Part shown: one piece after another, positions 1 through 64,000 of the stretch
Numbering within the stretch: position 1 is the first letter of the stretch
Layout of the letters: every line of letters starts with the position of its first letter
Assembly (NCBI RefSeq): GCF_947179015.1
Contig: NZ_CAMXCM010000003.1
Location: 1-64,000, forward strand
Reading direction: 5' to 3'
Origin: Commensalibacter communis
GTDB lineage: Bacteria; Pseudomonadota; Alphaproteobacteria; Acetobacterales; Acetobacteraceae
Length of the DNA stretch: 64,000 bases
Translations under genes and position numbers: made by a program
Notes under the pieces: generated by a model
What the model saw: the letters and a program-made list of their open reading frames with translations, nothing else
Told to the model about the DNA's origin: nothing
Database searches by the model: none

Positions 1-137
1 GTGGGTAATGCATACGTGCTAATTCCAACAGATCTAGGTGCTATAAAACTCCTCGCTTGTATCGGTAAAATACCACCATCTTGTCCAAAATCATCCAAAT
101 CATCTGATAAATCCTCACCTTTTAATAAATCACTCAT
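1..137 (-). CDS. Unknown protein, N-terminal part only
   Basis: The first 45 codons of a minus-strand gene that runs off the left edge of the window. The start is ATG at 135-137, preceded on the minus strand by an AAAGGTAG ribosome binding site. The N terminus (MSDLLKGEDLSDDLDDFG) is acidic with no signal peptide, and is followed by a GILPIQARSFIAPRS stretch. I do not recognise the family and assign no function. The rest of the gene lies outside the window. Confidence 0.6.
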   Translation of the reverse strand, partial: MSDLLKGEDLSDDLDDFGQDGGILPIQARSFIAPRSVGISTYALP

Positions 138-831
138 TTATTACTACCTTTAAGTAAATAAAATATAAGAATTTGTTAACTTTTATATTAGAAGTTTTCA
201 TTCTTTATTATTCGACTTAATTTATTTATATTTATTATTTATTATACTTTATTTGTAGTTTGTATCCTGAAATATAAAAACCTAACTACTCGTAATATAT
301 ACATAATTATAATAGAGTCAAAACAAATTTAAAAATAATTAAATTTTATTTCCATTTTGATTCAAAAATAAAGAATATTTATAATATGTAAAATATATAT
401 ATTATATTGATAGTGTATCGTTTTATTTTTCCAGCTCTCTAAGATTTTATTATAAAAAAAATAAGCTTTTTGATTGATTGTACATTTATTGTTAATTAAT
501 GATGAATTATATTTTAATTTTTTTAAATTTTTAAAAGAATTTTTTTTATATAGGTTATTAATTTTTTTTGAATCTATTAAATATGCTGTATAAAAGTTAT
601 TTATTAGTTGATAAGCTTTATATATTCAATAGGATATACGATATGAGTAGTTACCGTAATTTAGATATATTTTGCATAATAGAAATTAGCAGAAAAAAAT
701 AAAGTAAATTAAATGAGTGTTGCTCTTGTTATAGAACGTATATTTTTAAGTTTATATATAATGTTTTTTGTATTAATAATGATTTAATTATCAAATCAAA
801 TAAAAATTATAAAAAAAGATTGGAGGAGAGT
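138..831. other. AT-rich intergenic region
   Basis: About 690 bases, very AT-rich, between two divergently transcribed genes. I see no RNA gene, no clear hairpin and no credible coding frame. One 19-codon frame at 643-702 has a weak AGGA upstream but nothing else in its favour. Promoters for both flanking genes should lie here but cannot be placed with confidence. Confidence 0.6.
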
Positions 832-1449
832 ATGGCTGGTATTATTTCTATGATAGAAAATAATGAACAAAATAAAAAAGAAACCGTTGCGACAACGATT
901 CGTATGACTGAAGAGATTGCTTCTCAAATTGAAGGATTAGTCGATTACCTTGAAACTTCTAAAAATGAAGTAATGGTCAATCTATTAAAAACTGGATTAG
1001 AACAGGCATATCAATATATCAACACCATGGATGATGATATCATAGAGTCAGAAGATAATGTTATAAGATATTTTCTATTTAATACAAATAAAGGGAATAA
1101 TGTAGCAGATCATGCGCGCATGATGGATGAGGAGCGCATTGAAGCCTTTAGCTCTCCGTGGAAAGAGAGTATTAAAAAAATTAAAAAAGATGATATTGTT
1201 TTTTTATATGCCAACGGAGAAGGAATTGTTGCTTATGGTAAGGCAAGTGGCATAGTACAAAATGGATATCGTTATGATGATCCCAAGCAAGACGGCAGTT
1301 GCTATCAAGAATTAATTGACTTTAAAAAACTTTCTAAACCAATAAAGGCTTCGGAGATATATAAAGTTTTGGGCAAGAAAGTACCTTTCTTAAAAACATT
1401 ATATATTCTTAAACACGGTGAAAAATTGTGGAAAATTATAAAAAAATAG
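832..1449 (+). CDS. RHH-type N terminus fused to an EVE/PUA-like domain
   Basis: A 205-residue cytosolic protein. Residues about 18-60 (TVATTIRMTEEIASQIEGL and the helices after it) resemble a ribbon-helix-helix DNA-binding unit. Residues about 80-200 resemble an EVE/PUA-like fold, with a FLFNTN strand and a DDIVFLYANGEGIVAYGKA core; in other proteins such folds bind modified bases or RNA. The ATG at 832 is chosen over an upstream TTG at 820 because GGAGGAGAG sits directly before it. It stands alone and is followed by a bidirectional hairpin. A regulator or modified-nucleic-acid reader is an inference; the substrate is unknown. Confidence 0.6.
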   Translation: MAGIISMIENNEQNKKETVATTIRMTEEIASQIEGLVDYLETSKNEVMVNLLKTGLEQAYQYINTMDDDIIESEDNVIRYFLFNTNKGNNVADHARMMDEERIEAFSSPWKESIKKIKKDDIVFLYANGEGIVAYGKASGIVQNGYRYDDPKQDGSCYQELIDFKKLSKPIKASEIYKVLGKKVPFLKTLYILKHGEKLWKIIKK

Positions 1450-1487
1450 AAAGTTGTTATTTTTAATTGATGTTGATAGGGCTGGGT

Positions 1488-1518
1488 TTTACTGGGCAAC
1501 AAAACATTGCCCAGTAAA
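1488..1518. terminator. Bidirectional terminator hairpin
   Basis: A perfect 12-bp inverted repeat (TTTACTGGGCAA / TTGCCCAGTAAA) with a 7-base loop lies between two convergent genes. It is GC-rich at the stem core, with T/A runs at the base on both sides. Confidence 0.75.
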
Positions 1519-1526
1519 CGATAAAT

Positions 1527-3215
1527 CTATGATTGCTCTATAACAGTTTTAGAAGGCTTTGCTCCGCTAACGCCATAGTATAAAATATATACATAACAAA
1601 GAAGTGGTAATAAGAAAGCGTGGTGTAATCCAATGCTATCAGCGATAAAACCCTGAGCAAATGGAATCACTGCCCCTCCGACAATAGCCATTACCACTAA
1701 ACTTGATGCTTGTTCTGTTAAAATTCCCATTCCTGTAATAGCTAAAGAGAAAATCGTCGGGAACATAATAGAGTTAAATAAACCAATGGAGATAATAGAA
1801 TATACAGCAACATTTCCAGAGGATAGCATGGTAATAACTAATAAACACAGATTAACAATTGCACAAAGAGACAATAATTTGCGTGGGGATATTTTCACCA
1901 TTAATGCTGATCCTATGACACGTCCAACCATCGCACCTCCCCAGAAAAAAGCGACATATTGGGAGGCAACTTGTTCAGTCATCCGACCAATATCAGGTAA
2001 TGTTAAATAGCTTATCATAAAACTGCCGACTGATACTTCGGCACCAACATAAAAGAAAATTCCTAATGCACCAAGAACAGCATGAGGATATTGAAATACA
2101 TCTTTAAGAGAATGAGGTGTGTTTTTGCTTTCTTCTGCTTGATCTTTATTTTCGGGAAGCTTAAAGATGGCCACGAAACCAGCAAGTAATAAAAGAATAA
2201 TACCCAAAATTGCATATGGTTTTTGAACTGATTTGGCTTGATTATTCCGATATTCTTGCATTTTTTGTTTAGCTGCGGGCGTTATTTCACTTTTTAACTT
2301 TTGCAGCATATTCGTTTGGTTAGGATCAAGTGAAGTTGTAACAAGACCATCCATTGATTGCACTAAAGCATCGGCAGGTAATTGCTCTAATTTTTCCGCT
2401 GGAATATTACTGAGAATATATAACTTTTGTTCAGTTGGTATATCGCTTAACACAGTTCCCAATATTTCAGGGGGAAGGCGATTAGCTTGTTCTAATAGTA
2501 ATTCATTCGAAAGTTTGTTAAAAATGAAAGGTGGAATATTTTTTAAAGCATAGGCAACATTCTCAGGCTTTGCTTGATTGAATGCAGATTGAATATCCGT
2601 GGTTGGTTTATTTTCAAGTGTAGAAATTAATTGAATTGTTTCTGGAGCTGTTGCCACATCTTTTGGTAAAGTATAAGAAGCACCCACTAGAATAAGAATA
2701 CCACCAAGATAGGGAGCTACAGTGGTTCCCAAAGCATTAAATGCTTGAGCCAAGTTTAGTCGGCTAGAGCTGGTTTTCTGAGAGCCTAATAAGGTAACAT
2801 ACGGATTGGCGGCAACTTGTAAGATTGTTATTCCAGTTGCGAGAATAAAAAGTGCAAGTAAGAAAATGTAATAATTAGAGGAAATAGCCGCAGGCCAAAA
2901 CCCAAATGCGCCAATTGCCGCAATAATAAGACCAGTGACAATGCCTTTTTTATATCCGAGCGAGGAAACAATTTTCCCTCCTGGTATAGACATTAGAAAA
3001 TATGCACCAAAGAATGTGAATTGGACCAACATGGCTTGGGCATAGTTTAATTCAAATACGGTCTTTAAATGTGGAATAAGAATATCATTTAGACACGTCA
3101 AAAATCCCCACATGAAGAAAACGGTTGTCATGACGCTTAATGCGACAGGATAGTACGTGAATGAATTTTGACGGGCTTCGAAATTGTCAGAAGCCCCTGA
3201 TGAAGAATTGCTCAT
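1527..3215 (-). CDS. Sugar MFS transporter, FucP/GluP type, with large periplasmic insertion
   Basis: A 562-residue inner-membrane carrier of the fucose/glucose-galactose:H+ symporter type in the major facilitator superfamily. The opening FFMWGFLTCLNDILIPHLK and the helix-2 PGGKIVSSLGYKKG are family hallmarks. Typical members have about 410-440 residues. The extra length is one block at about residues 190-335, between helix 5 (ending VAPYLGGILILVGA) and helix 6 (PYAILGIILLLLAGF), which topology places in the periplasm. The insert is helical, rich in LP and IP steps, and has no cysteine. The substrate is probably a hexose, but this is not proven by the sequence. The gene is monocistronic, with ATG at 3215. 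Confidence 0.85.
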   Translation of the reverse strand: MSNSSSGASDNFEARQNSFTYYPVALSVMTTVFFMWGFLTCLNDILIPHLKTVFELNYAQAMLVQFTFFGAYFLMSIPGGKIVSSLGYKKGIVTGLIIAAIGAFGFWPAAISSNYYIFLLALFILATGITILQVAANPYVTLLGSQKTSSSRLNLAQAFNALGTTVAPYLGGILILVGASYTLPKDVATAPETIQLISTLENKPTTDIQSAFNQAKPENVAYALKNIPPFIFNKLSNELLLEQANRLPPEILGTVLSDIPTEQKLYILSNIPAEKLEQLPADALVQSMDGLVTTSLDPNQTNMLQKLKSEITPAAKQKMQEYRNNQAKSVQKPYAILGIILLLLAGFVAIFKLPENKDQAEESKNTPHSLKDVFQYPHAVLGALGIFFYVGAEVSVGSFMISYLTLPDIGRMTEQVASQYVAFFWGGAMVGRVIGSALMVKISPRKLLSLCAIVNLCLLVITMLSSGNVAVYSIISIGLFNSIMFPTIFSLAITGMGILTEQASSLVVMAIVGGAVIPFAQGFIADSIGLHHAFLLPLLCYVYILYYGVSGAKPSKTVIEQS

Positions 3216-3383
3216 AATCGTCCTGTTTCTATATTTTTATAAAATTGGAGAATTAAATTCGCTCGTTATATATAAATTATAGTAAGCAAAATAATATACA
3301 TATAGAAAAACATATAAATTGAAAAATCAAAAGATATTTATAAGATCAATTAGAGATTATTTATACGTGATGTTCTTACTAGT

Positions 3384-4022
3384 CTATTTAACGATCCATT
3401 GCTGTCGTTCAGGATTACGCTTTTCCCAACCTTTTTCCTCTAGTTCTGGAGTTATATTCTGAAATTGAGGATAGCCTACACATAAATAGGCAATAAAATT
3501 CCAATCCTCTGGAACCGTTAAAATAGACTTCACTTTTGCAGGAGGCAAAATAGAAACCCATCCAACCCCAATACCGTAAGCTCTGGCAGCCAACCAAAAA
3601 CTAAAAATTGACATAACGGTTGAATAATTTGTCGTTTCTGGCATGGTCTGCCTTCCTAATCCCTTGCCCTGTGCGGGGTTTATTTCTGAAAAAACAGCAA
3701 TATGATGTGGAGCATCATTCAGACCAGATAGTTTTAGATTTGAGTACATTTGTTGTTGTTCAGAAGCATATTCTTGCGCAGCTTGTTGATTACACTCTTG
3801 GAAAAGCGAGTAAATTTGCTCACGTAGGGCAGGGGTTTCAACCTTTATATATCGCCAAGGTTGGCTGAGTCCGACTGAAGGTGCTAATGAGGCAACGTAT
3901 AATAGCTGGTTAAGGATATGATTATCAACGGGTTTTGATTGGAAGTGTCTGACATCTCTGCGCCAAGAAAAGAGTTGCTCAAGCTCTTGAATAAAATCAT
4001 CTGAAAATTGAGGAGTAGGCAT
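3384..4022 (-). CDS. bluB: 5,6-dimethylbenzimidazole synthase
   Basis: A 212-residue nitroreductase-fold flavoenzyme. BluB breaks down reduced FMN with oxygen to give 5,6-dimethylbenzimidazole, the lower ligand of vitamin B12. Diagnostic segments are WRRDVRHF near residue 20, LAPSVGLSQPWRY near 47, GLGRQTMPE near 120, and WLAARAYGIGVGWVSIL near 145, with a C-terminal ELEEKGW. These fit BluB better than generic nitroreductases, which lack the GVGWVSI segment. No other cobalamin genes are adjacent. Length is typical of the family. The start at 4022 is ATG. Confidence 0.85.
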   Translation of the reverse strand: MPTPQFSDDFIQELEQLFSWRRDVRHFQSKPVDNHILNQLLYVASLAPSVGLSQPWRYIKVETPALREQIYSLFQECNQQAAQEYASEQQQMYSNLKLSGLNDAPHHIAVFSEINPAQGKGLGRQTMPETTNYSTVMSIFSFWLAARAYGIGVGWVSILPPAKVKSILTVPEDWNFIAYLCVGYPQFQNITPELEEKGWEKRNPERQQWIVK

Positions 4023-4060
4023 AAATTTATATCCTCTGTGCTTGTAAAGGTTGAAACGAA

Positions 4061-4091
4061 AAAAGCCAGGATAAGAAACTTCCTGGCTTTT
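4061..4091 (-). terminator. Rho-independent terminator of the mla genes
   Basis: An 11-bp perfect stem (AAAAGCCAGGA / TCCTGGCTTTT) with a 9-base loop. Read on the minus strand it lies just after the mlaC stop and ends in a run of six T. Confidence 0.85.
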
Positions 4092-4121
4092 GATTAAATA
4101 TATAGCTTTGGAGCCAAGCTA

Positions 4122-4775
4122 TTATGGGTGTTTTGAAATTTGACGTTTTAATGCATCAATTAATGCAGAGACATTATTACCGTGACGAGCAATAAAAGAA
4201 GTATAATCACCTCTTTGTGTCACTGATAAAGAGGCATTTTCGCCAATAATATCAACCACTCTTGGGGATCCGCTTTCTGTACTGATAACCCATTGTATCG
4301 AGACATTTGGCTGTTTTGGACGATGAAGAATGGTTTCAATTGAGAACCTACCACCTTCAACTGTAGAGACTTTGCCAATGTCAAAAGAAACGCCTTTATA
4401 TTCGCCCAAACGGTCAGTGATAGAATTGATTAATACCTGGTGAAATAATTGAACATATTCTTTTTGTTGTTCTGGTGTTGCGATACGCCAAAAACGACCA
4501 AGGCAAAATTTAGCGATTGTGTCAACATCAACATCTTGATTTAAAATTGTTAAAAACTGTTCTTTCTTCTCTTTTGCGGATTTATTGCTATTCACAACAG
4601 AAACCATTTTATTACCTGTGGCTTCGAGCCATTGTCTTAATTCTGTGCCTGAATAAGATTTTTGTGCGTGTGCACCTGGAATAGCAAGAGGAGAATAAGG
4701 AACTATATTACTGGAAAATAATATACTTGAAACTGTGGCTATAGAAAAAAGAAAACGACAAGAGTAAATCTTCAT
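4122..4775 (-). CDS. mlaC: MlaC-type periplasmic phospholipid-binding protein
   Basis: A 217-residue protein of the MlaC/Ttg2D family, which carries phospholipids across the periplasm between the outer-membrane MlaA complex and the inner-membrane MlaFEDB transporter. The N terminus is a cleavable signal peptide ending near AHAQ (residue 38). The mature part has the usual layout: an LSTL-like FLTILNQDVDVDTIAKFCLGRFWR segment, then QQKEYVQLFHQVLINS and a beta-rich C-terminal half. The hopanoid-associated HpnM is a related alternative, but the mlaA gene 15 bases upstream favours MlaC. A strong terminator follows. Confidence 0.85.
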   Translation of the reverse strand: MKIYSCRFLFSIATVSSILFSSNIVPYSPLAIPGAHAQKSYSGTELRQWLEATGNKMVSVVNSNKSAKEKKEQFLTILNQDVDVDTIAKFCLGRFWRIATPEQQKEYVQLFHQVLINSITDRLGEYKGVSFDIGKVSTVEGGRFSIETILHRPKQPNVSIQWVISTESGSPRVVDIIGENASLSVTQRGDYTSFIARHGNNVSALIDALKRQISKHP

Positions 4776-4790
4776 TATATAATTCCTAAC

Positions 4791-5615
4791 TTATTTTATA
4801 TACCAAGCTGGCGTTGTGGCTCTGTGGTCATTGATGAGCTCTTTGATCTCAGCACTTTGTTGTTGTTGGTATGCGCTACGAATAGTTGCATAAGGATCCA
4901 ACGAATCTCTTTGTAATTGATCCATTGCATCAAGATAGTCCGCTCTAGAGCTAATTACACCTAGGATATTATATGCCCAGTTAAAAGTAATCAAGCCATA
5001 TCCTCTGGGGACATAGTTAAATGGCTGTAAACCAACAGCGATAATAGAGCCACCTGCTTCACGAAAGCTTGATGGTCCCATAAAGGGTACAAATAAATAA
5101 GGACCTGATTTGATTCCCCAAGAAGCCAAAGTCATGCCTGGGGTCGTATCATGATGTTCATACCCAACCATAGAGGCAACATCGATAAAACCACCAACAC
5201 CAGCAACCATATTGATACACCAACGAGCAAAGGTATCGCCAGCACGTCTTGGTTTGCCAGCGCCAACATCAGAAAAGAACACAACAGGCTCATTCATTGT
5301 TGTAATCATATTGCTCAGAGATTTGCGAACTACTTTTGGCACAGCCCAAACATACGCTTTGGCAACAGGGCGAAGAGTATATTTATCAACTGTGGTCGTG
5401 AGATTATACATTTCACGGTTTGTAGGTTCGTATTTATCATTATTGCGTTTATATTCAGCCAAGGCTTCTGGATCTTTGGGAACTGGTGCCGTACATGCAC
5501 TTGCGAAAAGAGATAAACCAACAGTCAAAGTAATATAAGAGAGACGACGCATTTTTTGTTTTTTCTTTGTTTGAGGCTGTAAAGAATGAGAAATATTACT
5601 GTTATTCAAATCCAT
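4791..5615 (-). CDS. mlaA: MlaA (VacJ) outer-membrane lipoprotein
   Basis: A VacJ/MlaA family lipoprotein that removes phospholipids from the outer leaflet of the outer membrane. The lipobox is LFASAC, and the family core includes YEPTNREMYN, RPVAKAYVWAVPKVVR and a C-terminal GPYLFVPFMGPSSFR. ATG at 5615 is preferred because GAGAGG precedes it. It adds about 21 polar residues before MRRLSYITL, so an internal start at 5552, giving a canonical lipoprotein signal, is possible. A TTG at 5627 is less likely. It is the first gene of a two-gene unit with mlaC; mlaF, mlaE and mlaD are not in the window. Confidence 0.88.
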   Translation of the reverse strand: MDLNNSNISHSLQPQTKKKQKMRRLSYITLTVGLSLFASACTAPVPKDPEALAEYKRNNDKYEPTNREMYNLTTTVDKYTLRPVAKAYVWAVPKVVRKSLSNMITTMNEPVVFFSDVGAGKPRRAGDTFARWCINMVAGVGGFIDVASMVGYEHHDTTPGMTLASWGIKSGPYLFVPFMGPSSFREAGGSIIAVGLQPFNYVPRGYGLITFNWAYNILGVISSRADYLDAMDQLQRDSLDPYATIRSAYQQQQSAEIKELINDHRATTPAWYIK

Positions 5616-5918
5616 TTTGCCTCTCAAGTGGTTTTATTAATTCCATAGACTATATCAAATATACCCAGTCATATCGTGCGATAGGCTTTGATTATATTGA
5701 TATCTAATTTTTTGCACAGATTGCGTTTTGACCATAGCAGATTCATCTCTAAACAACAGAAAAAAGGTTGTGGGCAGAATAAAAAATAAACGTATCTTAA
5801 CGAAATGTTGTACTATAATCACATTATTATTTTAGATTTTGTTGTAAAATATTGATATAAAACAAGAAGCGGTAAACAGAATCGTAGATATATTAACAAT
5901 AAATAATCTGTTCAATAA
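5616..5918. other. Intergenic region upstream of mlaA
   Basis: About 300 bases between the mlaA start and the 3' end of the J-domain gene, both on the minus strand. No coding frame or RNA was recognised. It should hold the mlaA promoter, but I cannot place it. Confidence 0.5.
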
Positions 5919-6749
5919 TTATAAACCACGATTTCGTTTGATATAATCCCAAGCAGCATTGATTTTAACAATTTTAATTGCTGATTCTGCCATCTCAGCT
6001 TCAGTTGCGCCTTTGGCAGCCATGACATCAGGGTGATGTTCGCGAACCAGCTTACGCCATTGATTGCGTATTTCTTCATCAGTGGCATTGCTGTGGATTT
6101 CAAGTGCTTCATATGGGTTTTGTTCTTCGGCTACACTGCGCAGAGAGCCACCGTTCATCATATAATCCCATGCCGACTGCGGCAATTCAAAGATTTTATA
6201 AACCTGACGTAAGAATTTTTCTTCTTCGGGATGTAATGGGGTTGAGGGATCTGAATCTGCCTTGGCAATGGCGAAAAGGAGGATCAGAAGATTTTCAAGT
6301 TTGCTTTTTTCATCTTTAAAAGCCACCGCCAGCTCTTCTGCAAATTTTGGATAATCGTCAACCCGTTGGCGTGCTTGGTCAAACAATTTTCCAATGGCGG
6401 GTTGCTGTTGAGCTGGTACTGCAAAGAAGCGTTTAAAAGCATCGATTTCTTTACGATTGACAGATCCATCACATTTGGCGATCTTTGCGGACAGAATAAT
6501 CATACACAAGGCTAAGGCTTGGTCTTTTTTTCCTGTACTAACCGCCATTTTGACAGCAATATAACTTGCGGCACCCATAAAGTCAGGCGAGATTTTACGT
6601 TTCCATTGTTCTGTCCATCCACCAGCAGGGGGATCTAACAATGTATTTTTGTCTGCGGCATGTCCTAAGGCTGCACCCAGTAAGGCACCCATAGGTCCCC
6701 CCGCAGCAAAACCAGCAACAGTACCAAAAACTTTTCCAATAAACGCCAT
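5919..6749 (-). CDS. TerB and J-domain co-chaperone, DjlA-like
   Basis: 276 residues. The glycine/alanine-rich N terminus (GKVFGTVAGFAAGGPMGALL) could insert in or touch the membrane, as in DjlA. Residues about 70-190 are a TerB-like helical domain with acidic helices (KIAKCDGSVNRKEIDAFKRFF). Residues about 208-276 form a C-terminal J domain (YEALEIHSNATDEEIRNQWR), with the HPD tripeptide in REHHPDVM needed to stimulate DnaK ATPase. Domain order matches DjlA, but lacking the E. coli reference I leave the symbol empty. It lies 66 bases after the small RHH gene and may share its transcript. Confidence 0.85.
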   Translation of the reverse strand: MAFIGKVFGTVAGFAAGGPMGALLGAALGHAADKNTLLDPPAGGWTEQWKRKISPDFMGAASYIAVKMAVSTGKKDQALALCMIILSAKIAKCDGSVNRKEIDAFKRFFAVPAQQQPAIGKLFDQARQRVDDYPKFAEELAVAFKDEKSKLENLLILLFAIAKADSDPSTPLHPEEEKFLRQVYKIFELPQSAWDYMMNGGSLRSVAEEQNPYEALEIHSNATDEEIRNQWRKLVREHHPDVMAAKGATEAEMAESAIKIVKINAAWDYIKRNRGL

Positions 6750-6815
6750 GTGCTTAACAATAAAAATTATAAAGAGAGTGTAAGTCTACTATTTTTGCAG
6801 CAAAAGGCAATATGT

Positions 6816-7046
6816 TTATCGTTCGCCTGTTGAAGACGCAAACGCCAATGCTGCCAATCGTAAAGCCGAAGAAAGAGGGCGATTTGGGTCTCGGTCTGTA
6901 TCAATAGACATAATCAATGCAGACAAAGAGAGTTGTTGTTTTTGAGCAGATTGTTCCAATAGTTGCCAAAATTCTTTTTCCAAAGCCACACTGGTTTTAT
7001 GACCAGAAAGGCGTAAGCTGCGTTTTTGTAAATAAGGATTGCTCAT
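6816..7046 (-). CDS. Small ribbon-helix-helix protein
   Basis: 76 residues with the alphaproteobacterial RHH pattern: LQKRSLRLSGHKTSVALEKEF (read in two parts) followed by an ALIMSIDTDRDP helix-turn. It probably binds DNA as a dimer; its target is unknown. The start ATG (7044-7046) overlaps the queG stop as ATGA, so translation is probably coupled. A longer reading that starts inside queG has no support. Similar RHH proteins often sit near aryl-sulfate or phage genes, so the link to queG may be only operonic. Confidence 0.8.
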   Translation of the reverse strand: MSNPYLQKRSLRLSGHKTSVALEKEFWQLLEQSAQKQQLSLSALIMSIDTDRDPNRPLSSALRLAALAFASSTGER

Positions 7047-8098
7047 GATTTTAACTGTTCTATGGCCCATTGGGCGGTTTCTTGGATAATCGCATTGTCG
7101 TGGTTTGCCCATAATTGGGCATGGCATAGCAAGGATTGCTGTTGAGAATTGCCTAGTGCAATCAACACATTCCGAATAAAGCGTATATATCCAATTCGTT
7201 TGACGGGCGATCCAGAGAAAAATTGTCTGAATTCTTCTTCGGTAAAATGGGAAAATTCTTTTAATAGTGGTTTATTCAGCTCTTGGCGAGCTTGTAATTT
7301 GATATGGCGACTATGTTGAGCAAAATGATTCCAAGGGCAAACCGCTAAACAATCATCGCATCCATAAATACGATTACCAATGGATTTTCGAAATTCGATG
7401 GGAATAGCACCACTATATTCAATGGTTAAATATGAAATGCAGCGTGTCGCATCCAGTTGAAACGGTGCAGGGAAAGCATTGGTGGGACAGGCTTGTAAAC
7501 ATTGGTTGCAACTGCCGCAATGGTTTTTAGAAGTTTGAGAGGGCGGTAGTTCTAATGTCGTCAAAATCTCCCCTAAGAAAAGCCAGCTGCCAAATTGACG
7601 CGAAACTAAATTGGTATGCTTGCCTTGCCACCCCAGTCCAGCTTGTTGCGCCAAAGGTTTTTCCATAATGGGGGCGGTATCGACAAATACTTTGACTTGA
7701 TCGGTTGGAGTTATAAATGGTTTAGCTTCTTTGATGATATATTGTGCCAAATGTTTTAACCATCCTTTAATCATGTCGTGATAATCTCTGTGTCGTGCAT
7801 AAACAGAGATATTCCCTATTTCGGGATGGTTTAAGTTGGCTAATGGATCAATGTCGGGGCCATAATTAACACCTAAAACGATAGCAGATTTGACTTCTGG
7901 CCATAAATGGTCTGGGCTGGATCGCTGAAAGGAACGATCTTCTAACCATTGCATTTCTCCGTGGCGTTTCCTATCAATAAATTCGTTTAACTGTTGTGCT
8001 TTTTCTGGTGACAGTTGTGCTTTGCAAATACCAAACTGATCAAATCCCAGTTCAAATGCTTTATTTCGAATAAGTTGCGTTAAAGATACAGGTAACAT
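7043..8098 (-). CDS. queG: Epoxyqueuosine reductase
   Basis: 351 residues. It catalyses the last step of queuosine synthesis, reducing epoxyqueuosine to queuosine in tRNA with cobalamin and two 4Fe-4S clusters. Cluster ligands are visible in CGSCNQCLQACPTNAF (about residue 190) and CDDCLAVCPWN (about 245). The C terminus carries HEAT-like helices with a RIGYIRFIRNVLIALGN segment. ATG at 8098 (MLPVSLTQLIRNKAFELGF) is preferred to a TTG 26 codons upstream, although neither has a strong ribosome site. tgt and queA, the other pathway enzymes here, are 26-31 kb away. Confidence 0.92.
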   Translation of the reverse strand: MLPVSLTQLIRNKAFELGFDQFGICKAQLSPEKAQQLNEFIDRKRHGEMQWLEDRSFQRSSPDHLWPEVKSAIVLGVNYGPDIDPLANLNHPEIGNISVYARHRDYHDMIKGWLKHLAQYIIKEAKPFITPTDQVKVFVDTAPIMEKPLAQQAGLGWQGKHTNLVSRQFGSWLFLGEILTTLELPPSQTSKNHCGSCNQCLQACPTNAFPAPFQLDATRCISYLTIEYSGAIPIEFRKSIGNRIYGCDDCLAVCPWNHFAQHSRHIKLQARQELNKPLLKEFSHFTEEEFRQFFSGSPVKRIGYIRFIRNVLIALGNSQQQSLLCHAQLWANHDNAIIQETAQWAIEQLKS

Positions 8099-8323
8099 AA
8101 GAAGGCATAAAATATCAGAAAGGTTTGAAAATGTAGGTATAATACGAAAGCTATAAACTATCAGAATTAAAGGCAAAGAAAAACAAAAGAGTTTATTGCG
8201 ATTGTTGAAATAATTGAAAGAATAAATATATTGTAAAACAGCAAATAATATGAATACCTTATTATTTATTAGTATTTTTTTATAAGTGATAATTTTCCAT
8301 TAAATGTAAAGGAATGATTAAGG

Positions 8324-8911
8324 ATGAAGTTTTTTTCTTTTTTACCAGCACTCGCCGTGGTGGTGGCAATTTCTGGATGTGCATCGGACACTCCTTTACC
8401 TTTTAATCAGCTGGGGGATTTCAGTGCATATCCCTTAAACAAGCAAACGTTTCGTATTTCTTATACTGCAAATGATAATATTAGCTATGCTGCTGCGCAA
8501 AATATTACATTGATTAAAGCTGCTCAAACAACAATTCAAAATGGATACCAATATTTTATTGTTATGAATAGCTCTAGTAATGTTCATAAAAAACCACAAA
8601 GAGAAGTGACTTATGCAGGTGGTGGATATGGCGGTGGATATTGGGGCGGCGGTCCAGGATTTTGGGGACCAGGTGCTTGGGGGCCTGGCGCTTGGGGACC
8701 ACCAGTGTGGAATGACCCATTTTATGGTGTGCCACAAGTGGTTACAACAGGACCCGCAGAGATCGCATATAACATAGAATGCTTTGCGAACGAACAGACC
8801 GCGCCACAAAATGCTTATAATGCAACATTAATTTTGACAACAATTGGTCAAAAATATGGTGTAAGCCCAACTGGTCAAGTGATTATTCAACAGCCAGAAC
8901 AGCATAAATAA
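8324..8911 (+). CDS. CC0125/CC1285-family lipoprotein
   Basis: 195 residues. The signal MKFFSFLPALAVVVAISGC has a lipobox (ISGC), so it is probably a lipid-anchored envelope protein. The N-terminal half (SYTANDNISYAAAQNITL, then a GYQYFIV strand) matches the alphaproteobacterial CC0125/CC1285 lipoprotein family. The middle is a low-complexity run of GGGYGGGYWGGG and GPGAWG repeats, about residues 99-130. The function is not known. It is transcribed alone; a hairpin follows at 8923. Confidence 0.75.
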   Translation: MKFFSFLPALAVVVAISGCASDTPLPFNQLGDFSAYPLNKQTFRISYTANDNISYAAAQNITLIKAAQTTIQNGYQYFIVMNSSSNVHKKPQREVTYAGGGYGGGYWGGGPGFWGPGAWGPGAWGPPVWNDPFYGVPQVVTTGPAEIAYNIECFANEQTAPQNAYNATLILTTIGQKYGVSPTGQVIIQQPEQHK

Positions 8912-8922
8912 GATTATAACTT

Positions 8923-8961
8923 AAGGAGCAACTTGTTTAATATAAATAACAGTTGTTCCTT
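8923..8961. terminator. Hairpin between convergent genes
   Basis: An 11-bp stem with one G-T pair (AAGGAGCAACT / AGTTGTTCCTT) and a 17-base loop, just after the lipoprotein stop and overlapping the end of the convergent porin gene. It can serve the plus-strand transcript. Confidence 0.55.
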
Positions 8962-10282
8962 ACCATACAACTGGATATTCCACGGCTACTCTGAATTGAT
9001 TGGTATTAATTTCTGATTGAGCTTTGTTCGCTTGATGAATACTGTGTCTGGCAGTAATATTCAGCTTCTTCGCCCAGCCTTTTAGAACGACATATCTAGC
9101 CATCAGCTCATGCTCCCAATGTTTGCCGTTTTTGCCATATCCCAACCAATAATAGGCACTTTTTTGTGTCATCTTCGTGCCATCAATCCCTGTTCCTCTG
9201 ATAAAAGCAGAGCTTATAGAAAGACCATGAATACCGATCAGGGATAAATCCAGCTCATAGCTGACTTGCCAAGATTGTTCATGTGGGCCGTTAAAATCAG
9301 ATAATTGCGTTGCATTGGGCAGCCAGATTGCGCCTCTGGTGACATAATCAAAGGGTGTATTCCCGTGGACTTTTTGATAAGCAGCAGAGAATTTATGCAC
9401 GCCGAGTTGATAAGTCGCAGCTAAACTGGCCGTATTATTATTAATTTTTCCCGCATAGGATTTGCCTGTATTATGACTGTGATAAAATTGCAGATCCAAG
9501 ATAATCATTTGATGATGCGTTAAATGATGTTTGTAATTACCGTTTATATAATAAGTCATCCAGCTATTATGATACCGCCCGACATAAGATGTCAAAGAAA
9601 GTTCTTTAATTCCAGTATAAGTTCCACCCACAAAATCAAATGATTTTCCTTTTCTAAAGGATGGGTTTAAATAATTGACGATCAGATCATTATGATTTTT
9701 GGTCGCATTACGATCGGCATTAGCAGTAAAATGTCCTATTTGTAGGGTTAGTTTCTTAACTTCGTTACTGGTTACCAATAGTCCTGTAGATGTTTCTGGT
9801 AGTAACCTTGTGTCAGAAGAGCTAAATATCGGTGTTTTGGGACGCATTATACCGTATTTAGCAACTGTAGAATGCAGCCTTACTTTGGCGGCACCCCCTG
9901 TGCGATTGTAAAAATCTTGCACGCTGCCATCAGCATTTTTTCGTAATAATCGAATGCGCCCCGTGCGTCCTTTGGCTTGTAATTTTAATCCTGTATAGCT
10001 TTGAGCATCAATGCCGAACCCGACGAAGCCAGGGGTAAAGCCAGACTGAAAACTGGCCATTAATCCATAGCCCCATTCGGTTGCATAATTGGGGGAGGTC
10101 TTAACGTCTGGATATTTCCTCGTGTCGTAAACGGTGCGATTAACAATAGAAGTTACACTGTCGGCCCAGAAACCATGTTTCTTTTCTGCTTTTGTTTCGC
10201 TACAATATGCACAATTACATCCAATGGAATGTAAAATCAGAAAAGGAGGAACCAATATTTTTTTTGTATGTCTCTTAAGCAT
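8960..10282 (-). CDS. OprD-family outer-membrane porin
   Basis: 440 residues. It has a signal sequence (MLKRHTKKILVPPFLILHS, then a Cys-containing stretch), then a beta-barrel-type sequence of alternating hydrophobic and polar residues ending in a Val-Val-Trp aromatic terminus. OprD-type segments are GFWADSVTSIVNRTVY, EWGYGLMASFQSGFTPG and GFGIDAQSYTGLKL near the N terminus, and LTLQIGHFTAN. OprD porins let small solutes such as basic amino acids, sugars or acids through the outer membrane; the substrate here is unknown. It lies 18 bases after the DUF1624 gene and is probably co-transcribed with it. Confidence 0.85.
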   Translation of the reverse strand: MLKRHTKKILVPPFLILHSIGCNCAYCSETKAEKKHGFWADSVTSIVNRTVYDTRKYPDVKTSPNYATEWGYGLMASFQSGFTPGFVGFGIDAQSYTGLKLQAKGRTGRIRLLRKNADGSVQDFYNRTGGAAKVRLHSTVAKYGIMRPKTPIFSSSDTRLLPETSTGLLVTSNEVKKLTLQIGHFTANADRNATKNHNDLIVNYLNPSFRKGKSFDFVGGTYTGIKELSLTSYVGRYHNSWMTYYINGNYKHHLTHHQMIILDLQFYHSHNTGKSYAGKINNNTASLAATYQLGVHKFSAAYQKVHGNTPFDYVTRGAIWLPNATQLSDFNGPHEQSWQVSYELDLSLIGIHGLSISSAFIRGTGIDGTKMTQKSAYYWLGYGKNGKHWEHELMARYVVLKGWAKKLNITARHSIHQANKAQSEINTNQFRVAVEYPVVW

Positions 10283-10300
10283 GTCTGGCTCTGTTCAACA

Positions 10301-11473
10301 CTATAAATATTTTAGCCAATGAATATGTTTATGCGTCGCTTTATAGTTGGAAAAGAAACGCACGAATGGGTATAGTAAGAAAATTAAGGCAAGCCAACAA
10401 GCCCATAATTGCCAAACTTCATTAAACCCAAAATAATCCCCTTTGTTTTTACCAAATTGATATACAGTGCCAAGATACATAAATTTCAGAACGAATAAAT
10501 GGAGGATATAGAAAAATAATGGAACGCTGCCAAAGATTGCTGCGTATTTCAATATAAAAGCATGTTGAAAACGTTCAAGGAAAGACAGTAAGAAGAAACC
10601 AATACTTAACGTGATTAACAGAAATAAGAAAGAAGGTGGGTATTTAGTAATATTAAAAAAACTCATGAGGGTTTCAGTCGTCGAGCTGCCATAAATCCAT
10701 GGATGATCTCCGTAAATATTTGTCATTCTGATAATGATAAAAGACGATAAGAGTAACAATGCGCTAAGTTGTAGATTCTTTTGGCGTTGCTGTGCAGGAA
10801 AAGTGGATTTAAACCATGATCCACAATAATATCCAATGGAAATAACACCAATCCACGGTAAGACAGGATAAGTGGTACGAAACGTCAGTATATCCCCAAT
10901 ATTTACCCAAACACGATCATGAATGATTGCCCATGGTATATATAAGGCAGACTCATTCGAAAAATGAATATGATCCAAAAGATTATGTCCAGCAATAATG
11001 ATGATTGCTAGGGTAAGCAATATGGTTCTTGGCAGCCAGATGAGTGCGGATAAAGCGATCATACTTAACCCAATTGCCCAAATGACTTGTAAAAACAGTC
11101 GATGGGGTGGGAATTCAAACGTCCAAGCAAAATTAATCACAGTGATTTCTAATACAACCAGAAACAATCCACGAATAAGCAAAAAACGACTGACATCGCT
11201 TTTATGCTGTTGTTTTTGTCCATATAAATAAGCCGATAAACCCGTCAGAAACACAAAAATAGGGGCACATATATGGGCAAGCGATCGGCTGAGATATAAA
11301 TCCAGAGGCGTTATCGAAACATCCATCGGGTCAGAGACTTGCAAATGCAAGAAAAAAGTCTCTCTGACATGATCGATAATCATGATGAGAATAACGATCC
11401 CTCGTAACATATCAACAGATTTTAAGCGTTGTGATATCGGTTGAGAAGATTGCTCTATTTTATTATTTAACAT
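10301..11473 (-). CDS. DUF1624 / HGSNAT-like membrane protein
   Basis: 390 residues with about 10-11 hydrophobic helices. The N terminus SVDMLRGIVILIMIIDHVR, followed by a helix with HICAPIFVFLTGLSAYLYG, is typical of DUF1624 and the heparan-alpha-glucosaminide N-acetyltransferase-like acyltransferase group. The conserved Asp-His in IIDHVR would be in the membrane-embedded active region. The acyl donor and acceptor are unknown. ATG at 11473 is chosen over a TTG two codons upstream. It is the first gene of a probable pair with the OprD-type porin, which suggests an envelope role. Confidence 0.8.
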   Translation of the reverse strand: MLNNKIEQSSQPISQRLKSVDMLRGIVILIMIIDHVRETFFLHLQVSDPMDVSITPLDLYLSRSLAHICAPIFVFLTGLSAYLYGQKQQHKSDVSRFLLIRGLFLVVLEITVINFAWTFEFPPHRLFLQVIWAIGLSMIALSALIWLPRTILLTLAIIIIAGHNLLDHIHFSNESALYIPWAIIHDRVWVNIGDILTFRTTYPVLPWIGVISIGYYCGSWFKSTFPAQQRQKNLQLSALLLLSSFIIIRMTNIYGDHPWIYGSSTTETLMSFFNITKYPPSFLFLLITLSIGFFLLSFLERFQHAFILKYAAIFGSVPLFFYILHLFVLKFMYLGTVYQFGKNKGDYFGFNEVWQLWACWLALIFLLYPFVRFFSNYKATHKHIHWLKYL

Positions 11474-11536
11474 ACCCAAACTATTTTCTTCTTAAAATCA
11501 ATCATTGATAGGGACTCAAATTTTAGTTTTAATATA

Positions 11537-11574
11537 CTATTTCTTTGCTTTTATACGAAAAAGCAAAGAAATAG
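11537..11574 (-). terminator. Long hairpin after metE
   Basis: A perfect 16-bp inverted repeat (CTATTTCTTTGCTTTT and its complement) with a 6-base loop, 23 bases beyond the metE stop on the minus strand. No long T run follows, so it may act as a terminator or as an RNA-stabilising stem. Confidence 0.65.
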
Positions 11575-11596
11575 AAACCATAGAATAATTTAACGA

Positions 11597-13912
11597 TTAA
11601 TGTGTCGTAATCGATGCATAAAATTGGTCATTAATGGTGTTTTTTCGTAGATGTTTCGCTGCACTTACCATATGTTCAAGGGCAGGAATGACCTCTTTCC
11701 ACTGACGTGTCTTCAACCCACAGTCTGGATTAATCCATAAATGTTGCACAGGGATTAATTGTTTGGCCTTGTCCATTAATTGAATGATTTGCTCGGTTGA
11801 AGGAATATTGGGGGAATGAATATCATAGACGCCTGGGCCAATGCTGTTTGGATATTTAAATTGTTCAAAGACTTCCAGTAGCTCCATATTAGAACGAGAG
11901 GTTTCAATGGTAATCACATCCGCATCCATAGATGCAATTGCGGCAATAATATCATTGAACTCAGAGTAACACATATGCGTATGAATTTGTGTTTCATCTT
12001 GCACACCATTGGCCGTAACACGAAAAGAGTCAATCGCCCAATTCAGATACTCATTCCATTGTGAACGACGTAAAGGCAGACCTTCACGTAATGCAGCTTC
12101 ATCAATTTGAATGATTTGAACACCCGCTTTTTCAAGATCCAAGACTTCAGCTCTGATCGCCATGGCGAGTTGATAGCAACTTTCTGATCTGGGTTGATCG
12201 TCTCTGACGAAAGACCAATTCAAGATGGTAACGGGGCCAGTCAGCATTCCTTTGACGGGTTTATTGGTCAGGGATTGTGCGTATTTAATCCATTCGACGG
12301 TCATTGGAATTGGACGGGAAATGTCTCCGTATAAAATAGGAGGTTTGACACAGCGTGATCCATATGATTGCACCCAACCATGTTGGCTGATGGCATATCC
12401 GTTCAGTTGCTCGCCGAAATATTCAACCATGTCATTGCGTTCTGCTTCGCCATGAACAAAGACATCAAGCTCTAATTTGGTTTGTTGTTCAATACAAAAG
12501 GCAATTTCTTTGTGCATTGCTGCTTCATAGGTTTTGAAGTCAATCAATCCTTTTTTGAACTGATTTCTAGCTTTACGAATATCAGCAGTTTGAGGAAAAG
12601 ATCCAATGGTGGTGGTCGGAAAGTGTGGAAGATTTAAAATGGCTTGTTGTTTTTTAAATCGTTCAGCATAATTGCTTTTGCGTTGTCCTAATTCTGGGGT
12701 AATTAAAGAGCGAACATGACGCACGGCTGGATTATGAGTGCGATCAGAATTTTTACGACTATTGATTGCAGATTGATTGTCATCTAGGGCTTGTTGGACA
12801 GAGGCTTTTCCTTGATTTAAGGCGGTGGCAAGAATATTGATTTCCTCTAGTTTTTGTAATGCAAACGCCATCCAAGATTGGAGTTCTGAATCTAATTTTT
12901 GTTCATTGTTTAAATCAACAGGGACGTGTAGCAAAGAACAAGAAGGCGCAATCCATAAACGATCGCCTAATTGTAGAGAAATGGGTTCCAGCCATTGTAA
13001 AATAGCATTTAAATCACTTTTCCAAATATTACGTCCATTAATAACCCCCAAAGAGATTATTTTATTATCTGTAATGGCGTTAATGAGGGGGTTAATTTCG
13101 TCAAAGCCATTGATGGTATCTAAATGAACGGCTTGTACAGATAGAGATGCCAATAAAGGAAGGTTCTCTTTTAACTGTCCAAAATAAGTGGCGATTAGGA
13201 TATTGATGTTGGGCGTATTTAACACTTGATAGGTCGAAACAAACGCGTTTTTCCAAGCCTCAGAGAGTTCAGTGACTAAGATCGGCTCGTCGAGTTGTAT
13301 CCATTGCACATCATGTTCAGCAAGCGTTTTTAAAAGTTGTTGATAGATTTCGATTAGTTGAGGCAAGAGGCTAATTTTATCGCGATTACCATAGGTTTTG
13401 CCAATATATAAATAACTGACAGGTCCAATCAGAACAGGTTTAACATGAGGGTTAATCTGTTGGGCCTCTTTAATTTGTTGTAATAAATGTTCTGGATTTA
13501 GCGAAAATTTTGTGTCGTTGGTAAATTCAGGGACAATATAATGATAATTCGTATCAAACCATTTTGTCATTTCCCCTGCAAAACTATGATTATCGTCTGT
13601 AATATCATTGACAGAACGCCCTCTGGCAACGCGGAAATATTGATCTAAGATTGTATCATTTTGTTTAACTGAACGGGTTGGGATATTTCCTAATAAAAAG
13701 CTGGCATCCAGAATATGGTCGTAAAAAGAAAAATCACCTACTGGGATATGATTTAAATGATTTTGATGCTGCCAGTGGGTTTGTCTTAATGCTTTACCTG
13801 TTTTGATGAGGGCTTCTTGAGGTTCAGAACCATTCCAATAGGCTTCCAAAGCGAATTTGAGTTCTCTTTTAACACCGATCCGCGGGAAGCCAAGATTATG
13901 TGTGGTCACCAT
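11597..13912 (-). CDS. metE: Cobalamin-independent methionine synthase
   Basis: 771 residues. It transfers the methyl group of methyltetrahydropteroyltri-glutamate to homocysteine to make methionine. The N-terminal half starts [18 protein letters not shown]. The C-terminal catalytic half begins near [15 protein letters not shown] and contains the zinc ligands His and Cys of [11 protein letters not shown] and the Cys of [14 protein letters not shown] at 13912 is chosen, with AGGA about 10 bases before it; an upstream frame adds 15 residues without support. It is divergent from a metR-like gene across a 133-base region. Length is close to the usual 750-770. Confidence 0.96.
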
Positions 13913-13990
13913 GAGTTTATTTTCCTGTATAACGTGAATTACAGGCATGATAGGCAAGGTAAACTAGAAATAAAAATGATATTAATTCAT

Positions 13991-14014
13991 TGAACTATGC
14001 ATTATATTCATAGT
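13991..14014. promoter_or_regulatory. Candidate MetR operator in the metE-metR divergent region
   Basis: A TGAACTATG half followed, after a 9-base spacer, by CATAGT gives a 6-bp palindrome (ACTATG / CATAGT); TGAA and TTCA elements also frame it. LysR-type regulators usually bind such dyads in the shared promoter region, here 79 bases from the metE start and 32 from the metR start. The assignment is inferred from position and symmetry. Confidence 0.45.
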
Positions 14015-14045
14015 ATGGTTCGTGATAATCAACAGGGATAAAAAT

Positions 14046-14939
14046 ATGCTGGAAATTATTCATTTAGAAATTATTCAAGAGCTCGATAAACAAAAATCTT
14101 TGACCAAAGCTGCTGAAACATTATGCCTCAGCCAATCTGCATTAAGCCATACGATAAAAAAACTAGAACAACAATTGGGTGTGGCATTGTGGGTCAGGGA
14201 TGGTCGATATTTGCGGTTAACTCAAGCAGGGCTGTATTTATTATCGTTATCCAGTCGTATTTTGCCACAGCTTAATCATGCGGAAATGATGATCCAGCAA
14301 TATGCCGAGGGTAAAGCGGGCAATTTACGAATTGGATTGGAATGTTATCCTTGTTATCAATGGTTGTTAAAGGTCGTTTCCCCTTATTTAGAAGCATGGC
14401 CAAATATCGATATTGATGTAAAGCAAAAATTTAAATTTGGTGGGTTGGATGCGCTGGAAAATTATGAAATAGATTTGTTAGTAACGCCTGATCCTATTTT
14501 TAAAGAGGATTTATTGTTCCAGCCTGTTTTTGATTATGAACAGATTTTAGTTGTCGGTAAAAATCATCCTTTAAAGGATAAGAAATATATTCAACCTACG
14601 GATTTATTGAACGAAATCTTAATTACATATCCTGTGCCAGCCGATCGTTTAGATATTTACAGCCAATTTCTGATTCCTGCGGGAATAGTGCCGCATCAAC
14701 ATAAAACGATTGAGACAACCGATATTATCTTGCAAATGGTTGAAAGCCATCGTGGTGTAACAGCTTTGCCTTTGTGGTTGGTCAAAGAAAATATGAAGCA
14801 ATTCAAGATTGCACCCGTTCGTTTAGGGAAACATGGCATATCCAAGCATATTCATGTGGGAATACGTAAAAAGGATCAAGAGTTGTCTTATATTCAATCT
14901 TTTATAGATCAAGCAATGGCGGTGGAGTTATACGGATAA
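14046..14939 (+). CDS. metR: LysR-family regulator, probable MetR
   Basis: 297 residues. The N-terminal winged helix-turn-helix is LEIIQELDKQKSLTKAAE then LCLSQSALSHTIKKLEQQLG, and the C-terminal part is a LysR substrate-binding fold (NLRIGLECYPCYQWL onward). The wording of the HTH and the ECYPCYQWL start of the effector domain fit MetR, which responds to homocysteine and activates metE. ATG at 14046 is chosen because AGGGA lies 7-8 bases upstream; a GTG eight codons earlier is not needed. Divergence from metE is the classical arrangement. Confidence 0.88.
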   Translation: MLEIIHLEIIQELDKQKSLTKAAETLCLSQSALSHTIKKLEQQLGVALWVRDGRYLRLTQAGLYLLSLSSRILPQLNHAEMMIQQYAEGKAGNLRIGLECYPCYQWLLKVVSPYLEAWPNIDIDVKQKFKFGGLDALENYEIDLLVTPDPIFKEDLLFQPVFDYEQILVVGKNHPLKDKKYIQPTDLLNEILITYPVPADRLDIYSQFLIPAGIVPHQHKTIETTDIILQMVESHRGVTALPLWLVKENMKQFKIAPVRLGKHGISKHIHVGIRKKDQELSYIQSFIDQAMAVELYG

Positions 14940-14943
14940 TTGC

Positions 14944-15711
14944 TTATATATCTTGTATATCGACCCCTAAGGCATTTAATTTAATGGTTAATGCGGTGCA
15001 AGATCGTCCAAACAAAATAGATAAATTATTTAAGTTAAAACCTTCGGTAATTTTGTTTATCATCATGTTCTCTTCCTCTTTTGACCAAGTTTTAGAATGT
15101 CGAGGATATTCTCTTCTTCTTGCCATTATTTCTGATGTTGCTTCACTTTTATCATATTTTTTATCTAACTCGGACAAGTCTAGTGGCTTAACAACATCTA
15201 TATTTGTTTCAATCTGATTGACTGCTATTTTGCTTTGTTGAATTGTAAGCTCATCATATTTATAGGTTTCAAACTTGACTTTGCCTTTTTGAACTGCCTT
15301 TTGGATGGCATCTTGCACTTTGGATAGGGATGCTTGATGGTTCGATTTGACTTCAACAAAAATGATTTCTATATCATCAATTGTTTTTTGACCTTCACGA
15401 TATGCTTCTAAATTATTAAAGATAATAAAATCAATGGGCTTTCCTACAAATGTACAATCAGCAGCCATATATGGAAACCCTTTGTGAAAGGGGCAAAATA
15501 TTTCGCTGATATTACCTTTGAGTGTATATCGAGATCGATCAAGTGCTTGTTTAGTTTTGATTTTAAGTTCATTATCATATGCTATTTTTAATTCATATAT
15601 TTTTTGTTCATAATCTCGTTGGATCTCTGATACATTGTTAGCAATTTGAGCTTTCTTTTGTATTAAAATAATAATTGATATCAATAAAATAATAATAATT
15701 ATACTCAACAT
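14944..15711 (-). CDS. Membrane-anchored Holliday-junction-resolvase-like protein with C-terminal HTH
   Basis: 255 residues. One N-terminal hydrophobic helix (MLSIIIIILLISIIILI), a short charged helix, then a domain like the endonuclease related to archaeal Holliday junction resolvase (PF10107-type) at about residues 70-150: FCPFHKGFPYMAADC, then PIDFIIFNNLEAYREGQ, then IIFVEVKSNHQASLSKVQ. Asp of PID and Glu-Lys of EVK suit a PD-(D/E)XK nuclease centre. The C-terminal TWSKEEENMMINKITEGF to CTALTIKLNALGV looks like a Myb/SANT-type helix-turn-helix. It is paralogous to the neighbour at 15860. A nucleic-acid role at the membrane is inferred. Confidence 0.72.
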   Translation of the reverse strand: MLSIIIIILLISIIILIQKKAQIANNVSEIQRDYEQKIYELKIAYDNELKIKTKQALDRSRYTLKGNISEIFCPFHKGFPYMAADCTFVGKPIDFIIFNNLEAYREGQKTIDDIEIIFVEVKSNHQASLSKVQDAIQKAVQKGKVKFETYKYDELTIQQSKIAVNQIETNIDVVKPLDLSELDKKYDKSEATSEIMARRREYPRHSKTWSKEEENMMINKITEGFNLNNLSILFGRSCTALTIKLNALGVDIQDI

Positions 15712-15859
15712 ATTTTGTAATATTCCTTTTATTTATATAAACTTATTGTTGCAACTGTGTATATAATTTTATAGGAATATAAACAATTCATTATTTTTAT
15801 ATAACGATTTATTTAAAACGATATTTAGTTTGTATGGACAGTCAAAATTAATGGTTACC

Positions 15860-16630
15860 TTATAAATAATTGTAGTATTTATCAATCAATGTTGCTTTGG
15901 CTTTACTTACAATGTTATCGTCATATTTATAGACTTTAAATCTGATTCTTTTGTTGGCAATAGCGTGCTGAATAGCATTTTGGACTTTGGATAAATCAGG
16001 TGAGTTATTTGGTTTAATACCAACAAGAATAATTTCTATATCATCTACGCTTTTTTGACCGTCACGATAGGCTTGTAGATTATTGAACACAATATAGTCA
16101 ATAGAATTGCCCACAAAACGACAATCCCGTGGATTATAAGGAAAATCGCTTTGAAAAGGGCAGAAATGTTCACTTTGTTCTTTTGTAAAACGATCGCGGG
16201 AATGATTTGAATCTGAATAAAGTTGAAATTGAACTTTTTTAGCCAAGGCAGTATGCTCTATTGCAGTTTGCACCTTAGACAGATTTGCCGAATAGGTTGC
16301 TTTGACTTCAAAGAAAACGATTTCTATCTCGTCAATTTCCTTTTGACCTGCACGATATGCCTCTAAATTATTAAATATAATATAGTCGATAGGATTTCCA
16401 ATGAATATGCAGTCTCGCGCTTTATAGGGAAATCCCTTTTGGAAAGGGCAAAAGAGTTCGCCCAATTCTCTTTTAAAACTATTTCTGGAGCTGGTTAAGG
16501 CTTGTTTGGTTGCTTTTACTGTTTTATCTTTATGCTTTATTTTTAGATACTTAATTGTATCTAATTGCCCTTTATATCGTATCAATAAAACAATGATGAC
16601 GATTAAAGCGATCATGATAATAATGTTCAT
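15860..16630 (-). CDS. Membrane-anchored protein with two resolvase-like domains
   Basis: 256 residues, with one N-terminal membrane helix (MNIIIMIALIVIIVLLI) and two tandem copies of the resolvase-like domain. Copy 1 (about 53-140) has FCPFQKGFPYKARDC, PIDYIIFNNLEAYRAGQ and VFFEVKATYSANLSKVQ. Copy 2 (about 150-245) has FCPFQSDFPYNPRDC, SIDYIVFNNLQAYRDGQ and ILVGIKPNNSPDLSKVQ. In copy 2 the Glu of EVK has become Gly, so that copy is probably not a catalyst. It lacks the C-terminal HTH of its neighbour, which lies about 150 bases downstream on the same strand. ATG at 16630. Confidence 0.72.
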   Translation of the reverse strand: MNIIIMIALIVIIVLLIRYKGQLDTIKYLKIKHKDKTVKATKQALTSSRNSFKRELGELFCPFQKGFPYKARDCIFIGNPIDYIIFNNLEAYRAGQKEIDEIEIVFFEVKATYSANLSKVQTAIEHTALAKKVQFQLYSDSNHSRDRFTKEQSEHFCPFQSDFPYNPRDCRFVGNSIDYIVFNNLQAYRDGQKSVDDIEIILVGIKPNNSPDLSKVQNAIQHAIANKRIRFKVYKYDDNIVSKAKATLIDKYYNYL

Positions 16631-16720
16631 GTGATATTCACTCTTTTTTTATATCTATTTTTAACAAGATGACGATATAGTTTTCTGAAAATTAAAACAA
16701 TTTGTTAATGAGTGAAATAT

Positions 16721-17200
16721 ATGATGAGCTTAATAATAGACGGCATTATAATTGGAATTGGTGCGACCATTGTCTTGGATATTTGGGATGTGATATTTGG
16801 GTCTTTACCAGGACAGTCCAGAGCCAACTGGGCACCCATAGGGCGATGGGTTTGGAATCTAAAAGACGGTAAATTATTCAATGATACGATTGATGAGTTA
16901 ACGCCTTATCAACATGAACTGGCATTAGGTTGGATTTTTCATTATGCGGTAGGGATTATCTATGGCGTTATTTTCGCGCTTTATGGCGGCCATGAATGGT
17001 TTGCCAATCCAACTTTCCTTCCAGTATGGATTTGGGGGATTATCACATTGGGCGCAGGCTGGTTTATCCTTCAACCAGGCCTAGGACTTGGCTTTGCAGC
17101 GTCTAAGTTACCCAATGCCTGGACTGTCCGTGTTCTTGGGCTGGTCGCACATACATTTTTTGCTGTGGGAATGTATGCAACGGCATTGTTGTTGGAATAG
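16721..17200 (+). CDS. DUF2938-family membrane protein
   Basis: 159 residues with about four hydrophobic helices. The sequence IGATIVLDIWDVIFGSLPGQ, then WAPIGRWVWNLKDGKL, then LGWIFHYAVGIIYGVIF matches DUF2938, an inner-membrane family of unknown role. ATG at 16721 is chosen over GTG at 16712; two ATG codons stand side by side and the ribosome site is weak. The gene appears monocistronic. Confidence 0.72.
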   Translation: MMSLIIDGIIIGIGATIVLDIWDVIFGSLPGQSRANWAPIGRWVWNLKDGKLFNDTIDELTPYQHELALGWIFHYAVGIIYGVIFALYGGHEWFANPTFLPVWIWGIITLGAGWFILQPGLGLGFAASKLPNAWTVRVLGLVAHTFFAVGMYATALLLE

Positions 17201-17307
17201 TTTATGATTGAATATGAAGTTATAAATTATTTCGATTATTTAAATCTTTTTTAAATTTATAGCATATCCAGCATGCAGTATGCATTTTAAATTTTGTAAA
17301 GGATAAA

Positions 17308-19845
17308 GTGAGCTCTATGAACGATCAAGATAATACAAGCGGTTATGCTTTGAAGCAATTAAATATTGGGAATTCTTGGTATGGAAGAGGAGATTTAGAA
17401 CAAGCTTGTATATATTGGCAAAATGTTCATAGAGAAGACAGTATAGAAGCATATGCGAATGCAAGATTAAATCTGGGGATTGCGTTTCTTGAAATGGGAG
17501 ACACACAGAGTGCTGAAGTTTATTTAAATCAAGTTCTAGAACAAGATGGCTTAAAGTTTTATATGGCTGCCCAAGTTACTCTCGGTCCACTATTTTCAGA
17601 GAAAGGGGATATAAAGCAAGCTTGTAAGTATTGGCAGAATGTGCCTCGAGAAGATAGTGTAGAAGCATATGCTACGGCTCGATTAAATCTGGGGATTGTT
17701 TCTCTTGAAAAAGGAGACATGCAGAATGCTGAAGTTTATTTAAATCAAGTTCTTAAAGAAGATGATGTAAAAATTTATGCAGATGCACAAGTTGCTTTAG
17801 GTAAGCTATTTGATGATAAAGAAGATGTAGGGCAAGCACGTATTTATTGGGGCAATGTTAATCCAGAGGATAATAAAGAAGCATATGTTAGAGCTCAATA
17901 TAATTTAGGAAATTCGTTTTTAAAAGAGAACAATATAAAACAAGCGCGTGTTTATTGGAACAACATTGAACGTATTGATAAACGTATCTATGCCCAAGCG
18001 CAATTTAATCTAGCGAATTCTTACAGTGGAGAAAATGATCTAGAACAAGCTAGTCTTTATTTGAAAAGGATTAACCCTGAAGATGACGCGAAAATATATA
18101 CTAAAGCTCAATATAATTTAGGTAGTTTTTATTCTATAGAAGGAAATTTAGAACAGGCTTGTGTTCATTGGAAAAACGTCTTTAAAAAGGGAAATGCAAC
18201 TGCTTATGCTTATGCACAATATAACTTAGGTAGTTTTTATTCTCGAAATGGGGATATGCAAAAAGCACGTGAATATTGGAATAATGTTTGTTTGGAAGAT
18301 GATAAAAAAACATATATGCAAGCGCAATATGCATTAGGGTATTCTTTTTGGATTGAAAAAAAAAGAGAAAAGGTAATTGAGTATTTTCAGAAAATTGGTC
18401 CTGAAGTTGATAAGAAAATATATGCCCAAGCACAATATGGTTTAGGTCAGTTATTTTTAGATAAAGAGGATATTAAACAAGCACGTATTCATTGGAGCAA
18501 TGTTAATCGAGAAGATCATGAAGTAGTATATGCTAATGCTCAGTACGAGCTAGCTCTATCTTCGCAAGATATAAATCTTACAATTGTTTATTGGGATAAT
18601 TTTTTAGAGTGCCAGAACTTATTTCAAAGTGATACTTATATTAATGGTTTAGGTGTTTATATTAAACAAAAAATTGTTATCTGCCTGAAAAATAATCGAT
18701 TACACCTTAATAAAAAGAATATAGAAAAAATATTTATTCTATTTGATTATCTTTGTAAATATACGATAGATATTCAACAAAAGTTACATATTAATTTTAA
18801 AGATTTTAAAGATAAAGAAAATTGTTTTGCTCACTATACTAGAGTTGAGGTTGCAGAGAAAATTATCCAAAATGGTAGCTTTCACTTAGGTATTGCAAAT
18901 TATATGAATGATCCAACCGAAGGGAAAATTCTTCTTAATGAATGGAAAATACCGCTTGATTACAATGACAATAGCATGGCTTTTTTAACCAGTTTTACTT
19001 TTAACGAAAATTCATTAAATCAATTTAGATTATATGGGAAACAAGATGGAAAAGATGGTTCTGGGCTTTGCTTAGTGATGAATCATCAGTTTTTTGATTC
19101 TGCTTTTGATCCACAGAGGAGTTCTTTTAGTAATATGAGCTTACTAGCCGATAGTGCATCCTCAACGGCTAATAATTTTATCACAAAGGAAAAAGAAAAT
19201 AATGCATTGTCAAATAATGACCTTAAAAAGCAAAGCACTCGTAAAAAATTACAACTATTTCGTTGTATTTATATGAATCCAGAAACAGATTACATTAGTA
19301 TAGCGCATCGTAGTGAACTCTCATTTTATTTTGATGATACAATCAAAAAACCTGACACAATTTGGAACGAGTATATTCAAACAATCAACCAGATAACAAC
19401 TGATATTAAAGAATTGTTTGTTCAAATAAAAGATAAGGTTGAACAAATTAAGAACGTAATGGAAGAAGAGAAAATTTCTAATCCAGATGAAATTTACAAA
19501 GCAATAGCGACAGTTTTACTTCCTATCATTTATTTAACCAAACATGCTGCTTTTGAAGAGGAGGCTGAATGTCGTATTTTATATGTGACATCTATTTTGG
19601 ACGATGTCATAAAAAAGGGTGGAGATAGAGTTTACGTTGAATATGGAACAAATCTTGCCGATCAATATTCACAAGATGGGCAATCTCAAAACTATTTAGA
19701 GAGAATATATCTAGGTCCAAAAGCAGATCCAAGAGCTGAATTGAATCTAAAGAAATGCTGGATTGATAAAATGCGAGAAAAAGGAATGGCGAATAATGAT
19801 ATTAAAATTCCAACTATTAAGAAATCAGATATGCCCTTAGCATAG
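17308..19845 (+). CDS. TPR-repeat protein with C-terminal DUF2971-like domain
   Basis: 845 residues and no signal peptide. Residues about 8-415 form roughly ten TPR/Sel1-like helical repeats of about 37 residues, with consensus near AQYNLGNSF plus QARVYWNNV. Residues about 500-800 resemble DUF2971: FAHYTRVEVAEKIIQNGSF, NYMNDPTEGK, then AFLTSFTF, LFRCIYMNP and FEEEAECRILYVTSI. DUF2971 proteins are of unknown function and are often accessory genes. The start is GTG at 17308, five bases after AAGGA; the ATG at 17317 is the alternative. The repeats could bind a partner that the C-terminal domain acts on. Confidence 0.7.
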   Translation: MSSMNDQDNTSGYALKQLNIGNSWYGRGDLEQACIYWQNVHREDSIEAYANARLNLGIAFLEMGDTQSAEVYLNQVLEQDGLKFYMAAQVTLGPLFSEKGDIKQACKYWQNVPREDSVEAYATARLNLGIVSLEKGDMQNAEVYLNQVLKEDDVKIYADAQVALGKLFDDKEDVGQARIYWGNVNPEDNKEAYVRAQYNLGNSFLKENNIKQARVYWNNIERIDKRIYAQAQFNLANSYSGENDLEQASLYLKRINPEDDAKIYTKAQYNLGSFYSIEGNLEQACVHWKNVFKKGNATAYAYAQYNLGSFYSRNGDMQKAREYWNNVCLEDDKKTYMQAQYALGYSFWIEKKREKVIEYFQKIGPEVDKKIYAQAQYGLGQLFLDKEDIKQARIHWSNVNREDHEVVYANAQYELALSSQDINLTIVYWDNFLECQNLFQSDTYINGLGVYIKQKIVICLKNNRLHLNKKNIEKIFILFDYLCKYTIDIQQKLHINFKDFKDKENCFAHYTRVEVAEKIIQNGSFHLGIANYMNDPTEGKILLNEWKIPLDYNDNSMAFLTSFTFNENSLNQFRLYGKQDGKDGSGLCLVMNHQFFDSAFDPQRSSFSNMSLLADSASSTANNFITKEKENNALSNNDLKKQSTRKKLQLFRCIYMNPETDYISIAHRSELSFYFDDTIKKPDTIWNEYIQTINQITTDIKELFVQIKDKVEQIKNVMEEEKISNPDEIYKAIATVLLPIIYLTKHAAFEEEAECRILYVTSILDDVIKKGGDRVYVEYGTNLADQYSQDGQSQNYLERIYLGPKADPRAELNLKKCWIDKMREKGMANNDIKIPTIKKSDMPLA

Positions 19846-19863
19846 GATTCGATTATATCATCC

Positions 19864-21258
19864 TTAAAACTGTGAGAAATTAAACCGAATTTCCCCAGCT
19901 TTTCCACCGAATTCTTCACCTTTGGCGATGGTGATTTTTTGAGTTAACCAGCTTTGCAAAATCTTTGGTATTTTTTTAAGTTTATCCTCATGAAACTTTG
20001 CATAACAATATAATCCGCCTTGCGGTGGGGTAAAGGATAGATCATTATGATGATTGGTTTGCAACCACTCACATAATAGCTTTGCTTTTAAAGCAAGTTG
20101 TTGTTGTAAATGGCTACAATGTTGATCCTGTTGATGTCGTAAATAATGCTCGGCTAACAATTGAGGCAAAACACTTAATCCACCATCAATTTGCTGGCGA
20201 ATATGTGCCAGTTGAGCAATAATGGATTTCGGGGCAATGACCCAACCTGCACGAATATTCTTGCCCATATATTTTGACAAAGACCCCATATAAATAACCT
20301 GTTGATGCGTGTCAAAAGCCTTGATAGGCGTGATATTCACATTCGATGAAAAAGACAACATGCTACACGCATCATCTTCGATTAGTGGGATCTGATAGTG
20401 ATGACAATATTCTAGTATTTGTTGCTTCCGTTTTTGATCCATACAAGACCCCGTGGGATTTTGGAACAAAGGATTTAAAAACACCATTTTAATTGGATGT
20501 TTTTGAACCAACGCTTTTAAGCCTTGTAAAGTTACGCCATTTTCATCCATAGGCAACGCACAAATTCGCAACCCAGCAGCTTGAAAGATTGGTAGGCGAT
20601 AAAAAGAAGAGGGAGCCTCTACACCAATGCGATCTCCAGGCTTTAATAGGGTTTGAGAGATCAAAAATAATGCTTGTTGTGTGCCAGTAGTGATTAATAT
20701 TTCAGATAAATCAACTTTTAATCCCAATCGTTTGTGCATATGGTTTTGCACTGCTTGACGAAAAGAATAAAGCCCAAGCTGCGCTGTCTCATCATCTTGT
20801 TCCAACGACAAAAGGTCTTTGATGGGTAAATTTGTTAAGTTCAAATCAGGCAGTAAATTTGGTGAAAGATCCCCCGTTGCCATATCTTGGATTGATTTTT
20901 GTTGTTCGATGCATTCTTTGCGCAAATGTTGAACTTGTAAAACATAATCATCTTTGGGAAATTGTGTATAAGCCGACTTTAAAGGTTGCCAATTCATTAA
21001 AGGATGTGTTTGTAAACCCCATTTATCTGGATTAACAAAAGAGCCACTTCCAATCTTACGAATAATCACGCCTCGATCGGTTAATTCATTCAAGGCATGA
21101 ATGATCGTTGAACGATTAACTTGTAATAACACACTCATTTTTCGTTCAGAAGGCAATTGTTCCCCTGGCGATAATTGCCCATTTACAATCGCTTGTTCGA
21201 TTAAATCAATGACTTGTTTATATAAGGGGTGGGTGGAAGATACAGGAAGATGCCACAT
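19864..21258 (-). CDS. MocR-type GntR regulator with aminotransferase domain
   Basis: 464 residues. The N-terminal GntR winged helix (residues about 10-75) includes GQLSPGEQLPSERKMSVLLQ and VNRSTIIHALNELTDRG. The remainder is a fold-type I aminotransferase domain with NPLFQNPTG near residue 265, IEDDACSML near 300 and the PLP lysine in MGSLSKYMGKN near 330. Such MocR proteins sense PLP or an amino-acid derivative; known relatives include PdxR and GabR. No pdx or gab gene is adjacent (pdxST is about 4 kb away), so the target is open. Confidence 0.85.
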   Translation of the reverse strand: MWHLPVSSTHPLYKQVIDLIEQAIVNGQLSPGEQLPSERKMSVLLQVNRSTIIHALNELTDRGVIIRKIGSGSFVNPDKWGLQTHPLMNWQPLKSAYTQFPKDDYVLQVQHLRKECIEQQKSIQDMATGDLSPNLLPDLNLTNLPIKDLLSLEQDDETAQLGLYSFRQAVQNHMHKRLGLKVDLSEILITTGTQQALFLISQTLLKPGDRIGVEAPSSFYRLPIFQAAGLRICALPMDENGVTLQGLKALVQKHPIKMVFLNPLFQNPTGSCMDQKRKQQILEYCHHYQIPLIEDDACSMLSFSSNVNITPIKAFDTHQQVIYMGSLSKYMGKNIRAGWVIAPKSIIAQLAHIRQQIDGGLSVLPQLLAEHYLRHQQDQHCSHLQQQLALKAKLLCEWLQTNHHNDLSFTPPQGGLYCYAKFHEDKLKKIPKILQSWLTQKITIAKGEEFGGKAGEIRFNFSQF

Positions 21259-21330
21259 GGTATTTGTCTATCATATAAAAATAGTATAGGTAAAATGAAT
21301 CTCTTTAATTAAAGTTATAACATTTTTCAA

Positions 21331-22230
21331 ATGACTGGAAATTTGGTGACTTATCAACCCGATAAAAGAACATCAATTATACTAAATTTTATTATTGTTG
21401 GTGCGGTTCTCTATTTCTGTGGTGACTTGATTTTCGATATGGTGCGTGACGTATTTTATCCTATAGCTTACCCTGAAGAAGCACAGTTTTACAAGACTAA
21501 CATATTGTCACCAAAAGATGAGAAAAATCTGATTTTAATAATCAATCGGGGTTCAGAAATTGTTTCTAGCCGTTTAGTTGGAAAAGAAAGTTTTTTTGAA
21601 GATATTATTCCTTTGGATAGTCGTGATGATCTAATAGTTAATCATTCAGGTGAAAAATTAGAAATTCGTTCTGTTCGTTATAAAAAAGGATCACTTAATT
21701 TAGATATATCATATGATTCATTTATTAAAGAACGAATAGGAAAAGAAAAATGGAATCATGCTCTAATTACATTTTTTGATGATGGTAAATATCCAACAAC
21801 ACATGATGGTTATAACGATCAAATTGGTTACAATACGGTAAAAATTTTATGGAATAAGAAAATATATGAACATGCTTTGCATTTAGTATTCGTACAAAAA
21901 GAGGATATTCAATATCAATATGGTAAACATGGACGTGGTGGTGGTGCCGGTATTGCCAAGAAATACTATTTTACATCCTCAAAAGATCCCAAAATTCATG
22001 TTAATTTTATTACTGAGGTTATTGCTGCGGATAAAGTGAAGAGTAGTTCGGATTATCCTAAATTTTTTGCCAGTATAGAGATTTACAAAGAGGATGATGA
22101 AAAAAACCGGATTTTAGCTGATGATCGTCGAAAAAAAGAACAAGCAGAGCAACAACGTCAAGATGAAGAAAAAAGAAAACAACAAGAGCGCAAAGCAGAA
22201 GCGTTAAAGCAATTAGGTATTCAAGAGTAA
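21331..22230 (+). CDS. Unknown membrane-anchored protein with charged C-terminal helix
   Basis: 299 residues. Residues about 14-40 form one membrane helix (TSIILNFIIVGAVLYFCG), followed by a mixed region with LVNHSGEKLEIRSVRY-like beta segments. The final 45 residues are a long Lys/Glu/Gln-rich helix, probably a coiled coil (KKEQAEQQRQDEEKRKQQER). The family is not recognised. The ATG at 21331 has no clear ribosome site, so the start is uncertain. It is divergent from the MocR gene and convergent with the hydrolase gene. Confidence 0.6.
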   Translation: MTGNLVTYQPDKRTSIILNFIIVGAVLYFCGDLIFDMVRDVFYPIAYPEEAQFYKTNILSPKDEKNLILIINRGSEIVSSRLVGKESFFEDIIPLDSRDDLIVNHSGEKLEIRSVRYKKGSLNLDISYDSFIKERIGKEKWNHALITFFDDGKYPTTHDGYNDQIGYNTVKILWNKKIYEHALHLVFVQKEDIQYQYGKHGRGGGAGIAKKYYFTSSKDPKIHVNFITEVIAADKVKSSSDYPKFFASIEIYKEDDEKNRILADDRRKKEQAEQQRQDEEKRKQQERKAEALKQLGIQE

Positions 22231-22239
22231 CTTGAATTT

Positions 22240-22271
22240 ACACAACATCATATCTTCTTAAGATGCTGTGT
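22240..22271. terminator. Hairpin between convergent genes
   Basis: ACACAACATC pairs with GATGCTGTGT (one mismatch) over a 12-base loop, between the convergent genes at 22230 and 22285. It may serve both strands. Confidence 0.6.
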
Positions 22272-22284
22272 AATATTATTTATT

Positions 22285-23343
22285 CTATTTCAAATAATGA
22301 TTGAAAAAATCGGTTAATTTTTGAAAAGGAATTAACCCAACACGATCATATAAATCCACATGCCCAGCATCAGGAACGATATAAAGTTCTTTTGGTTCTG
22401 CAGCTTTTTTATAGGCATCTTCACTGAATTCTTTCGAATGAGCATGATCGCCAGTAATGAACAAAAGAGGGCGAGGGGAAATGGTTTCAATATCATTAAA
22501 TGGATAGAAATTCATAAATTTGATATTGCTGGTCAGGGTAGGGTGCGTATTAGTTGCTGGATCCTGACCTTTGGGAATAAACTCACCTCTTGGGGTTCTG
22601 TAAAAATCATAGAATTCCTTTTCAATCGGATTAGAATGCTCATTGATTTTTTCAGGCGTTCCACTGGTATATTCAGTTTTCCCGCCCTGAAACTCAACAT
22701 AACGTTGGTCAGCAGTCCGTTGTAATATTTGCTTTCTTTGCTCCAAAGTCAAAGAATGGTTTAATCCGTGACGATTAGCAGCCCCCATATCATACATGCT
22801 GACGGTTGCAATAGCTTTTAAGCGAGGATCAATTTTAGCTGCACTGATCGCAAAACTACCGCTGCCACAAATCCCTATAACGCCGATTTTATCTTTATTT
22901 ACAAAAGATTCATTACCAAGGAAATCAACGGCGGCACTGAAATCTTCGGCATAAATATCTGGGGACACAGCATTGCGTGGTGTACCAGCACTTTCCCCCC
23001 AAAAAGAAAGGTCTAAGGATAAAGTTACGAATCCTTGTTCTGCCATTTTTATCGCATATAAATTGGCACTTTGTTCTTTGACCGCACCCATTGGGTGTCC
23101 AACAATAATGGCCGGATGTTTGATGGTTTTATCAAGGTTTTTAGGTAAGAATAAATTACCAACAACATTCATATGATATTGATTTTGAAAAGTCACTTTT
23201 TGGCTAGTGACTTCATGGCTTTGATAAAAATTATTGGCTTGATTGGACATGTCTGCACCTTTGACGGATAAAAAAGGATAGAGGCACAATATGCTGAATA
23301 GACTGATAAAAAGTAAGTTTCTGAGTGAATATCGCGCCATCAT
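22285..23343 (-). CDS. Exported alpha/beta hydrolase, dienelactone-hydrolase-like
   Basis: 352 residues with an N-terminal signal (SLRNLLFISLFSILCLYPFL). The alpha/beta-hydrolase core is typical: PAIIVGHPMGAVKEQS, a nucleophile elbow GVIGICGSGSFA (about residue 160), an acidic residue in LLFITGDHAHS and a His in VPDAGHVDLYD. The G-x-C-G-S-G elbow suggests a Cys or Ser nucleophile, so family-level naming is safest. The substrate is unknown. ATG at 23343 is preferred, with AGGAT seven bases upstream; an upstream ATG at 23385 would push the signal peptide inside. Confidence 0.78.
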   Translation of the reverse strand: MMARYSLRNLLFISLFSILCLYPFLSVKGADMSNQANNFYQSHEVTSQKVTFQNQYHMNVVGNLFLPKNLDKTIKHPAIIVGHPMGAVKEQSANLYAIKMAEQGFVTLSLDLSFWGESAGTPRNAVSPDIYAEDFSAAVDFLGNESFVNKDKIGVIGICGSGSFAISAAKIDPRLKAIATVSMYDMGAANRHGLNHSLTLEQRKQILQRTADQRYVEFQGGKTEYTSGTPEKINEHSNPIEKEFYDFYRTPRGEFIPKGQDPATNTHPTLTSNIKFMNFYPFNDIETISPRPLLFITGDHAHSKEFSEDAYKKAAEPKELYIVPDAGHVDLYDRVGLIPFQKLTDFFNHYLK

Positions 23344-23385
23344 TGACGATCCTTTTGAATGGTAAAAACTAGATTCTGTTACCAT

Positions 23386-24353
23386 CCTAGAATTGAGAGT
23401 ATACTCTCAGTCAATAGGTGTCGTAGAGAATTAGGAAAAACAATAGAATTGTATATATTTTGAAATGTTTAAAATATATGCTAAAAATTTAATAAAATAT
23501 AGAGATTATTATCAGAGTTTCAGTAACAATCTATTTGTCTACAAAATTTTATCCGTATGATAACAGTCTTATGAATCCTGTTCTGCTGGCTTCATGGTGA
23601 TTTGTACCAGTGTTTATAATGATTAATTAGCACATGTGAAGACAATGTTTCGTTCGATTATGAAACAATAGTTCAGTTTTGCAATGATATAAATAAACCA
23701 AATTGTATTCGAGAGTAGGAGGTGGCAAAGACATGTCACTAGAAGCCATAGTAAACTCAAGCAGAAAAACTGATAGTCTCAGCTTTTCCTAACACTAAGT
23801 TGATAATATCTAAAATATAAGAAATTCTTGAATGTTATTAGGCTAATAATAATTTCATAGCATTTTAATAATAATTTTATATCAAAATAGCTTACATAAC
23901 ATTTATTCATTTTAAAATATGTTTTGGTAAGTGATTAATATTATATTATTTACTCATTAAAATATATTTCTTTAATTGTTCATTTTAATTTTTATAAATA
24001 GAGTCCTGAATATTTCATTGTGACTGAGTAAGTTCATTTATTGATTTAGATCGACTATAAAATGACTTATAGCATTGGTAAAATTCAGTTTAAATTAAAT
24101 CATCAAAACAATATGTAAATTAATGATTTTTCGCATATTTTTTTATATAAATATGAAGTTATAAACATTTATATAACAAGTGGTATTTGCAGAAAAAAAT
24201 AGATTTTTTAGTAATTATCTATATTAAGGTGAATATACTCAATAATCATAAGATTTTGATGATACTTTAAAAGTGTTCCAAATAGAATATTCAAAAAAAA
24301 ATAGTTTTTGGGATATAGAGGATTAGCTATATTTTCTAGGTAGGAATAATTTT
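23386..24353. other. Long AT-rich region without genes
   Basis: About 970 bases of very AT-rich sequence. I see no RNA gene, integrase or IS end. The one item of note is a 19-codon frame at 23733-23792 (MSLEAIVNSSRKTDSLSFS) directly after a strong AGGAGGTGG sequence, possibly a leader peptide or a gene remnant. No hairpin supports it. Confidence 0.55.
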
Positions 24354-25028
24354 ATGGCATTTTTAAAAAGATTAACGGCTTCAGAAAAAAAGATAATCAC
24401 ATCCGATTGGAAGAGTGTGTTAAAGAATTATCAAAATTACAAAACATTACATCTTATTAAAAGAAACGGTCCTATTTTAATAGGGGTTTATTTACAACCA
24501 GTTTATGCTGGAGAACATTATGTTCCTGTTTTTCATACACATTCTTTGATGACTGTTGCTCCTACTATTGGGCTTAGTTCTCTTATTTGTTTAAAAGGGA
24601 AAAAAGGAGCCAATGAGTCAATAAGTGTTTTAAGACACGCCTCTGAATTTGAAAAGCTTGTTTCAGCGTTTAAGAAACAAGTGCCGTTGGCTTTTGTAAG
24701 AGAACTTTATTGCCAAGCATTAGACCAATATTATCAACATTTTATTACTATAGATAAAGGGTATTCAATTCATGTAATGACAGAAAATATATTGCTCTTA
24801 TTTTGGTGTCAATATGATAGGCAGGCTATTGAGCAGAGAATTAATAAATATAAATCTATTATTCAACAATGGCCTGATGCTGCAAAAATTCGTTTTTCTA
24901 GCGAACAGGGATGGGAAAAATCTATACATTCATTAATGTCATTGGATAGGTTACAAGAAACCGTTCAAAAAGAGTTGTTAAAGTTTAAACTAGATCAGAT
25001 TGAAGATAACGGGTTGATTATTGATTAA
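24354..25028 (+). CDS. Unknown cytosolic protein
   Basis: 224 residues, with AGGAA 9 bases before the ATG. There is no signal peptide or membrane helix. The central part has a beta-type hydrophobic block ([36 protein letters not shown]), and the C-terminal half is helical and charged. I do not recognise the family. It ends 103 bases before pdxS and points the same way, so co-transcription is possible but no functional link is visible. Confidence 0.65.
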
Positions 25029-25131
25029 TGTAAATACACCAAATTGGATGGGTAAAAAACAATCCAATTGGTTGTTGTCATTTCTCTCTTTTTTCTGCAT
25101 GATAGGGTCAATTCTATTATTGGAGAGAAAA

Positions 25132-26019
25132 ATGAATAAAAAGATTGGTTCTGATACCGTAAAACGCGGCATGGCTCAAATGCAAAAAGGCGGCGTGATT
25201 ATGGATGTTGTGAATGCTGAACAAGCAAAAATTGCTGAAGCAGCAGGCGCAGTTGCGGTTATGGCATTGGAACGTGTTCCTTCTGATATTCGTGCTGCCG
25301 GTGGAGTGGCTCGTATGGCTGATCCAACTATTGTTGAACAAGTCATGAAAGCAGTAACCATTCCTGTGATGGCAAAGGCTCGTATTGGTCATATTGCCGA
25401 AGCACGTATTTTAGAAGCAATGGGCGTTGATTATATTGACGAAAGTGAAGTCTTAACCCCAGCAGATGATGAATTTCATTTATTAAAAAGCCAATATACA
25501 GTGCCATTTGTTTGTGGTTGTCGTGATCTTGGCGAAGCACTCCGTCGTATTGGTGAAGGTGCTTCTATGCTTCGTACCAAAGGTGAACCAGGCACAGGAA
25601 ATATTGTTGAAGCCGTTCGTCACATGCGTATGGTACAAGCTCAAGTCAGAGACGTTGTTGCGACCTCTGATGATGAATTAATGGTTGTTGCCAGAGATAT
25701 GGGGGCGCCTTATGAACTCTTAAAACAAATCAAAGATTTAGGTAAACTTCCAGTTGTGAATTTTGCAGCAGGTGGGATTGCAACTCCAGCAGATGCAGCA
25801 TTAATGATGTCTTTGGGTGCGGATGGTGTGTTTGTTGGTTCAGGTATTTTTAAATCTAACAGCCCAGAGAAATTCGCTCGTGCAATCGTTCAAGCAACAA
25901 CGCATTTCGAAGATTATAAAATGATCGTAGAACTTTCAAAAGGTTTAGGTGAGCCTATGAGGGGAATTGAAATGAAGAACCTAAGCGGTTCAGACCGTAT
26001 GCAAGATAGAAGCCAATAA
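25132..26019 (+). CDS. pdxS: Pyridoxal 5'-phosphate synthase, synthase subunit
   Basis: 295 residues. PdxS joins ribose 5-phosphate, glyceraldehyde 3-phosphate and ammonia from PdxT to form PLP directly. The sequence is highly conserved: [17 protein letters not shown], the active-site lysine regions [10 protein letters not shown] and [11 protein letters not shown], and [16 protein letters not shown]. The true start is ATG at 25132, with GGAGAG just upstream; a 37-codon upstream extension has no support. pdxT begins two bases after the stop, so the two form an operon. Confidence 0.97.
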
Positions 26020-26020
26020 A

Positions 26021-26596
26021 ATGAAAAAGAAAGTTGGAGTTTTAGCCCTGCAAGGGGCGGTCAGTGAACATATCAGTCAGATCAATCAACTGGGTGGACA
26101 AGGCATTGCCGTTAAAACTCCAGCTGATTTGGCACAGGTTCAAGGGCTAATTATTCCTGGTGGTGAATCAACAGCGATCAGTCGTTTGATCCAACAAGTC
26201 AATTTATATGAAGCAATCCAAGAATTTGCAAAAACCAATCCAGTATTTGGAACGTGCGCAGGATTAATCCTGTGTGGTTCTGGCATTACCGATGGTGGAG
26301 AGAAATTGAAACCACTAAACCTGATTGATATTGCCGTAACACGCAATGGTTTTGGTCGTCAGGTCGATAGCTTCGAGGTTGATTTAGATATCGAGAACGT
26401 TGGCAAAGCTATTCCATCTGTTTTTATTCGTGCGCCTTTTATTGACTCTGTTGGGCAAGGGGTAAAAACTTTGGCGACTTACGAGGATAAAATTGTCATG
26501 GCAGAGCAAGGCAATATTTTGGTATGCTCATTCCATCCAGAACTGACCGATAATAACCAAGTTACGGGATATTTTATGTCCAAAATTATCCCATAA
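26021..26596 (+). CDS. pdxT: Pyridoxal 5'-phosphate synthase, glutaminase subunit
   Basis: 191 residues. A class I glutamine amidotransferase that feeds ammonia to PdxS. Visible signatures are GVLALQGAVSEHI at the N terminus, IIPGGEST near residue 45, the nucleophile elbow FGTCAGLIL near 77, and the catalytic His/Glu in SFHPELT near 170. Family length is about 190. Only one base separates it from the pdxS stop. Confidence 0.97.
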   Translation: MKKKVGVLALQGAVSEHISQINQLGGQGIAVKTPADLAQVQGLIIPGGESTAISRLIQQVNLYEAIQEFAKTNPVFGTCAGLILCGSGITDGGEKLKPLNLIDIAVTRNGFGRQVDSFEVDLDIENVGKAIPSVFIRAPFIDSVGQGVKTLATYEDKIVMAEQGNILVCSFHPELTDNNQVTGYFMSKIIP

Positions 26597-26626
26597 TATT
26601 TTGTTTCACATCTAAAATGATTTAAA

Positions 26627-26654
26627 TGGTTAATAGTTGTATTACTATTAACCA
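26627..26654. terminator. Bidirectional hairpin after pdxT
   Basis: A perfect 11-bp stem (TGGTTAATAGT / ACTATTAACCA) with a 6-base loop between convergent pdxT and the glycosyltransferase gene. No long T run is present. Confidence 0.65.
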
Positions 26655-26669
26655 AATACGATAACAATT

Positions 26670-29315
26670 TTATTTCTTTAAATACTTTTTAAGTAAATTT
26701 TGTTTACTATTCTGTTCAATAGTTTCCAAGATACTATTAAGTTTACTATCGAGGGCTTTAAATTTTTCCTCGGCACAATTGGCTCTTTGTTGGGATGTCA
26801 GAGCTTCGATTTTTTCATTCAGCACATTGAAACGGTCATTAGCCCAACCCTCTCTTTGTTGGGACGTTAGAGCTTCGATTTTTTCATTCAGTACATTGAA
26901 ACGGTCATTAGCCCAACCCTCTCTTTGTTGCGATGTCAGAGCTTCGATTTTTTCATTCAGCATGTTTAGGCTATCAATAGTTACGCTCTCTTTGCGTTCA
27001 GATAAGAGGGTATCGATTTTTTCATTTAATATATTAAAGCGATCATTAGCCCAACCTTCTTTTTGTTGTGAAAATAAATTATTTAATTGCCGTTTAATAG
27101 CATAAATTTCATTGTATTGAGACTGGGGCTTACAGCGGTTTAATTCATTTTCCAAATAAACAATTTTGTCGTATAAGGCTGGTACTAGTCCCAATACATA
27201 GGACGTTTTTCCATCTGGATCAATAAAGGGGCGGTAACTACGAAAAAGGTTTTTTGAGTTATCTCCACTTAAGAACATTCCAGTACTTAATACACGATAA
27301 TAAAATAAAGATTCTGGAACAACTTCTAAATGATATCCTTTGGATACTGCTTTGGCAAAGAATTCCCAGTCCTCATGTCCAACACCATAATCTTCAGTAA
27401 ATCCTTCTAGATCATCAAATACTTGTTTTTTAATGAATGCATTTGCATCTCCAAAACAGTTTAGAATACTTCCTGTATTCAGATCCCCACCCATCGGTAG
27501 CCAATATGTTGTCGTCTCTTCTAGATCAGATGGATATTGCGTTGAGTAAAAAATTTCACTTGGTGTCGTGAGGATATCGCATTTAGAATTCAAAGCTGCT
27601 CGCACAAAAGTGGTTATTTCATGAGGTTTAGCAACATTATCATCATCCATAAATAGTAAATATTCACCCTGAGCATGTCGTGCAGCAAGGTTACGCGCTG
27701 CACCAAGATAATTATTGGTGCTTTTGATTATTTTCCAGCCTTTTTTGTTAAAATAAGGTTGAATTGAGTCTAAATACTGGTGTGTTTCTTTACCTCTACT
27801 ACCATCATCAACCAGAATAACTTCGAAATTTTCATAAGTTTGATTTTGCAAAGATGTGATGGCTTGTTTTAATAATTTAGGACGGTTGTAATGGGTTAAA
27901 CAAACACTTACTTTTGGGGTTTGTGTAGGCATATTTAGTGAAGGTAAAGCAGTAACTGGTTTATTTAATTCCTTTAGCCAAGTTTGATGAATTGCGTTTA
28001 AATCCTGAACCAGTTCCGATTTAACCCGTAAGGATATTAATCTATAAGAAAGCTTTTTATAGAGTTCTACAGGCGTTGTTTTAAATAAGATGTTTTCACG
28101 TTGATCTTGTTTTATTAATTCAGGAATCCCACCAACATCAGCAGCAATAAAATTAATTTTATGCAATAAGCACTCGTAAATTGTGTAAGGAGAGTTTTCA
28201 ACTAAAGAAGGGATAACCACAAGTACATTCTTCTTTTGGATATAGTCATATGCTTGTATTCGATTGTAGGTATTGAGAATGTTGATTTTTTTTGTTAAAT
28301 CAAGTTTAAGAACTTTCGATCCGGTTGAGTTCTTAATTTTATCTGCTCTTTGTGTGGTACTCCTTTTCTTTTCGTTCAATAGAAATTGCTTGAGCTGTGT
28401 GGGATTAATGTTTTCAGAAATTTGGGTTTGTATATGTTTGATTTTATCATTGATATAAGAAACAGAGTCAACACCTTGGATGCCAACATTTTTTCCAAGG
28501 AAAGTAATTCTAGAAATTGCTTCAAGTTGTTCCAAAGTCAGTAATTCTAATGATTTTAAGAAAATATCCAAGCCTTTTGCGGTTTCTAAATGACCAAAGA
28601 AAACAATTTCAACTTTTTTAGTATTATTTTCCTGTAAATCTTTTTTTGATTGCAAATAGGATTCTTTGCTAAGTTTATTTTCCGGTACATTGGGTTTTTC
28701 TGGTAAAAACGGTTCACAGTTTAAGATGACTTGGCTTTTTTTGGGAAGCTTCCACTTTCTATTAGTCATCCAATTAAGTAAATATTGTGAAGAGCTAATG
28801 ACTTCATCTGCCATCTCTACAACTTTTTGTTCCATGAAGTAGAGTTCAATATGATCTCTCTCAGACGGAAGCTGATAATTCCCTTCATTAGTCCATAACG
28901 TTGAACCTTGTGTATTAATAACGAAGCTCGTATTAAGAAAGTTTAATCCATGTTTTTTAGCCAGTAAGCTATAGTAAAGTTGAGCCTGCCGTTCACAGCT
29001 GATAATAGTTTGATAATTATTATTTTTCTTTAACCAAAGATAGACAAGATAACTAATATTTCTAAAGTGTGGACTTATAAAATTTATATCATTTGGCAAA
29101 TCAAGCGGAATAAAATTAATATTATTTTTTTTATAAATTTCCCCCCAATATTCAATTGGTTTATTATCCATTTCTGAAGCTGGTGTTACATATAATATAT
29201 CGATTAAATGCTCTGCTGAGACAAGCATGTGTGACAACGAGGTAAACGCAGTTCCAATGTCGCCATTGTGAATGGAATCATCTATATTAGGGGTAATTAT
29301 TAAGGTTTTGTTCAT
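26670..29315 (-). CDS. Two-domain glycosyltransferase with C-terminal coiled-coil repeats
   Basis: 881 residues. Residues about 1-440 are a GT4-like domain: EIVFFGHLETAKGLDIF and VVIPSLVENSPYTIYECLL. Residues about 470-700 are a GT-A family 2 domain: VSVCLTHYNRPKLLKQAI, VILVDDGSRG, FMDDDNV as the metal-binding motif, and GHEDWEFFAKAV. The last 150 residues are a predicted coiled coil with near-identical 23-residue units (EALTSQQREGWANDRFNVLN). Two sugar-transferring heads on one chain suggest assembly of a surface glycan or glycoprotein. It is divergent from a pyruvyltransferase-like gene. Substrates are unknown. Confidence 0.85.
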   Translation of the reverse strand: MNKTLIITPNIDDSIHNGDIGTAFTSLSHMLVSAEHLIDILYVTPASEMDNKPIEYWGEIYKKNNINFIPLDLPNDINFISPHFRNISYLVYLWLKKNNNYQTIISCERQAQLYYSLLAKKHGLNFLNTSFVINTQGSTLWTNEGNYQLPSERDHIELYFMEQKVVEMADEVISSSQYLLNWMTNRKWKLPKKSQVILNCEPFLPEKPNVPENKLSKESYLQSKKDLQENNTKKVEIVFFGHLETAKGLDIFLKSLELLTLEQLEAISRITFLGKNVGIQGVDSVSYINDKIKHIQTQISENINPTQLKQFLLNEKKRSTTQRADKIKNSTGSKVLKLDLTKKINILNTYNRIQAYDYIQKKNVLVVIPSLVENSPYTIYECLLHKINFIAADVGGIPELIKQDQRENILFKTTPVELYKKLSYRLISLRVKSELVQDLNAIHQTWLKELNKPVTALPSLNMPTQTPKVSVCLTHYNRPKLLKQAITSLQNQTYENFEVILVDDGSRGKETHQYLDSIQPYFNKKGWKIIKSTNNYLGAARNLAARHAQGEYLLFMDDDNVAKPHEITTFVRAALNSKCDILTTPSEIFYSTQYPSDLEETTTYWLPMGGDLNTGSILNCFGDANAFIKKQVFDDLEGFTEDYGVGHEDWEFFAKAVSKGYHLEVVPESLFYYRVLSTGMFLSGDNSKNLFRSYRPFIDPDGKTSYVLGLVPALYDKIVYLENELNRCKPQSQYNEIYAIKRQLNNLFSQQKEGWANDRFNILNEKIDTLLSERKESVTIDSLNMLNEKIEALTSQQREGWANDRFNVLNEKIEALTSQQREGWANDRFNVLNEKIEALTSQQRANCAEEKFKALDSKLNSILETIEQNSKQNLLKKYLKK
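26783..27075. repeat. 69-bp tandem repeats inside the glycosyltransferase gene
   Basis: Copies start at 26783, 26852 and 26921, a constant 69-base step, and are nearly identical in DNA. A fourth, diverged copy runs to about 27075. Each encodes 23 residues of coiled coil. Exact DNA identity suggests recent slippage or gene conversion, so copy number may vary between strains. Confidence 0.85.
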
Positions 29316-29435
29316 GACTTACATTACTTTTATCTAATATTGGTCTTATTGTGATTTTCATAGAGACATTTTATGAGATCGTTTATACTATGAATAGGTA
29401 AATAAAATAGCTTTTTTGTGTCAGGAGTTCGCCAT

Positions 29436-30242
29436 ATGATTTATAATGATACTTTATCTAAGATACTAAATGAATTGCAATATAAATATCGCTTTATATA
29501 CAAATCTAATCCTGGAAATGCTGGTGACAGTGTGATCGCAGCAGCCACTTATGATTATTTTGAAAAAAACCGATTACTTTTTAGTTTTTGGAGCGATAAA
29601 GAAACTTATAATTCTCAGCGTGATATTTTAATATATGCTGGTGGAGGAAATTTGATTGAAGGATTATATATGGATGGATATAATTTTATAAATCAACAGT
29701 ATAAATCATTCTATAAAACAATAATCTTACCCCATACGATTCTTGGCTATGATGACTTATTTGTGAATAATCAAGATCGTTTCATTATTTGCTGTCGAGA
29801 GGAAATTACATATAATAAAATAGTCAGTTTAGGGTATATAGATAATAAATCAGTTTTATTAACGCATGATATGGCTTTTGGGTTAATCTTAAGAAAATAT
29901 TTAGATAAAAAAACACCTATTTCTCTTAAAGGAGAAGTAAACTGTTTTAGAACTGATGATGAATCTAATTTTAATTCGAAGCATGAAAATAATCATGATA
30001 TTTCATTATCTTGGAATGGAGATTATTGGGCAAATATCAGTTTAGCAAGAAACTCTACACGTTCTTTAATCAGCTTTTTAAGAGAGTTTAAAGTGGTTAA
30101 TACTGATCGATTACATATAGCTATTTTGGGGTCTTTATTAAATATGAATGTTAAATTCTATCCGAACTCTTATTATAAAAACGAAGCTGTTTTTAACCGT
30201 TCTATTCTAAATATGTTTCCAAATACTATATTTATTAAATAA
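29436..30242 (+). CDS. Polysaccharide pyruvyl transferase family protein
   Basis: 268 residues. Segments typical of the family (PF04230) are SNPGNAGDSVIAAATYDYF near the N terminus, YAGGGNLIEGLYMDGYNF near residue 65, IICCREEITYNKI near 120, and VVNTDRLHIAILGSLLNM near the C terminus. Such enzymes add pyruvate or other groups to surface glycans; a GT-like role is the alternative. ATG at 29436 is preferred, with AGGAG nine bases upstream; a GTG six codons earlier is unlikely. It is divergent from the large glycosyltransferase. Confidence 0.75.
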   Translation: MIYNDTLSKILNELQYKYRFIYKSNPGNAGDSVIAAATYDYFEKNRLLFSFWSDKETYNSQRDILIYAGGGNLIEGLYMDGYNFINQQYKSFYKTIILPHTILGYDDLFVNNQDRFIICCREEITYNKIVSLGYIDNKSVLLTHDMAFGLILRKYLDKKTPISLKGEVNCFRTDDESNFNSKHENNHDISLSWNGDYWANISLARNSTRSLISFLREFKVVNTDRLHIAILGSLLNMNVKFYPNSYYKNEAVFNRSILNMFPNTIFIK

Positions 30243-31578
30243 CATAATGCTTCATCTCATTATTCTTGAAGCAGAGCTATATCAAGTGATGGAGAAGGAA
30301 GACTATTGAGCCAATATCAAAGACAAGTTAGCAAGAATTGATGGTTGAAACTAGGCTAATTAAGCGTGGTCTTGTCCATGCTATTTTCTTTTTGTTCGCC
30401 TTATATGAAAAATCATAAATTGGACAATGAGTGTTTGATCTGTATAAAAAATTGCTAAAAAAGGGAACTTGAGCGATTTGGGTAATCTTATGCAAGACTA
30501 TGAAACCTATGAAGAAACTCCACTCAAATCACGATATTGTAGAGCCGATAAATCAATAAACCAAATGGGACTATTAAGTTTTCAAACTGTTATTATTAAT
30601 TTGATTTTTTCTAATTAAATGAAATCAATATATATATATGCTTCTACAAAATTCGCCAAAAGTAAATATAAGATTTTTTTTACTATTTAACATTTTTTAT
30701 AATGATCGTGATATTGACAATTTTATTCCTCACTTTCTTATTACAAGAAAAATAGAGCATTTAAATGTCCATAAAATAGACAAAAAAAGATTAACGAAAT
30801 GTCTTAATTTTACGAAGAATTCTAAAAAAATTATCTACTAAAATTCATTCGTTTTTCTGATAGTGTTCAAGAGGATAGAGAACTGAACCGTCTTTATGCT
30901 GTTCCACTTCAGCAGCCAAGTAAACTCAATGCTTTCAAATAAAAAGAAGAATGTGAAATCATTTTTCAATCTTACTTACTTTGATATAACTGATTTTATA
31001 ATATCAGTGCTTAATAAACAAAACATATTAGCTTCGAGAATTGATACCTATTCTATAGAGGACGTAAAACTTGGCGATGAGTTGTCATGAATATAAAACA
31101 TCTGGTTTTTTTATTATCATAAAGGACAGTTAAGAACTCAATTTATAGAACCGTTTTTTCTTAAAATATATATTTTATATAGTCTGATTATCCACGCTAA
31201 TTTATTAAAAGGAAAAATATGCCAGTTGTCAGTATTGAACGAATACAAAGGCAAGCTGAATAAAGAACTAAGTGCTGGTAGTTTTATCAAAAAATTGAAG
31301 AAACTTTATCCTGATTTAAAATATCAAGAAAATGGATTTTTTCTATATTTCTACTTTAGACAATATACCCTTTTTAAGAAGATTCATATCTTATAAATGA
31401 TAAAGATAATCCAATAGAGGAAATAACATTAAGTGATTATAATTTGATGATATATTAATCATGAAACTATATATATTCATATAATTATTTTTCTTATCAA
31501 GTAATATCGCATTAATTTTGTTGAGAAAATTAGTCATAACTTATCGCTAATTTTCTCAACGATTTTGATCCTAGAATA
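30243..31578. other. Decayed intergenic stretch with broken coding fragments
   Basis: About 1.3 kb, AT-rich, holding short open frames that look like remains of genes rather than intact ones. One at 30638-30841 and one at 30896-31090 lack ribosome sites and family signatures. A third, open from about 31160 to 31396 on the plus strand with no start codon, reads NEYKGKLNKELSAGSF then KKLKKLYPDLKYQENGFF and looks protein-like. I could not identify a parent gene for any of them. Confidence 0.4.
31520..31560 (-). terminator. Hairpin after the arginase-like gene
   Basis: A perfect 14-bp inverted repeat (GTTGAGAAAATTAG / CTAATTTTCTCAAC) with a 13-base loop, 18 bases past the stop of the minus-strand gene. 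It has no T run, so it is weaker as a terminator. Confidence 0.55.
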
Positions 31579-32448
31579 TCAATCACTTAACAAAGGGAAA
31601 TCCTTTAACATATTTTGTAAATGGATTGCGTCCCACGGCATATGCTCTGTTATCCCTAATCCAACAATATTCGTGACCAAAGTCGTATCTTGCACAACTC
31701 TCGCTAATTGCGACAAATTCATTTCACCCTGAGGAAAATGATAAAAAGCACTGGGATCTTTGGTAGGGTCTGCGAATAACAATGATCTAAATAAACTTGC
31801 ATCCAAGACATCAAGATCAATATGAATAAATAGCTTCGTGATTTTCTCTTCTTTGATCCAACCTAAGATTGCTGAACTGTCATGGGCTAAATCAGCAGGG
31901 CTGGCATGACGCATTCCTAATCTTTGAATGATTTCTATTTCTTGCTCTGTTGTTTTTTGTAAACCGCCAAACATGACTTTGTTTGGGTTCAATTTAACAG
32001 GCACTTTGGCAGCAAATACAGGATCGCCTTCGCCTAATAAATTTCCTAAAACCATCGCATGTTCATGATGGAATTCTTTTGGAGTGGTCACATCAGGATG
32101 TGCATCCATCCATAAAACTCCTAAATTACCATCATAAAGTTGATTCAGATAACTGATAGGTGTCTGTTCAACCATACAATCTCCGCCGAAAACCACAATT
32201 TTTTTCGGTTTATGGTGCTTTATAATTTTTTCACACTCTTGGAGTTGAGCTAACAAAGCATTTTGCTCAACAATGCCATTTTCTCTTAAGGGAGAGGGTG
32301 CCTTACAGGGTTTCACTGGCACTTCAACGGTTGGACTATTGCCTTTTGGCGCTAACCATTCCAACAATCGTGCACCCAATGGATAAGCATGATGATTGCC
32401 CCCTTGCCATTGTGGCATTAACAGACGTAAGGTTTGATTAGATGACAT
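31579..32448 (-). CDS. Arginase/agmatinase-like protein
   Basis: 289 residues of the ureohydrolase superfamily. Metal-site motifs are DAHPD near residue 115 and IHIDLDVLD near 210 (D-x-D-x-x-D), with a C-terminal ITEHMPWDA. The first motif reads VFGGDCMVEQ where arginases have GGDHS, so a metal-ligand His is replaced by Cys. The family includes enzymes on other guanidino substrates, so naming it arginase would be unsafe. ATG at 32448 is chosen, with AAGGAAG upstream; a longer reading would overlap the regulator. It lies 19 bases after the TetR gene and is probably controlled by it. Confidence 0.8.
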   Translation of the reverse strand: MSSNQTLRLLMPQWQGGNHHAYPLGARLLEWLAPKGNSPTVEVPVKPCKAPSPLRENGIVEQNALLAQLQECEKIIKHHKPKKIVVFGGDCMVEQTPISYLNQLYDGNLGVLWMDAHPDVTTPKEFHHEHAMVLGNLLGEGDPVFAAKVPVKLNPNKVMFGGLQKTTEQEIEIIQRLGMRHASPADLAHDSSAILGWIKEEKITKLFIHIDLDVLDASLFRSLLFADPTKDPSAFYHFPQGEMNLSQLARVVQDTTLVTNIVGLGITEHMPWDAIHLQNMLKDFPLLSD

Positions 32449-32467
32449 GATATTCTTCCTTTCATCG

Positions 32468-33067
32468 TTAAATTTTATTGGCTCCAAGAGCCCGACGAAT
32501 AAGTTTTTCAAAAATTGGCATTTGTGTATCTAGATCAATATTAGGATCATAAGCCGTCCTTGCGATAAGCCCATCAACCATCGAATAAACCCAGATTGAA
32601 ACTGTTTCTAAATCTTCTTGAGGGTCAACTTGCCCCAGCTCGATAGCTTTTTTAAATAAGTTGATAAAGGCTTCTCTCATGATTTTATCACTCGCCAAAA
32701 AAGCCGAACGAACTGCAGGATTTCGCGTTGCTTGTGCAAGGATCTCTGTCCATAATCGATGATCGATTGGATAAGAAACATCGCGAATACATTCAAGTAA
32801 AGTTGCAAGTAATGCATCAAAAGAAGGCGCTGTTACCAAAGCATTTTGTAATTTTTTAGTTGCACTCATGTGATCTTCGATAATGATATAAAGGAATAAT
32901 TCTTCTTTATTTGTAAAATGCACATAGATGCTGCCTTGGCTAATTTTGGCCGCTTTTGAAATATCAGAGATAGAGCATCCCTCATACCCTTTTTCGGCAA
33001 AGCATTTCGCTGCACTGACAATCAATTTTTGCCTTGTATCCGCTTTTTTTTCTTGATGATTAACCAT
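32468..33067 (-). CDS. TetR-family regulator
   Basis: 199 residues. The N-terminal TetR helix-turn-helix is KLIVSAAKCFAEKGYEG then SISDISKAAKISQGSIYVHF and TNKEELFLYII. The C-terminal helices form the ligand pocket and dimer face. It precedes the arginase-like gene on the same strand with a 19-base gap, so autoregulation and control of that gene are likely. A near-palindrome just upstream (33089-33106) is a good operator candidate. The ligand is unknown. Confidence 0.88.
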   Translation of the reverse strand: MVNHQEKKADTRQKLIVSAAKCFAEKGYEGCSISDISKAAKISQGSIYVHFTNKEELFLYIIIEDHMSATKKLQNALVTAPSFDALLATLLECIRDVSYPIDHRLWTEILAQATRNPAVRSAFLASDKIMREAFINLFKKAIELGQVDPQEDLETVSIWVYSMVDGLIARTAYDPNIDLDTQMPIFEKLIRRALGANKI

Positions 33068-33088
33068 AATCTTTTTTAACTTTTACTG

Positions 33089-33106
33089 AATGAACGATCA
33101 CTCATT
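33089..33106. promoter_or_regulatory. Candidate TetR operator
   Basis: AATGAACGATCACTCATT is an 18-base near-palindrome with matched arms AATGA/TCATT around a GATC centre. It lies 22 bases before the TetR start codon, where an autorepressor site is expected. The form resembles known TetR-family operators; binding is inferred. Confidence 0.5.
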
Positions 33107-33132
33107 AAATAATGGGATTAAATGGATGGATG

Positions 33133-33945
33133 TCAATCATTTAATTTTTCATAGGCTTTACAAGCTCTTAAAAATTTATTTAAACAAGCCTGCTTAAAAT
33201 ATTCTTTTGCTTGATTTTTGTCTTGAGGAATACCTTGACCATTCAAATGCATAAACCCAAGATTAAGCTGAGCCTTTGCCTTTCCTTGATTAGCTGCTTT
33301 TGTATACCACTCTATAGCTTTTTTATAGTCTCTAATACTTTCTTGACCCTGAGAATAAATAACCCCAAGATTATATTGAGCATCAATATCGCCTTGATTA
33401 GCTGCCTTTGTATACCACTCTATAGCCTTGCGATCATCTTCAGGAACACCTTGACCATTTTGATACATAACCCCAAGATTATACTGAGCCGTTGCCTTTC
33501 CTTGATTGGCTGCTTTTGTATACCACTCTATAGCTTTACTATCATCCTGGGAAACACCTTGACCGTTTTGATACCTAACCCCAAGATTATACTGAGCTTT
33601 TATATATCCTAGATTAGCTGCTTTTGTAAACCAGTCTATAGCTTTACTATAATCTTTAGAGACACCCTGACCATTCAAATATATAATACCAAGATTATAC
33701 AATGCATTAGTATCCTCTTGATCCCCAGCTTTAATAAAATACTCTATGGCTTTATTATAATCCTGAGAAACACCCTTCCCTTGGTAATATTTAGAACCAA
33801 GTTCAAACTGAGCATCAGCATCACCATTATTAGCTTGTTGTTCTAATGCTGAAATTTCTGATTGTTTTGTATCAATAGCAAAAGAATAAGGTATAAAACC
33901 CATAAAAACAAAAAATATTAAAAAGATATACTTAGATAAATTCAT
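33133..33945 (-). CDS. Secreted Sel1-repeat protein
   Basis: 270 residues with a signal peptide (LSKYIFLIFFVFMGFIPYS, then FAIDT) and six Sel1-like repeats of 36 residues, each close to GQGVSQDDSKAIEWYTKAA followed by NQGKATAQYNLGVMYQ. The repeats are alike enough in DNA to give open frames on the opposite strand, which are not genes. Sel1 proteins act as interaction scaffolds in the envelope; the partner is unknown. A second member is at 40922. Confidence 0.8.
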   Translation of the reverse strand: MNLSKYIFLIFFVFMGFIPYSFAIDTKQSEISALEQQANNGDADAQFELGSKYYQGKGVSQDYNKAIEYFIKAGDQEDTNALYNLGIIYLNGQGVSKDYSKAIDWFTKAANLGYIKAQYNLGVRYQNGQGVSQDDSKAIEWYTKAANQGKATAQYNLGVMYQNGQGVPEDDRKAIEWYTKAANQGDIDAQYNLGVIYSQGQESIRDYKKAIEWYTKAANQGKAKAQLNLGFMHLNGQGIPQDKNQAKEYFKQACLNKFLRACKAYEKLND

Positions 33946-34180
33946 ATAATTTTATACCTTACTAAAGTTTTATCTAGCCCCTATATCTGTTTGATAAGTA
34001 CGATGTTGTATTACAGGGCTATCTCCTCGCTGAAATATAAATGTATTTTTATGAAAAGAATATTATTTTTCTGAAACTTTATTTAATTAATTTTAAAGTG
34101 TAGACATTCCTTATAAAATATTAATCTTTTCTTTCTTTTCAGCGCATAAATTTATATAAAGACGTTATCCATTCAATTTT

Positions 34181-35329
34181 ATGCAAATCACAGATATGAC
34201 CGAACCAAAATTTCACTGGACTAAACAAGCACAACATCACAATGCTCGTGCAGGAACTTTACATACTGCACATGGAGACGTGCAAACCCCGACCTTTATG
34301 CCTGTTGGCACAGTTGGCACTGTCAAAGCTATGACCATGGATGCTGTGCGCTCGACAGGTGCTGGGATTGTACTGGGGAACACGTATCATTTAATGTTAC
34401 GCCCAGGCGCCGAATTAGTGCATGAATTGGGGGGGCTGCATAAATTTATGGATTGGTCGGGCCCAATCTTGACTGATTCAGGCGGGTTCCAGGTCATGTC
34501 CTTGGGAGACTTGCGTAAATTAGATGAAGACGGTGTGACATTTCGTTCCCATATTGATGGATCGGCACATCGGTTAACGCCTGAAAGCTCTACGGACATT
34601 CAGTATCTTTTGGATGCCACCATTACCATGTGCTTTGATGAGTGTCCTGCGCTGCCTGCCACGTATGAAACGATCGCTAAATCTATGCGCCTGTCGATGC
34701 GTTGGGCAGAGCGTTCTCGGAAACAATTTAAAAACCGACCTGGTTACGCACAATTCGGAATTGTGCAGGGAGGGATTGAACCTGATTTACGTGCAGAAAG
34801 TGTCGAAGCATTAACCAATATCGGCTTTGAAGGCTATGCAATCGGTGGATTAGCGGTCGGTGAACCCCAAGAACAAATGTTCTCTACGCTTGATTTCACA
34901 ACCCATTTAATGCCAATCGATAAACCCCGTTATTTAATGGGTGTAGGCACGCCTGATGATATGTTAGGTGCCATTGAACGTGGTGTGGATATGTTTGACT
35001 GTGTGATGCCAACTCGTGCAGGGCGTACTGGGCGAGCTTATACCAGTCATGGCACTCTGAATATGAAAAATGCGTGTCACATTCATGATCCTAATCCTAT
35101 TGATCCAGAATGTGACTGCCTTGCTTGTTCGAAACATAGCCGTGCCTATATTCACCATCTATTCCGCAGCAAAGAAATCCTTGGGGCGATGTTACTAACA
35201 TGGCATAATATTGCTTATTATCAGCGTTTAATGCGCATTATTCGTCAAGCGATTATAGAAGATAATTTAACCCAAACAGCTGCTACGTTACGGTCGAATT
35301 GGACGCATCATAATCAACCTAAATTATAA
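34181..35329 (+). CDS. tgt: tRNA-guanine transglycosylase
   Basis: 382 residues. Exchanges guanine 34 for preQ1 in tRNAs with GUN anticodons, the first RNA-level step to queuosine. Key segments are [12 protein letters not shown] near residue 105 (active-site Asp), GGLAVGEP near 225, [10 protein letters not shown] near 265, the nucleophile region [12 protein letters not shown] near 285, and the zinc ligands in [17 protein letters not shown] near 325. The ATG at 34181 and one at 34196 are both possible, with no clear ribosome site. queG and queA of the pathway are elsewhere in the window. Confidence 0.96.
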
Positions 35330-35419
35330 GTGATATGAAATTAATTCTTACCATTATCGAATAATATTTAGTATAATTTACGAATAAAATGTAATATTTT
35401 ACTTTTGATAGGGAATATC

Positions 35420-36109
35420 ATGGTTTTAAGTCATAAATTATACGTTAAATTATGGTATTTGTTGATAACAATCTTTATGATGATAGGAGTTTTAATGATG
35501 ACTGCTAATAGTAACGCACAATCTACCCCTTTGCACGAAGCGGTGCGCAATCATGACGTTAAACAAGTTATGGCGCTTGTTAAAACCGAAGCATTAGAAG
35601 CTCGTGATAATGAGGGTAGAACCGCACTAATGATTGCAACTCAGCAAAACCACGCCAAGATTGCAAAAATCTTGATCTATGCTGGTGCTGATGTAAATGC
35701 CAAAAATAATATCCAAGACACGCCTTATTTATTAGCTGGTGCACAAGGGTATAATGATATTTTAAAACTGACCTTGGAATATGGTGCAAATATCAAAGAT
35801 ACTAATCGCTTTGGAGGCAATACCATCATCCCCGCAGCAGAAAAGGGTCATCCAGAAACGGTTAAAATCTTGTTAAAAGCGGGTGTTGATCCTAATCATA
35901 TTAATAAATTGGGATGGACGGCATTACTAGAAACCATTATTCTAGGCAATGGATCGCCCTTATATACTGAAATTGCAGAGATTTTAATTCAGGGAGGTGC
36001 AGACGTTAATATCCCTGATGGCGAAGGTGTCAGCGCATTACACCATGCCAAACAAAAAGGATATCAAGATATGGTTGACCTTTTGATTAAATCTGGTGCG
36101 AAAGAGTAA
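35420..36109 (+). CDS. Exported ankyrin-repeat protein
   Basis: 229 residues with an N-terminal signal or anchor (LWYLLITIFMMIGVLMM, then NSNAQ), followed by about five ankyrin repeats: STPLHEAVRNHDVKQVMAL, GRTALMIATQQNHAKIAKIL, a degenerate third, GGNTIIPAAEKGHPETVKIL and a last GVSALHHAKQKGYQDM. Ankyrin repeats bind other proteins; the target is unknown. ATG at 35420 is chosen, with AGGGA about 8 bases upstream, over a TTG five codons earlier. The gene follows tgt by about 90 bases with no obvious coupling. Confidence 0.82.
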   Translation: MVLSHKLYVKLWYLLITIFMMIGVLMMTANSNAQSTPLHEAVRNHDVKQVMALVKTEALEARDNEGRTALMIATQQNHAKIAKILIYAGADVNAKNNIQDTPYLLAGAQGYNDILKLTLEYGANIKDTNRFGGNTIIPAAEKGHPETVKILLKAGVDPNHINKLGWTALLETIILGNGSPLYTEIAEILIQGGADVNIPDGEGVSALHHAKQKGYQDMVDLLIKSGAKE

Positions 36110-36291
36110 TCTTGCTTTTAGTTAACCAAGGATTAGACAGCTAAAGTTAGACACCTTAGTGAAGAGGATGTTAACAGATTAATGCTAATTTATTTCGAAA
36201 TGTAAATTTATTATTTAAATATCGTAACATTATATTAAACTAAATAGCTTACTAAATGTCATTTTATAAATCGATGGAAAATAATGAAAAC

Positions 36292-36903
36292 TTACTCATC
36301 CTCTTCAATCATAAACTCAAAATCATTATTGATGATTTCTTGTAAGTAATTATCAAAGCTATTTGCAATGATAACATAACTATCGGGATCATGGAGATAT
36401 CGAATAATTTGCCCGACTTTGCCCGCTTTGGTTGGATTAAAATCAATATATAATTTGGAGGTCCCTCCATTATTCATGCAATGAGAAAAGCATAAATGCT
36501 TGTTAAAGGGCACACGGGTATTAATTCTGGGGTCAACTTCTACGAATTCTTCTAAAACATCTTCAGATTCTTCATCATTACCTAGATATATTTCACGAAT
36601 GCTGCGATCTTTTTTTTTGCGTTCTTGCAGCATATCTTTCACAGATAATAAATAATAGGGGTATTCATAGACATCAGATCCCAGCATATAAACACAGACG
36701 GTATCTCCATCACCATAATCACGATGATATGTGCCATCTACAATACTCAAAAAATCAATTAAACTATCAGGACATAAAGGATAGGCTGCTTTGAGTTTGT
36801 TTATATTGTCAATTGATGCACTGCGGACTTTATGAAAAGATTTTGTGTCTTCAGCGGTGAAATGTTCTTTCAATCCATTTATATAATCTGTTACCAATGA
36901 CAT
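36292..36903 (-). CDS. SMI1/KNR4 (SUKH) family protein
   Basis: 203 residues. The SUKH signature is present: an N-terminal helix pair, LKAAYPLCPDSLIDFLSIV near residue 35, and the late block KLYIDFNPTKAGKVGQII near 155, then NSFDNYLQEIINNDFEF near 185. Acidic at the C terminus. SUKH proteins are best known as immunity partners of polymorphic toxins, but many stand alone. No toxin gene is adjacent. A remnant of a second SUKH gene lies just upstream at 37049, so this locus has held more than one copy. Confidence 0.8.
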   Translation of the reverse strand: MSLVTDYINGLKEHFTAEDTKSFHKVRSASIDNINKLKAAYPLCPDSLIDFLSIVDGTYHRDYGDGDTVCVYMLGSDVYEYPYYLLSVKDMLQERKKKDRSIREIYLGNDEESEDVLEEFVEVDPRINTRVPFNKHLCFSHCMNNGGTSKLYIDFNPTKAGKVGQIIRYLHDPDSYVIIANSFDNYLQEIINNDFEFMIEEDE

Positions 36904-37048
36904 AATGTGCCTTTAAATATAATCAATTATTGGAATTTAATCTTAATAGAAATGAATTGATTATTCCATAAGCATTATTGTTAATTTCAATCTAAAATTA
37001 TATAATCACGCTATCAGGTTGGAAATATTCTATAGGTTTGTTTGTTAT

Positions 37049-37195
37049 TTACTCGTCATCATTCTTTTCAGTCATAAAACTAAAATCTTGATCGATCAGA
37101 AACTGCAAGTATCCATCAAAATTATTCGCACCTCTATAGTATTCAGCGGCAATTGACAAAGTATAGAAACTCATATTCATACGATAATAAAGCAT
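37049..37195 (-). pseudogene. C-terminal remnant of a second SUKH gene
   Basis: On the minus strand a 48-codon frame ends in YYRGANNFDGYLQFLIDQDF then SFMTEKNDDE and a stop. It parallels the end of the intact neighbour (NSFDNYLQEIINNDFEF then an acidic tail). The N-terminal 150 or so residues are gone, and the frame has a stop a little upstream. It is best read as a truncated paralogue. Just beyond it, on the plus strand, a short frame (37204-37290, ending HKDGCFNPDEIH) looks like another broken gene end. Confidence 0.6.
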
Positions 37196-37327
37196 CAGCA
37201 ATCATGCGTAAAAAACCTTATAATGATACGATGCGCGTTGCCCTTGCATTACATAAAGATGGCTGCTTTAATCCAGATGAAATCCATTAAGTTATAATTT
37301 TTAATAGATAAAAATATGGAGTATAAA

Positions 37328-37795
37328 ATGAAGAAAATTGCGATTGTCTTATCCCTGGCGTTGTTTCCCTTTACAGCGCATGCGCAAGTGCAAATTTCTG
37401 ATGAAGTTATTCAAAACGCAGCAAATGATTTAAAGCCTGCTTTTTGTGCGAATGATCTGAAACAAGCAACCCAAATTGTTGAGGGTTGTTATGCAAAAGT
37501 GGATGAAGATAGAGAGCATGAAAATATCAATCAATGCGTGGTAGAAGATATATTTCTGATGAGTATATTTGTAATAAAGGAAAAGCAATATCTTGATAAA
37601 GCTCAGACTGATCCATATGCTGATTTAGAGTTTATAAAAATGAAAAATTATGTTGGCAGAATAACAAAATATCCTAGTTTGATGACAAATATTACAGGGT
37701 TCTCAGGAATGAAACAAGTAGGTGAAATGGTAGGTGGAAAAGTCGCAAAAATTTTACTATATGAAAATTGTTTGAATCTTAATAAATTAAAATAA
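37328..37795 (+). CDS. Small secreted protein with conserved cysteines (paralogue 1)
   Basis: 155 residues. Signal peptide MKKIAIVLSLALFPFTAHAQ. The mature part has LKPAFCANDLKQATQIVEGCY, then NINQCVVEDIF and a final YENCLNLNKLK: four cysteines in a fixed pattern that may pair in the periplasm. Similar to the next gene (37975) over its whole length and more distantly to 39575. The family is not recognised. ATG at 37328, with GGAG six bases upstream; an ATG four codons earlier is less likely. Confidence 0.75.
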   Translation: MKKIAIVLSLALFPFTAHAQVQISDEVIQNAANDLKPAFCANDLKQATQIVEGCYAKVDEDREHENINQCVVEDIFLMSIFVIKEKQYLDKAQTDPYADLEFIKMKNYVGRITKYPSLMTNITGFSGMKQVGEMVGGKVAKILLYENCLNLNKLK

Positions 37796-37974
37796 TTTCT
37801 TATACAGACACATCCTTAGTTAAGTATATATTGTCATAGGAAAAACCATAACCACTTCATATGGATAACAGACGCCGTAATTGCATTATATCAAGAGAAA
37901 TATTTTCATATTGATAAAATTCACTAAAATTAATAATGTAATGAATAAATATATAGAATAGAAAAGAGAATAAA

Positions 37975-38439
37975 ATGAAAAAAATTGCTATGGCTTTGTC
38001 ACTGGTGTTGTTCCCATTAACAGCACAGGCTCAATCTGGTAGGGAGCAAGTTGTCCAAGCAGTAACAAATGATTTAAAACCTGCGTTTTGTGCGAATGAT
38101 CTAAAGCAAGCCATGCAGATCGTTGAAGGATGTTATGCTAAAGTAGATCAAGATAGCGAAAAATATAATATGAATCAATGTGTTCTGGAGGATATAATGG
38201 TTATTGGTGCTATTAAAAAGAAACAGAAACAATATTTAACGAATTATATGCCAGATCCTTATGCCCATTTAGATTTTATTCAACCTGTAAATGTTGGATT
38301 AAGAGTCGGAAAACATCCTAATTCTTTTACTGATGCAGGCAGTTCAGAAGAGATGAAAAAAACTTTTATAGAAGATGTGTCAACAATAATAGATAATATG
38401 AAACAAGAAAATTGCTTTGACCTTGATAAACTAAAATAA
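37975..38439 (+). CDS. Small secreted protein with conserved cysteines (paralogue 2)
   Basis: 154 residues, a tandem paralogue of the gene at 37328. Shared blocks are the MKKIA signal ending in AQAQ, the NDLKPAFCANDLKQAMQIVE block, EGCYAKVD, then NQCVLEDIM and a last ENCFDLDKLK. The middle part after residue 90 is more different. The cysteine pattern is kept. Unknown function; probably periplasmic. It has AGAG about 10 bases before the ATG. It is convergent with queA, whose stop lies 7 bases away. Confidence 0.75.
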   Translation: MKKIAMALSLVLFPLTAQAQSGREQVVQAVTNDLKPAFCANDLKQAMQIVEGCYAKVDQDSEKYNMNQCVLEDIMVIGAIKKKQKQYLTNYMPDPYAHLDFIQPVNVGLRVGKHPNSFTDAGSSEEMKKTFIEDVSTIIDNMKQENCFDLDKLK

Positions 38440-38445
38440 TCTTCC

Positions 38446-39495
38446 TTATACAGATCTACCCTCAATCAAACACGCATCGCCATAAGAATAAAAACGATAT
38501 CCACTTTGAATGGCGTGTTGATAAGCATGCCGCATTTTTTCTATTCCTCCAAATGCACAGACCAGCATAAATAATGTCGATCTAGGCAAGTGAAAATTAG
38601 TCATCAGCATATCAACGGCTTTGAAACGATAACCTGGACGAATAAAGATCGAGGTTTCTTTGTGAAATGGGTGCATAATCCCATGCTCATCCACTGCGCT
38701 TTCCAGTAAACGCAACGAGGTTGTTCCCACCGCAATAATACGACGCTTTTCAGCTTTGGCTTGATTTAACTGTTCAGCTACTTCAGGAGTAATAATTCCA
38801 TATTCTGCATGCATGTGATGGTCACTAATATTATCACTACGCACAGGTAAAAAAGTTCCAGCCCCTACATGCAACGTCAACGTCAATCGTTCAACACCAA
38901 TAGTATCAAGTTGTGTTAAAAGATCGTCTGTAAAATGCAATCCTGCGGTGGGGGCTGCTACCGCACCAGGGTGATGAGAAAATATAGTGTGATAATCCTG
39001 CTCATCTTGTTCAGTTGGTCCTGTAGGACGTTCAATATAAGGGGGTAGGGCAAGTTGACCAATAGCGCGCAACCACTCGTCAAACGCATCCCCTTCAACA
39101 CTGAAACGAATAAAACCACTGCCACCAATTTCTAATTCTTCAACCGTTGCATAGATTTTGCCATCAGGAAAATCTAATTTATCGCCGACTTTTAATCTTT
39201 TGCTGTTTTTAATTAAAACATGCCAGCGTCCGTCCCCCATTGGACGATCCAACGTGATTCCTATATGTGCTGCCCCTCGCATGGCGGATAGTTTTGCATG
39301 AATAACTTTGGTATCATTGGCAATAAGGATATCGCCTTTGCGGAAAAAAGAAGGTAGGTCACGGATGATTTTATCTTCTGGACCATGCTGAGCAGGGATA
39401 TAGAGTAATTTTGCCAAATCTTTGGGACGCATAGGGTGATGCGCAATACAATTTTCTGGTAAGTCAAAATCAAAATCAACAGTTTGGTCAGTCAT
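38446..39495 (-). CDS. queA: S-adenosylmethionine:tRNA ribosyltransferase-isomerase
   Basis: 349 residues. Moves the ribosyl part of S-adenosylmethionine onto preQ1 in tRNA to give epoxyqueuosine, the substrate of QueG. Family blocks are FDLPENCIAHHPMRPKD, GDILIANDTKVIHAKL, VAAPTAGLHFTDDLL near residue 180, LHVGAGTFLPVRSD near 215 and MLMTNFHLPRSTL near 295. Length is normal. It follows the 39575 gene on the same strand by about 80 bases, which is probably coincidental. Confidence 0.96.
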   Translation of the reverse strand: MTDQTVDFDFDLPENCIAHHPMRPKDLAKLLYIPAQHGPEDKIIRDLPSFFRKGDILIANDTKVIHAKLSAMRGAAHIGITLDRPMGDGRWHVLIKNSKRLKVGDKLDFPDGKIYATVEELEIGGSGFIRFSVEGDAFDEWLRAIGQLALPPYIERPTGPTEQDEQDYHTIFSHHPGAVAAPTAGLHFTDDLLTQLDTIGVERLTLTLHVGAGTFLPVRSDNISDHHMHAEYGIITPEVAEQLNQAKAEKRRIIAVGTTSLRLLESAVDEHGIMHPFHKETSIFIRPGYRFKAVDMLMTNFHLPRSTLFMLVCAFGGIEKMRHAYQHAIQSGYRFYSYGDACLIEGRSV

Positions 39496-39574
39496 TTTAA
39501 ATCATCCATTATCGTCTGGCAGCGAGTAATTATGGTTATAGATAACGGATGATTGAAATTAATCAAGAGCGATC

Positions 39575-40051
39575 TTATTTTTTACAGTGTTGTGCAAGAC
39601 TTTGTAATGGATGATTATCATCAATATAAGGTGCCAAACCATCGCCAATATAATAAAATAATCCAACTCCTTTATCGGTTGCGTGCTGTGCAGGTTGCCC
39701 ACCAAAGAAATAAGGAGAGTCAGCCACTTTTTTAATTCGTTCTTCAAAAGCACGTTCATTGATAAAAGATTTATCAAGATCAGGAGGGAGTTGTCGACCA
39801 TCAATCGCCATGACAAGGATTAAATCCCCAGCAACGCAGATTTCAATGTCAGAACTATTAATATTGGTTTTTTTATAACATTTTTGCACATCAATAATCA
39901 GACCGCTTAAACCTTTTTTGCAAACAATGGGTGCATATCGATCGATAACTCTTTGTGCTGTTTGTGCAGACATTTGTTTCGAAGATATTTGTGCTTTGGC
40001 TGATATTGGTAATAATAGAACGGTCAATGCTAAAAGAAATTGCTTCATCAT
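39575..40051 (-). CDS. Small secreted protein with conserved cysteines (paralogue 3)
   Basis: 158 residues. Signal peptide (MKQFLLALTVLLLPISAKAQ) and a mature part with YAPIVCKKGLSGLIIDVQKCY, then DIEICVAGDLILV and a final SLAQHCKK. The four-cysteine pattern and the I-C-x-x-D-L layout match the tandem pair at 37328 and 37975, so it is a diverged third member, on the other strand. Function unknown. Two ATG codons at the start (40051 and 40048) are both possible. Confidence 0.7.
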   Translation of the reverse strand: MMKQFLLALTVLLLPISAKAQISSKQMSAQTAQRVIDRYAPIVCKKGLSGLIIDVQKCYKKTNINSSDIEICVAGDLILVMAIDGRQLPPDLDKSFINERAFEERIKKVADSPYFFGGQPAQHATDKGVGLFYYIGDGLAPYIDDNHPLQSLAQHCKK

Positions 40052-40184
40052 GGCTTCTCAATCAAAAATTATAAGATATTTGAGATTATAGTACCATGCT
40101 CTTATGCACGAGATTTATCTTTATTTTATAATGATAAGTGAATATTTAAGTAATATCTTTAAATTTACTCATTGAGATTACATT

Positions 40185-40721
40185 ATGCCAATTCCAACAT
40201 ATTTAGAAAAATTTGCAATTGAATATAAACATAAAGATGAAGTTACAACGATGACTTTATGTTCCAGCAAAGGGAACAAACAGTTAGAAGTTTGGTTTTA
40301 TGGGAACACAGATAAAATACCAGGTGAAAAACAGCTCTACATAACGGATACCAAGGATGCACCGGAAAAAATAGTTGTTAAAGATCCTGCAACCGACGAA
40401 GAAATATTGGTATTTGACGGTGCATTTCACGGATATGACAGCATGTTTTGTGATGAGTTTGATCGAGATCGTTTGGTAAACAGACCCTTGAAACGATATG
40501 ATTTGTCAGCCTCTGAACTCATATTAGAAATATATTATAATATTCCTTATGAAGAAGAAAAAGAGGAATATGACTTTGATGAAAAGGGTGATGTTATTTT
40601 AATTAACGAACAAACCATGTCATGGGAGGATGTTAAACGAAATGGGTTCGATGCCATTACGCTATCTTATATAAATGATAAAGGCGAGAGAATTTGTTTT
40701 TTTGATAAAGAGCTGGCTTGA
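40185..40721 (+). CDS. Unknown acidic cytosolic protein
   Basis: 178 residues and no signal peptide. Strongly acidic in the C-terminal half (YEEEKEEYDFDEKGD). The N-terminal half has beta-type segments (VTTMTLCSSKGNKQLEVWFY). The family is not recognised. The size, acidity and neighbourhood of SUKH and repeat proteins would suit an immunity protein, but that is only a guess. ATG at 40185 with GAG upstream. Confidence 0.65.
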   Translation: MPIPTYLEKFAIEYKHKDEVTTMTLCSSKGNKQLEVWFYGNTDKIPGEKQLYITDTKDAPEKIVVKDPATDEEILVFDGAFHGYDSMFCDEFDRDRLVNRPLKRYDLSASELILEIYYNIPYEEEKEEYDFDEKGDVILINEQTMSWEDVKRNGFDAITLSYINDKGERICFFDKELA

Positions 40722-40921
40722 TATTATATCGTATGTGATGATTGTTATTGTGATTAACTCATCTTTTATCCTCCTGGGTTTGGACAGGGGTAATTATTTA
40801 CATTTGTTGCAACTGATTTTATCGTTATACAAATAATTGTGTTATAAATGCTTTTTATTTCAATAATTATCTATTAAAAATGAATTTTATTTATAAGTTT
40901 TTGTAAAAGATAGGTAATTTA

Positions 40922-42055
40922 ATGAAATTTAAATATGTATTGCTTGTAACGGTTGGGTTGCTTGGTGGTGTAAATGATGGGTTTGCACAAGATAGCACAG
41001 ATATAACAACAATCGAACACAAAGCAGCCACGGGTGATGCCCAGGCTCAATATAATTTTGGTATGATTTATTATAATGGGGATAAAGTTCCTCAAGATTA
41101 TCCAAAAGCTGCAGAATGGTTTCAGAAATCTGCGGGTCAAGGTAATGTTGCCGCTCAATATCATTTAGGGTTGTTGTATGAACAAGGGAAGGGTGTTTCC
41201 AAAGATCAGGTTAAAGCAAAAGAATTGATTGAAAAAGCAGCGGCTCAAGGGAATGTAGATGCGCAGCTAAATCTTGGGTTATCTTATTCTAAGGGTAAGA
41301 ACAAAGATTATACGAAAGCAAAAGACTGGTTTGAAAAAGCTGCATCACAAGGAAATATCACAGCGGAATATAACCTTGGGTTGCTGTATTATAATGGTAA
41401 CGCTGTTCCCAAAGATAAGACAAAAGGAAAGGCTCTTATCGAAAAAGCAGCCAATCAGAATAATGTAGATGCTCAAACAAAAATGGGCGATATATGCAAA
41501 GATGAAGGAATATTATTGATGAACAGTGGGCGCTATAAACCAGCAGATATAGCTAATCCACAGTTGAGAGATAAGGCAATGACGGAATTGGATGAGATTG
41601 AATCGAAAATAGAACCGCTAAGAAAAAAAGCTAAAGATTGGTATGAGAAAGCCGCAAATCAAAATGGGGCAGAAGCACAATATAAACTCGCAGACTGTTA
41701 TCGTCATGGGATTGGTGTAGAAAAAAATAAACAATTAGAAGAGCATTGGTTACAAGAATCAGCTTTTCACGGATATTTAGAGGCGGAAAAAGAATATGCT
41801 TCTGCGGTTCGAGATGGTGATTTTGGCTCTAAAAAAGCTGGTGTTGCTATATTCTTTTATGAAAAAGCTGCTAAAAAAGGTGATGGTGAATCACAATATG
41901 AGCTTGGGTATATGTATAAATATGGTCTGAAGCGACATTCCGATGGTGTGGATCTGCCACAAGATAAAGTAAAAGCCAAAGAATATTTTAAACAAGCATG
42001 TATCAATAAATATGAACTCGCTTGTAGTCAGTATAAACAAATGAATAATGAATAA
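40922..42055 (+). CDS. Secreted Sel1-repeat protein
   Basis: 377 residues with a signal peptide (KYVLLVTVGLLGGVNDG, FAQD) and about seven Sel1 repeats: GDAQAQYNFGMIYYNGDKVP, then GNVAAQYHLGLLYEQGKGVS and so on. The array is broken near residues 190-235 by an insert (MNSGRYKPADIANPQLRDKA) before the repeats resume. Both Sel1 genes in the window end in a similar KAKEYFKQAC block with two late cysteines. Probable periplasmic scaffold; partner unknown. Confidence 0.8.
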   Translation: MKFKYVLLVTVGLLGGVNDGFAQDSTDITTIEHKAATGDAQAQYNFGMIYYNGDKVPQDYPKAAEWFQKSAGQGNVAAQYHLGLLYEQGKGVSKDQVKAKELIEKAAAQGNVDAQLNLGLSYSKGKNKDYTKAKDWFEKAASQGNITAEYNLGLLYYNGNAVPKDKTKGKALIEKAANQNNVDAQTKMGDICKDEGILLMNSGRYKPADIANPQLRDKAMTELDEIESKIEPLRKKAKDWYEKAANQNGAEAQYKLADCYRHGIGVEKNKQLEEHWLQESAFHGYLEAEKEYASAVRDGDFGSKKAGVAIFFYEKAAKKGDGESQYELGYMYKYGLKRHSDGVDLPQDKVKAKEYFKQACINKYELACSQYKQMNNE

Positions 42056-42067
42056 TTCATTTTCAAA

Positions 42068-42106
42068 TTCTAGGTTTAGAATATATTTTTAATTCCAAAC
42101 CTAGAA
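42068..42106. terminator. Bidirectional hairpin
   Basis: A 15-bp stem with one mismatch (TTCTAGGTTTAGAAT / ATTCCAAACCTAGAA) and a 9-base loop, between the convergent Sel1 gene and wrbA. Confidence 0.7.
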
Positions 42107-42125
42107 AATAAGTTATATCAATTTA

Positions 42126-42728
42126 TTAAGAAGCTAATTTTTTGGTAATCTCAGCAACATGCTTGCCATAGAATTCAGCACCATCTAATTCATTTTTAGA
42201 TACAGCGCGGGATCCATCAGGTCCAGCAATTGTTGATGCACCATAAGGTGTTCCACCAGTAATTTCGTTGATTTCTGCTAAACCAGGGAAAGAGAACGGG
42301 AAACTAGCAACAGTCATACCATAATGCATTAAATTAGTAATTAATGACATTAAGGTCAATTCTTGACCAGCATGTTGTGTTCCTGTGCTGGTGAATACGC
42401 CACCTACTTTACCAATTAGTGCGCCTTTAGCCCATAGCCCGCCTGTTTGATCCAAGAAGCTTGCCATTTGAGAGGAGATACGACCGAAACGTGTGCCAGT
42501 ACCGACAATGATTCCATCATATTCAGCAAGCTCTTGTGGAGACGCAATCGGAGCAGCTTGATCTAATTTGAAATGATTGGCCTTTGCGGCTTCCTCTGGA
42601 ACTGTTTCTGGAACGCGTTTGACGACAGCTGTTGCGCCAGTAGCTTCGATCCCTTTGGCAATAGCATATGCCATTGTTTCAATATGGCCATATGTGGAAT
42701 AGTATAGAACTAAGATACGTGCAGACAT
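42126..42728 (-). CDS. wrbA: NAD(P)H:quinone oxidoreductase, WrbA type
   Basis: 200 residues. A flavodoxin-fold FMN protein that reduces quinones by two electrons. The FMN phosphate loop is [12 protein letters not shown] at residues about 9-20; [13 protein letters not shown] near 77 and [21 protein letters not shown] (in two parts) near 113 are WrbA hallmarks. The length is normal. It is monocistronic, with AAAGGAT upstream of ATG at 42728. Confidence 0.94.
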
Positions 42729-42913
42729 TATATTGATCCTTTATATTATGTGTTGTCTTAATAATTAATCTTAATGAATATTCTCAAAAAGATAATAGGT
42801 CATTTAATTAAAACATCTTAAACTAAGAGTAGGAGGTCTTAAAAGGAAATATAATGAATGCAGATTTATATTGTGATATCAATATAAAAAAAGGTGACTT
42901 ATAAAGTACTTCA

Positions 42914-43462
42914 CTAATCGTGTTTTTTACGAAAAGCATCTAGGCTGATAACTGGGGTTTCTTCTGTATCACCAGCGTCTGGTGTGGGCAATGTTTCGAC
43001 ATTGGCTTTTGTTTGTTCATTGGTCAAAGCGTTCGGTATTGCAGAAACAGGTGAAGGTAAAGGGGAGAACGTAAATAATAATTTTGCTTCTGGGTCAGAA
43101 AAAGCAGTAATTGCACCCAATGGGATGATGAGTGTCGAAGATACCCCGCCAAAAGATAAACCCACTGATATAATGTTTTTATGTTCATCAATCATTAAAT
43201 CCCAAAATTGATGTTGTAAAACAATTGTAATTTCTTCGGGGTATTGTGCTTTTAATCGTGCAGGAATGGAAACACCGGAATAAGTGGTAAGAAAAGTTAC
43301 GTAAAAGCTGTGATTACCAGGCATTCCATTTTTGGCAATATGTTTTAATGCATTGATTGTTACTTGGCGATAAGCTGATTCAATCCATTCGTGATAAGGT
43401 AACAAGTTTGTGGGTGGGTTTTCACCAAAGCCATTATTGTCATAACCATCAGAATGCGTCAT
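42914..43462 (-). CDS. sspB: SspB-type ClpXP adaptor
   Basis: 182 residues, alphaproteobacterial SspB (DUF1321 type). It delivers ssrA-tagged proteins to ClpXP. The substrate-binding domain spans about 15-130: LPYHEWIESAYRQVTINALK, GNHSFYVTFLTTYSGVSIP, and a VGLSFGGVSSTLIIPLGAIT core. The variable linker is followed by a short C-terminal ClpX-binding tail (PVISLDAFRKKHD). The tmRNA gene that makes the tag is directly upstream on the same strand, a fitting neighbour. Confidence 0.9.
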   Translation of the reverse strand: MTHSDGYDNNGFGENPPTNLLPYHEWIESAYRQVTINALKHIAKNGMPGNHSFYVTFLTTYSGVSIPARLKAQYPEEITIVLQHQFWDLMIDEHKNIISVGLSFGGVSSTLIIPLGAITAFSDPEAKLLFTFSPLPSPVSAIPNALTNEQTKANVETLPTPDAGDTEETPVISLDAFRKKHD

Positions 43463-43504
43463 ATGTTATAGTCTCTTTAGAATTTTAAATATTTAATACA
43501 TGTA

Positions 43505-43795
43505 TTTATAATGAGGGGCTTCTGTTGCCCGGCGCACCCTCAGCCGCGCTTGTTACATTGGCTTATTAGGCCGCAACAGCGTGTGCCTCGAAATTATCGT
43601 TGGCATTTGTAAAATATAGCCCGATAACGGCGGAACCATGCCGAGTAAAAAATATATCTTTACTACGCGTGTCGAGCCTGTTTCATCCCCATAATTTGGT
43701 GGAGATGCCGGGTACTGCCCCCGGGTCCACTACGCTTATTCCATATACCGTTTATTACCATAGTTAACGAATTAACATGCCGATCATAACTTAAA
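43505..43795 (-). ncRNA. ssrA: Circularly permuted (two-piece) tmRNA
   Basis: Read on the minus strand, the acceptor piece comes first: a T arm (CCGGG, loop, CCCGG) at about 43705-43725, then CATCTCC and the CCA end at 43697. After a six-base linker the coding piece starts at 43690 with GGGGATG, which pairs with CATCTCC to form a 7-bp acceptor stem with one G-U pair, followed by GGCTCGACA. The tag frame at 43569-43604 reads ANDNFEAHAVAA and ends in TAATAA at 43563-43568. Rescues stalled ribosomes and marks the peptide for ClpXP. The two outer ends are approximate. Confidence 0.88.
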
Positions 43796-43940
43796 TTTCA
43801 GAATAAAAAAAGGGGGATAATAAAATAAATAAAACTATAGATTATAAGTAACGATTTTCTTTTTTTTTAAAAGAGGAATTGTATAAAGTTGAACTATATT
43901 TATAATGACCGTAATTTAGTTTTAGTGAAGGGATAGTTTT

Positions 43941-45323
43941 ATGAGTAAAGCTGCGGTTATTGGTATTGTTATTGTTGGTCTTGGCGTTGTTGGTGGGGGT
44001 GGTTATTATTATGCCTCTAACAAAGCAAACGATGAATTACATAAAACAATCTCATTAATTGAAAAATCAATACCTGGATCTTCATTAAAATATGAAAGCT
44101 CCAGTGTCAGTCCATTTTCACAATCTGCTACTTTGCATAAAGTTGTTTTCAAGGATGACAAAGGGCACGAATATACCGCCGACACATTGGTAGCTAGTGG
44201 TGTTTCTCAAGATAAGCTGGGTGAGGTTTCTTTGGATAAATTTCATACAGTGATTGATGGTGGTACTATTGATGTTAATCATATTGACATCAAGAACGCA
44301 GTTGCTTCCAAAGATGCTGTAGTTATAGAAGATGGTAAAATTAAGAAATTTTATCCTTCAAAGGTCAGTTTTGATTTGTTAAACCTTCAAGACATCAAAG
44401 CCGTTGGGCCTAATGCACATGAAACCATTACCGTTGCACAATATGAATTGAAAAATTATGGTTTGGATCGTAAATCTGATCAGACAATGAAACAGTTCGA
44501 GATAAAATCAAGCTATAGCAAAGATAATTCAGAAGGTCTGAAAATCAACCAAATGCAGATTGATGGTTTGGATTTTGCCAAAATCGTTGCAACTGTCGAA
44601 CAAGGGAAAACACCTCAAGTATTACCAGGCCAACCTCAAAAGGGTACCTTGGATGGTCTAGAATATAACGCTAAAGGTCAGATTTGGTCTCTTGCGAAAA
44701 TTGACACTGAAAATTCTATCGCTGAAAACGGCGATCAAAAAAGCACAGCAACTTTTTCTGGTTTAAAAATCGACACAGCGCATAATCCTCAATTATTTGC
44801 ACTTAAAGAAATGGGGTATAACCAACTGGATGCATTTGGTAAAATCTCTGCAAGCTATAATAAGGCAAAACAACAATGGTCTTTTGTCCCTGTTGAAATG
44901 ACTATTAAAGATATGGGTAATTTAAATGCAGATTTGCAATTTAATGGTCCAGCAGCACTTTCAAATGCTAATCCACAATCCGTCATGACAGATTACAAAT
45001 TAATTTCATTAAAAGTCATTTTACAAAATCAAGGTTTACTTGAAAAAGCCATTGATCAAGAGGCAAAAAAACAATCTTTACCAGCTGATAAAGTCAAAGA
45101 AAATATGATTAATGAGCTGAAACAAGATGAAGCTAACGCAACGATGCCCGTTCAAAAACAGGCAGATGAAGCGGTTATTGACTTGATTAACAATCCTAAG
45201 AAATCAATGGTCATTGCAATGAATCCTAAAGCACCATTGAATGCTATGGAGCTTGTTGGAAATTCTCCGTTCTCAATGATCGAAAAATTGAATCTAAGTG
45301 TTAAAACAGAAGCAGGGAAATAA
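43941..45323 (+). CDS. Membrane-anchored DUF945/AsmA-like protein (paralogue 1)
   Basis: 460 residues. One N-terminal membrane helix (AAVIGIVIVGLGVVGGGG, YYYAS) and a long beta-rich periplasmic part, as in DUF945 (YdgA-like) proteins. SSVSPFSQSATLHKVVFKD near residue 58 is typical. A module near residues 140-215 (SFDLLNLQDIKAVG, VAQYELKNYGLDRKSDQ) occurs once here and three times in the next gene. AAGGGAT precedes the ATG. Role unknown; related families act in envelope assembly. It is followed by two terminators. Confidence 0.7.
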   Translation: MSKAAVIGIVIVGLGVVGGGGYYYASNKANDELHKTISLIEKSIPGSSLKYESSSVSPFSQSATLHKVVFKDDKGHEYTADTLVASGVSQDKLGEVSLDKFHTVIDGGTIDVNHIDIKNAVASKDAVVIEDGKIKKFYPSKVSFDLLNLQDIKAVGPNAHETITVAQYELKNYGLDRKSDQTMKQFEIKSSYSKDNSEGLKINQMQIDGLDFAKIVATVEQGKTPQVLPGQPQKGTLDGLEYNAKGQIWSLAKIDTENSIAENGDQKSTATFSGLKIDTAHNPQLFALKEMGYNQLDAFGKISASYNKAKQQWSFVPVEMTIKDMGNLNADLQFNGPAALSNANPQSVMTDYKLISLKVILQNQGLLEKAIDQEAKKQSLPADKVKENMINELKQDEANATMPVQKQADEAVIDLINNPKKSMVIAMNPKAPLNAMELVGNSPFSMIEKLNLSVKTEAGK

Positions 45324-45352
45324 TTTATTCTATAAGTTAGAATAAATTTTTT
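45324..45352 (+). terminator. First terminator after the DUF945-like gene
   Basis: TTTATTCTA pairs with TAGAATAAA over a 5-base loop, followed by six T, directly after the stop codon. Confidence 0.7.
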
Positions 45353-45359
45353 GCGTGTT

Positions 45360-45397
45360 AAAAGCTGTAGAAGTTTAAAACTCTACAGCTTTTTTTG
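45360..45397 (+). terminator. Second, strong terminator
   Basis: AAAAGCTGTAGA pairs perfectly with TCTACAGCTTTT over a 10-base loop, and the T run continues to 45397. Placed eight bases after the first hairpin, it isolates the next paralogue. Confidence 0.85.
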
Positions 45398-45425
45398 AAT
45401 ATAGCGAATAATATTGGTGGTGGAT

Positions 45426-47477
45426 ATGAGTAAAGTCGCGGTTATTGGTGCGGTTGTTGTGATTGGTCTTGGCGTTGTTGGTGGGGGTGGGTATTATTAT
45501 GCTTCTCAACAAGCAGAAAAGAAATTCCAACAAAAGATTGAATTGATTAAAAATACTTTTCCTGGAGCAACAATTACTTACGCAAACCATAATATTGGTA
45601 TTTTTTCACAAGAAGCAACTATGGATAAAGTTGTTATTAAATACAAAGATGGTGAAGTCTACACCGCTGACAAAGTCAGTGCTGTTATGGGTTCTGATGA
45701 TGACATTAAAAATTTAAAGATTGATCAATTAGCTGTCAAAGAAAAAGAAACTGCTACTGAACAGCTTTTTACGGTTGAGCATACTGAGATTGCAAATGCC
45801 AAAGCAGACGCAGGATGGATTGTTATTGAAAGTGGCAAAATAAAAAAAATTGTTCCTTCCAAAATTAGTTTTGGATTGTTAAATTTTCAGAATCTTGAAT
45901 TTAAACCAGATACCAACACCAATATCAAAGTGGCTCAATATCAAATTAAAAATTATGGATTGAGTCAGAAAAGTGACATGCTTCTGAATAATTTATCTGC
46001 AACAGGTCGCAGTGATTTTTCAATTAAATCTTTTAAAATCGATCAAGTAAATTTAGCGGATATTTCAAAAAGACAAGAAGCGTTTTTTGCAGATAGGAAA
46101 AATTACAGATCATCAGAGGCGCTCAACAAAGGCTTGCTTCAGAATTTATCAATGATGCAGTTTGGTTTGTTAAATATCGAAGATTTGCAATTTAAGGATA
46201 AATATGGTCCTGCATTTCAAATAGCACGTTATCATACCAAAGATTATGGACTGGATAAAAAGACAGATATCTTGCTGCAAAATTTAACGGTTAAAGATTC
46301 CAGACAAAATTTATCAATTGGGTCTTTTAAGATTGATCAAATCAATCTGGCAAATATGTTGAAAATTCAATCAGAGTTTGTTGCTAATGAGAACGATCGT
46401 AAATCCATAAACGACAAAGCCAAAGAAATATTTCAATTGCTATCCAAAATGCAATTTAGTTTGTTAAGTATTGATAAGGTGATTGTGGAGGAATACAAGT
46501 CTGCGTTTAAATTAGCGCATTATCAAATGAAAGACTATGGCGTGGATCGTAAAACCAGCCAATCTTTGAAAGATTTTTCTGTTGTCATTCCTTATTTTAG
46601 TAAAATAGTCGTATCGCTTGCATCTTTTGAAAGCTCTGGGGTAGATGCAGCGACATTTATAGGTATGTTGGAATCAATTGATTTAAATAATCTTGATAAT
46701 TTTGGCAAAAATTATACGAATATATTGCAAGACTATGCCAAAAAGGTTGGTGGAATTGTAAACACAGGCAGTGTTTCTGGCCTCAAAATCTCTTTTGGTA
46801 AAGAGTTTATTTCACTAGGAACACTGACGACCAAGTCAGACATGACGAAAGAAGGAAACTCTAATGAAACTTATGCACTGGATGGGTTAGAATTTTCTGT
46901 TCCTGATGTCAGTGGTAGTGATTTATTAAATGCATTGAAACAGATGGGATATCGTCAAGTTTCTGTTTCTGGTCGCTTAACGATGCAATATCAAATGAAT
47001 ACAAATTTCTTGTCTGTATCACTAAAAGAGTTAACATTTAAAGATATTGGAGCAATTAGCGCAACACTCCAAGCAAATGCTCCGCTATCCATCTCTTACG
47101 ATTCGCCAGAGACCATTTTAACAAACCCAGAGGTAAAATTAAAAGAATTAAGTGTCGTTATGCAAAATAATGGTGTTGTCGAGAGACTACTAAAATCTGC
47201 TAGTCAAGAACAAGGCACAACTGAAGCAGAAGTGAAAGAATCAATTATTGCATCTGTGAAAGAGGTGGCTCAAAAGGATAAAGATATTCCTGCATCATTT
47301 ACAGAAGATTTAGTGAAAACGCTTAAGGCTTTTCTTCAAAATCCACAAGTAACAAAAATTAAATTATCATCCATGCCAACTTCACCTATCTCAGGAGCGG
47401 TTCTTGATGATAAAAGCTCAGAAGAGCAGTTTAATTTATTAAATATTAAAATCCAAGCCGTTCCCATAAAACACTAA
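45426..47477 (+). CDS. Membrane-anchored DUF945/AsmA-like protein with tripled module (paralogue 2)
   Basis: 683 residues. Same N-terminal anchor as paralogue 1 (VAVIGAVVVIGLGVVGGGG, YYYAS) and the same IGIFSQEATMDKVVIKY block. The central module is present three times: SFGLLNFQNLEF with VAQYQIKNYGLSQKSD, QFGLLNIEDLQF with IARYHTKDYGLDKKTD, and QFSLLSIDKVIV with LAHYQMKDYGVDRKTS. The C-terminal third again aligns with paralogue 1 (ALKQMGYRQVSVSGRL). ATG at 45426 is chosen over GTG at 45414. A periplasmic structural or transport role is inferred only. Confidence 0.7.
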   Translation: MSKVAVIGAVVVIGLGVVGGGGYYYASQQAEKKFQQKIELIKNTFPGATITYANHNIGIFSQEATMDKVVIKYKDGEVYTADKVSAVMGSDDDIKNLKIDQLAVKEKETATEQLFTVEHTEIANAKADAGWIVIESGKIKKIVPSKISFGLLNFQNLEFKPDTNTNIKVAQYQIKNYGLSQKSDMLLNNLSATGRSDFSIKSFKIDQVNLADISKRQEAFFADRKNYRSSEALNKGLLQNLSMMQFGLLNIEDLQFKDKYGPAFQIARYHTKDYGLDKKTDILLQNLTVKDSRQNLSIGSFKIDQINLANMLKIQSEFVANENDRKSINDKAKEIFQLLSKMQFSLLSIDKVIVEEYKSAFKLAHYQMKDYGVDRKTSQSLKDFSVVIPYFSKIVVSLASFESSGVDAATFIGMLESIDLNNLDNFGKNYTNILQDYAKKVGGIVNTGSVSGLKISFGKEFISLGTLTTKSDMTKEGNSNETYALDGLEFSVPDVSGSDLLNALKQMGYRQVSVSGRLTMQYQMNTNFLSVSLKELTFKDIGAISATLQANAPLSISYDSPETILTNPEVKLKELSVVMQNNGVVERLLKSASQEQGTTEAEVKESIIASVKEVAQKDKDIPASFTEDLVKTLKAFLQNPQVTKIKLSSMPTSPISGAVLDDKSSEEQFNLLNIKIQAVPIKH

Positions 47478-47487
47478 TATTCTGCAC

Positions 47488-47515
47488 TAAGTCATGGAAA
47501 TTATTCCATGGCTTA
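47488..47515 (+). terminator. Terminator after paralogue 2
   Basis: A 12-bp stem with one G-T pair (TAAGTCATGGAA / TTCCATGGCTTA) and a 4-base loop, followed by ATTTTATT. Confidence 0.7.
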
Positions 47516-47669
47516 ATTTTATTAAGTGCGAATGCTGAATTGATCAAACTTCGAAAAACCGATGAACAGAGTTGATAATTTTGTTTCTTTGTTTCTCAAT
47601 TATGCTTTATAGATAAATTGAATTAGATCATAACACGGTTTTATTAACATTGTGAATTTTACCAGCAGC

Positions 47670-49067
47670 ATGAAAAAGAAATTATTATTAATATTGGTGA
47701 TATGCTCGCTCTTTATATGGGTAGGGATCAAAATTTACCAAGTGGCTCATACACACGCACAAAGCGCATTGATGCATGTGCAAAGCAGGCTGCGACAGCT
47801 TGTTGGTGCAAATGGGCAGTATTCTTATTCAGAAGCACATATTAATTGGTTTACGCAATCGGTTGTAATTACCAATGTTAAGCTGACATTTCCTCAAAAT
47901 ATAAAAGTTACAATGAGGAAAATATCAGCAGTCCCAAAAGATACGCACAGTGTTAGTAATTTAAACATTAAAGATCTTCAAATCAATTCGCCATCATTAT
48001 CAGCATCTATTGCTTCATTGGCGTTTGATAATCTAAACATTCCAGCTTTTGCACAATCTGACCTAAAAACAGGTTTGTCTTGGGCTGTTATTCGCAATAT
48101 TTCTTTTGAACAAGGAAATATAAAAGGGGCTTATTTTAACTCAGAATGGGGAAATTTACGCTTAGGGAGTTGGCAGATTACCAGACAAGGTTCAGCCAAA
48201 AAACGCCCATATTTATTTTATAATGTTGATGTTGCCCCTATCAATAAAACGGGTCGATCTGCATCTTTGGATGCTTTGCATTTCGATCAATTTATTTTAG
48301 AAATGTCTAATGAGCGTAAATTTAATGAAATAGAAACGATTGCTTCTTTTTTAACCAACACAGACTTCTTTTTTAAAGCGTATGGCGTGGTGGGGTATCG
48401 TTCACATCAAAAACGATTGTCAATCGGACAGTTAAATATCCATCTCGCCCGTCAAGAAACAGTGTGGGATGGTGAGATTTTAGCAGACAAATTCGATTAT
48501 GATTTGATCTCTTCTTATAGTTTGTTCGCAGAATATCTGAAAAGATTAGGATATACTCGTATTAACGGAGCGTTTCATTCTAATTTTACGTATTATCTCA
48601 AAGATTCGTTATTTTCTTTGCATAAAATGAATTATTTCGGGTATGATTTTATGGGGTTATACTTACAAAGTCGTTTTTATGTGGATCAAAAAGTGTTCGA
48701 TCCTTATATTCTTAATTGGTCAGATAGCGTTTTATTAAAAGCAATGAATTTATCCCTATATGATGCTGGGTTAAAAAATAGAATTTTTTTAATTCTCGCT
48801 CATAATACACAACAAACGGAGAAACAAGTTTATACGGATACACTTAATAAATTTATAGAGTTTTCTAAAGGGAAAGATTTTGAACTTGATCGGCAGCTTT
48901 ATACAGCGCTTGCTGATATTCTACAGCATCGTAATCATATGATGCAGCTATCAATTGTTTTTGAAACGCCAGAGCGCGTTAACAGTTTATTGAATATGAA
49001 TTTTCTGGATTTCTTTAAATTAATCAATCAGAATAATATGACGATAACAGCGATCCCCAAAAATTAG
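47670..49067 (+). CDS. Membrane-anchored DUF945/AsmA-like protein (paralogue 3)
   Basis: 465 residues. N-terminal anchor (KKLLLILVICSLFIWVGI) and a block INWFTQSVVITNVKLTF that matches the FSQ-containing block of its two upstream neighbours. The remainder is beta-rich and more diverged, and the central module is reduced. Start uncertain: ATG at 47670 gives a clean anchor; GTG at 47652 adds six residues. Neither has a clear ribosome site. With its two neighbours it forms a run of three related genes separated by terminators, so each is probably transcribed on its own. Confidence 0.65.
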   Translation: MKKKLLLILVICSLFIWVGIKIYQVAHTHAQSALMHVQSRLRQLVGANGQYSYSEAHINWFTQSVVITNVKLTFPQNIKVTMRKISAVPKDTHSVSNLNIKDLQINSPSLSASIASLAFDNLNIPAFAQSDLKTGLSWAVIRNISFEQGNIKGAYFNSEWGNLRLGSWQITRQGSAKKRPYLFYNVDVAPINKTGRSASLDALHFDQFILEMSNERKFNEIETIASFLTNTDFFFKAYGVVGYRSHQKRLSIGQLNIHLARQETVWDGEILADKFDYDLISSYSLFAEYLKRLGYTRINGAFHSNFTYYLKDSLFSLHKMNYFGYDFMGLYLQSRFYVDQKVFDPYILNWSDSVLLKAMNLSLYDAGLKNRIFLILAHNTQQTEKQVYTDTLNKFIEFSKGKDFELDRQLYTALADILQHRNHMMQLSIVFETPERVNSLLNMNFLDFFKLINQNNMTITAIPKN

Positions 49068-49155
49068 TTGCCGTGTGGGTGTTCAGCGCTGTGTTTGTGG
49101 TTTATAAAGAAATGCACTTTTTGCATATTTATTATTTCATCAGAGTGGGATTATC

Positions 49156-50082
49156 ATGCCTCTTACAGCAGAACAACAAGCAGAAATAGACTCTCAATCC
49201 AATCTTCAAATTCCAACCAAACGACCTGTTTCGCCAGGGTTGGAGGCCATGTTATTTAAGGCTTTGCCAGTCCTAGATCATGGGTTTGTTCGTGTGGTGG
49301 ATTATATGGGGGACGATTCTTCTATTGTTCAAGCTGCGCGCGTTTCTTATGGTGTAGGGACGAAGAAAGTTTCCGAAGATCGTGGACTAATTCGATATCT
49401 AATGCGCCATCACCACACAACACCATTTGAAATGTGTGAGATTAAGTATCACATCCGTTTACCTATTTTTGTTGCACGTCAATGGATCCGTCATCGTACT
49501 GCCAGTGTAAATGAATATTCAGCACGCTATTCTATTATGGATCGTGAGTTTTATATTCCAGAGCCAGAAGTATTGGCAGCACAAAGTAAAATTAATAATC
49601 AAGGGAGAGGGGATGTTTTATCCTCTGAGCAAGCAGCAGCGGTTATTCATTTATTAAAACAAGATGCACAACAATGTTATGATAATTATGAAACTATGTT
49701 GAAACCAGCTGAAGAAGATGGGTATGGGTTGGCACGTGAACTTGCCAGAATGAATTTAACATTAAATAGTTATAGTCAATGGTATTGGAAGATTAACCTA
49801 CATAACTTATTTCACTTTTTACAATTACGTATTGATCCACATGCTCAATATGAGATCAGAGTTTATGCCGAAGCCATGTTAAAAACCTTGCAAGCATGGG
49901 TTCCAATTGCTTGTGAAGCCTTTGAAGATTATCGCCGTGGTGCGGTGACTTTTTCAGCTTCTATGATGCAAGTGTTGGGTAAAATGTTAAATGGTGAAAC
50001 TGTTGAGCAGGATAATAGCGGTTTAACAAAACGTGAATGGACTGAAATGATGCAAATGTTGGCTCCTTATCAAACTAAATAA
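49156..50082 (+). CDS. thyX: FAD-dependent thymidylate synthase
   Basis: 308 residues. Makes dTMP from dUMP with FAD and methylenetetrahydrofolate. Diagnostic ThyX motif [15 protein letters not shown] at residues about 115-130, plus the conserved [19 protein letters not shown] region near 75 and the dUMP-binding [12 protein letters not shown] near 225. Slightly longer than the typical 220-300 residues. ThyX yields tetrahydrofolate rather than dihydrofolate, so such organisms depend less on FolA; a FolM-like reductase is nearby. A short frame starting at 49068 is not a gene. Confidence 0.97.
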
Positions 50083-50109
50083 CGATTTAACTAAACGGGG
50101 AAAAACGAA

Positions 50110-50250
50110 GTGCAAAAATTAATTTACGTATCAGCCATCGGATTATTATTCATTTTTGTTATGGTTGGCATGTGGTTTTTTCCTGTTGGTCGTGACCTTG
50201 ATGCGGATCGAAACTATCTGCGTCAAGCAACAGCACCAGCATCAAAATAA
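50110..50250 (+). CDS. Small single-pass membrane protein
   Basis: 46 residues from GTG at 50110, with GGGGAAAA upstream, to TAA at 50250. The first 30 residues form a membrane helix (LIYVSAIGLLFIFVMVGMWF), then a charged tail (GRDLDADRNYLRQATAP). It begins 27 bases after thyX and is probably co-transcribed. Codon pattern and clear topology support a real gene; the family and role are unknown. Confidence 0.6.
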   Translation: MQKLIYVSAIGLLFIFVMVGMWFFPVGRDLDADRNYLRQATAPASK

Positions 50251-50445
50251 TAGCTTTTTTATTAATTTTTATTAATCTTTTTAAGGGTTTATTAACGATT
50301 ACTGTTACATAAATCACATAAATTTGTAAATTAAGTATAAAATATACATAATTTATTGAAATCTAAAATTATACTTACATATCAGTTATTAGCTTTAAAT
50401 TTTATTCGATATCAAAACGAATATTAAAAATAAAGGTAATGCTAG

Positions 50446-52719
50446 ATGTCAAATAATATCAATCAAGACACCAATTTTAGTAATGTAACCATCACAAATG
50501 AGTATCCTTGTTTAATTGGGGGAACATGGACAGCCCAATTAAAGGATGATAAAACGGTGTATGTCAGTTCCGATGGTTCACAAACTATAGAAGGACCTGT
50601 AAATTTAATTGGTGCCAATTTGACAATAGCATCTGGTGCAATTGTCAGCTATGCCGTAATTGTTGGAAATTCAAGTAACTCATCACCTAAAATAACGGTT
50701 CAAGCTGGCGGTACTATTGAAAATTCTGACATATTTAATGGGGCTATTACCATTGCTGACGGGGGAACGTCTTCTTCCAATAACTACGTGGGCGAAGCAA
50801 TAACATTTAACTCTGGATCGGCATCTTTAAATGATACATTCTATAATCCAGGGAATGCAGGAACTTCGAGTGGTACATTAAATTTATCGCAGCTCCCTGC
50901 AGGAACGTCCACAAGTTTTACAACTTCTAGTAAAAATGGAAGCATTAAAACTGCAGCAAATGTTAAAGTTTTAAATTTTAGCGCTCCTAATCTTACTGCA
51001 AATAATGCCAATGCTTCAAAAACGGGAACGTTATCATTTCGTGTTAACCATAGCTCTGAATATGGCTCAGCAAATATTTCGCAAGAGCCACATGCTGACT
51101 ATAGTAATAATCAATTTACATTAACGAATGATTATCCTTCTTATGTTGGGGGAACTTGGACGGCAAGCCTTGTTGATGGTAAAACAGTTTATTCCAATGG
51201 AACATTAAATAATATTGAAGGCCCAATTAATTTAATCAATATTAGAGGGATGACGATTAATAGCGGTGCAGTGGTAGATGGTATTACGATGACTGGCACA
51301 ACTACTCCTACTATTTATAATAATGGAACAATACAAAATTCTTTCGTGGCGAATGGTTATTTGCAGAATGGTTCTAATACGACGACGGGCATTTCTCGAA
51401 ATAATACATATATTTCTCAAATAACTTATATTTATAATGGTAGTGTAACTGAAAATGATTATTTCTATGAACCAGGTAGTTCTTATGGGAAATATAATTT
51501 AACCAATACGCCTAGTGGTACGCCAGCAACCTTTCATCTGGGCGATGGTAAAGGCAATATATATTTATATCAAGGTGCAAGCTTTCAGGATAGCTATGTT
51601 GGAACAGGAAGCGGCGCTATAATTGATGTGTATCAGTATAATGGTGCTGCCGTTTCAAACTATTCAAATAGTGATGTTTGTTTCTTAGGGGGGACATTAA
51701 TCGATACACCAAACGGTGCAGTTGCTGTTGAAAACTTACAAATTGGCGATAAGGTTGTTTCATACAGTATGGACGGTGTAAAAAATAGTCTTATCACATG
51801 GGTCGGTCATAAAAAAGTTAACGTTCGTAAGCAACTATCTGAAGATCAGGCTGGTTATCCAGTTAGGATTTTAAAAGATGCAATTTCGGATGGCGTTCCC
51901 TTTAAAGATCTTTTGATTACTGCTGAACATTGCTTATTTTTAAATGATCAGTTTATTCCTGCACGTATGCTAGTCAATAATAGTTCAATTTTTTATGATG
52001 TTTCTTTTACTGAATATACTTATTACCATATTGAAACGGAAGATCACTCTGTCATTACGGCTGATGGGATGCAAACGGAAAGTTATTTGGATACTGGTAA
52101 TAGATCCAGTTTCCAAGACAACAGTAACGTTATTCCTCTTTATCCCAAAGCCAAACAATGGAATATCGATTCAGCATATCCATTGGTTGTTACCCGTGAA
52201 ATCGTCGAGCCAATTTATCAGCAACTCGTAGGACGTGCAGCATCCCTTGGTTTACAATCTAAATCTATTGAGCTTCCTGTCACGCAAGATGCGGGATTGC
52301 ATCTTGTGACTAATAATGGTGAAGTTATTCATAAAGCACATGAATCAAAAGGTCGTTTTTCTTTTGTTATTCCCCGGAACACATCAAGTGTTCGATTGGT
52401 CTCAAGAACGAGTAAGCCCAGCCACATTATTGGACCATTTGTAGATGATCGTCGTCATTTAGGAGTCTTGGTAGGAAATATAACATTATTAACGAATAGC
52501 ATAATATATCCTATTGAAGATCATATAGAATATCCACGTTTGCAAGGATGGGATGTGAAAGAGCAGGGGCCACATCGCTGGACAAATGGTAACGCGGTAT
52601 TAAACCTAGCTAATCATGGCGGTGAAGAATCTTCTGTAATTGTTATTCATGTTCTTGCAGGGGGTCCCTATATTGCCCAAGATCATGAAATGTCAGAAAA
52701 GATAGCCATTAACCAGTGA
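50446..52719 (+). CDS. Hint-domain surface protein 1
   Basis: 757 residues without a classical signal. The N-terminal part (about 1-400) is rich in Asn, Gly, Ser and Thr and looks like a beta-helix, with two copies of a unit near residues 19-75 and 226-281 (GGTWTAQLKDDKTVY and GGTWTASLVDGKTVY). At Cys412 a Hint_2-type (Hedgehog/intein) domain starts: CFLGGTLIDTPNGAVAVENL, ITAEHCLFL, ARMLVNNSSI, ETEDHSVITADG and TESYLDTGNR. A conserved 180-residue tail follows. Hint domains can cleave themselves; here release or attachment of the N-terminal part is inferred. Confidence 0.8.
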   Translation: MSNNINQDTNFSNVTITNEYPCLIGGTWTAQLKDDKTVYVSSDGSQTIEGPVNLIGANLTIASGAIVSYAVIVGNSSNSSPKITVQAGGTIENSDIFNGAITIADGGTSSSNNYVGEAITFNSGSASLNDTFYNPGNAGTSSGTLNLSQLPAGTSTSFTTSSKNGSIKTAANVKVLNFSAPNLTANNANASKTGTLSFRVNHSSEYGSANISQEPHADYSNNQFTLTNDYPSYVGGTWTASLVDGKTVYSNGTLNNIEGPINLINIRGMTINSGAVVDGITMTGTTTPTIYNNGTIQNSFVANGYLQNGSNTTTGISRNNTYISQITYIYNGSVTENDYFYEPGSSYGKYNLTNTPSGTPATFHLGDGKGNIYLYQGASFQDSYVGTGSGAIIDVYQYNGAAVSNYSNSDVCFLGGTLIDTPNGAVAVENLQIGDKVVSYSMDGVKNSLITWVGHKKVNVRKQLSEDQAGYPVRILKDAISDGVPFKDLLITAEHCLFLNDQFIPARMLVNNSSIFYDVSFTEYTYYHIETEDHSVITADGMQTESYLDTGNRSSFQDNSNVIPLYPKAKQWNIDSAYPLVVTREIVEPIYQQLVGRAASLGLQSKSIELPVTQDAGLHLVTNNGEVIHKAHESKGRFSFVIPRNTSSVRLVSRTSKPSHIIGPFVDDRRHLGVLVGNITLLTNSIIYPIEDHIEYPRLQGWDVKEQGPHRWTNGNAVLNLANHGGEESSVIVIHVLAGGPYIAQDHEMSEKIAINQ

Positions 52720-52894
52720 AACCATTGTTAATGTTAATTGTTCTAAAGAAATAATAAAATACGAATAATTAATATTCATCTATCCAAGTCAATCATTATC
52801 ATTTTTGAAATAATAAATTAAAAATTTTAGATGGTTAATTATAAAAATATACGTATACTGATAACACTTCTTATTATTCAAACTGAGGTTAAGA

Positions 52895-53701
52895 ATGGGT
52901 GGTGGTTTATTGTTAAACGATTTTTTTATGGTTCCGACCACAATTCCAAGAGTTGCGTTAATTACGGGTGCAACTATTCGTCTAGGTCGCGAGATTGCTT
53001 TAACACTAGCCAAAGTTGGCTTTGATATCGCGGTTCATGCACGTACTCGTACGCCTCAGGCTGATCAAGTTCTAACAGAAATCAGAGCCTTGGGGCGTTC
53101 TGCTGTTTTATTGACCGCAGAGCTGTCCAATCCTGAAGAAGTGACCTCATTAGTAGAACAAGCAACTCAACAGTTAGGGCGTATTGGCGTATTGGTTAAT
53201 AATGCCAGCGTTTTTGACCGCGATGAGTGGGACAGTGTAACGCTTGAGACATGGCAACAACACCAAAATCCCAATCTGTGGGCGCCTTTTCAACTTATTC
53301 AAGATTTCGCCAAAGCGCTGCCAACGGGTGCCGAAGGGTGTGTGATTAATATGTTGGATCAACGTGTTTGGTCTTTAACGCCTCATTTTGTAAGTTATAC
53401 GGTTTCCAAAGCAGCATTATGGACATTGACGCAAACCATGGCCTTGGCGTTGGCGCCAAAATCGATACGCGTGAATGCAATTGGCCCTGGTCCAGCCATG
53501 GCGCATAAACGTCAAAGCGATGAGCAATTCGATCGTCAATGTAAATCGACACCTTTGGGACAAGGAACGACTTCACAAGAAGTCGCAAGAGCGGTATTAG
53601 GGTTACTTTGTTTACCATCTGTTACTGGGCAAATGTTGGCATTGGATGGTGGACAGCATTTACAATGGTCCCCTGCAGTGGGGACATATAATGATGAGTA
53701 A
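52895..53701 (+). CDS. SDR-family reductase, FolM-like pteridine/dihydrofolate reductase
   Basis: 268 residues, short-chain dehydrogenase fold. The nucleotide-binding turn is ITGATIRLGREIALTLA, with VNNASVFDRDEW near residue 95 and the catalytic Tyr and Lys in VSYTVSKAALWTL near 165. NMLDQRVWSLTP and FVSYTVSKAAL resemble FolM/pteridine reductases. folB follows 12 bases later and thyX is 3 kb upstream. A role in reducing dihydrofolate or a pterin is therefore likely but not proven. The ATG at 52895 has AGG about 6-8 bases upstream; another at 52928 lacks one. Confidence 0.75.
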   Translation: MGGGLLLNDFFMVPTTIPRVALITGATIRLGREIALTLAKVGFDIAVHARTRTPQADQVLTEIRALGRSAVLLTAELSNPEEVTSLVEQATQQLGRIGVLVNNASVFDRDEWDSVTLETWQQHQNPNLWAPFQLIQDFAKALPTGAEGCVINMLDQRVWSLTPHFVSYTVSKAALWTLTQTMALALAPKSIRVNAIGPGPAMAHKRQSDEQFDRQCKSTPLGQGTTSQEVARAVLGLLCLPSVTGQMLALDGGQHLQWSPAVGTYNDE

Positions 53702-53713
53702 TAGAATTTAAAA

Positions 53714-54118
53714 ATGAGCTTTTTCCCTGCATGGTCAAATAGACCACCCTTAAGACGTATTTTTATTAAGAATTTGATTTTACAAGCCCGAATTGGCGTT
53801 TATGATTTCGAACAAGAAACAACCCAACGGTTGCAAATAAATATTTCTGTGGGGGTTATCGAGGATAAAGGAATTGGTATCGATGATCTCGCTCGGACAG
53901 TATCTTATGAAGATATTACCAATCAAGTTAAGACAATTGTTAGCCATACCCATTTTCATTTAGTTGAGACTTTGGCAGAAACAATTATTGAAACGATTTT
54001 AGAAGATAAACGTATCCATGTGGCGCGTGTCACGCTTGAAAAGCTGGATATCATTCCTGAGGCTCAAGGGGTTGGAGTGGAAATTGAGCGTTGGAATAAA
54101 AAAATAGTTTTTTCATGA
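53714..54118 (+). CDS. folB: Dihydroneopterin aldolase
   Basis: 134 residues. Cleaves dihydroneopterin in the folate pathway. Family marks are IFIKNLILQARIGVYDFEQE near residue 18, the sequence TVSYEDITNQVKTIV near 60 and HFHLVETLAETIIE near 80, and the catalytic Lys in LEKLDIIPEAQGVGVEI. Length is normal. Translation starts 12 bases after the SDR gene, which is an operon-like spacing. Confidence 0.9.
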   Translation: MSFFPAWSNRPPLRRIFIKNLILQARIGVYDFEQETTQRLQINISVGVIEDKGIGIDDLARTVSYEDITNQVKTIVSHTHFHLVETLAETIIETILEDKRIHVARVTLEKLDIIPEAQGVGVEIERWNKKIVFS

Positions 54119-54250
54119 CTATAATTAACTGGAAATTAATCGTCCTTTGTGATGAAATGTGCCGAAAATTTTCATTTATTTTCAAGTAAATAGTCTTCTT
54201 TATAATTTCCGTATTAAAATATAGTTTTACTAGCTTAAGTAAATACTCAT

Positions 54251-54270
54251 AGAATAATATATCCTACGAA
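54251..54270. repeat. Left arm of inverted repeat around the integrase
   Basis: AGAATAATATATCCTACGAA. Its exact reverse complement is at 56065-56084. A tyrosine recombinase gene lies between the arms. If both arms are recombination sites, exchange would invert the 1.8-kb segment. Confidence 0.9.
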
Positions 54271-54693
54271 TTTTTAAGAAACATATCTATATTAATCATA
54301 TATACATTTTTTGATATATAAATACAATACGTTATTATTGCATTTATTATTGTAAGTTTTGACTGTCATATTCTAAACAATTCATTAATATCATTTATTT
54401 ATTTTTGAACGACTAATTGCCGTGCAACATATTATCAAATAACAATCTTTTTCTTTTCAATATAAAATAATATATATTTGAGAACGCGTAGATTCTCAAA
54501 TATATAATGAACGTTTTTAACAGTAATTTATTGGTGTATATATATATTATTGAAACACCTTACCCTACGAGCAGTATCTATATTTAATTAGTAAGTAAAT
54601 ATTTATTGAAAAAAGATTCTTTATAAATAATATGAATTTTAATTCAAATCAGAATCTAACTATTTTATTGTAAGAATAGTTCTCTTCGTTAAT

Positions 54694-54731
54694 TTACTCT
54701 TTAAAATCATATTTTATGTAATACATATATA
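54694..54731. repeat. Left copy of imperfect direct repeat flanking the integrase
   Basis: A 38-base copy beginning TTACTCTTTAAAATCATA and ending ATACATATATA. A 36-base relative with a few differences (shared cores TCATATTTTA and TAATACATATA) lies just after the integrase gene at 55982-56017, in the same orientation. Confidence 0.7.
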
Positions 54732-54775
54732 TAAAAAATAAACATCTATTTTAACACATAAACAGAATATAAGAA

Positions 54776-55963
54776 ATGCCCCGCTTACTTATTAATCAGT
54801 TATCAGAAAAAAAAATTAACCAACTAAAAAATGGTACACATTCAGATGGAAGAAATCTATACTTAAATATTCGTGGAAATTCTAAAATATGGGTTTTTCG
54901 TTTTAAAAGTCCAATTACTGGTAAGATTAGAATGCAAGGATTGGGTCCTTTTCCAATTATATCCTTATCTGAAGCTAGAAATTTGGCAAATAAAAACAAA
55001 GAAATGCTAATCAATCGATTAGACCCTTTAGAGGAAAAACGTAATCGCAAGCTAGCCATACAAAAAAGAAATAAATTATTTATTGAGGTAGCTAAAGAAT
55101 ATACTAAAAATCGTTCTAAACAATGGCGTAGTAAAAAAACACAACAAGAAACTGAAAGCTTACTTCGAAATTATATTAATTCTAATTTTGAAGGACGATT
55201 AATTTGCTCTATAACATCTAATGAAATTTTGGCCTTGTTAAAACCAATATGGTATAAGCACACGACTACAGCGGTAAAATTACAAGGTTTATTAACGCGT
55301 ATTTTCCAATATGCAATCGCTTATGGTTGGTATGAAGGTAACAATCCTGCTAAATGGAACGGCTTTCTAGAAAATTTATTACCTAAACCATCGTTAATTA
55401 CTAAAGTTACCCATTATAAAGCTTATGACTGGAAACAAATTAATAAACTTTATAAACGTTTAAGATCTATTAATACAATTCCTAATCTTGCCATATGTTT
55501 TATTTGTTTAACAGCTTGTCGTTCAGCGGAAGCTCGAGAAATGCAAGTAAAAGAAATTAATTTTTCAGATAAACTTTGGACACTACCTGCTTCACGGAGC
55601 AAGACAAATAAATGCCATCGTATCCCGTTATCTGATGAAGCTTTAGTTATTATTCAATGTGCTTTGAAACTTAATAATAATGAAGGTGTTTATGTTTTTC
55701 AACATAATAAAAAACCGATTTACGATAAAGCTCTTTTATTTGCTGTAAAGAAAGCTGCTAATGATAAAGAAATGACTTTACATGGATTCAGGTCATCGTT
55801 TAGAGACTGGGGAAGTGAGGCAACCAATATACAATCAGAAATACTTGAAATGGCTTTGGGTCATTCTATCAGGTCAAAAGTGGAGGCTGCATATAGACGA
55901 GGAGATATGTTGGATAAAAGAAGACAACTGATGAATAAGTGGGCAGAATATTGTACTAACTAA
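54776..55963 (+). CDS. Tyrosine-type integrase (P4/DUF4102 type)
   Basis: 395 residues. The N-terminal DUF4102 arm-binding part (SDGRNLYLNIRGNSKIWVFR, SLSEARNLANKNKEML) and a SAM-like core-binding part precede the catalytic domain. Catalytic residues are Arg in CLTACRSAEAREM, His and Arg in LHGFRSSFRDWGSEA, His in ALGHSIRS and the Tyr in EAAYRRGDML. Such integrases normally move genomic islands at tRNA or tmRNA genes, but no tRNA or other phage gene is next to it. An inverted repeat and a direct repeat bracket the gene. AT-richness suggests transfer. Confidence 0.92.
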   Translation: MPRLLINQLSEKKINQLKNGTHSDGRNLYLNIRGNSKIWVFRFKSPITGKIRMQGLGPFPIISLSEARNLANKNKEMLINRLDPLEEKRNRKLAIQKRNKLFIEVAKEYTKNRSKQWRSKKTQQETESLLRNYINSNFEGRLICSITSNEILALLKPIWYKHTTTAVKLQGLLTRIFQYAIAYGWYEGNNPAKWNGFLENLLPKPSLITKVTHYKAYDWKQINKLYKRLRSINTIPNLAICFICLTACRSAEAREMQVKEINFSDKLWTLPASRSKTNKCHRIPLSDEALVIIQCALKLNNNEGVYVFQHNKKPIYDKALLFAVKKAANDKEMTLHGFRSSFRDWGSEATNIQSEILEMALGHSIRSKVEAAYRRGDMLDKRRQLMNKWAEYCTN

Positions 55964-55981
55964 AATTACTCTCAAATAGTT

Positions 55982-56017
55982 TTACTTTTAAGTCATATTT
56001 TAGATAATACATATAGA
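55982..56017. repeat. Right copy of imperfect direct repeat flanking the integrase
   Basis: A 36-base relative of the sequence at 54694-54731, placed 18 bases after the integrase stop codon. Confidence 0.7.
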
Positions 56018-56064
56018 TTTACAATATTAAATTATTCATAGAATTCATAAACTTAACAACATTA

Positions 56065-56084
56065 TTCGTAGGATATATTATTCT
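56065..56084. repeat. Right arm of inverted repeat, close to the Hint gene
   Basis: TTCGTAGGATATATTATTCT, the exact reverse complement of 54251-54270. It ends 33 bases before the GTG start at 56118. Within and beyond it, CGTAG and CTACG form a further small palindrome. A promoter inside the segment could reach the Hint gene only in one orientation. Confidence 0.9.
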
Positions 56085-56117
56085 ACGAAAATAATGAATA
56101 GTTAAGGTATTGAAATC

Positions 56118-58388
56118 GTGGTAGATAATAATCAGCTAACAAGTCTAGGTTCAGATACAAATTATAACAATTTTGTGATTAAAAATGATTGGCCTATCAT
56201 AGGACCAAATATTCGCGCAGGCGACGAAAGTTATTATGCGAGACTCGATCCGACTACCGGTAACACTTATTTTTATGATTCAAGTAATAAATTAGTTACA
56301 GATAACAATGGAAATCCAATAACACAACCTGTTAATATAATAGCTAAAAGATTATATGTTGAAGCTGGTGCGACGGTTGAAGGGAATGAAATTATTGCTT
56401 TGAATCGTAACCCGGAAATTTATGTTCAGAAGGGTGGAACGTTAGTCGGCAATAATATCTATAATTCGACTGTTGCGCTTGCTGATGGAGCAGTTTCGGA
56501 AAGAAATTACAACGTATCGACGAAGTACAATATTGCTGCTGGTGGCGTGTCTATGAATGACAGTTTTGTTGAGCCAGGAGGCACGGTTCGTACTCCTTTT
56601 GACAATCCCAACAACACGATTGGTTTAACTGTTTTGGCAGGAGATGGAGGTGCAGACATAAGTATCGCTTCGGGTGGTGTGATGGAAGATGCAAGTTTCC
56701 CAAAACTGAATGCTGCTTCAAATCCAAGCGCTTCAGCTGTGAATGTGGGCTTGTATAGTGGCAGTCAGTATAATTTGCCAGCTGGCTATAGCGCTGATCA
56801 ATTTAAGGGGATGAATGTATCCAATGACAACCCAGTCCTTTGGGGCGGAAGCTGGACAGCTAGGCTGGTTGACGGAAAAACGGTCTATATAAATGGAACG
56901 CAGACACTTGATGGACCCGTGAACCTGCTGAATGGTGCAACATTGACTATTGAAAACGGAGCTGTTGTTGAGGGGCTTAATTCTTTCCCTGGTTCAAGAA
57001 TTATTGTCAACAATGGTGGAACTATTAAAGATTCAAACATTTACAGCAATAATATTACGGTTCAATCTGGTGGGATTTCACAAGATAATACTTATGTATC
57101 TAGTCAAATAAGTTTAGCAAATGGCGCAACCTCTGATTCTGATGGGTTTTATAATGTACCTAGGCAAACTGACTTGTCAAATACTTTCACTAATCCAAAT
57201 TTAAATCAGTACTTATCTTCTAATAGCACTAATTTTAATGCATCAACTCAAGCAGGCTCTTTCAGTAGTGGTGGTATAAATAGTAATTTACTCAATCCTA
57301 CATTTGACAATCAATCTGGCCCTGGGTTTTGGATTTATCCTTATGGTGGTGAAAATAATTACCCTTGTTTCCTAGCAGGTTCATTGATTAGTACTCCTAT
57401 GGGTGACGTCAAAATTGAGGCATTGCGTCTCGGGGATGAAATTTATACATTGACCCCGCAGGGTAAAAAATTGCAAGTAATTACTTCTATTGTTTGCGAC
57501 ACATACTACGTCAAAAATATATCTTTTGACGATATTGCTGGCTATCCTGTCTGTATTACTAAAGACGCGATTGCTCCAAGCGTACCTTATAAAGATTTAT
57601 TCGTTACAGCAGAGCATTGCGTATTCCTTGATGATAAATTCATTCCCGTGCGTATGTTGGTTAATGGACGTTCAATTTATTACGATCGCTCAAAAATGAA
57701 ATTTATATATTACCATATTGAAACGGGTGAGCATTCTGTTATTATAGTTAATGGTATGTTGACAGAAAGTTTTCTTAATACACAAAATCACACTGTACAC
57801 GATGGTAATGTGATTAGGATGCGAAAGAAAACATGGGCAGGCGATGCTGCAGCCCCCTTGACAGTCGACCGTGGTAGCGTTGAACCAATTTTTAATAGGT
57901 TACTAAATCGTGCAATTAAAAATAATATTCAATGCAAAGATATTAAGAAAAATGTAACGAACGATCATAATGTGCAGCTAATAACTGATAATGGTAAAGT
58001 GATTGATAGAATCATGGTGCAGGGACAGGATAAAGTTATATTTATCGTGCCAAGAAATACTTGCAGTGTCAGAATTCGTTCACGTTCTGGCAGATTAAGT
58101 GACACTGTTGGTCCATTCATTGATGATCGTCGTCCCCTTGGTGTGTTAGTCAAGAATATAACTATTTTTAATCGTAACAAAATTGATCATATTGAGACGC
58201 ATTTATTAACCAAAGATCTTGCTGGATGGTATGATTCAGAGGATGCTTCATTAAGATGGACGAATGGTGATGCCTTTTTGCCATTAGATGACTATTGTAA
58301 AGAGGACAACTGTATACTGATATTGGAGATTGTTTCTGCTGGACCATACTTTATACAAGAGGAAAGAGGCATACAAATGGCAGTCTAA
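56118..58388 (+). CDS. Hint-domain surface protein 2
   Basis: 756 residues from a GTG start with AAGG upstream, paralogous to the gene at 50446. The N-terminal 400 residues are Asn/Gly/Ser-rich beta-helix-like, with one GGSWTARLVDGKTVY unit near residue 252. The Hint_2 domain starts at Cys417 (CFLAGSLISTPMGDVKIEAL) and includes VTAEHCVFL, VRMLVNGRSI and ETGEHSVIIVNG. The usual LDTGN end of this domain reads LNTQN here. The C-terminal part matches paralogue 1 (VPRNTCSVRIRSRSG, GPFIDDRRPLGVLVKNIT). Probably surface-exposed. Confidence 0.8.
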   Translation: MVDNNQLTSLGSDTNYNNFVIKNDWPIIGPNIRAGDESYYARLDPTTGNTYFYDSSNKLVTDNNGNPITQPVNIIAKRLYVEAGATVEGNEIIALNRNPEIYVQKGGTLVGNNIYNSTVALADGAVSERNYNVSTKYNIAAGGVSMNDSFVEPGGTVRTPFDNPNNTIGLTVLAGDGGADISIASGGVMEDASFPKLNAASNPSASAVNVGLYSGSQYNLPAGYSADQFKGMNVSNDNPVLWGGSWTARLVDGKTVYINGTQTLDGPVNLLNGATLTIENGAVVEGLNSFPGSRIIVNNGGTIKDSNIYSNNITVQSGGISQDNTYVSSQISLANGATSDSDGFYNVPRQTDLSNTFTNPNLNQYLSSNSTNFNASTQAGSFSSGGINSNLLNPTFDNQSGPGFWIYPYGGENNYPCFLAGSLISTPMGDVKIEALRLGDEIYTLTPQGKKLQVITSIVCDTYYVKNISFDDIAGYPVCITKDAIAPSVPYKDLFVTAEHCVFLDDKFIPVRMLVNGRSIYYDRSKMKFIYYHIETGEHSVIIVNGMLTESFLNTQNHTVHDGNVIRMRKKTWAGDAAAPLTVDRGSVEPIFNRLLNRAIKNNIQCKDIKKNVTNDHNVQLITDNGKVIDRIMVQGQDKVIFIVPRNTCSVRIRSRSGRLSDTVGPFIDDRRPLGVLVKNITIFNRNKIDHIETHLLTKDLAGWYDSEDASLRWTNGDAFLPLDDYCKEDNCILILEIVSAGPYFIQEERGIQMAV

Positions 58389-58394
58389 TACAAA

Positions 58395-58437
58395 TAGCAT
58401 CTAAATTTTATGAAATAATTCTGTTATTTAGATGCTA
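58395..58437 (+). terminator. Terminator after Hint gene 2
   Basis: A perfect 12-bp stem (TAGCATCTAAAT / ATTTAGATGCTA) with a 19-base loop, six bases after the stop. The long loop and lack of a T run make it only fair. Confidence 0.55.
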
Positions 58438-58603
58438 GTTTCCTGCTCTTGTATTGTCGTTGTATGAACAATACTCTTTGTTTAAATTTTTTGCTTAACC
58501 TTCTATAATAATTTTCTTTTTTAAAGGTTAAATATGAAGTTGGTTTCACATCTGAAACAAATGTGAATAAATATCGTTACAAATTAAACGATTAACAGCA
58601 AGA

Positions 58604-58640
58604 TTTGATGAGGTCTTGAAAATTGTAAGACCTCATCAAA
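58604..58640 (-). terminator. Terminator of the TIGR02300 gene
   Basis: A perfect 14-bp stem (TTTGATGAGGTCTT / AAGACCTCATCAAA) with a 9-base loop, downstream of the minus-strand stop at 58660. Confidence 0.75.
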
Positions 58641-58659
58641 ACGAATTGTTCAGGATCAA

Positions 58660-58983
58660 TTAAGAATCGTCATCTCTGCCATCATCTTTAATAACTTCGA
58701 TTTCAGATCCAATGGTGTCTACATCGTCTTCTAGATCAGAAGTATCTTCGATTACATCATCGACATCGGTGCCATCTGTATCCAAATCATCCGCATCGAT
58801 TACAGTATCCAAATCTTTGTCATTTAGCGCATCGTTATCTTCTTCGGGTGGACGACCACGAGGTAACTCGATCGGTTGTTCTGTGCTGCATTTAGGACAT
58901 ACAGGTGGCATTTTGTTAAGGTCGTAAAAACGAGTTCCACATGAACAACATACTCGTTTAATACCCAACTCTAATTTAACCAT
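58660..58983 (-). CDS. TIGR02300-family (FYDLN acid) protein
   Basis: 107 residues. The N terminus carries a zinc-ribbon-like CCSCGTRFYDLNKMPPVCPK (C-x-x-C and a distant C-x-x-C) with the family FYDLN signature. The remaining 70 residues are an acidic Asp-rich tail. This small family is almost confined to Alphaproteobacteria and its role is unknown; a nucleic-acid or protein-binding function is possible. Genes for it often lie next to aroA, as here. Confidence 0.88.
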   Translation of the reverse strand: MVKLELGIKRVCCSCGTRFYDLNKMPPVCPKCSTEQPIELPRGRPPEEDNDALNDKDLDTVIDADDLDTDGTDVDDVIEDTSDLEDDVDTIGSEIEVIKDDGRDDDS

Positions 58984-59141
58984 TGATTTATTCTACCTCT
59001 AACCAATAAAATATACATAGGCGACATGCCAGTTTATAGGGTTTATGTCAAACTTTAAAATGACAATTTCAATATTTCTGATAAAAGTTTTATGACCCGT
59101 AGTGAATTATTTAGCAATAATTTATTTTAGAAAGTAAAGAT

Positions 59142-60485
59142 ATGACCAATTCTTCTGTAATAAAACCGCTTACTGTTTCTTTTTTGCAAACACCATTAAA
59201 AGGGAAAATGAATGTTCCAGGCGATAAATCCATCAGTCATCGCGCATTGATGTTTGCAGCCCTCGCAACAGGGGAAAGTCATATCACGGGTCTGTTAGAG
59301 GGCGAAGACGTAATGCAAACAGCCGCAGCTATGCAAGCGCTGGGTGCCCAACCCAAGCGAATTGCTGAAGGAGAATGGCATGTTGTTGGTAAAGGTATTG
59401 GTCAATTAACTGAACCAGAAAATGTGTTGGATATGGGTAACTCTGGGACTTCAGCGCGGTTGCTCAGCGGCATTTTGGCGAGTCATGGTTTTTTAAGTAT
59501 TATGACAGGCGATGGCAGCCTGCGTAAAAGACCGATGAAGCGTGTTACGGTTCCGTTGTCAGAAACGGGCGCACAATTTGCAACGCGTGAAGGTGGCAAA
59601 TTGCCGATGGCTATAACGGGAACCGCGAATGCAAAGCCCGTCACCTATCGTTTGCCTGTTGCTTCTGCACAGGTGAAATCGTCTATTTTGTTGGCAGGGC
59701 TGAATGCTCATGGTGTAACCTGTGTCGAGGAACCTGTTGCAACACGCGATCATACAGAAAATATGCTACGTCACTTCGGGGTAGAGGTTCACGTTGAAGA
59801 CTTGCCGAAAGGTGGCAAAAAAATAAGTCTTAAAGGACCAGTAACCTTACAAGGGAAAGATATTAAGGTTCCAGGAGATCCTTCCTCTGCAACATTCATG
59901 TTAGTTGCGGCAGCAATGATTAAAGGATCAGAGGTTTGCATTGAAAATGTAGGATTAAACCCATTGCGCACAGGTGCTTTTGACGTATTAAAATGGATGG
60001 GTGCAGATTTACAAATCCTGAATGAACGGGTTGAAGGTGGAGAGCCTGTTGGTGATTTGATGATTAAAGCAGGCGCTTTAAAAGCGGTGGATGTGCCAGC
60101 AGCGCATGCGCCTTCTATGATTGATGAATATCCAATTTTATCAATTGCTGCTGCTTATGCAACGGGTGTGACGCGTTTCAGAGGATTGGAAGAATTAAGA
60201 GTCAAAGAAAGCGATCGTTTCACCAGTATTGTCGAGATGTTGCGTAGTAATGGTGTGCAAGTCGATGTTGAAGGCGATGATCTTATCATTCATGGCACGG
60301 CAGGTAATATTTCTGGTGGTGGAGAAATTGAAACGCATATGGATCATCGTTTGGCGATGAGTGCTTCTATTCTTGGATTGGTTGCTCAAAAGGGCGTAAA
60401 AGTTGATGATGTAACTTTTATCCGTACCAGCTTTCCAAATTATTTTCCTTTGATGAATGCGTTGGGGGCAAAGTTCGACCTATGA
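59142..60485 (+). CDS. aroA: 3-phosphoshikimate 1-carboxyvinyltransferase (EPSP synthase)
   Basis: 447 residues. Joins phosphoenolpyruvate and shikimate 3-phosphate in aromatic amino acid synthesis. Key segments are VPGDKSISHRALMFAALATG near residue 25, DMGNSGTSARLLSG near 100, and LEELRVKESDRFTSIVEML near 350. The stop overlaps the cmk start as ATGA, so the two are translationally coupled. Confidence 0.97.
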   Translation: MTNSSVIKPLTVSFLQTPLKGKMNVPGDKSISHRALMFAALATGESHITGLLEGEDVMQTAAAMQALGAQPKRIAEGEWHVVGKGIGQLTEPENVLDMGNSGTSARLLSGILASHGFLSIMTGDGSLRKRPMKRVTVPLSETGAQFATREGGKLPMAITGTANAKPVTYRLPVASAQVKSSILLAGLNAHGVTCVEEPVATRDHTENMLRHFGVEVHVEDLPKGGKKISLKGPVTLQGKDIKVPGDPSSATFMLVAAAMIKGSEVCIENVGLNPLRTGAFDVLKWMGADLQILNERVEGGEPVGDLMIKAGALKAVDVPAAHAPSMIDEYPILSIAAAYATGVTRFRGLEELRVKESDRFTSIVEMLRSNGVQVDVEGDDLIIHGTAGNISGGGEIETHMDHRLAMSASILGLVAQKGVKVDDVTFIRTSFPNYFPLMNALGAKFDL

Positions 60486-61114
60486 GTAAAAAACTAGTTA
60501 TCGCGATTGATGGGTATTCAGGCGTGGGTAAGGGAACCTTGGCGAAAGCATTGGCTGATAAATTGTCTCTGCCTTATTTAGATACTGGGTTATTATATCG
60601 TGCTGTTGGCAAAAAAATGCTCGATGCAGGTCTGTCTGTTGACAGTGATGGCGTCGTCCAAATTGCAGAAGAATTAACTGAAAAAGACTGGCTACGCGAT
60701 GATTTGCGTACGCCGAAAATTGATAAAGTCGCCAGCCAAGTCGCAGCACAACCGAGGGTCAGGGCTGCGTTGCTGGATATGCAACGTCATTTTGCCACGC
60801 AACAAGGCGTGGTGATGGATGGTCGAGATATTGGGACGGTAATCTTTCCGAATGCTGATGTGAAATTATTTGTAACGGCTTCAGCCAAAGTTCGTGCGGA
60901 ACGCCGTTGGTTGCAATATACAACAAACCCGAACGATCCTGCCAAAGCAGAACAGATTAAACAAATTGAACTTGAATTAATGCAACGTGATGAAGCAGAT
61001 GCCTCGCGTGCAGTTGCGCCATTACGCCCAGCCGAAGATGCGCATATTATCGATACGGATCATTTAAATGCGAGTGAAGTTTTAACGCAGGTATTAGAGA
61101 TTATCCAGCGTTAA
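60482..61114 (+). CDS. cmk: Cytidylate kinase
   Basis: 210 residues. Phosphorylates CMP and dCMP. The P loop is AIDGYSGVGKGTLAKAL at the N terminus; LPYLDTGLLYRAVG near residue 32, the MDGRDIGTVIFPNADVK segment near 115 and RDEADASRAVAPLRPAEDA near 165 are standard. The ATG overlaps the aroA stop by four bases. In many Proteobacteria rpsA follows directly; here a racemase gene is placed between. Confidence 0.96.
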   Translation: MSKKLVIAIDGYSGVGKGTLAKALADKLSLPYLDTGLLYRAVGKKMLDAGLSVDSDGVVQIAEELTEKDWLRDDLRTPKIDKVASQVAAQPRVRAALLDMQRHFATQQGVVMDGRDIGTVIFPNADVKLFVTASAKVRAERRWLQYTTNPNDPAKAEQIKQIELELMQRDEADASRAVAPLRPAEDAHIIDTDHLNASEVLTQVLEIIQR

Positions 61115-61147
61115 ACGATAATTTTTAAAGTAAGTGCAGGAATTAAG

Positions 61148-61846
61148 ATGAAAACAATTGGTTTATTAGGTGGGATGAGTTGGGAATCCACAGGAATGTA
61201 TTATCAACTTATAAATCAAAAGATCAAAGCAAGACTTGGTGGGCTACATTCTGCTAAAATTACGTTATTTAGCGTTGATTTTGCTGAAATTGAAAGTTTG
61301 CAGCGTCAAGGAAAATGGGACGAAGCAGGGATCTATTTAGCAGAAGCAGCACGAAAAATAGAGGCTGGTGGAGCAGATTTTTTGCTGATTTGCACAAATA
61401 CAATGCATAAAGTAGCCGAACAAATCCAAAATGCTATATCCATTCCTGTTCTTCATATTGTTGATGCTGTTGCTGAAAGTTTGAAGGAAAATAATATTAA
61501 AAAAATTGGGTTGTTAGGGACGCAATTTACAATGGAAGATGATTTTTATAAATCCTATTTCTTCAATCACCATCATATTGAAACAATAATTCCATCATTA
61601 CCACAGCGTGAAAAAATTCATCATATTATCTATAATGAACTTTGTTTAGGACAAATTAACGCTGCATCTAAACAGTATTACTTAGAGACCATACAAGATT
61701 TGTACGATCATGGTGCTGAAGCGATTGTTTTGGGATGCACAGAAATTCAATTGTTGATTCAGCAGCAAGATACGGATGTTCCTTTATATGATACAACTTT
61801 GTTGCACGCAGAATATGCAGTCGATTATGCATTGAATAAAGTTTAA
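61148..61846 (+). CDS. Aspartate/glutamate racemase family protein
   Basis: 232 residues. Of the cofactor-independent Asp/Glu racemase family. N-terminal KTIGLLGGMSWESTGMYYQ, the two catalytic Cys in LLICTNTMHKVAEQI near residue 82 and VLGCTEIQLLIQ near 197 are present. It resembles YgeA-type broad-specificity racemases. It sits between cmk and rpsA, 33 bases after cmk, and may be co-transcribed with it. The ligand preference is unknown. Confidence 0.85.
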   Translation: MKTIGLLGGMSWESTGMYYQLINQKIKARLGGLHSAKITLFSVDFAEIESLQRQGKWDEAGIYLAEAARKIEAGGADFLLICTNTMHKVAEQIQNAISIPVLHIVDAVAESLKENNIKKIGLLGTQFTMEDDFYKSYFFNHHHIETIIPSLPQREKIHHIIYNELCLGQINAASKQYYLETIQDLYDHGAEAIVLGCTEIQLLIQQQDTDVPLYDTTLLHAEYAVDYALNKV

Positions 61847-62191
61847 CGATACAAACACTATTTTACGTTATTTTAAATTAGCAATAATACTTTGAATTGA
61901 ACTCAAATCTTTATGATGTAATTTGTTAAAATAATGCTGATAAACCAAAGTGTTTTATCTTATTTTTTTTTATATTTAATGATAAGAAATGATTGAATTG
62001 CTTATGTAATTCCTATATAGTTCGGTTTAATATTTTTAGGAATATTATTTTTAACCATTTGTTTTTTGAGGTTGCTCGAAAAAAAGTCGTATATTTATTT
62101 TATATTGATAAAATAAAGGCGCGCAAATATTAAAGTCTATATAAACAAGGGTTTATTTCCTTGTAATGATGACTAGGATTACAGGTAGCAC
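61847..62191. other. Leader region of rpsA
   Basis: About 345 bases without a coding frame, AT-rich, with long T and A runs. It holds the likely rpsA promoter and a 5' leader of about 90 bases. S1 is often controlled by its own leader mRNA, but I see no recognisable S1 operator structure. Confidence 0.5.
62066..62095 (+). promoter_or_regulatory. Candidate rpsA promoter
   Basis: TTGAGG at 62066-62071 and TATATT at 62090-62095 with an 18-base spacer, about 97 bases before the rpsA start. Resembles a sigma-70-type promoter; not tested. Confidence 0.35.
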
Positions 62192-63916
62192 ATGGCTGAA
62201 GCCACACAAAATCACCAAGACCACTTTGCTGGTGAAGATTTCGCAACCCTTCTTGAAGAAAGCTTAGGTCAAGATATTGGGTTCGAAGGTTCCGTTGTAA
62301 CAGGAAGAATCGTTCGTTTAACCGATGATTATGCAATTGTCGACGTTGGTTTAAAAAGTGAAGGACGTGTTCCTTTAAAAGAATTCGCACCAGTTGGTGC
62401 AAAGCCAGAAATCAAGCCTGGCGATATGGTTGAATTATATATTGAACGTTACGAAGATCGTGACGGTTTAATTCTACTTTCACGTGAAAAAGCGCGTCGT
62501 GAAGAAGCTTGGTCTGCTCTTGAAAAAGCATTCGAAAGCAATCAACGTATTAACGGAACAATTTTTGGTCGTGTTAAAGGTGGTTTCACTGTTGATTTAG
62601 GTGGCGCAATGGCGTTCTTACCTGGATCTCAAGTTGATATTCGTCCAGTACGCGATATTAACCCTATGATTGGTGTTGCTCAGCCTTTCCAAATCTTGAA
62701 AATGGATCGTGCTCGTGGAAATATCGTTGTTTCTCGTCGTGCAGTTCTTGAAGAAACACGTGCAGAACAACGCAGCGAATTGATTCAAGGTCTTGCAGAA
62801 GGCATGATCCTTGACGGTGTTGTTAAAAACATTACCGATTACGGTGCATTCGTTGATCTTGGTGGGGTTGATGGTCTGTTGCATGTGACTGACATTGCTT
62901 GGAAACGTGTCAACCATCCTTCAGAAGCATTGCAAATCGGTCAACCTGTTCGCGTTCAAGTGATTCGTTTCAACTCTGAAACACATCGTATTTCATTGGG
63001 CATGAAACAACTTGAAGCTGATCCTTGGGAAAATGTTGCAAACAAATATCCTTCTGGTTCACGCTTTACAGGTCGCGTTACCAACATCACCGATTACGGT
63101 GCATTTGTTGAGCTAGAAGCTGGCGTTGAAGGTCTTGTTCACATTTCTGAAATGTCATGGACAAAGAAAAACGTACATCCTGGTAAAATCGTTTCTACTT
63201 CTCAAGAAGTTGACGTGGTCGTATTGGATGTTGACAGCTCAAAACGTCGTATTTCATTGGGCTTGAAACAAGTTCAACCTAATCCTTGGGAACAATTTGC
63301 TGAAACGCATAAAGTTGGTTCTGAAATCGAAGGCGAAATCCGTAATATTACAGAATTCGGTTTATTCATTGGCTTATCTGCAGATATCGATGGTATGGTT
63401 CACATGTCAGACCTATCTTGGGATGAAGCTGGCGAAGCAGCAATGGCCAATTATAAAAAAGGCGATGTTGTAAAAGCTAAAGTTCTTGATGTTGACGTTG
63501 AAAAAGAACGTATTTCATTAGGGATTAAACAACTTCAAGCTGATCCTGCTGCTGATGCACTAGCAAGTGTTACCAAAGGTAGTGTTGTGACTTGCGTTGT
63601 TACAGGCATTCAAGCAAATGGTGTTGACGTCAGTGTGAATGATGTTCTTGTTGGTTTTATCCGCCGCACAGAACTTTCTCGTGATAAAGCTGAACAACGT
63701 CCAGAACGTTTCTCTGTTGGTGAACGTATCGATGCAAAAATCGTTACTGTTGACAAAGCAGCTCGTCGTTTGACATTGACCATCAAAGGTCGCGAAGTCG
63801 AAGAAGACAAGCAAGCAATCTCTGATTACGGTTCTGCAGATAGCGGAGCATCTTTGGGAGATATTCTTGGTGCAGCTATTCGTCGTCGTAATGAAAATGA
63901 CACGGATGTAGAGTAG
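62192..63916 (+). CDS. rpsA: 30S ribosomal protein S1
   Basis: 574 residues. Binds mRNA on the 30S subunit and helps start translation. Six S1 RNA-binding domains are visible in series, most with an ITDYGAFV or related strand and the RISLGMKQLEADPW hinge (about residues 30, 115, 205, 290, 375 and 460). Length fits alphaproteobacterial S1. The ATG at 62192 has AGG about 8 bases upstream. A strong terminator follows 27 bases after the stop. Confidence 0.97.
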   Translation: MAEATQNHQDHFAGEDFATLLEESLGQDIGFEGSVVTGRIVRLTDDYAIVDVGLKSEGRVPLKEFAPVGAKPEIKPGDMVELYIERYEDRDGLILLSREKARREEAWSALEKAFESNQRINGTIFGRVKGGFTVDLGGAMAFLPGSQVDIRPVRDINPMIGVAQPFQILKMDRARGNIVVSRRAVLEETRAEQRSELIQGLAEGMILDGVVKNITDYGAFVDLGGVDGLLHVTDIAWKRVNHPSEALQIGQPVRVQVIRFNSETHRISLGMKQLEADPWENVANKYPSGSRFTGRVTNITDYGAFVELEAGVEGLVHISEMSWTKKNVHPGKIVSTSQEVDVVVLDVDSSKRRISLGLKQVQPNPWEQFAETHKVGSEIEGEIRNITEFGLFIGLSADIDGMVHMSDLSWDEAGEAAMANYKKGDVVKAKVLDVDVEKERISLGIKQLQADPAADALASVTKGSVVTCVVTGIQANGVDVSVNDVLVGFIRRTELSRDKAEQRPERFSVGERIDAKIVTVDKAARRLTLTIKGREVEEDKQAISDYGSADSGASLGDILGAAIRRRNENDTDVE

Positions 63917-63942
63917 TATTTATTTAATAAATAAATAAATTA

Positions 63943-63979
63943 AAAGCTAAGTGTATAATAGGCACTTAGCTTTTTTTTT
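63943..63979 (+). terminator. Rho-independent terminator of rpsA
   Basis: A perfect 11-bp stem (AAAGCTAAGTG / CACTTAGCTTT) with a 9-base loop and a run of nine T. Confidence 0.92.
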
Positions 63980-64000
63980 AAATAAAATTAATTAAACTGT

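Follow-up and report, generated by a model that had tools for sequence, protein, structure and literature searches.

A tyrosine integrase gene between inverted core sites in Commensalibacter communis: a possible self-inverting module before a Hint gene

In the stretch of DNA analysed here (the window, 64,000 nucleotides of Commensalibacter communis contig NZ_CAMXCM010000003.1, called C3 below), an inverted repeat encloses a tyrosine integrase gene directly upstream of a gene for a Hint_2-domain protein. This arrangement raises the question of whether the integrase inverts the segment that carries its own gene. We regard a self-inverting module at this locus as the best explanation, and give it a probability of about 0.5. 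The features on which the question turns are:

53714 to 54118, plus strand: folB, the host gene left of the segment
54250 to 54271, plus strand: left arm of the perfect 22-bp inverted repeat
54776 to 55963, plus strand: tyrosine integrase with an arm-binding domain, 395 aa (open reading frame and Pfam)
56064 to 56085, minus strand: right arm of the perfect 22-bp inverted repeat
56118 to 58388, plus strand: Hint2, a 756-aa Hint_2-domain protein with a GTG start, adjoining the right core

The sequence-only reading had reported that 54251-54270 returns as its exact reverse complement at 56065-56084, ending 33 bases short of the Hint2 GTG at 56118, and both statements hold; the perfect repeat is 22 bp long (54250-54271 / 56064-56085), or 25 nt at 96% identity. 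The integrase at 54776-55963 is, as claimed, the only long ORF enclosed by the arms—the other ORF of at least 80 aa (54796-55059, minus strand) overlaps it. A common repeat, which would have undone the proposal, is ruled out: even with up to 2 mismatches allowed, the 2,576,009-base genome contains the 20-mer only twice. In 60 dinucleotide shuffles of the 1-kb integrase flanks the longest inverted match was 15 bp, against the 22 bp observed. Our control set comprised 30 integrase loci, the window being one, from the 30 of 32 genomes with a match, among 60; at the other 29 loci, several of them cut by contig ends so that their flanks were covered only in part, the exact inverted match between the first and last 1.5 kb never exceeded 13 bp.

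The 22-bp repeat falls within two 25-bp tyrosine-recombinase cores, each made up of a half-site, a 3-bp centre and an inverted half-site:

54246 to 54270, no strand assigned: left core site, outer half, centre and inner half, CTCATAGAATA-ATA-TATCCTACGAA
56065 to 56089, no strand assigned: right core site, inner half, centre and outer half, TTCGTAGGATA-TAT-TATTCTACGAA, inverted relative to the left core

The right core has 0 mismatches to TTCRTAGRATANNNTATYCTAYGAA, a pattern itself drawn from these core sites, and the half-site TTCGTAGGATA is found in the genome at four core places and one unrelated place only. The argument first made for inversion was that integrated elements end in direct repeats whereas inverted sites give inversion. 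In that general form it overlooks that the half-sites of an att core are themselves inverted; about 12 bp of the repeat are no evidence for inversion, since core half-sites are inverted in ordinary integrated elements too. What survives is the discriminating part, the centre: with symmetric half-sites, only the 3-bp centre (here 54257-54259 and 56076-56078) decides between excision and inversion.

The same plan recurs in the same genome on contig C16, which is probably circular and a probable plasmid; its paralogous integrase is 89% identical to that of the window and is also enclosed by inverted cores, with a longest exact inverted match in the integrase flanks of 18 bp, against at most 14 in 60 shuffles. 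The centre trimers are ATA in the window and TCG on C16, and within each locus they are exact reverse complements, so that both loci have the two inverted cores with identical centres that an inversion switch would show. Over the two loci the inverted match is 6/6 bases and the direct match 0/6; given the composition of the window's non-coding flanks, an inverted match at both would arise by chance with a frequency of about 0.0015. An ordinary integrated element predicts the directly identical centres of an attL...attR pair, and 0/3 bases agree in that sense at each locus, so inversion fits better than excision. The outer halves are alike as well, since the host-like site is symmetric (as in sister species G002), leaving a decisive signal of only 3 bp per locus. 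That the centres differ between loci despite 89% identical integrases is expected if the arms of each locus are kept alike by mutual recombination.

The two loci are only partly independent. C3 and C16 are homologous over 54560-56087 / 8868-10399, up to points within the C16 cores, and identity is uneven: 194/203 bases over 54573-54775, 220/222 over integrase codons 1-74, 845/966 over the rest of the integrase and 79/101 over 55964-56064. By these figures, the left part of the segment has recently been exchanged or converted between the loci. On C16 the right core lies 23 bp before the start codon of a heptosyltransferase gene (TIGR04414, 583 bits against a cut-off of 200); this TibC-type gene is followed by a 1241-aa AIDA-Hint adhesin ORF, in which strand-loop-strand, AIDA and Hint_2 models match the last 585 aa, and then by an FkbM methyltransferase. 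The left core of C16 is weak, its outer half containing all 3 mismatches. The flank to its left shares homology with an open parA-like frame of G002:C2 as far as 8837, which leaves 17 bp to the core; a stop in the C16 copy marks it as a remnant, and comparison with G002:C2 gave no clean empty site there. The same query also found 80% matches in G006 and G007.

If the module works as we propose, the integrase would recognise the two inverted cores enclosing its own gene and recombine within the 3-bp centres, flipping the segment between them. Such a flip would exchange whatever transcribes Hint2—one orientation would be ON and the other OFF—and would serve phase variation of surface proteins. 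The initial description of an invertible segment is supported in part: the arms are full inverted cores, their centres are identical when inverted and the plan recurs on C16, but scans with the 20-mer and the half-site TTCGTAGGATA gave no flipped junction in the one assembly. The weak left core of C16, near-chance promoter matches and the same orientation of both loci count against the module. Further features of the segment bear on this and on the rival explanations:

54471 to 54506, plus strand: stable hairpin between the left core and the integrase gene (z -4.93, 0/200 shuffles as stable); this stretch has no counterpart in C16
54560 to 54572, no strand assigned: decayed half of a left core, TTACCCTACGAGC, at the position of the C16 left core
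54711 to 54732, plus strand: candidate arm-type site upstream of the integrase gene, ATTTTATGTAATACATATATAT, a direct repeat of the downstream candidate; binding is putative
55981 to 56008, plus strand: promoter-like TTTACT-16-GATAAT toward Hint2, with TTTACT-16-AATAAT as its counterpart in L063; taken together, hits of this class are close to chance level
55997 to 56018, plus strand: candidate arm-type site downstream of the integrase gene, ATTTTAGATAATACATATAGAT, kept in L063 as ATGTTAAATAATACATATTAAG

Since only 28 bp (window) and 23 bp (C16) separate the right core from the start codon, transcription of the downstream gene must start inside or at the segment, or further upstream; the 28 bases between the end of the full 25-bp right core and the Hint2 GTG cannot hold a promoter. 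Promoter-like matches occur on both strands and at both ends, numbering 23 against 14.8 ± 3.9 in shuffles (2.1 sd) and 14 against 11.6 ± 2.9 (0.8 sd). In the present orientation the integrase gene and Hint2 are co-directional, and no terminator-like site was found between the integrase and the downstream gene at either locus. The product of Hint2 had been called a surface protein. The Hint_2 domain is confirmed by Pfam, but it is the sole Pfam domain, neither adhesin-repeat models nor NCBIfam matched the protein, and a surface location is putative. Outside its own genome, the best relatives of Hint2 are in G008 and G005, where a TibC-like heptosyltransferase gene follows each of them directly.

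A minimal integrated element or integrated-plasmid relic, consisting of an integrase and attP at an attB-like site after folB, is a somewhat unlikely alternative. The repeat would then represent the inner half-sites of attL and attR, with centres from target and donor. Tn916 is of this coupling-sequence type. Besides the C3-C16 homology that ends within the C16 cores, the comparison with other genomes of the genus lends this explanation some weight. The four next relatives in the genus are those on plasmid pB of C. papalotli MX01 (L067), circular contig C17 (L064), G002:C6 (L066) and G006:C2 (L065), which carry integrases of the same family (65-68% identity) and share the inner core AGAATA-NNN-TATTCT with the window; each has a single core instead of the window's pair, 41-43 bp upstream of the integrase gene and differing from the complete 25-bp pattern at 3 to 6 positions, and no inverted partner was found in any of the four. 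Plasmid pB is described as circular, 6,791 bp long and encoding RepB as well as an integrase (PMC3945503). It has a second weak core-like site, with 4 mismatches, at L067:6580. By eye, the core in these relatives lies just downstream of a promoter-like -35/-10 pair. TAATAC occurs near the integrase gene in L064-L067 as well, and in a circle the window's candidate arm sites on either side of the integrase gene would flank the core, as in attP.

The sister species G002 keeps a site at the same place after folB, as ACCATAGAATA-ATG-TATTCTACGAA. Compared with the halves of this single site, the outer halves of the window cores agree at 9/11 and 11/11 bases, which favours an integrated element. The same site also speaks against it: TTTTTAAGAAA follows the left core in both G002 and the window, which places it inside the window segment and not in the right-hand host flank. 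Nor was an empty site joining both window flanks found in the other 8 genus genomes. The interval from folB to FYDLN was placed in 9/9 genomes of the genus and read in the 8 others: it measures 150-178 bp in G003, G005 and G008; in G004, G006 and G007 it holds genes that by our reading encode an ABC ATPase and a permease, and further genes; in G002 it holds one core and a Hint2 remnant, the right flank being deleted into Hint2; and in G001, which is rearranged, folB and FYDLN are on different contigs. The direct centre identity needed for normal excision is 0/6, and an integrated element does not predict the inverted identity.

The presence of an arm-to-arm unit on two contigs of one genome also suits a small transposon with terminal inverted repeats and a single tyrosine recombinase, moving in the copy-out or strand-biased manner of RIT, SE or Tn554. 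SE terminal inverted repeats are described as imperfect and 13-19 bp long, and those of RIT as 34 bp (PMC10214605). We consider such a transposon quite improbable. Those elements carry three or four conserved genes, whereas one long ORF is found here; and the SE donor spacer becomes the new right end, which, read in the direct sense from the account in PMC10214605, gives no inverted centres. Moreover, the collections searched, which may omit this genome's own record, hold two repeat-bearing copies only, both in this genome. When 299 genomes of the family were searched at the DNA level, this genome alone matched the greater part of the query, and no further DNA copies were found in the plasmids, phages or viral contigs searched. 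Of two DNA scans of genome contigs, the first returned none and the second C. papalotli plasmid pB and two distant integrases; a tblastn search of plasmids with the integrase matched 713 records, all of them below 60% identity.

It is very unlikely that the locus is a relic, in which the sites once worked, or serve as integrase-bound operators, and nothing recombines now. The second, decayed left core at 54560 would suit this explanation, as would the promoter-like pair upstream of the core in the relatives, where the core may serve as an operator. However, the window cores share a perfect 22-bp repeat, and the integrase gene is open, with complete domains and with first 74 codons nearly unchanged from C16 (220/222 bases).

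The nature of the integrase is relevant to how a self-inverting module could have arisen. Arm-DNA-bind_3 (PF13356), Phage_int_M (PF22022) and Phage_integrase (PF00589) are found in one protein at 51.6, 74 and 57.6 bits, all above the Pfam cut-offs, which makes it an arm-domain tyrosine integrase; the three solved chains that it matches are named phage integrase or CP4-like integrase. It provides the recombinase, encoded in or near the segment, that a switch needs, but its arm-binding domain separates it from the simple FimB/PsrA type, whose members have just the core-binding and catalytic domains. In the survey of PMC8138268, arm-domain recombinases are carried by most phages and ICEs, and described genetic switches, in our reading, use other recombinases, which counts against inversion. 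The integrase's next relatives belong to plasmids and small contigs and have one core site each, and our best reading of the origin is that a plasmid integrase became a self-inverting switch. Through mis-aligned exchange and repair, an integrated element with direct centres could become a locked inverton with inverted centres. We propose, tentatively, that an arm-domain plasmid integrase was converted to a phase switch inverting its own gene, and that the converted module now stands before both a chromosomal Hint gene and a plasmid O-heptosylated adhesin operon in one insect symbiont.

Several known systems resemble such a module. The ipuS / UpaE switch of uropathogenic E. coli (with fimS and hyxS) pairs a tyrosine recombinase gene with a small invertible segment next to it, from which an autotransporter adhesin operon is expressed; the segment as described is 260 bp long with 7-bp repeats, contains the promoter and includes only the end of ipuA (PMC6083910). 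In the window, by contrast, 25-bp cores enclose the recombinase gene in full, and its product includes an arm-binding domain; inversion is proven for ipuS (PMC6083910) and inferred for the window. In the PsrA / hsdS inverton of the pneumococcal cod locus a tyrosine recombinase likewise lies within the inverting locus, with inverted repeats as short as 15 bp, but hsdS coding segments are swapped, unlike in the window (PMC7096588, PMC12324116); neither a plasmid-integrase-family link nor a second plasmid copy appears in these accounts as we read them. SE, GInt, RIT and Tn554 also have tyrosine recombinases between terminal inverted repeats, and differ in their several conserved genes, their transposition or footprint and a spacer from the donor flank (PMC10214605, PMC3414803).

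A search of the open paper library combining Acetobacteraceae, phase variation and invertible DNA returned no paper. Should the segment flip, the insect-gut genus Commensalibacter would have a DNA-inversion switch acting on putative surface genes—a mobile-element integrase made into a host switch by reversal of a 3-bp centre between symmetric half-sites, present in the same cell in two natural versions that differ in their centres.

Core-like sites were also seen at G000:C6:81635 (1 mismatch) and at G002:C1:379501, at the start of a gene read as thiamine-pyrophosphokinase-like; both look like chance matches. A further match to the core-like pattern lies at G000:C5:10545.

The 20-bp inverted repeat described in the sequence-only reading was recovered here, within a 22-bp perfect match (54250–54271 and 56064–56085), and its arms do enclose a single integrase gene in AT-rich non-coding DNA. 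The features of the segment are as follows.

53714–54118, + strand: folB, left of the segment
54246–54270: left core, CTCATAGAATA-ATA-TATCCTACGAA
54776–55963, + strand: integrase gene (395 codons), whose product has arm-binding, core-binding and catalytic domains
56065–56089: right core, TTCGTAGGATA-TAT-TATTCTACGAA
56118–58388, + strand: Hint2, a 756-aa Hint_2-domain protein

The window belongs to contig C3 of the source genome (2,576,009 bases in 66 contigs, all searched), in which the 20-bp repeat is unique to its locus. Across 60 shuffled versions of the integrase gene's 1-kb flanks, the longest inverted match was 15. Among 30 integrase loci, the window alone has an exact inverted match longer than 13 bp between its first and last 1.5 kb; these loci came from 30 of 32 matching genomes among 60 searched, and contig ends shorten several of them. 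An inverted-repeat transposon would also present a recombinase gene between such arms; we consider this reading improbable.

A tyrosine-recombinase core consists of a centre between two inverted half-sites, and each arm makes up most of a 25-bp dyad with this anatomy. Four relatives of the integrase (65–68% identity)—on contig C17, in G006, in the sister species G002, and on plasmid pB of C. papalotli MX01—all have one copy of the dyad AGAATA-NNN-TATTCT 41–43 bp 5' of the integrase start, with 3, 4, 4 and 6 mismatches, respectively, to the full 25-bp pattern, which supports the dyad as the integrase's own core. In these relatives a promoter-like pair, read by eye, immediately precedes the dyad, so the dyad could also serve as an operator; no inverted partner was seen in flanks of up to 1.5 kb per side (346 bp upstream on C17). 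Sequences containing TAATAC, candidate arm-type sites, occur near the integrase gene at each of the six loci; the window and contig C16 of the same genome have them on both sides of it, in direct orientation. Tandem AACTTCAAAAAGGTTACTTTT repeats, iteron-like by eye, are found upstream of the integrase gene on pB and C17.

The second locus of this kind is on C16, which has a 111-base terminal overlap and is therefore probably a circular plasmid (13,421 bp). A Rep3 initiator is encoded on it, and its integrase shares 89% identity with the window integrase. This locus lies outside the 30-locus control set, and its exact inverted match is 18 bp. Its cores are as follows.

C16 left core: TTAAAAGTATA-TCG-TATCCTACGAA
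C16 right core: TTCGTAGGATA-CGA-TATTCTGCGAT

The main argument for inversion lies in the centre trimers, which are three bases per locus at two loci that are not fully independent. Within each locus they are exact reverse complements (ATA/TAT and TCG/CGA), so that centres match at 6 of 6 positions when inverted and at 0 of 6 when direct; with bases drawn as in the non-coding flanks of the window, the chance of an inverted match at both loci is about 0.0015. Such identity is what inversion, or past inversion followed by repair, would predict. Arm-domain recombinases are mainly described as mobile-element enzymes (PMC8138268), and an integrated mini-element or plasmid relic is a possible, if doubtful, reading of the segment; however, excision of a directly integrated element requires its centres to match in direct orientation, and inverted identity is not predicted for elements whose centres come from target and donor.

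The sequence-only reading's invertible segment fares better than the other available readings, although an inverted repeat alone is no proof of one. The case for inversion gains from the second copy of the module, which has a matching pair of centres of its own and lies beside adhesin-modifying genes on what is probably a plasmid; we give a self-inverting module acting on the adjacent gene roughly an even chance (about 0.5). Within the literature compared, the proven system nearest in outcome is the ipuS switch (PMC6083910), and PsrA comes nearest with its recombinase gene inside the inverting locus (PMC7096588, PMC12324116). One wording of a search of the open literature returned no paper on invertible phase variation in Acetobacteraceae.

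The gene starting 23 bp past the C16 right core scores 583 bits (cut-off 200) against TIGR04414, the autotransporter strand-loop-strand O-heptosyltransferase. Next come a 1241-aa ORF spanning the contig end, with matches to strand-loop-strand, AIDA and Hint_2 models in its last 585 aa, and an FkbM methyltransferase. The closest relative of the window Hint2 outside the source genome (48% identity) is in G008, directly 5' of a gene 55% identical to the C16 heptosyltransferase, which links the two module-bearing genes of the source genome; match coordinates in G005 are consistent with this order, the ORFs having been read in G008. Matches to Hint2 occur in all nine genus genomes sampled, with 30 matched stretches in G004. 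Hint2 had been called a surface protein: its Hint_2 domain stands, and its surface location stays a suggestion, since Hint_2 was the sole domain match and an NCBIfam search gave none. Hint_2-type proteins, numerous in the genus, lie at 50446–52719 and 56118–58388. Core-like dyads with two mismatches at the start of the heptosyltransferase gene next to the Hint2 relative (G008:C1:1151006–1151026; G005:C1:1164874–1164894) may be chance, because a reversed control pattern hits equally often in these genomes.

Right core and start codon are 28 bp apart in the window and 23 bp apart on C16, gaps too short for a sigma-70 promoter, so that transcription must begin within the segment, at the core itself or further upstream. 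In the present orientation the integrase gene and the downstream gene point the same way, and a terminator-like site was found between them at neither locus. TTTACT-16-GATAAT/AATAAT occupies the homologous place of both loci, 104–109 bp 5' of the start codon; such promoter-like hits are near chance and also face outward at the segment's other end. On C16, the sequences just outside and just inside the right core are related to each other in inverted orientation (TTATTCATAGA...ACTTTA.AACT), forming a dyad of about 89 bp (L063:10343–10431) that takes in the heptosyltransferase start codon.

In G002 a core follows folB at the same place; compared with the window left core, its two outermost bases, one centre base and one inner-half base are different. 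Beyond it come TTTTTAAGAAA, which the window has there too, and a Hint2 remnant, so the species split is younger than the left core and at least the first bases on its inner side. That Hint2 is cut down to a C-terminal remnant adjoining the core (L085:4900–5250). The folB-side interval of the other seven genomes holds other genes (3), 150–178 bp (3) or a rearrangement (1). The place of the C16 left core is taken in the window by a decayed core half (54560), which puts the matching chromosomal left site some 300 bp further out. The 290 bp between (54271–54560) had no relative among the fetched loci, nor, past its first bases, in a DNA search of 299 genomes. The piece opens with a stretch that looks, by eye, like the flank just inside the left core of C16 (ATATCTATATT.AATCA). 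An inert relic seems the least probable reading of the segment.

Window and C16 are identical at 194/203 leader bases, 220/222 bases of codons 1–74, 845/966 of the remaining integrase gene and 79/101 downstream; this near-identity of leader and first codons against a divergent remainder indicates a recent exchange or conversion of the left part between C3 and C16. Over 54573–54997 and L063:8880–9304, 414 of 425 bases agree, beside integrase sequence of 87% identity. A stable hairpin without a C16 counterpart (54471–54506, z -4.93) lies between left core and integrase gene, and on C16 a ParA-like remnant with an internal stop (L063:8546–8837), which matches an open frame in G002:C2 at 94% identity, ends 17 bp short of the left core.
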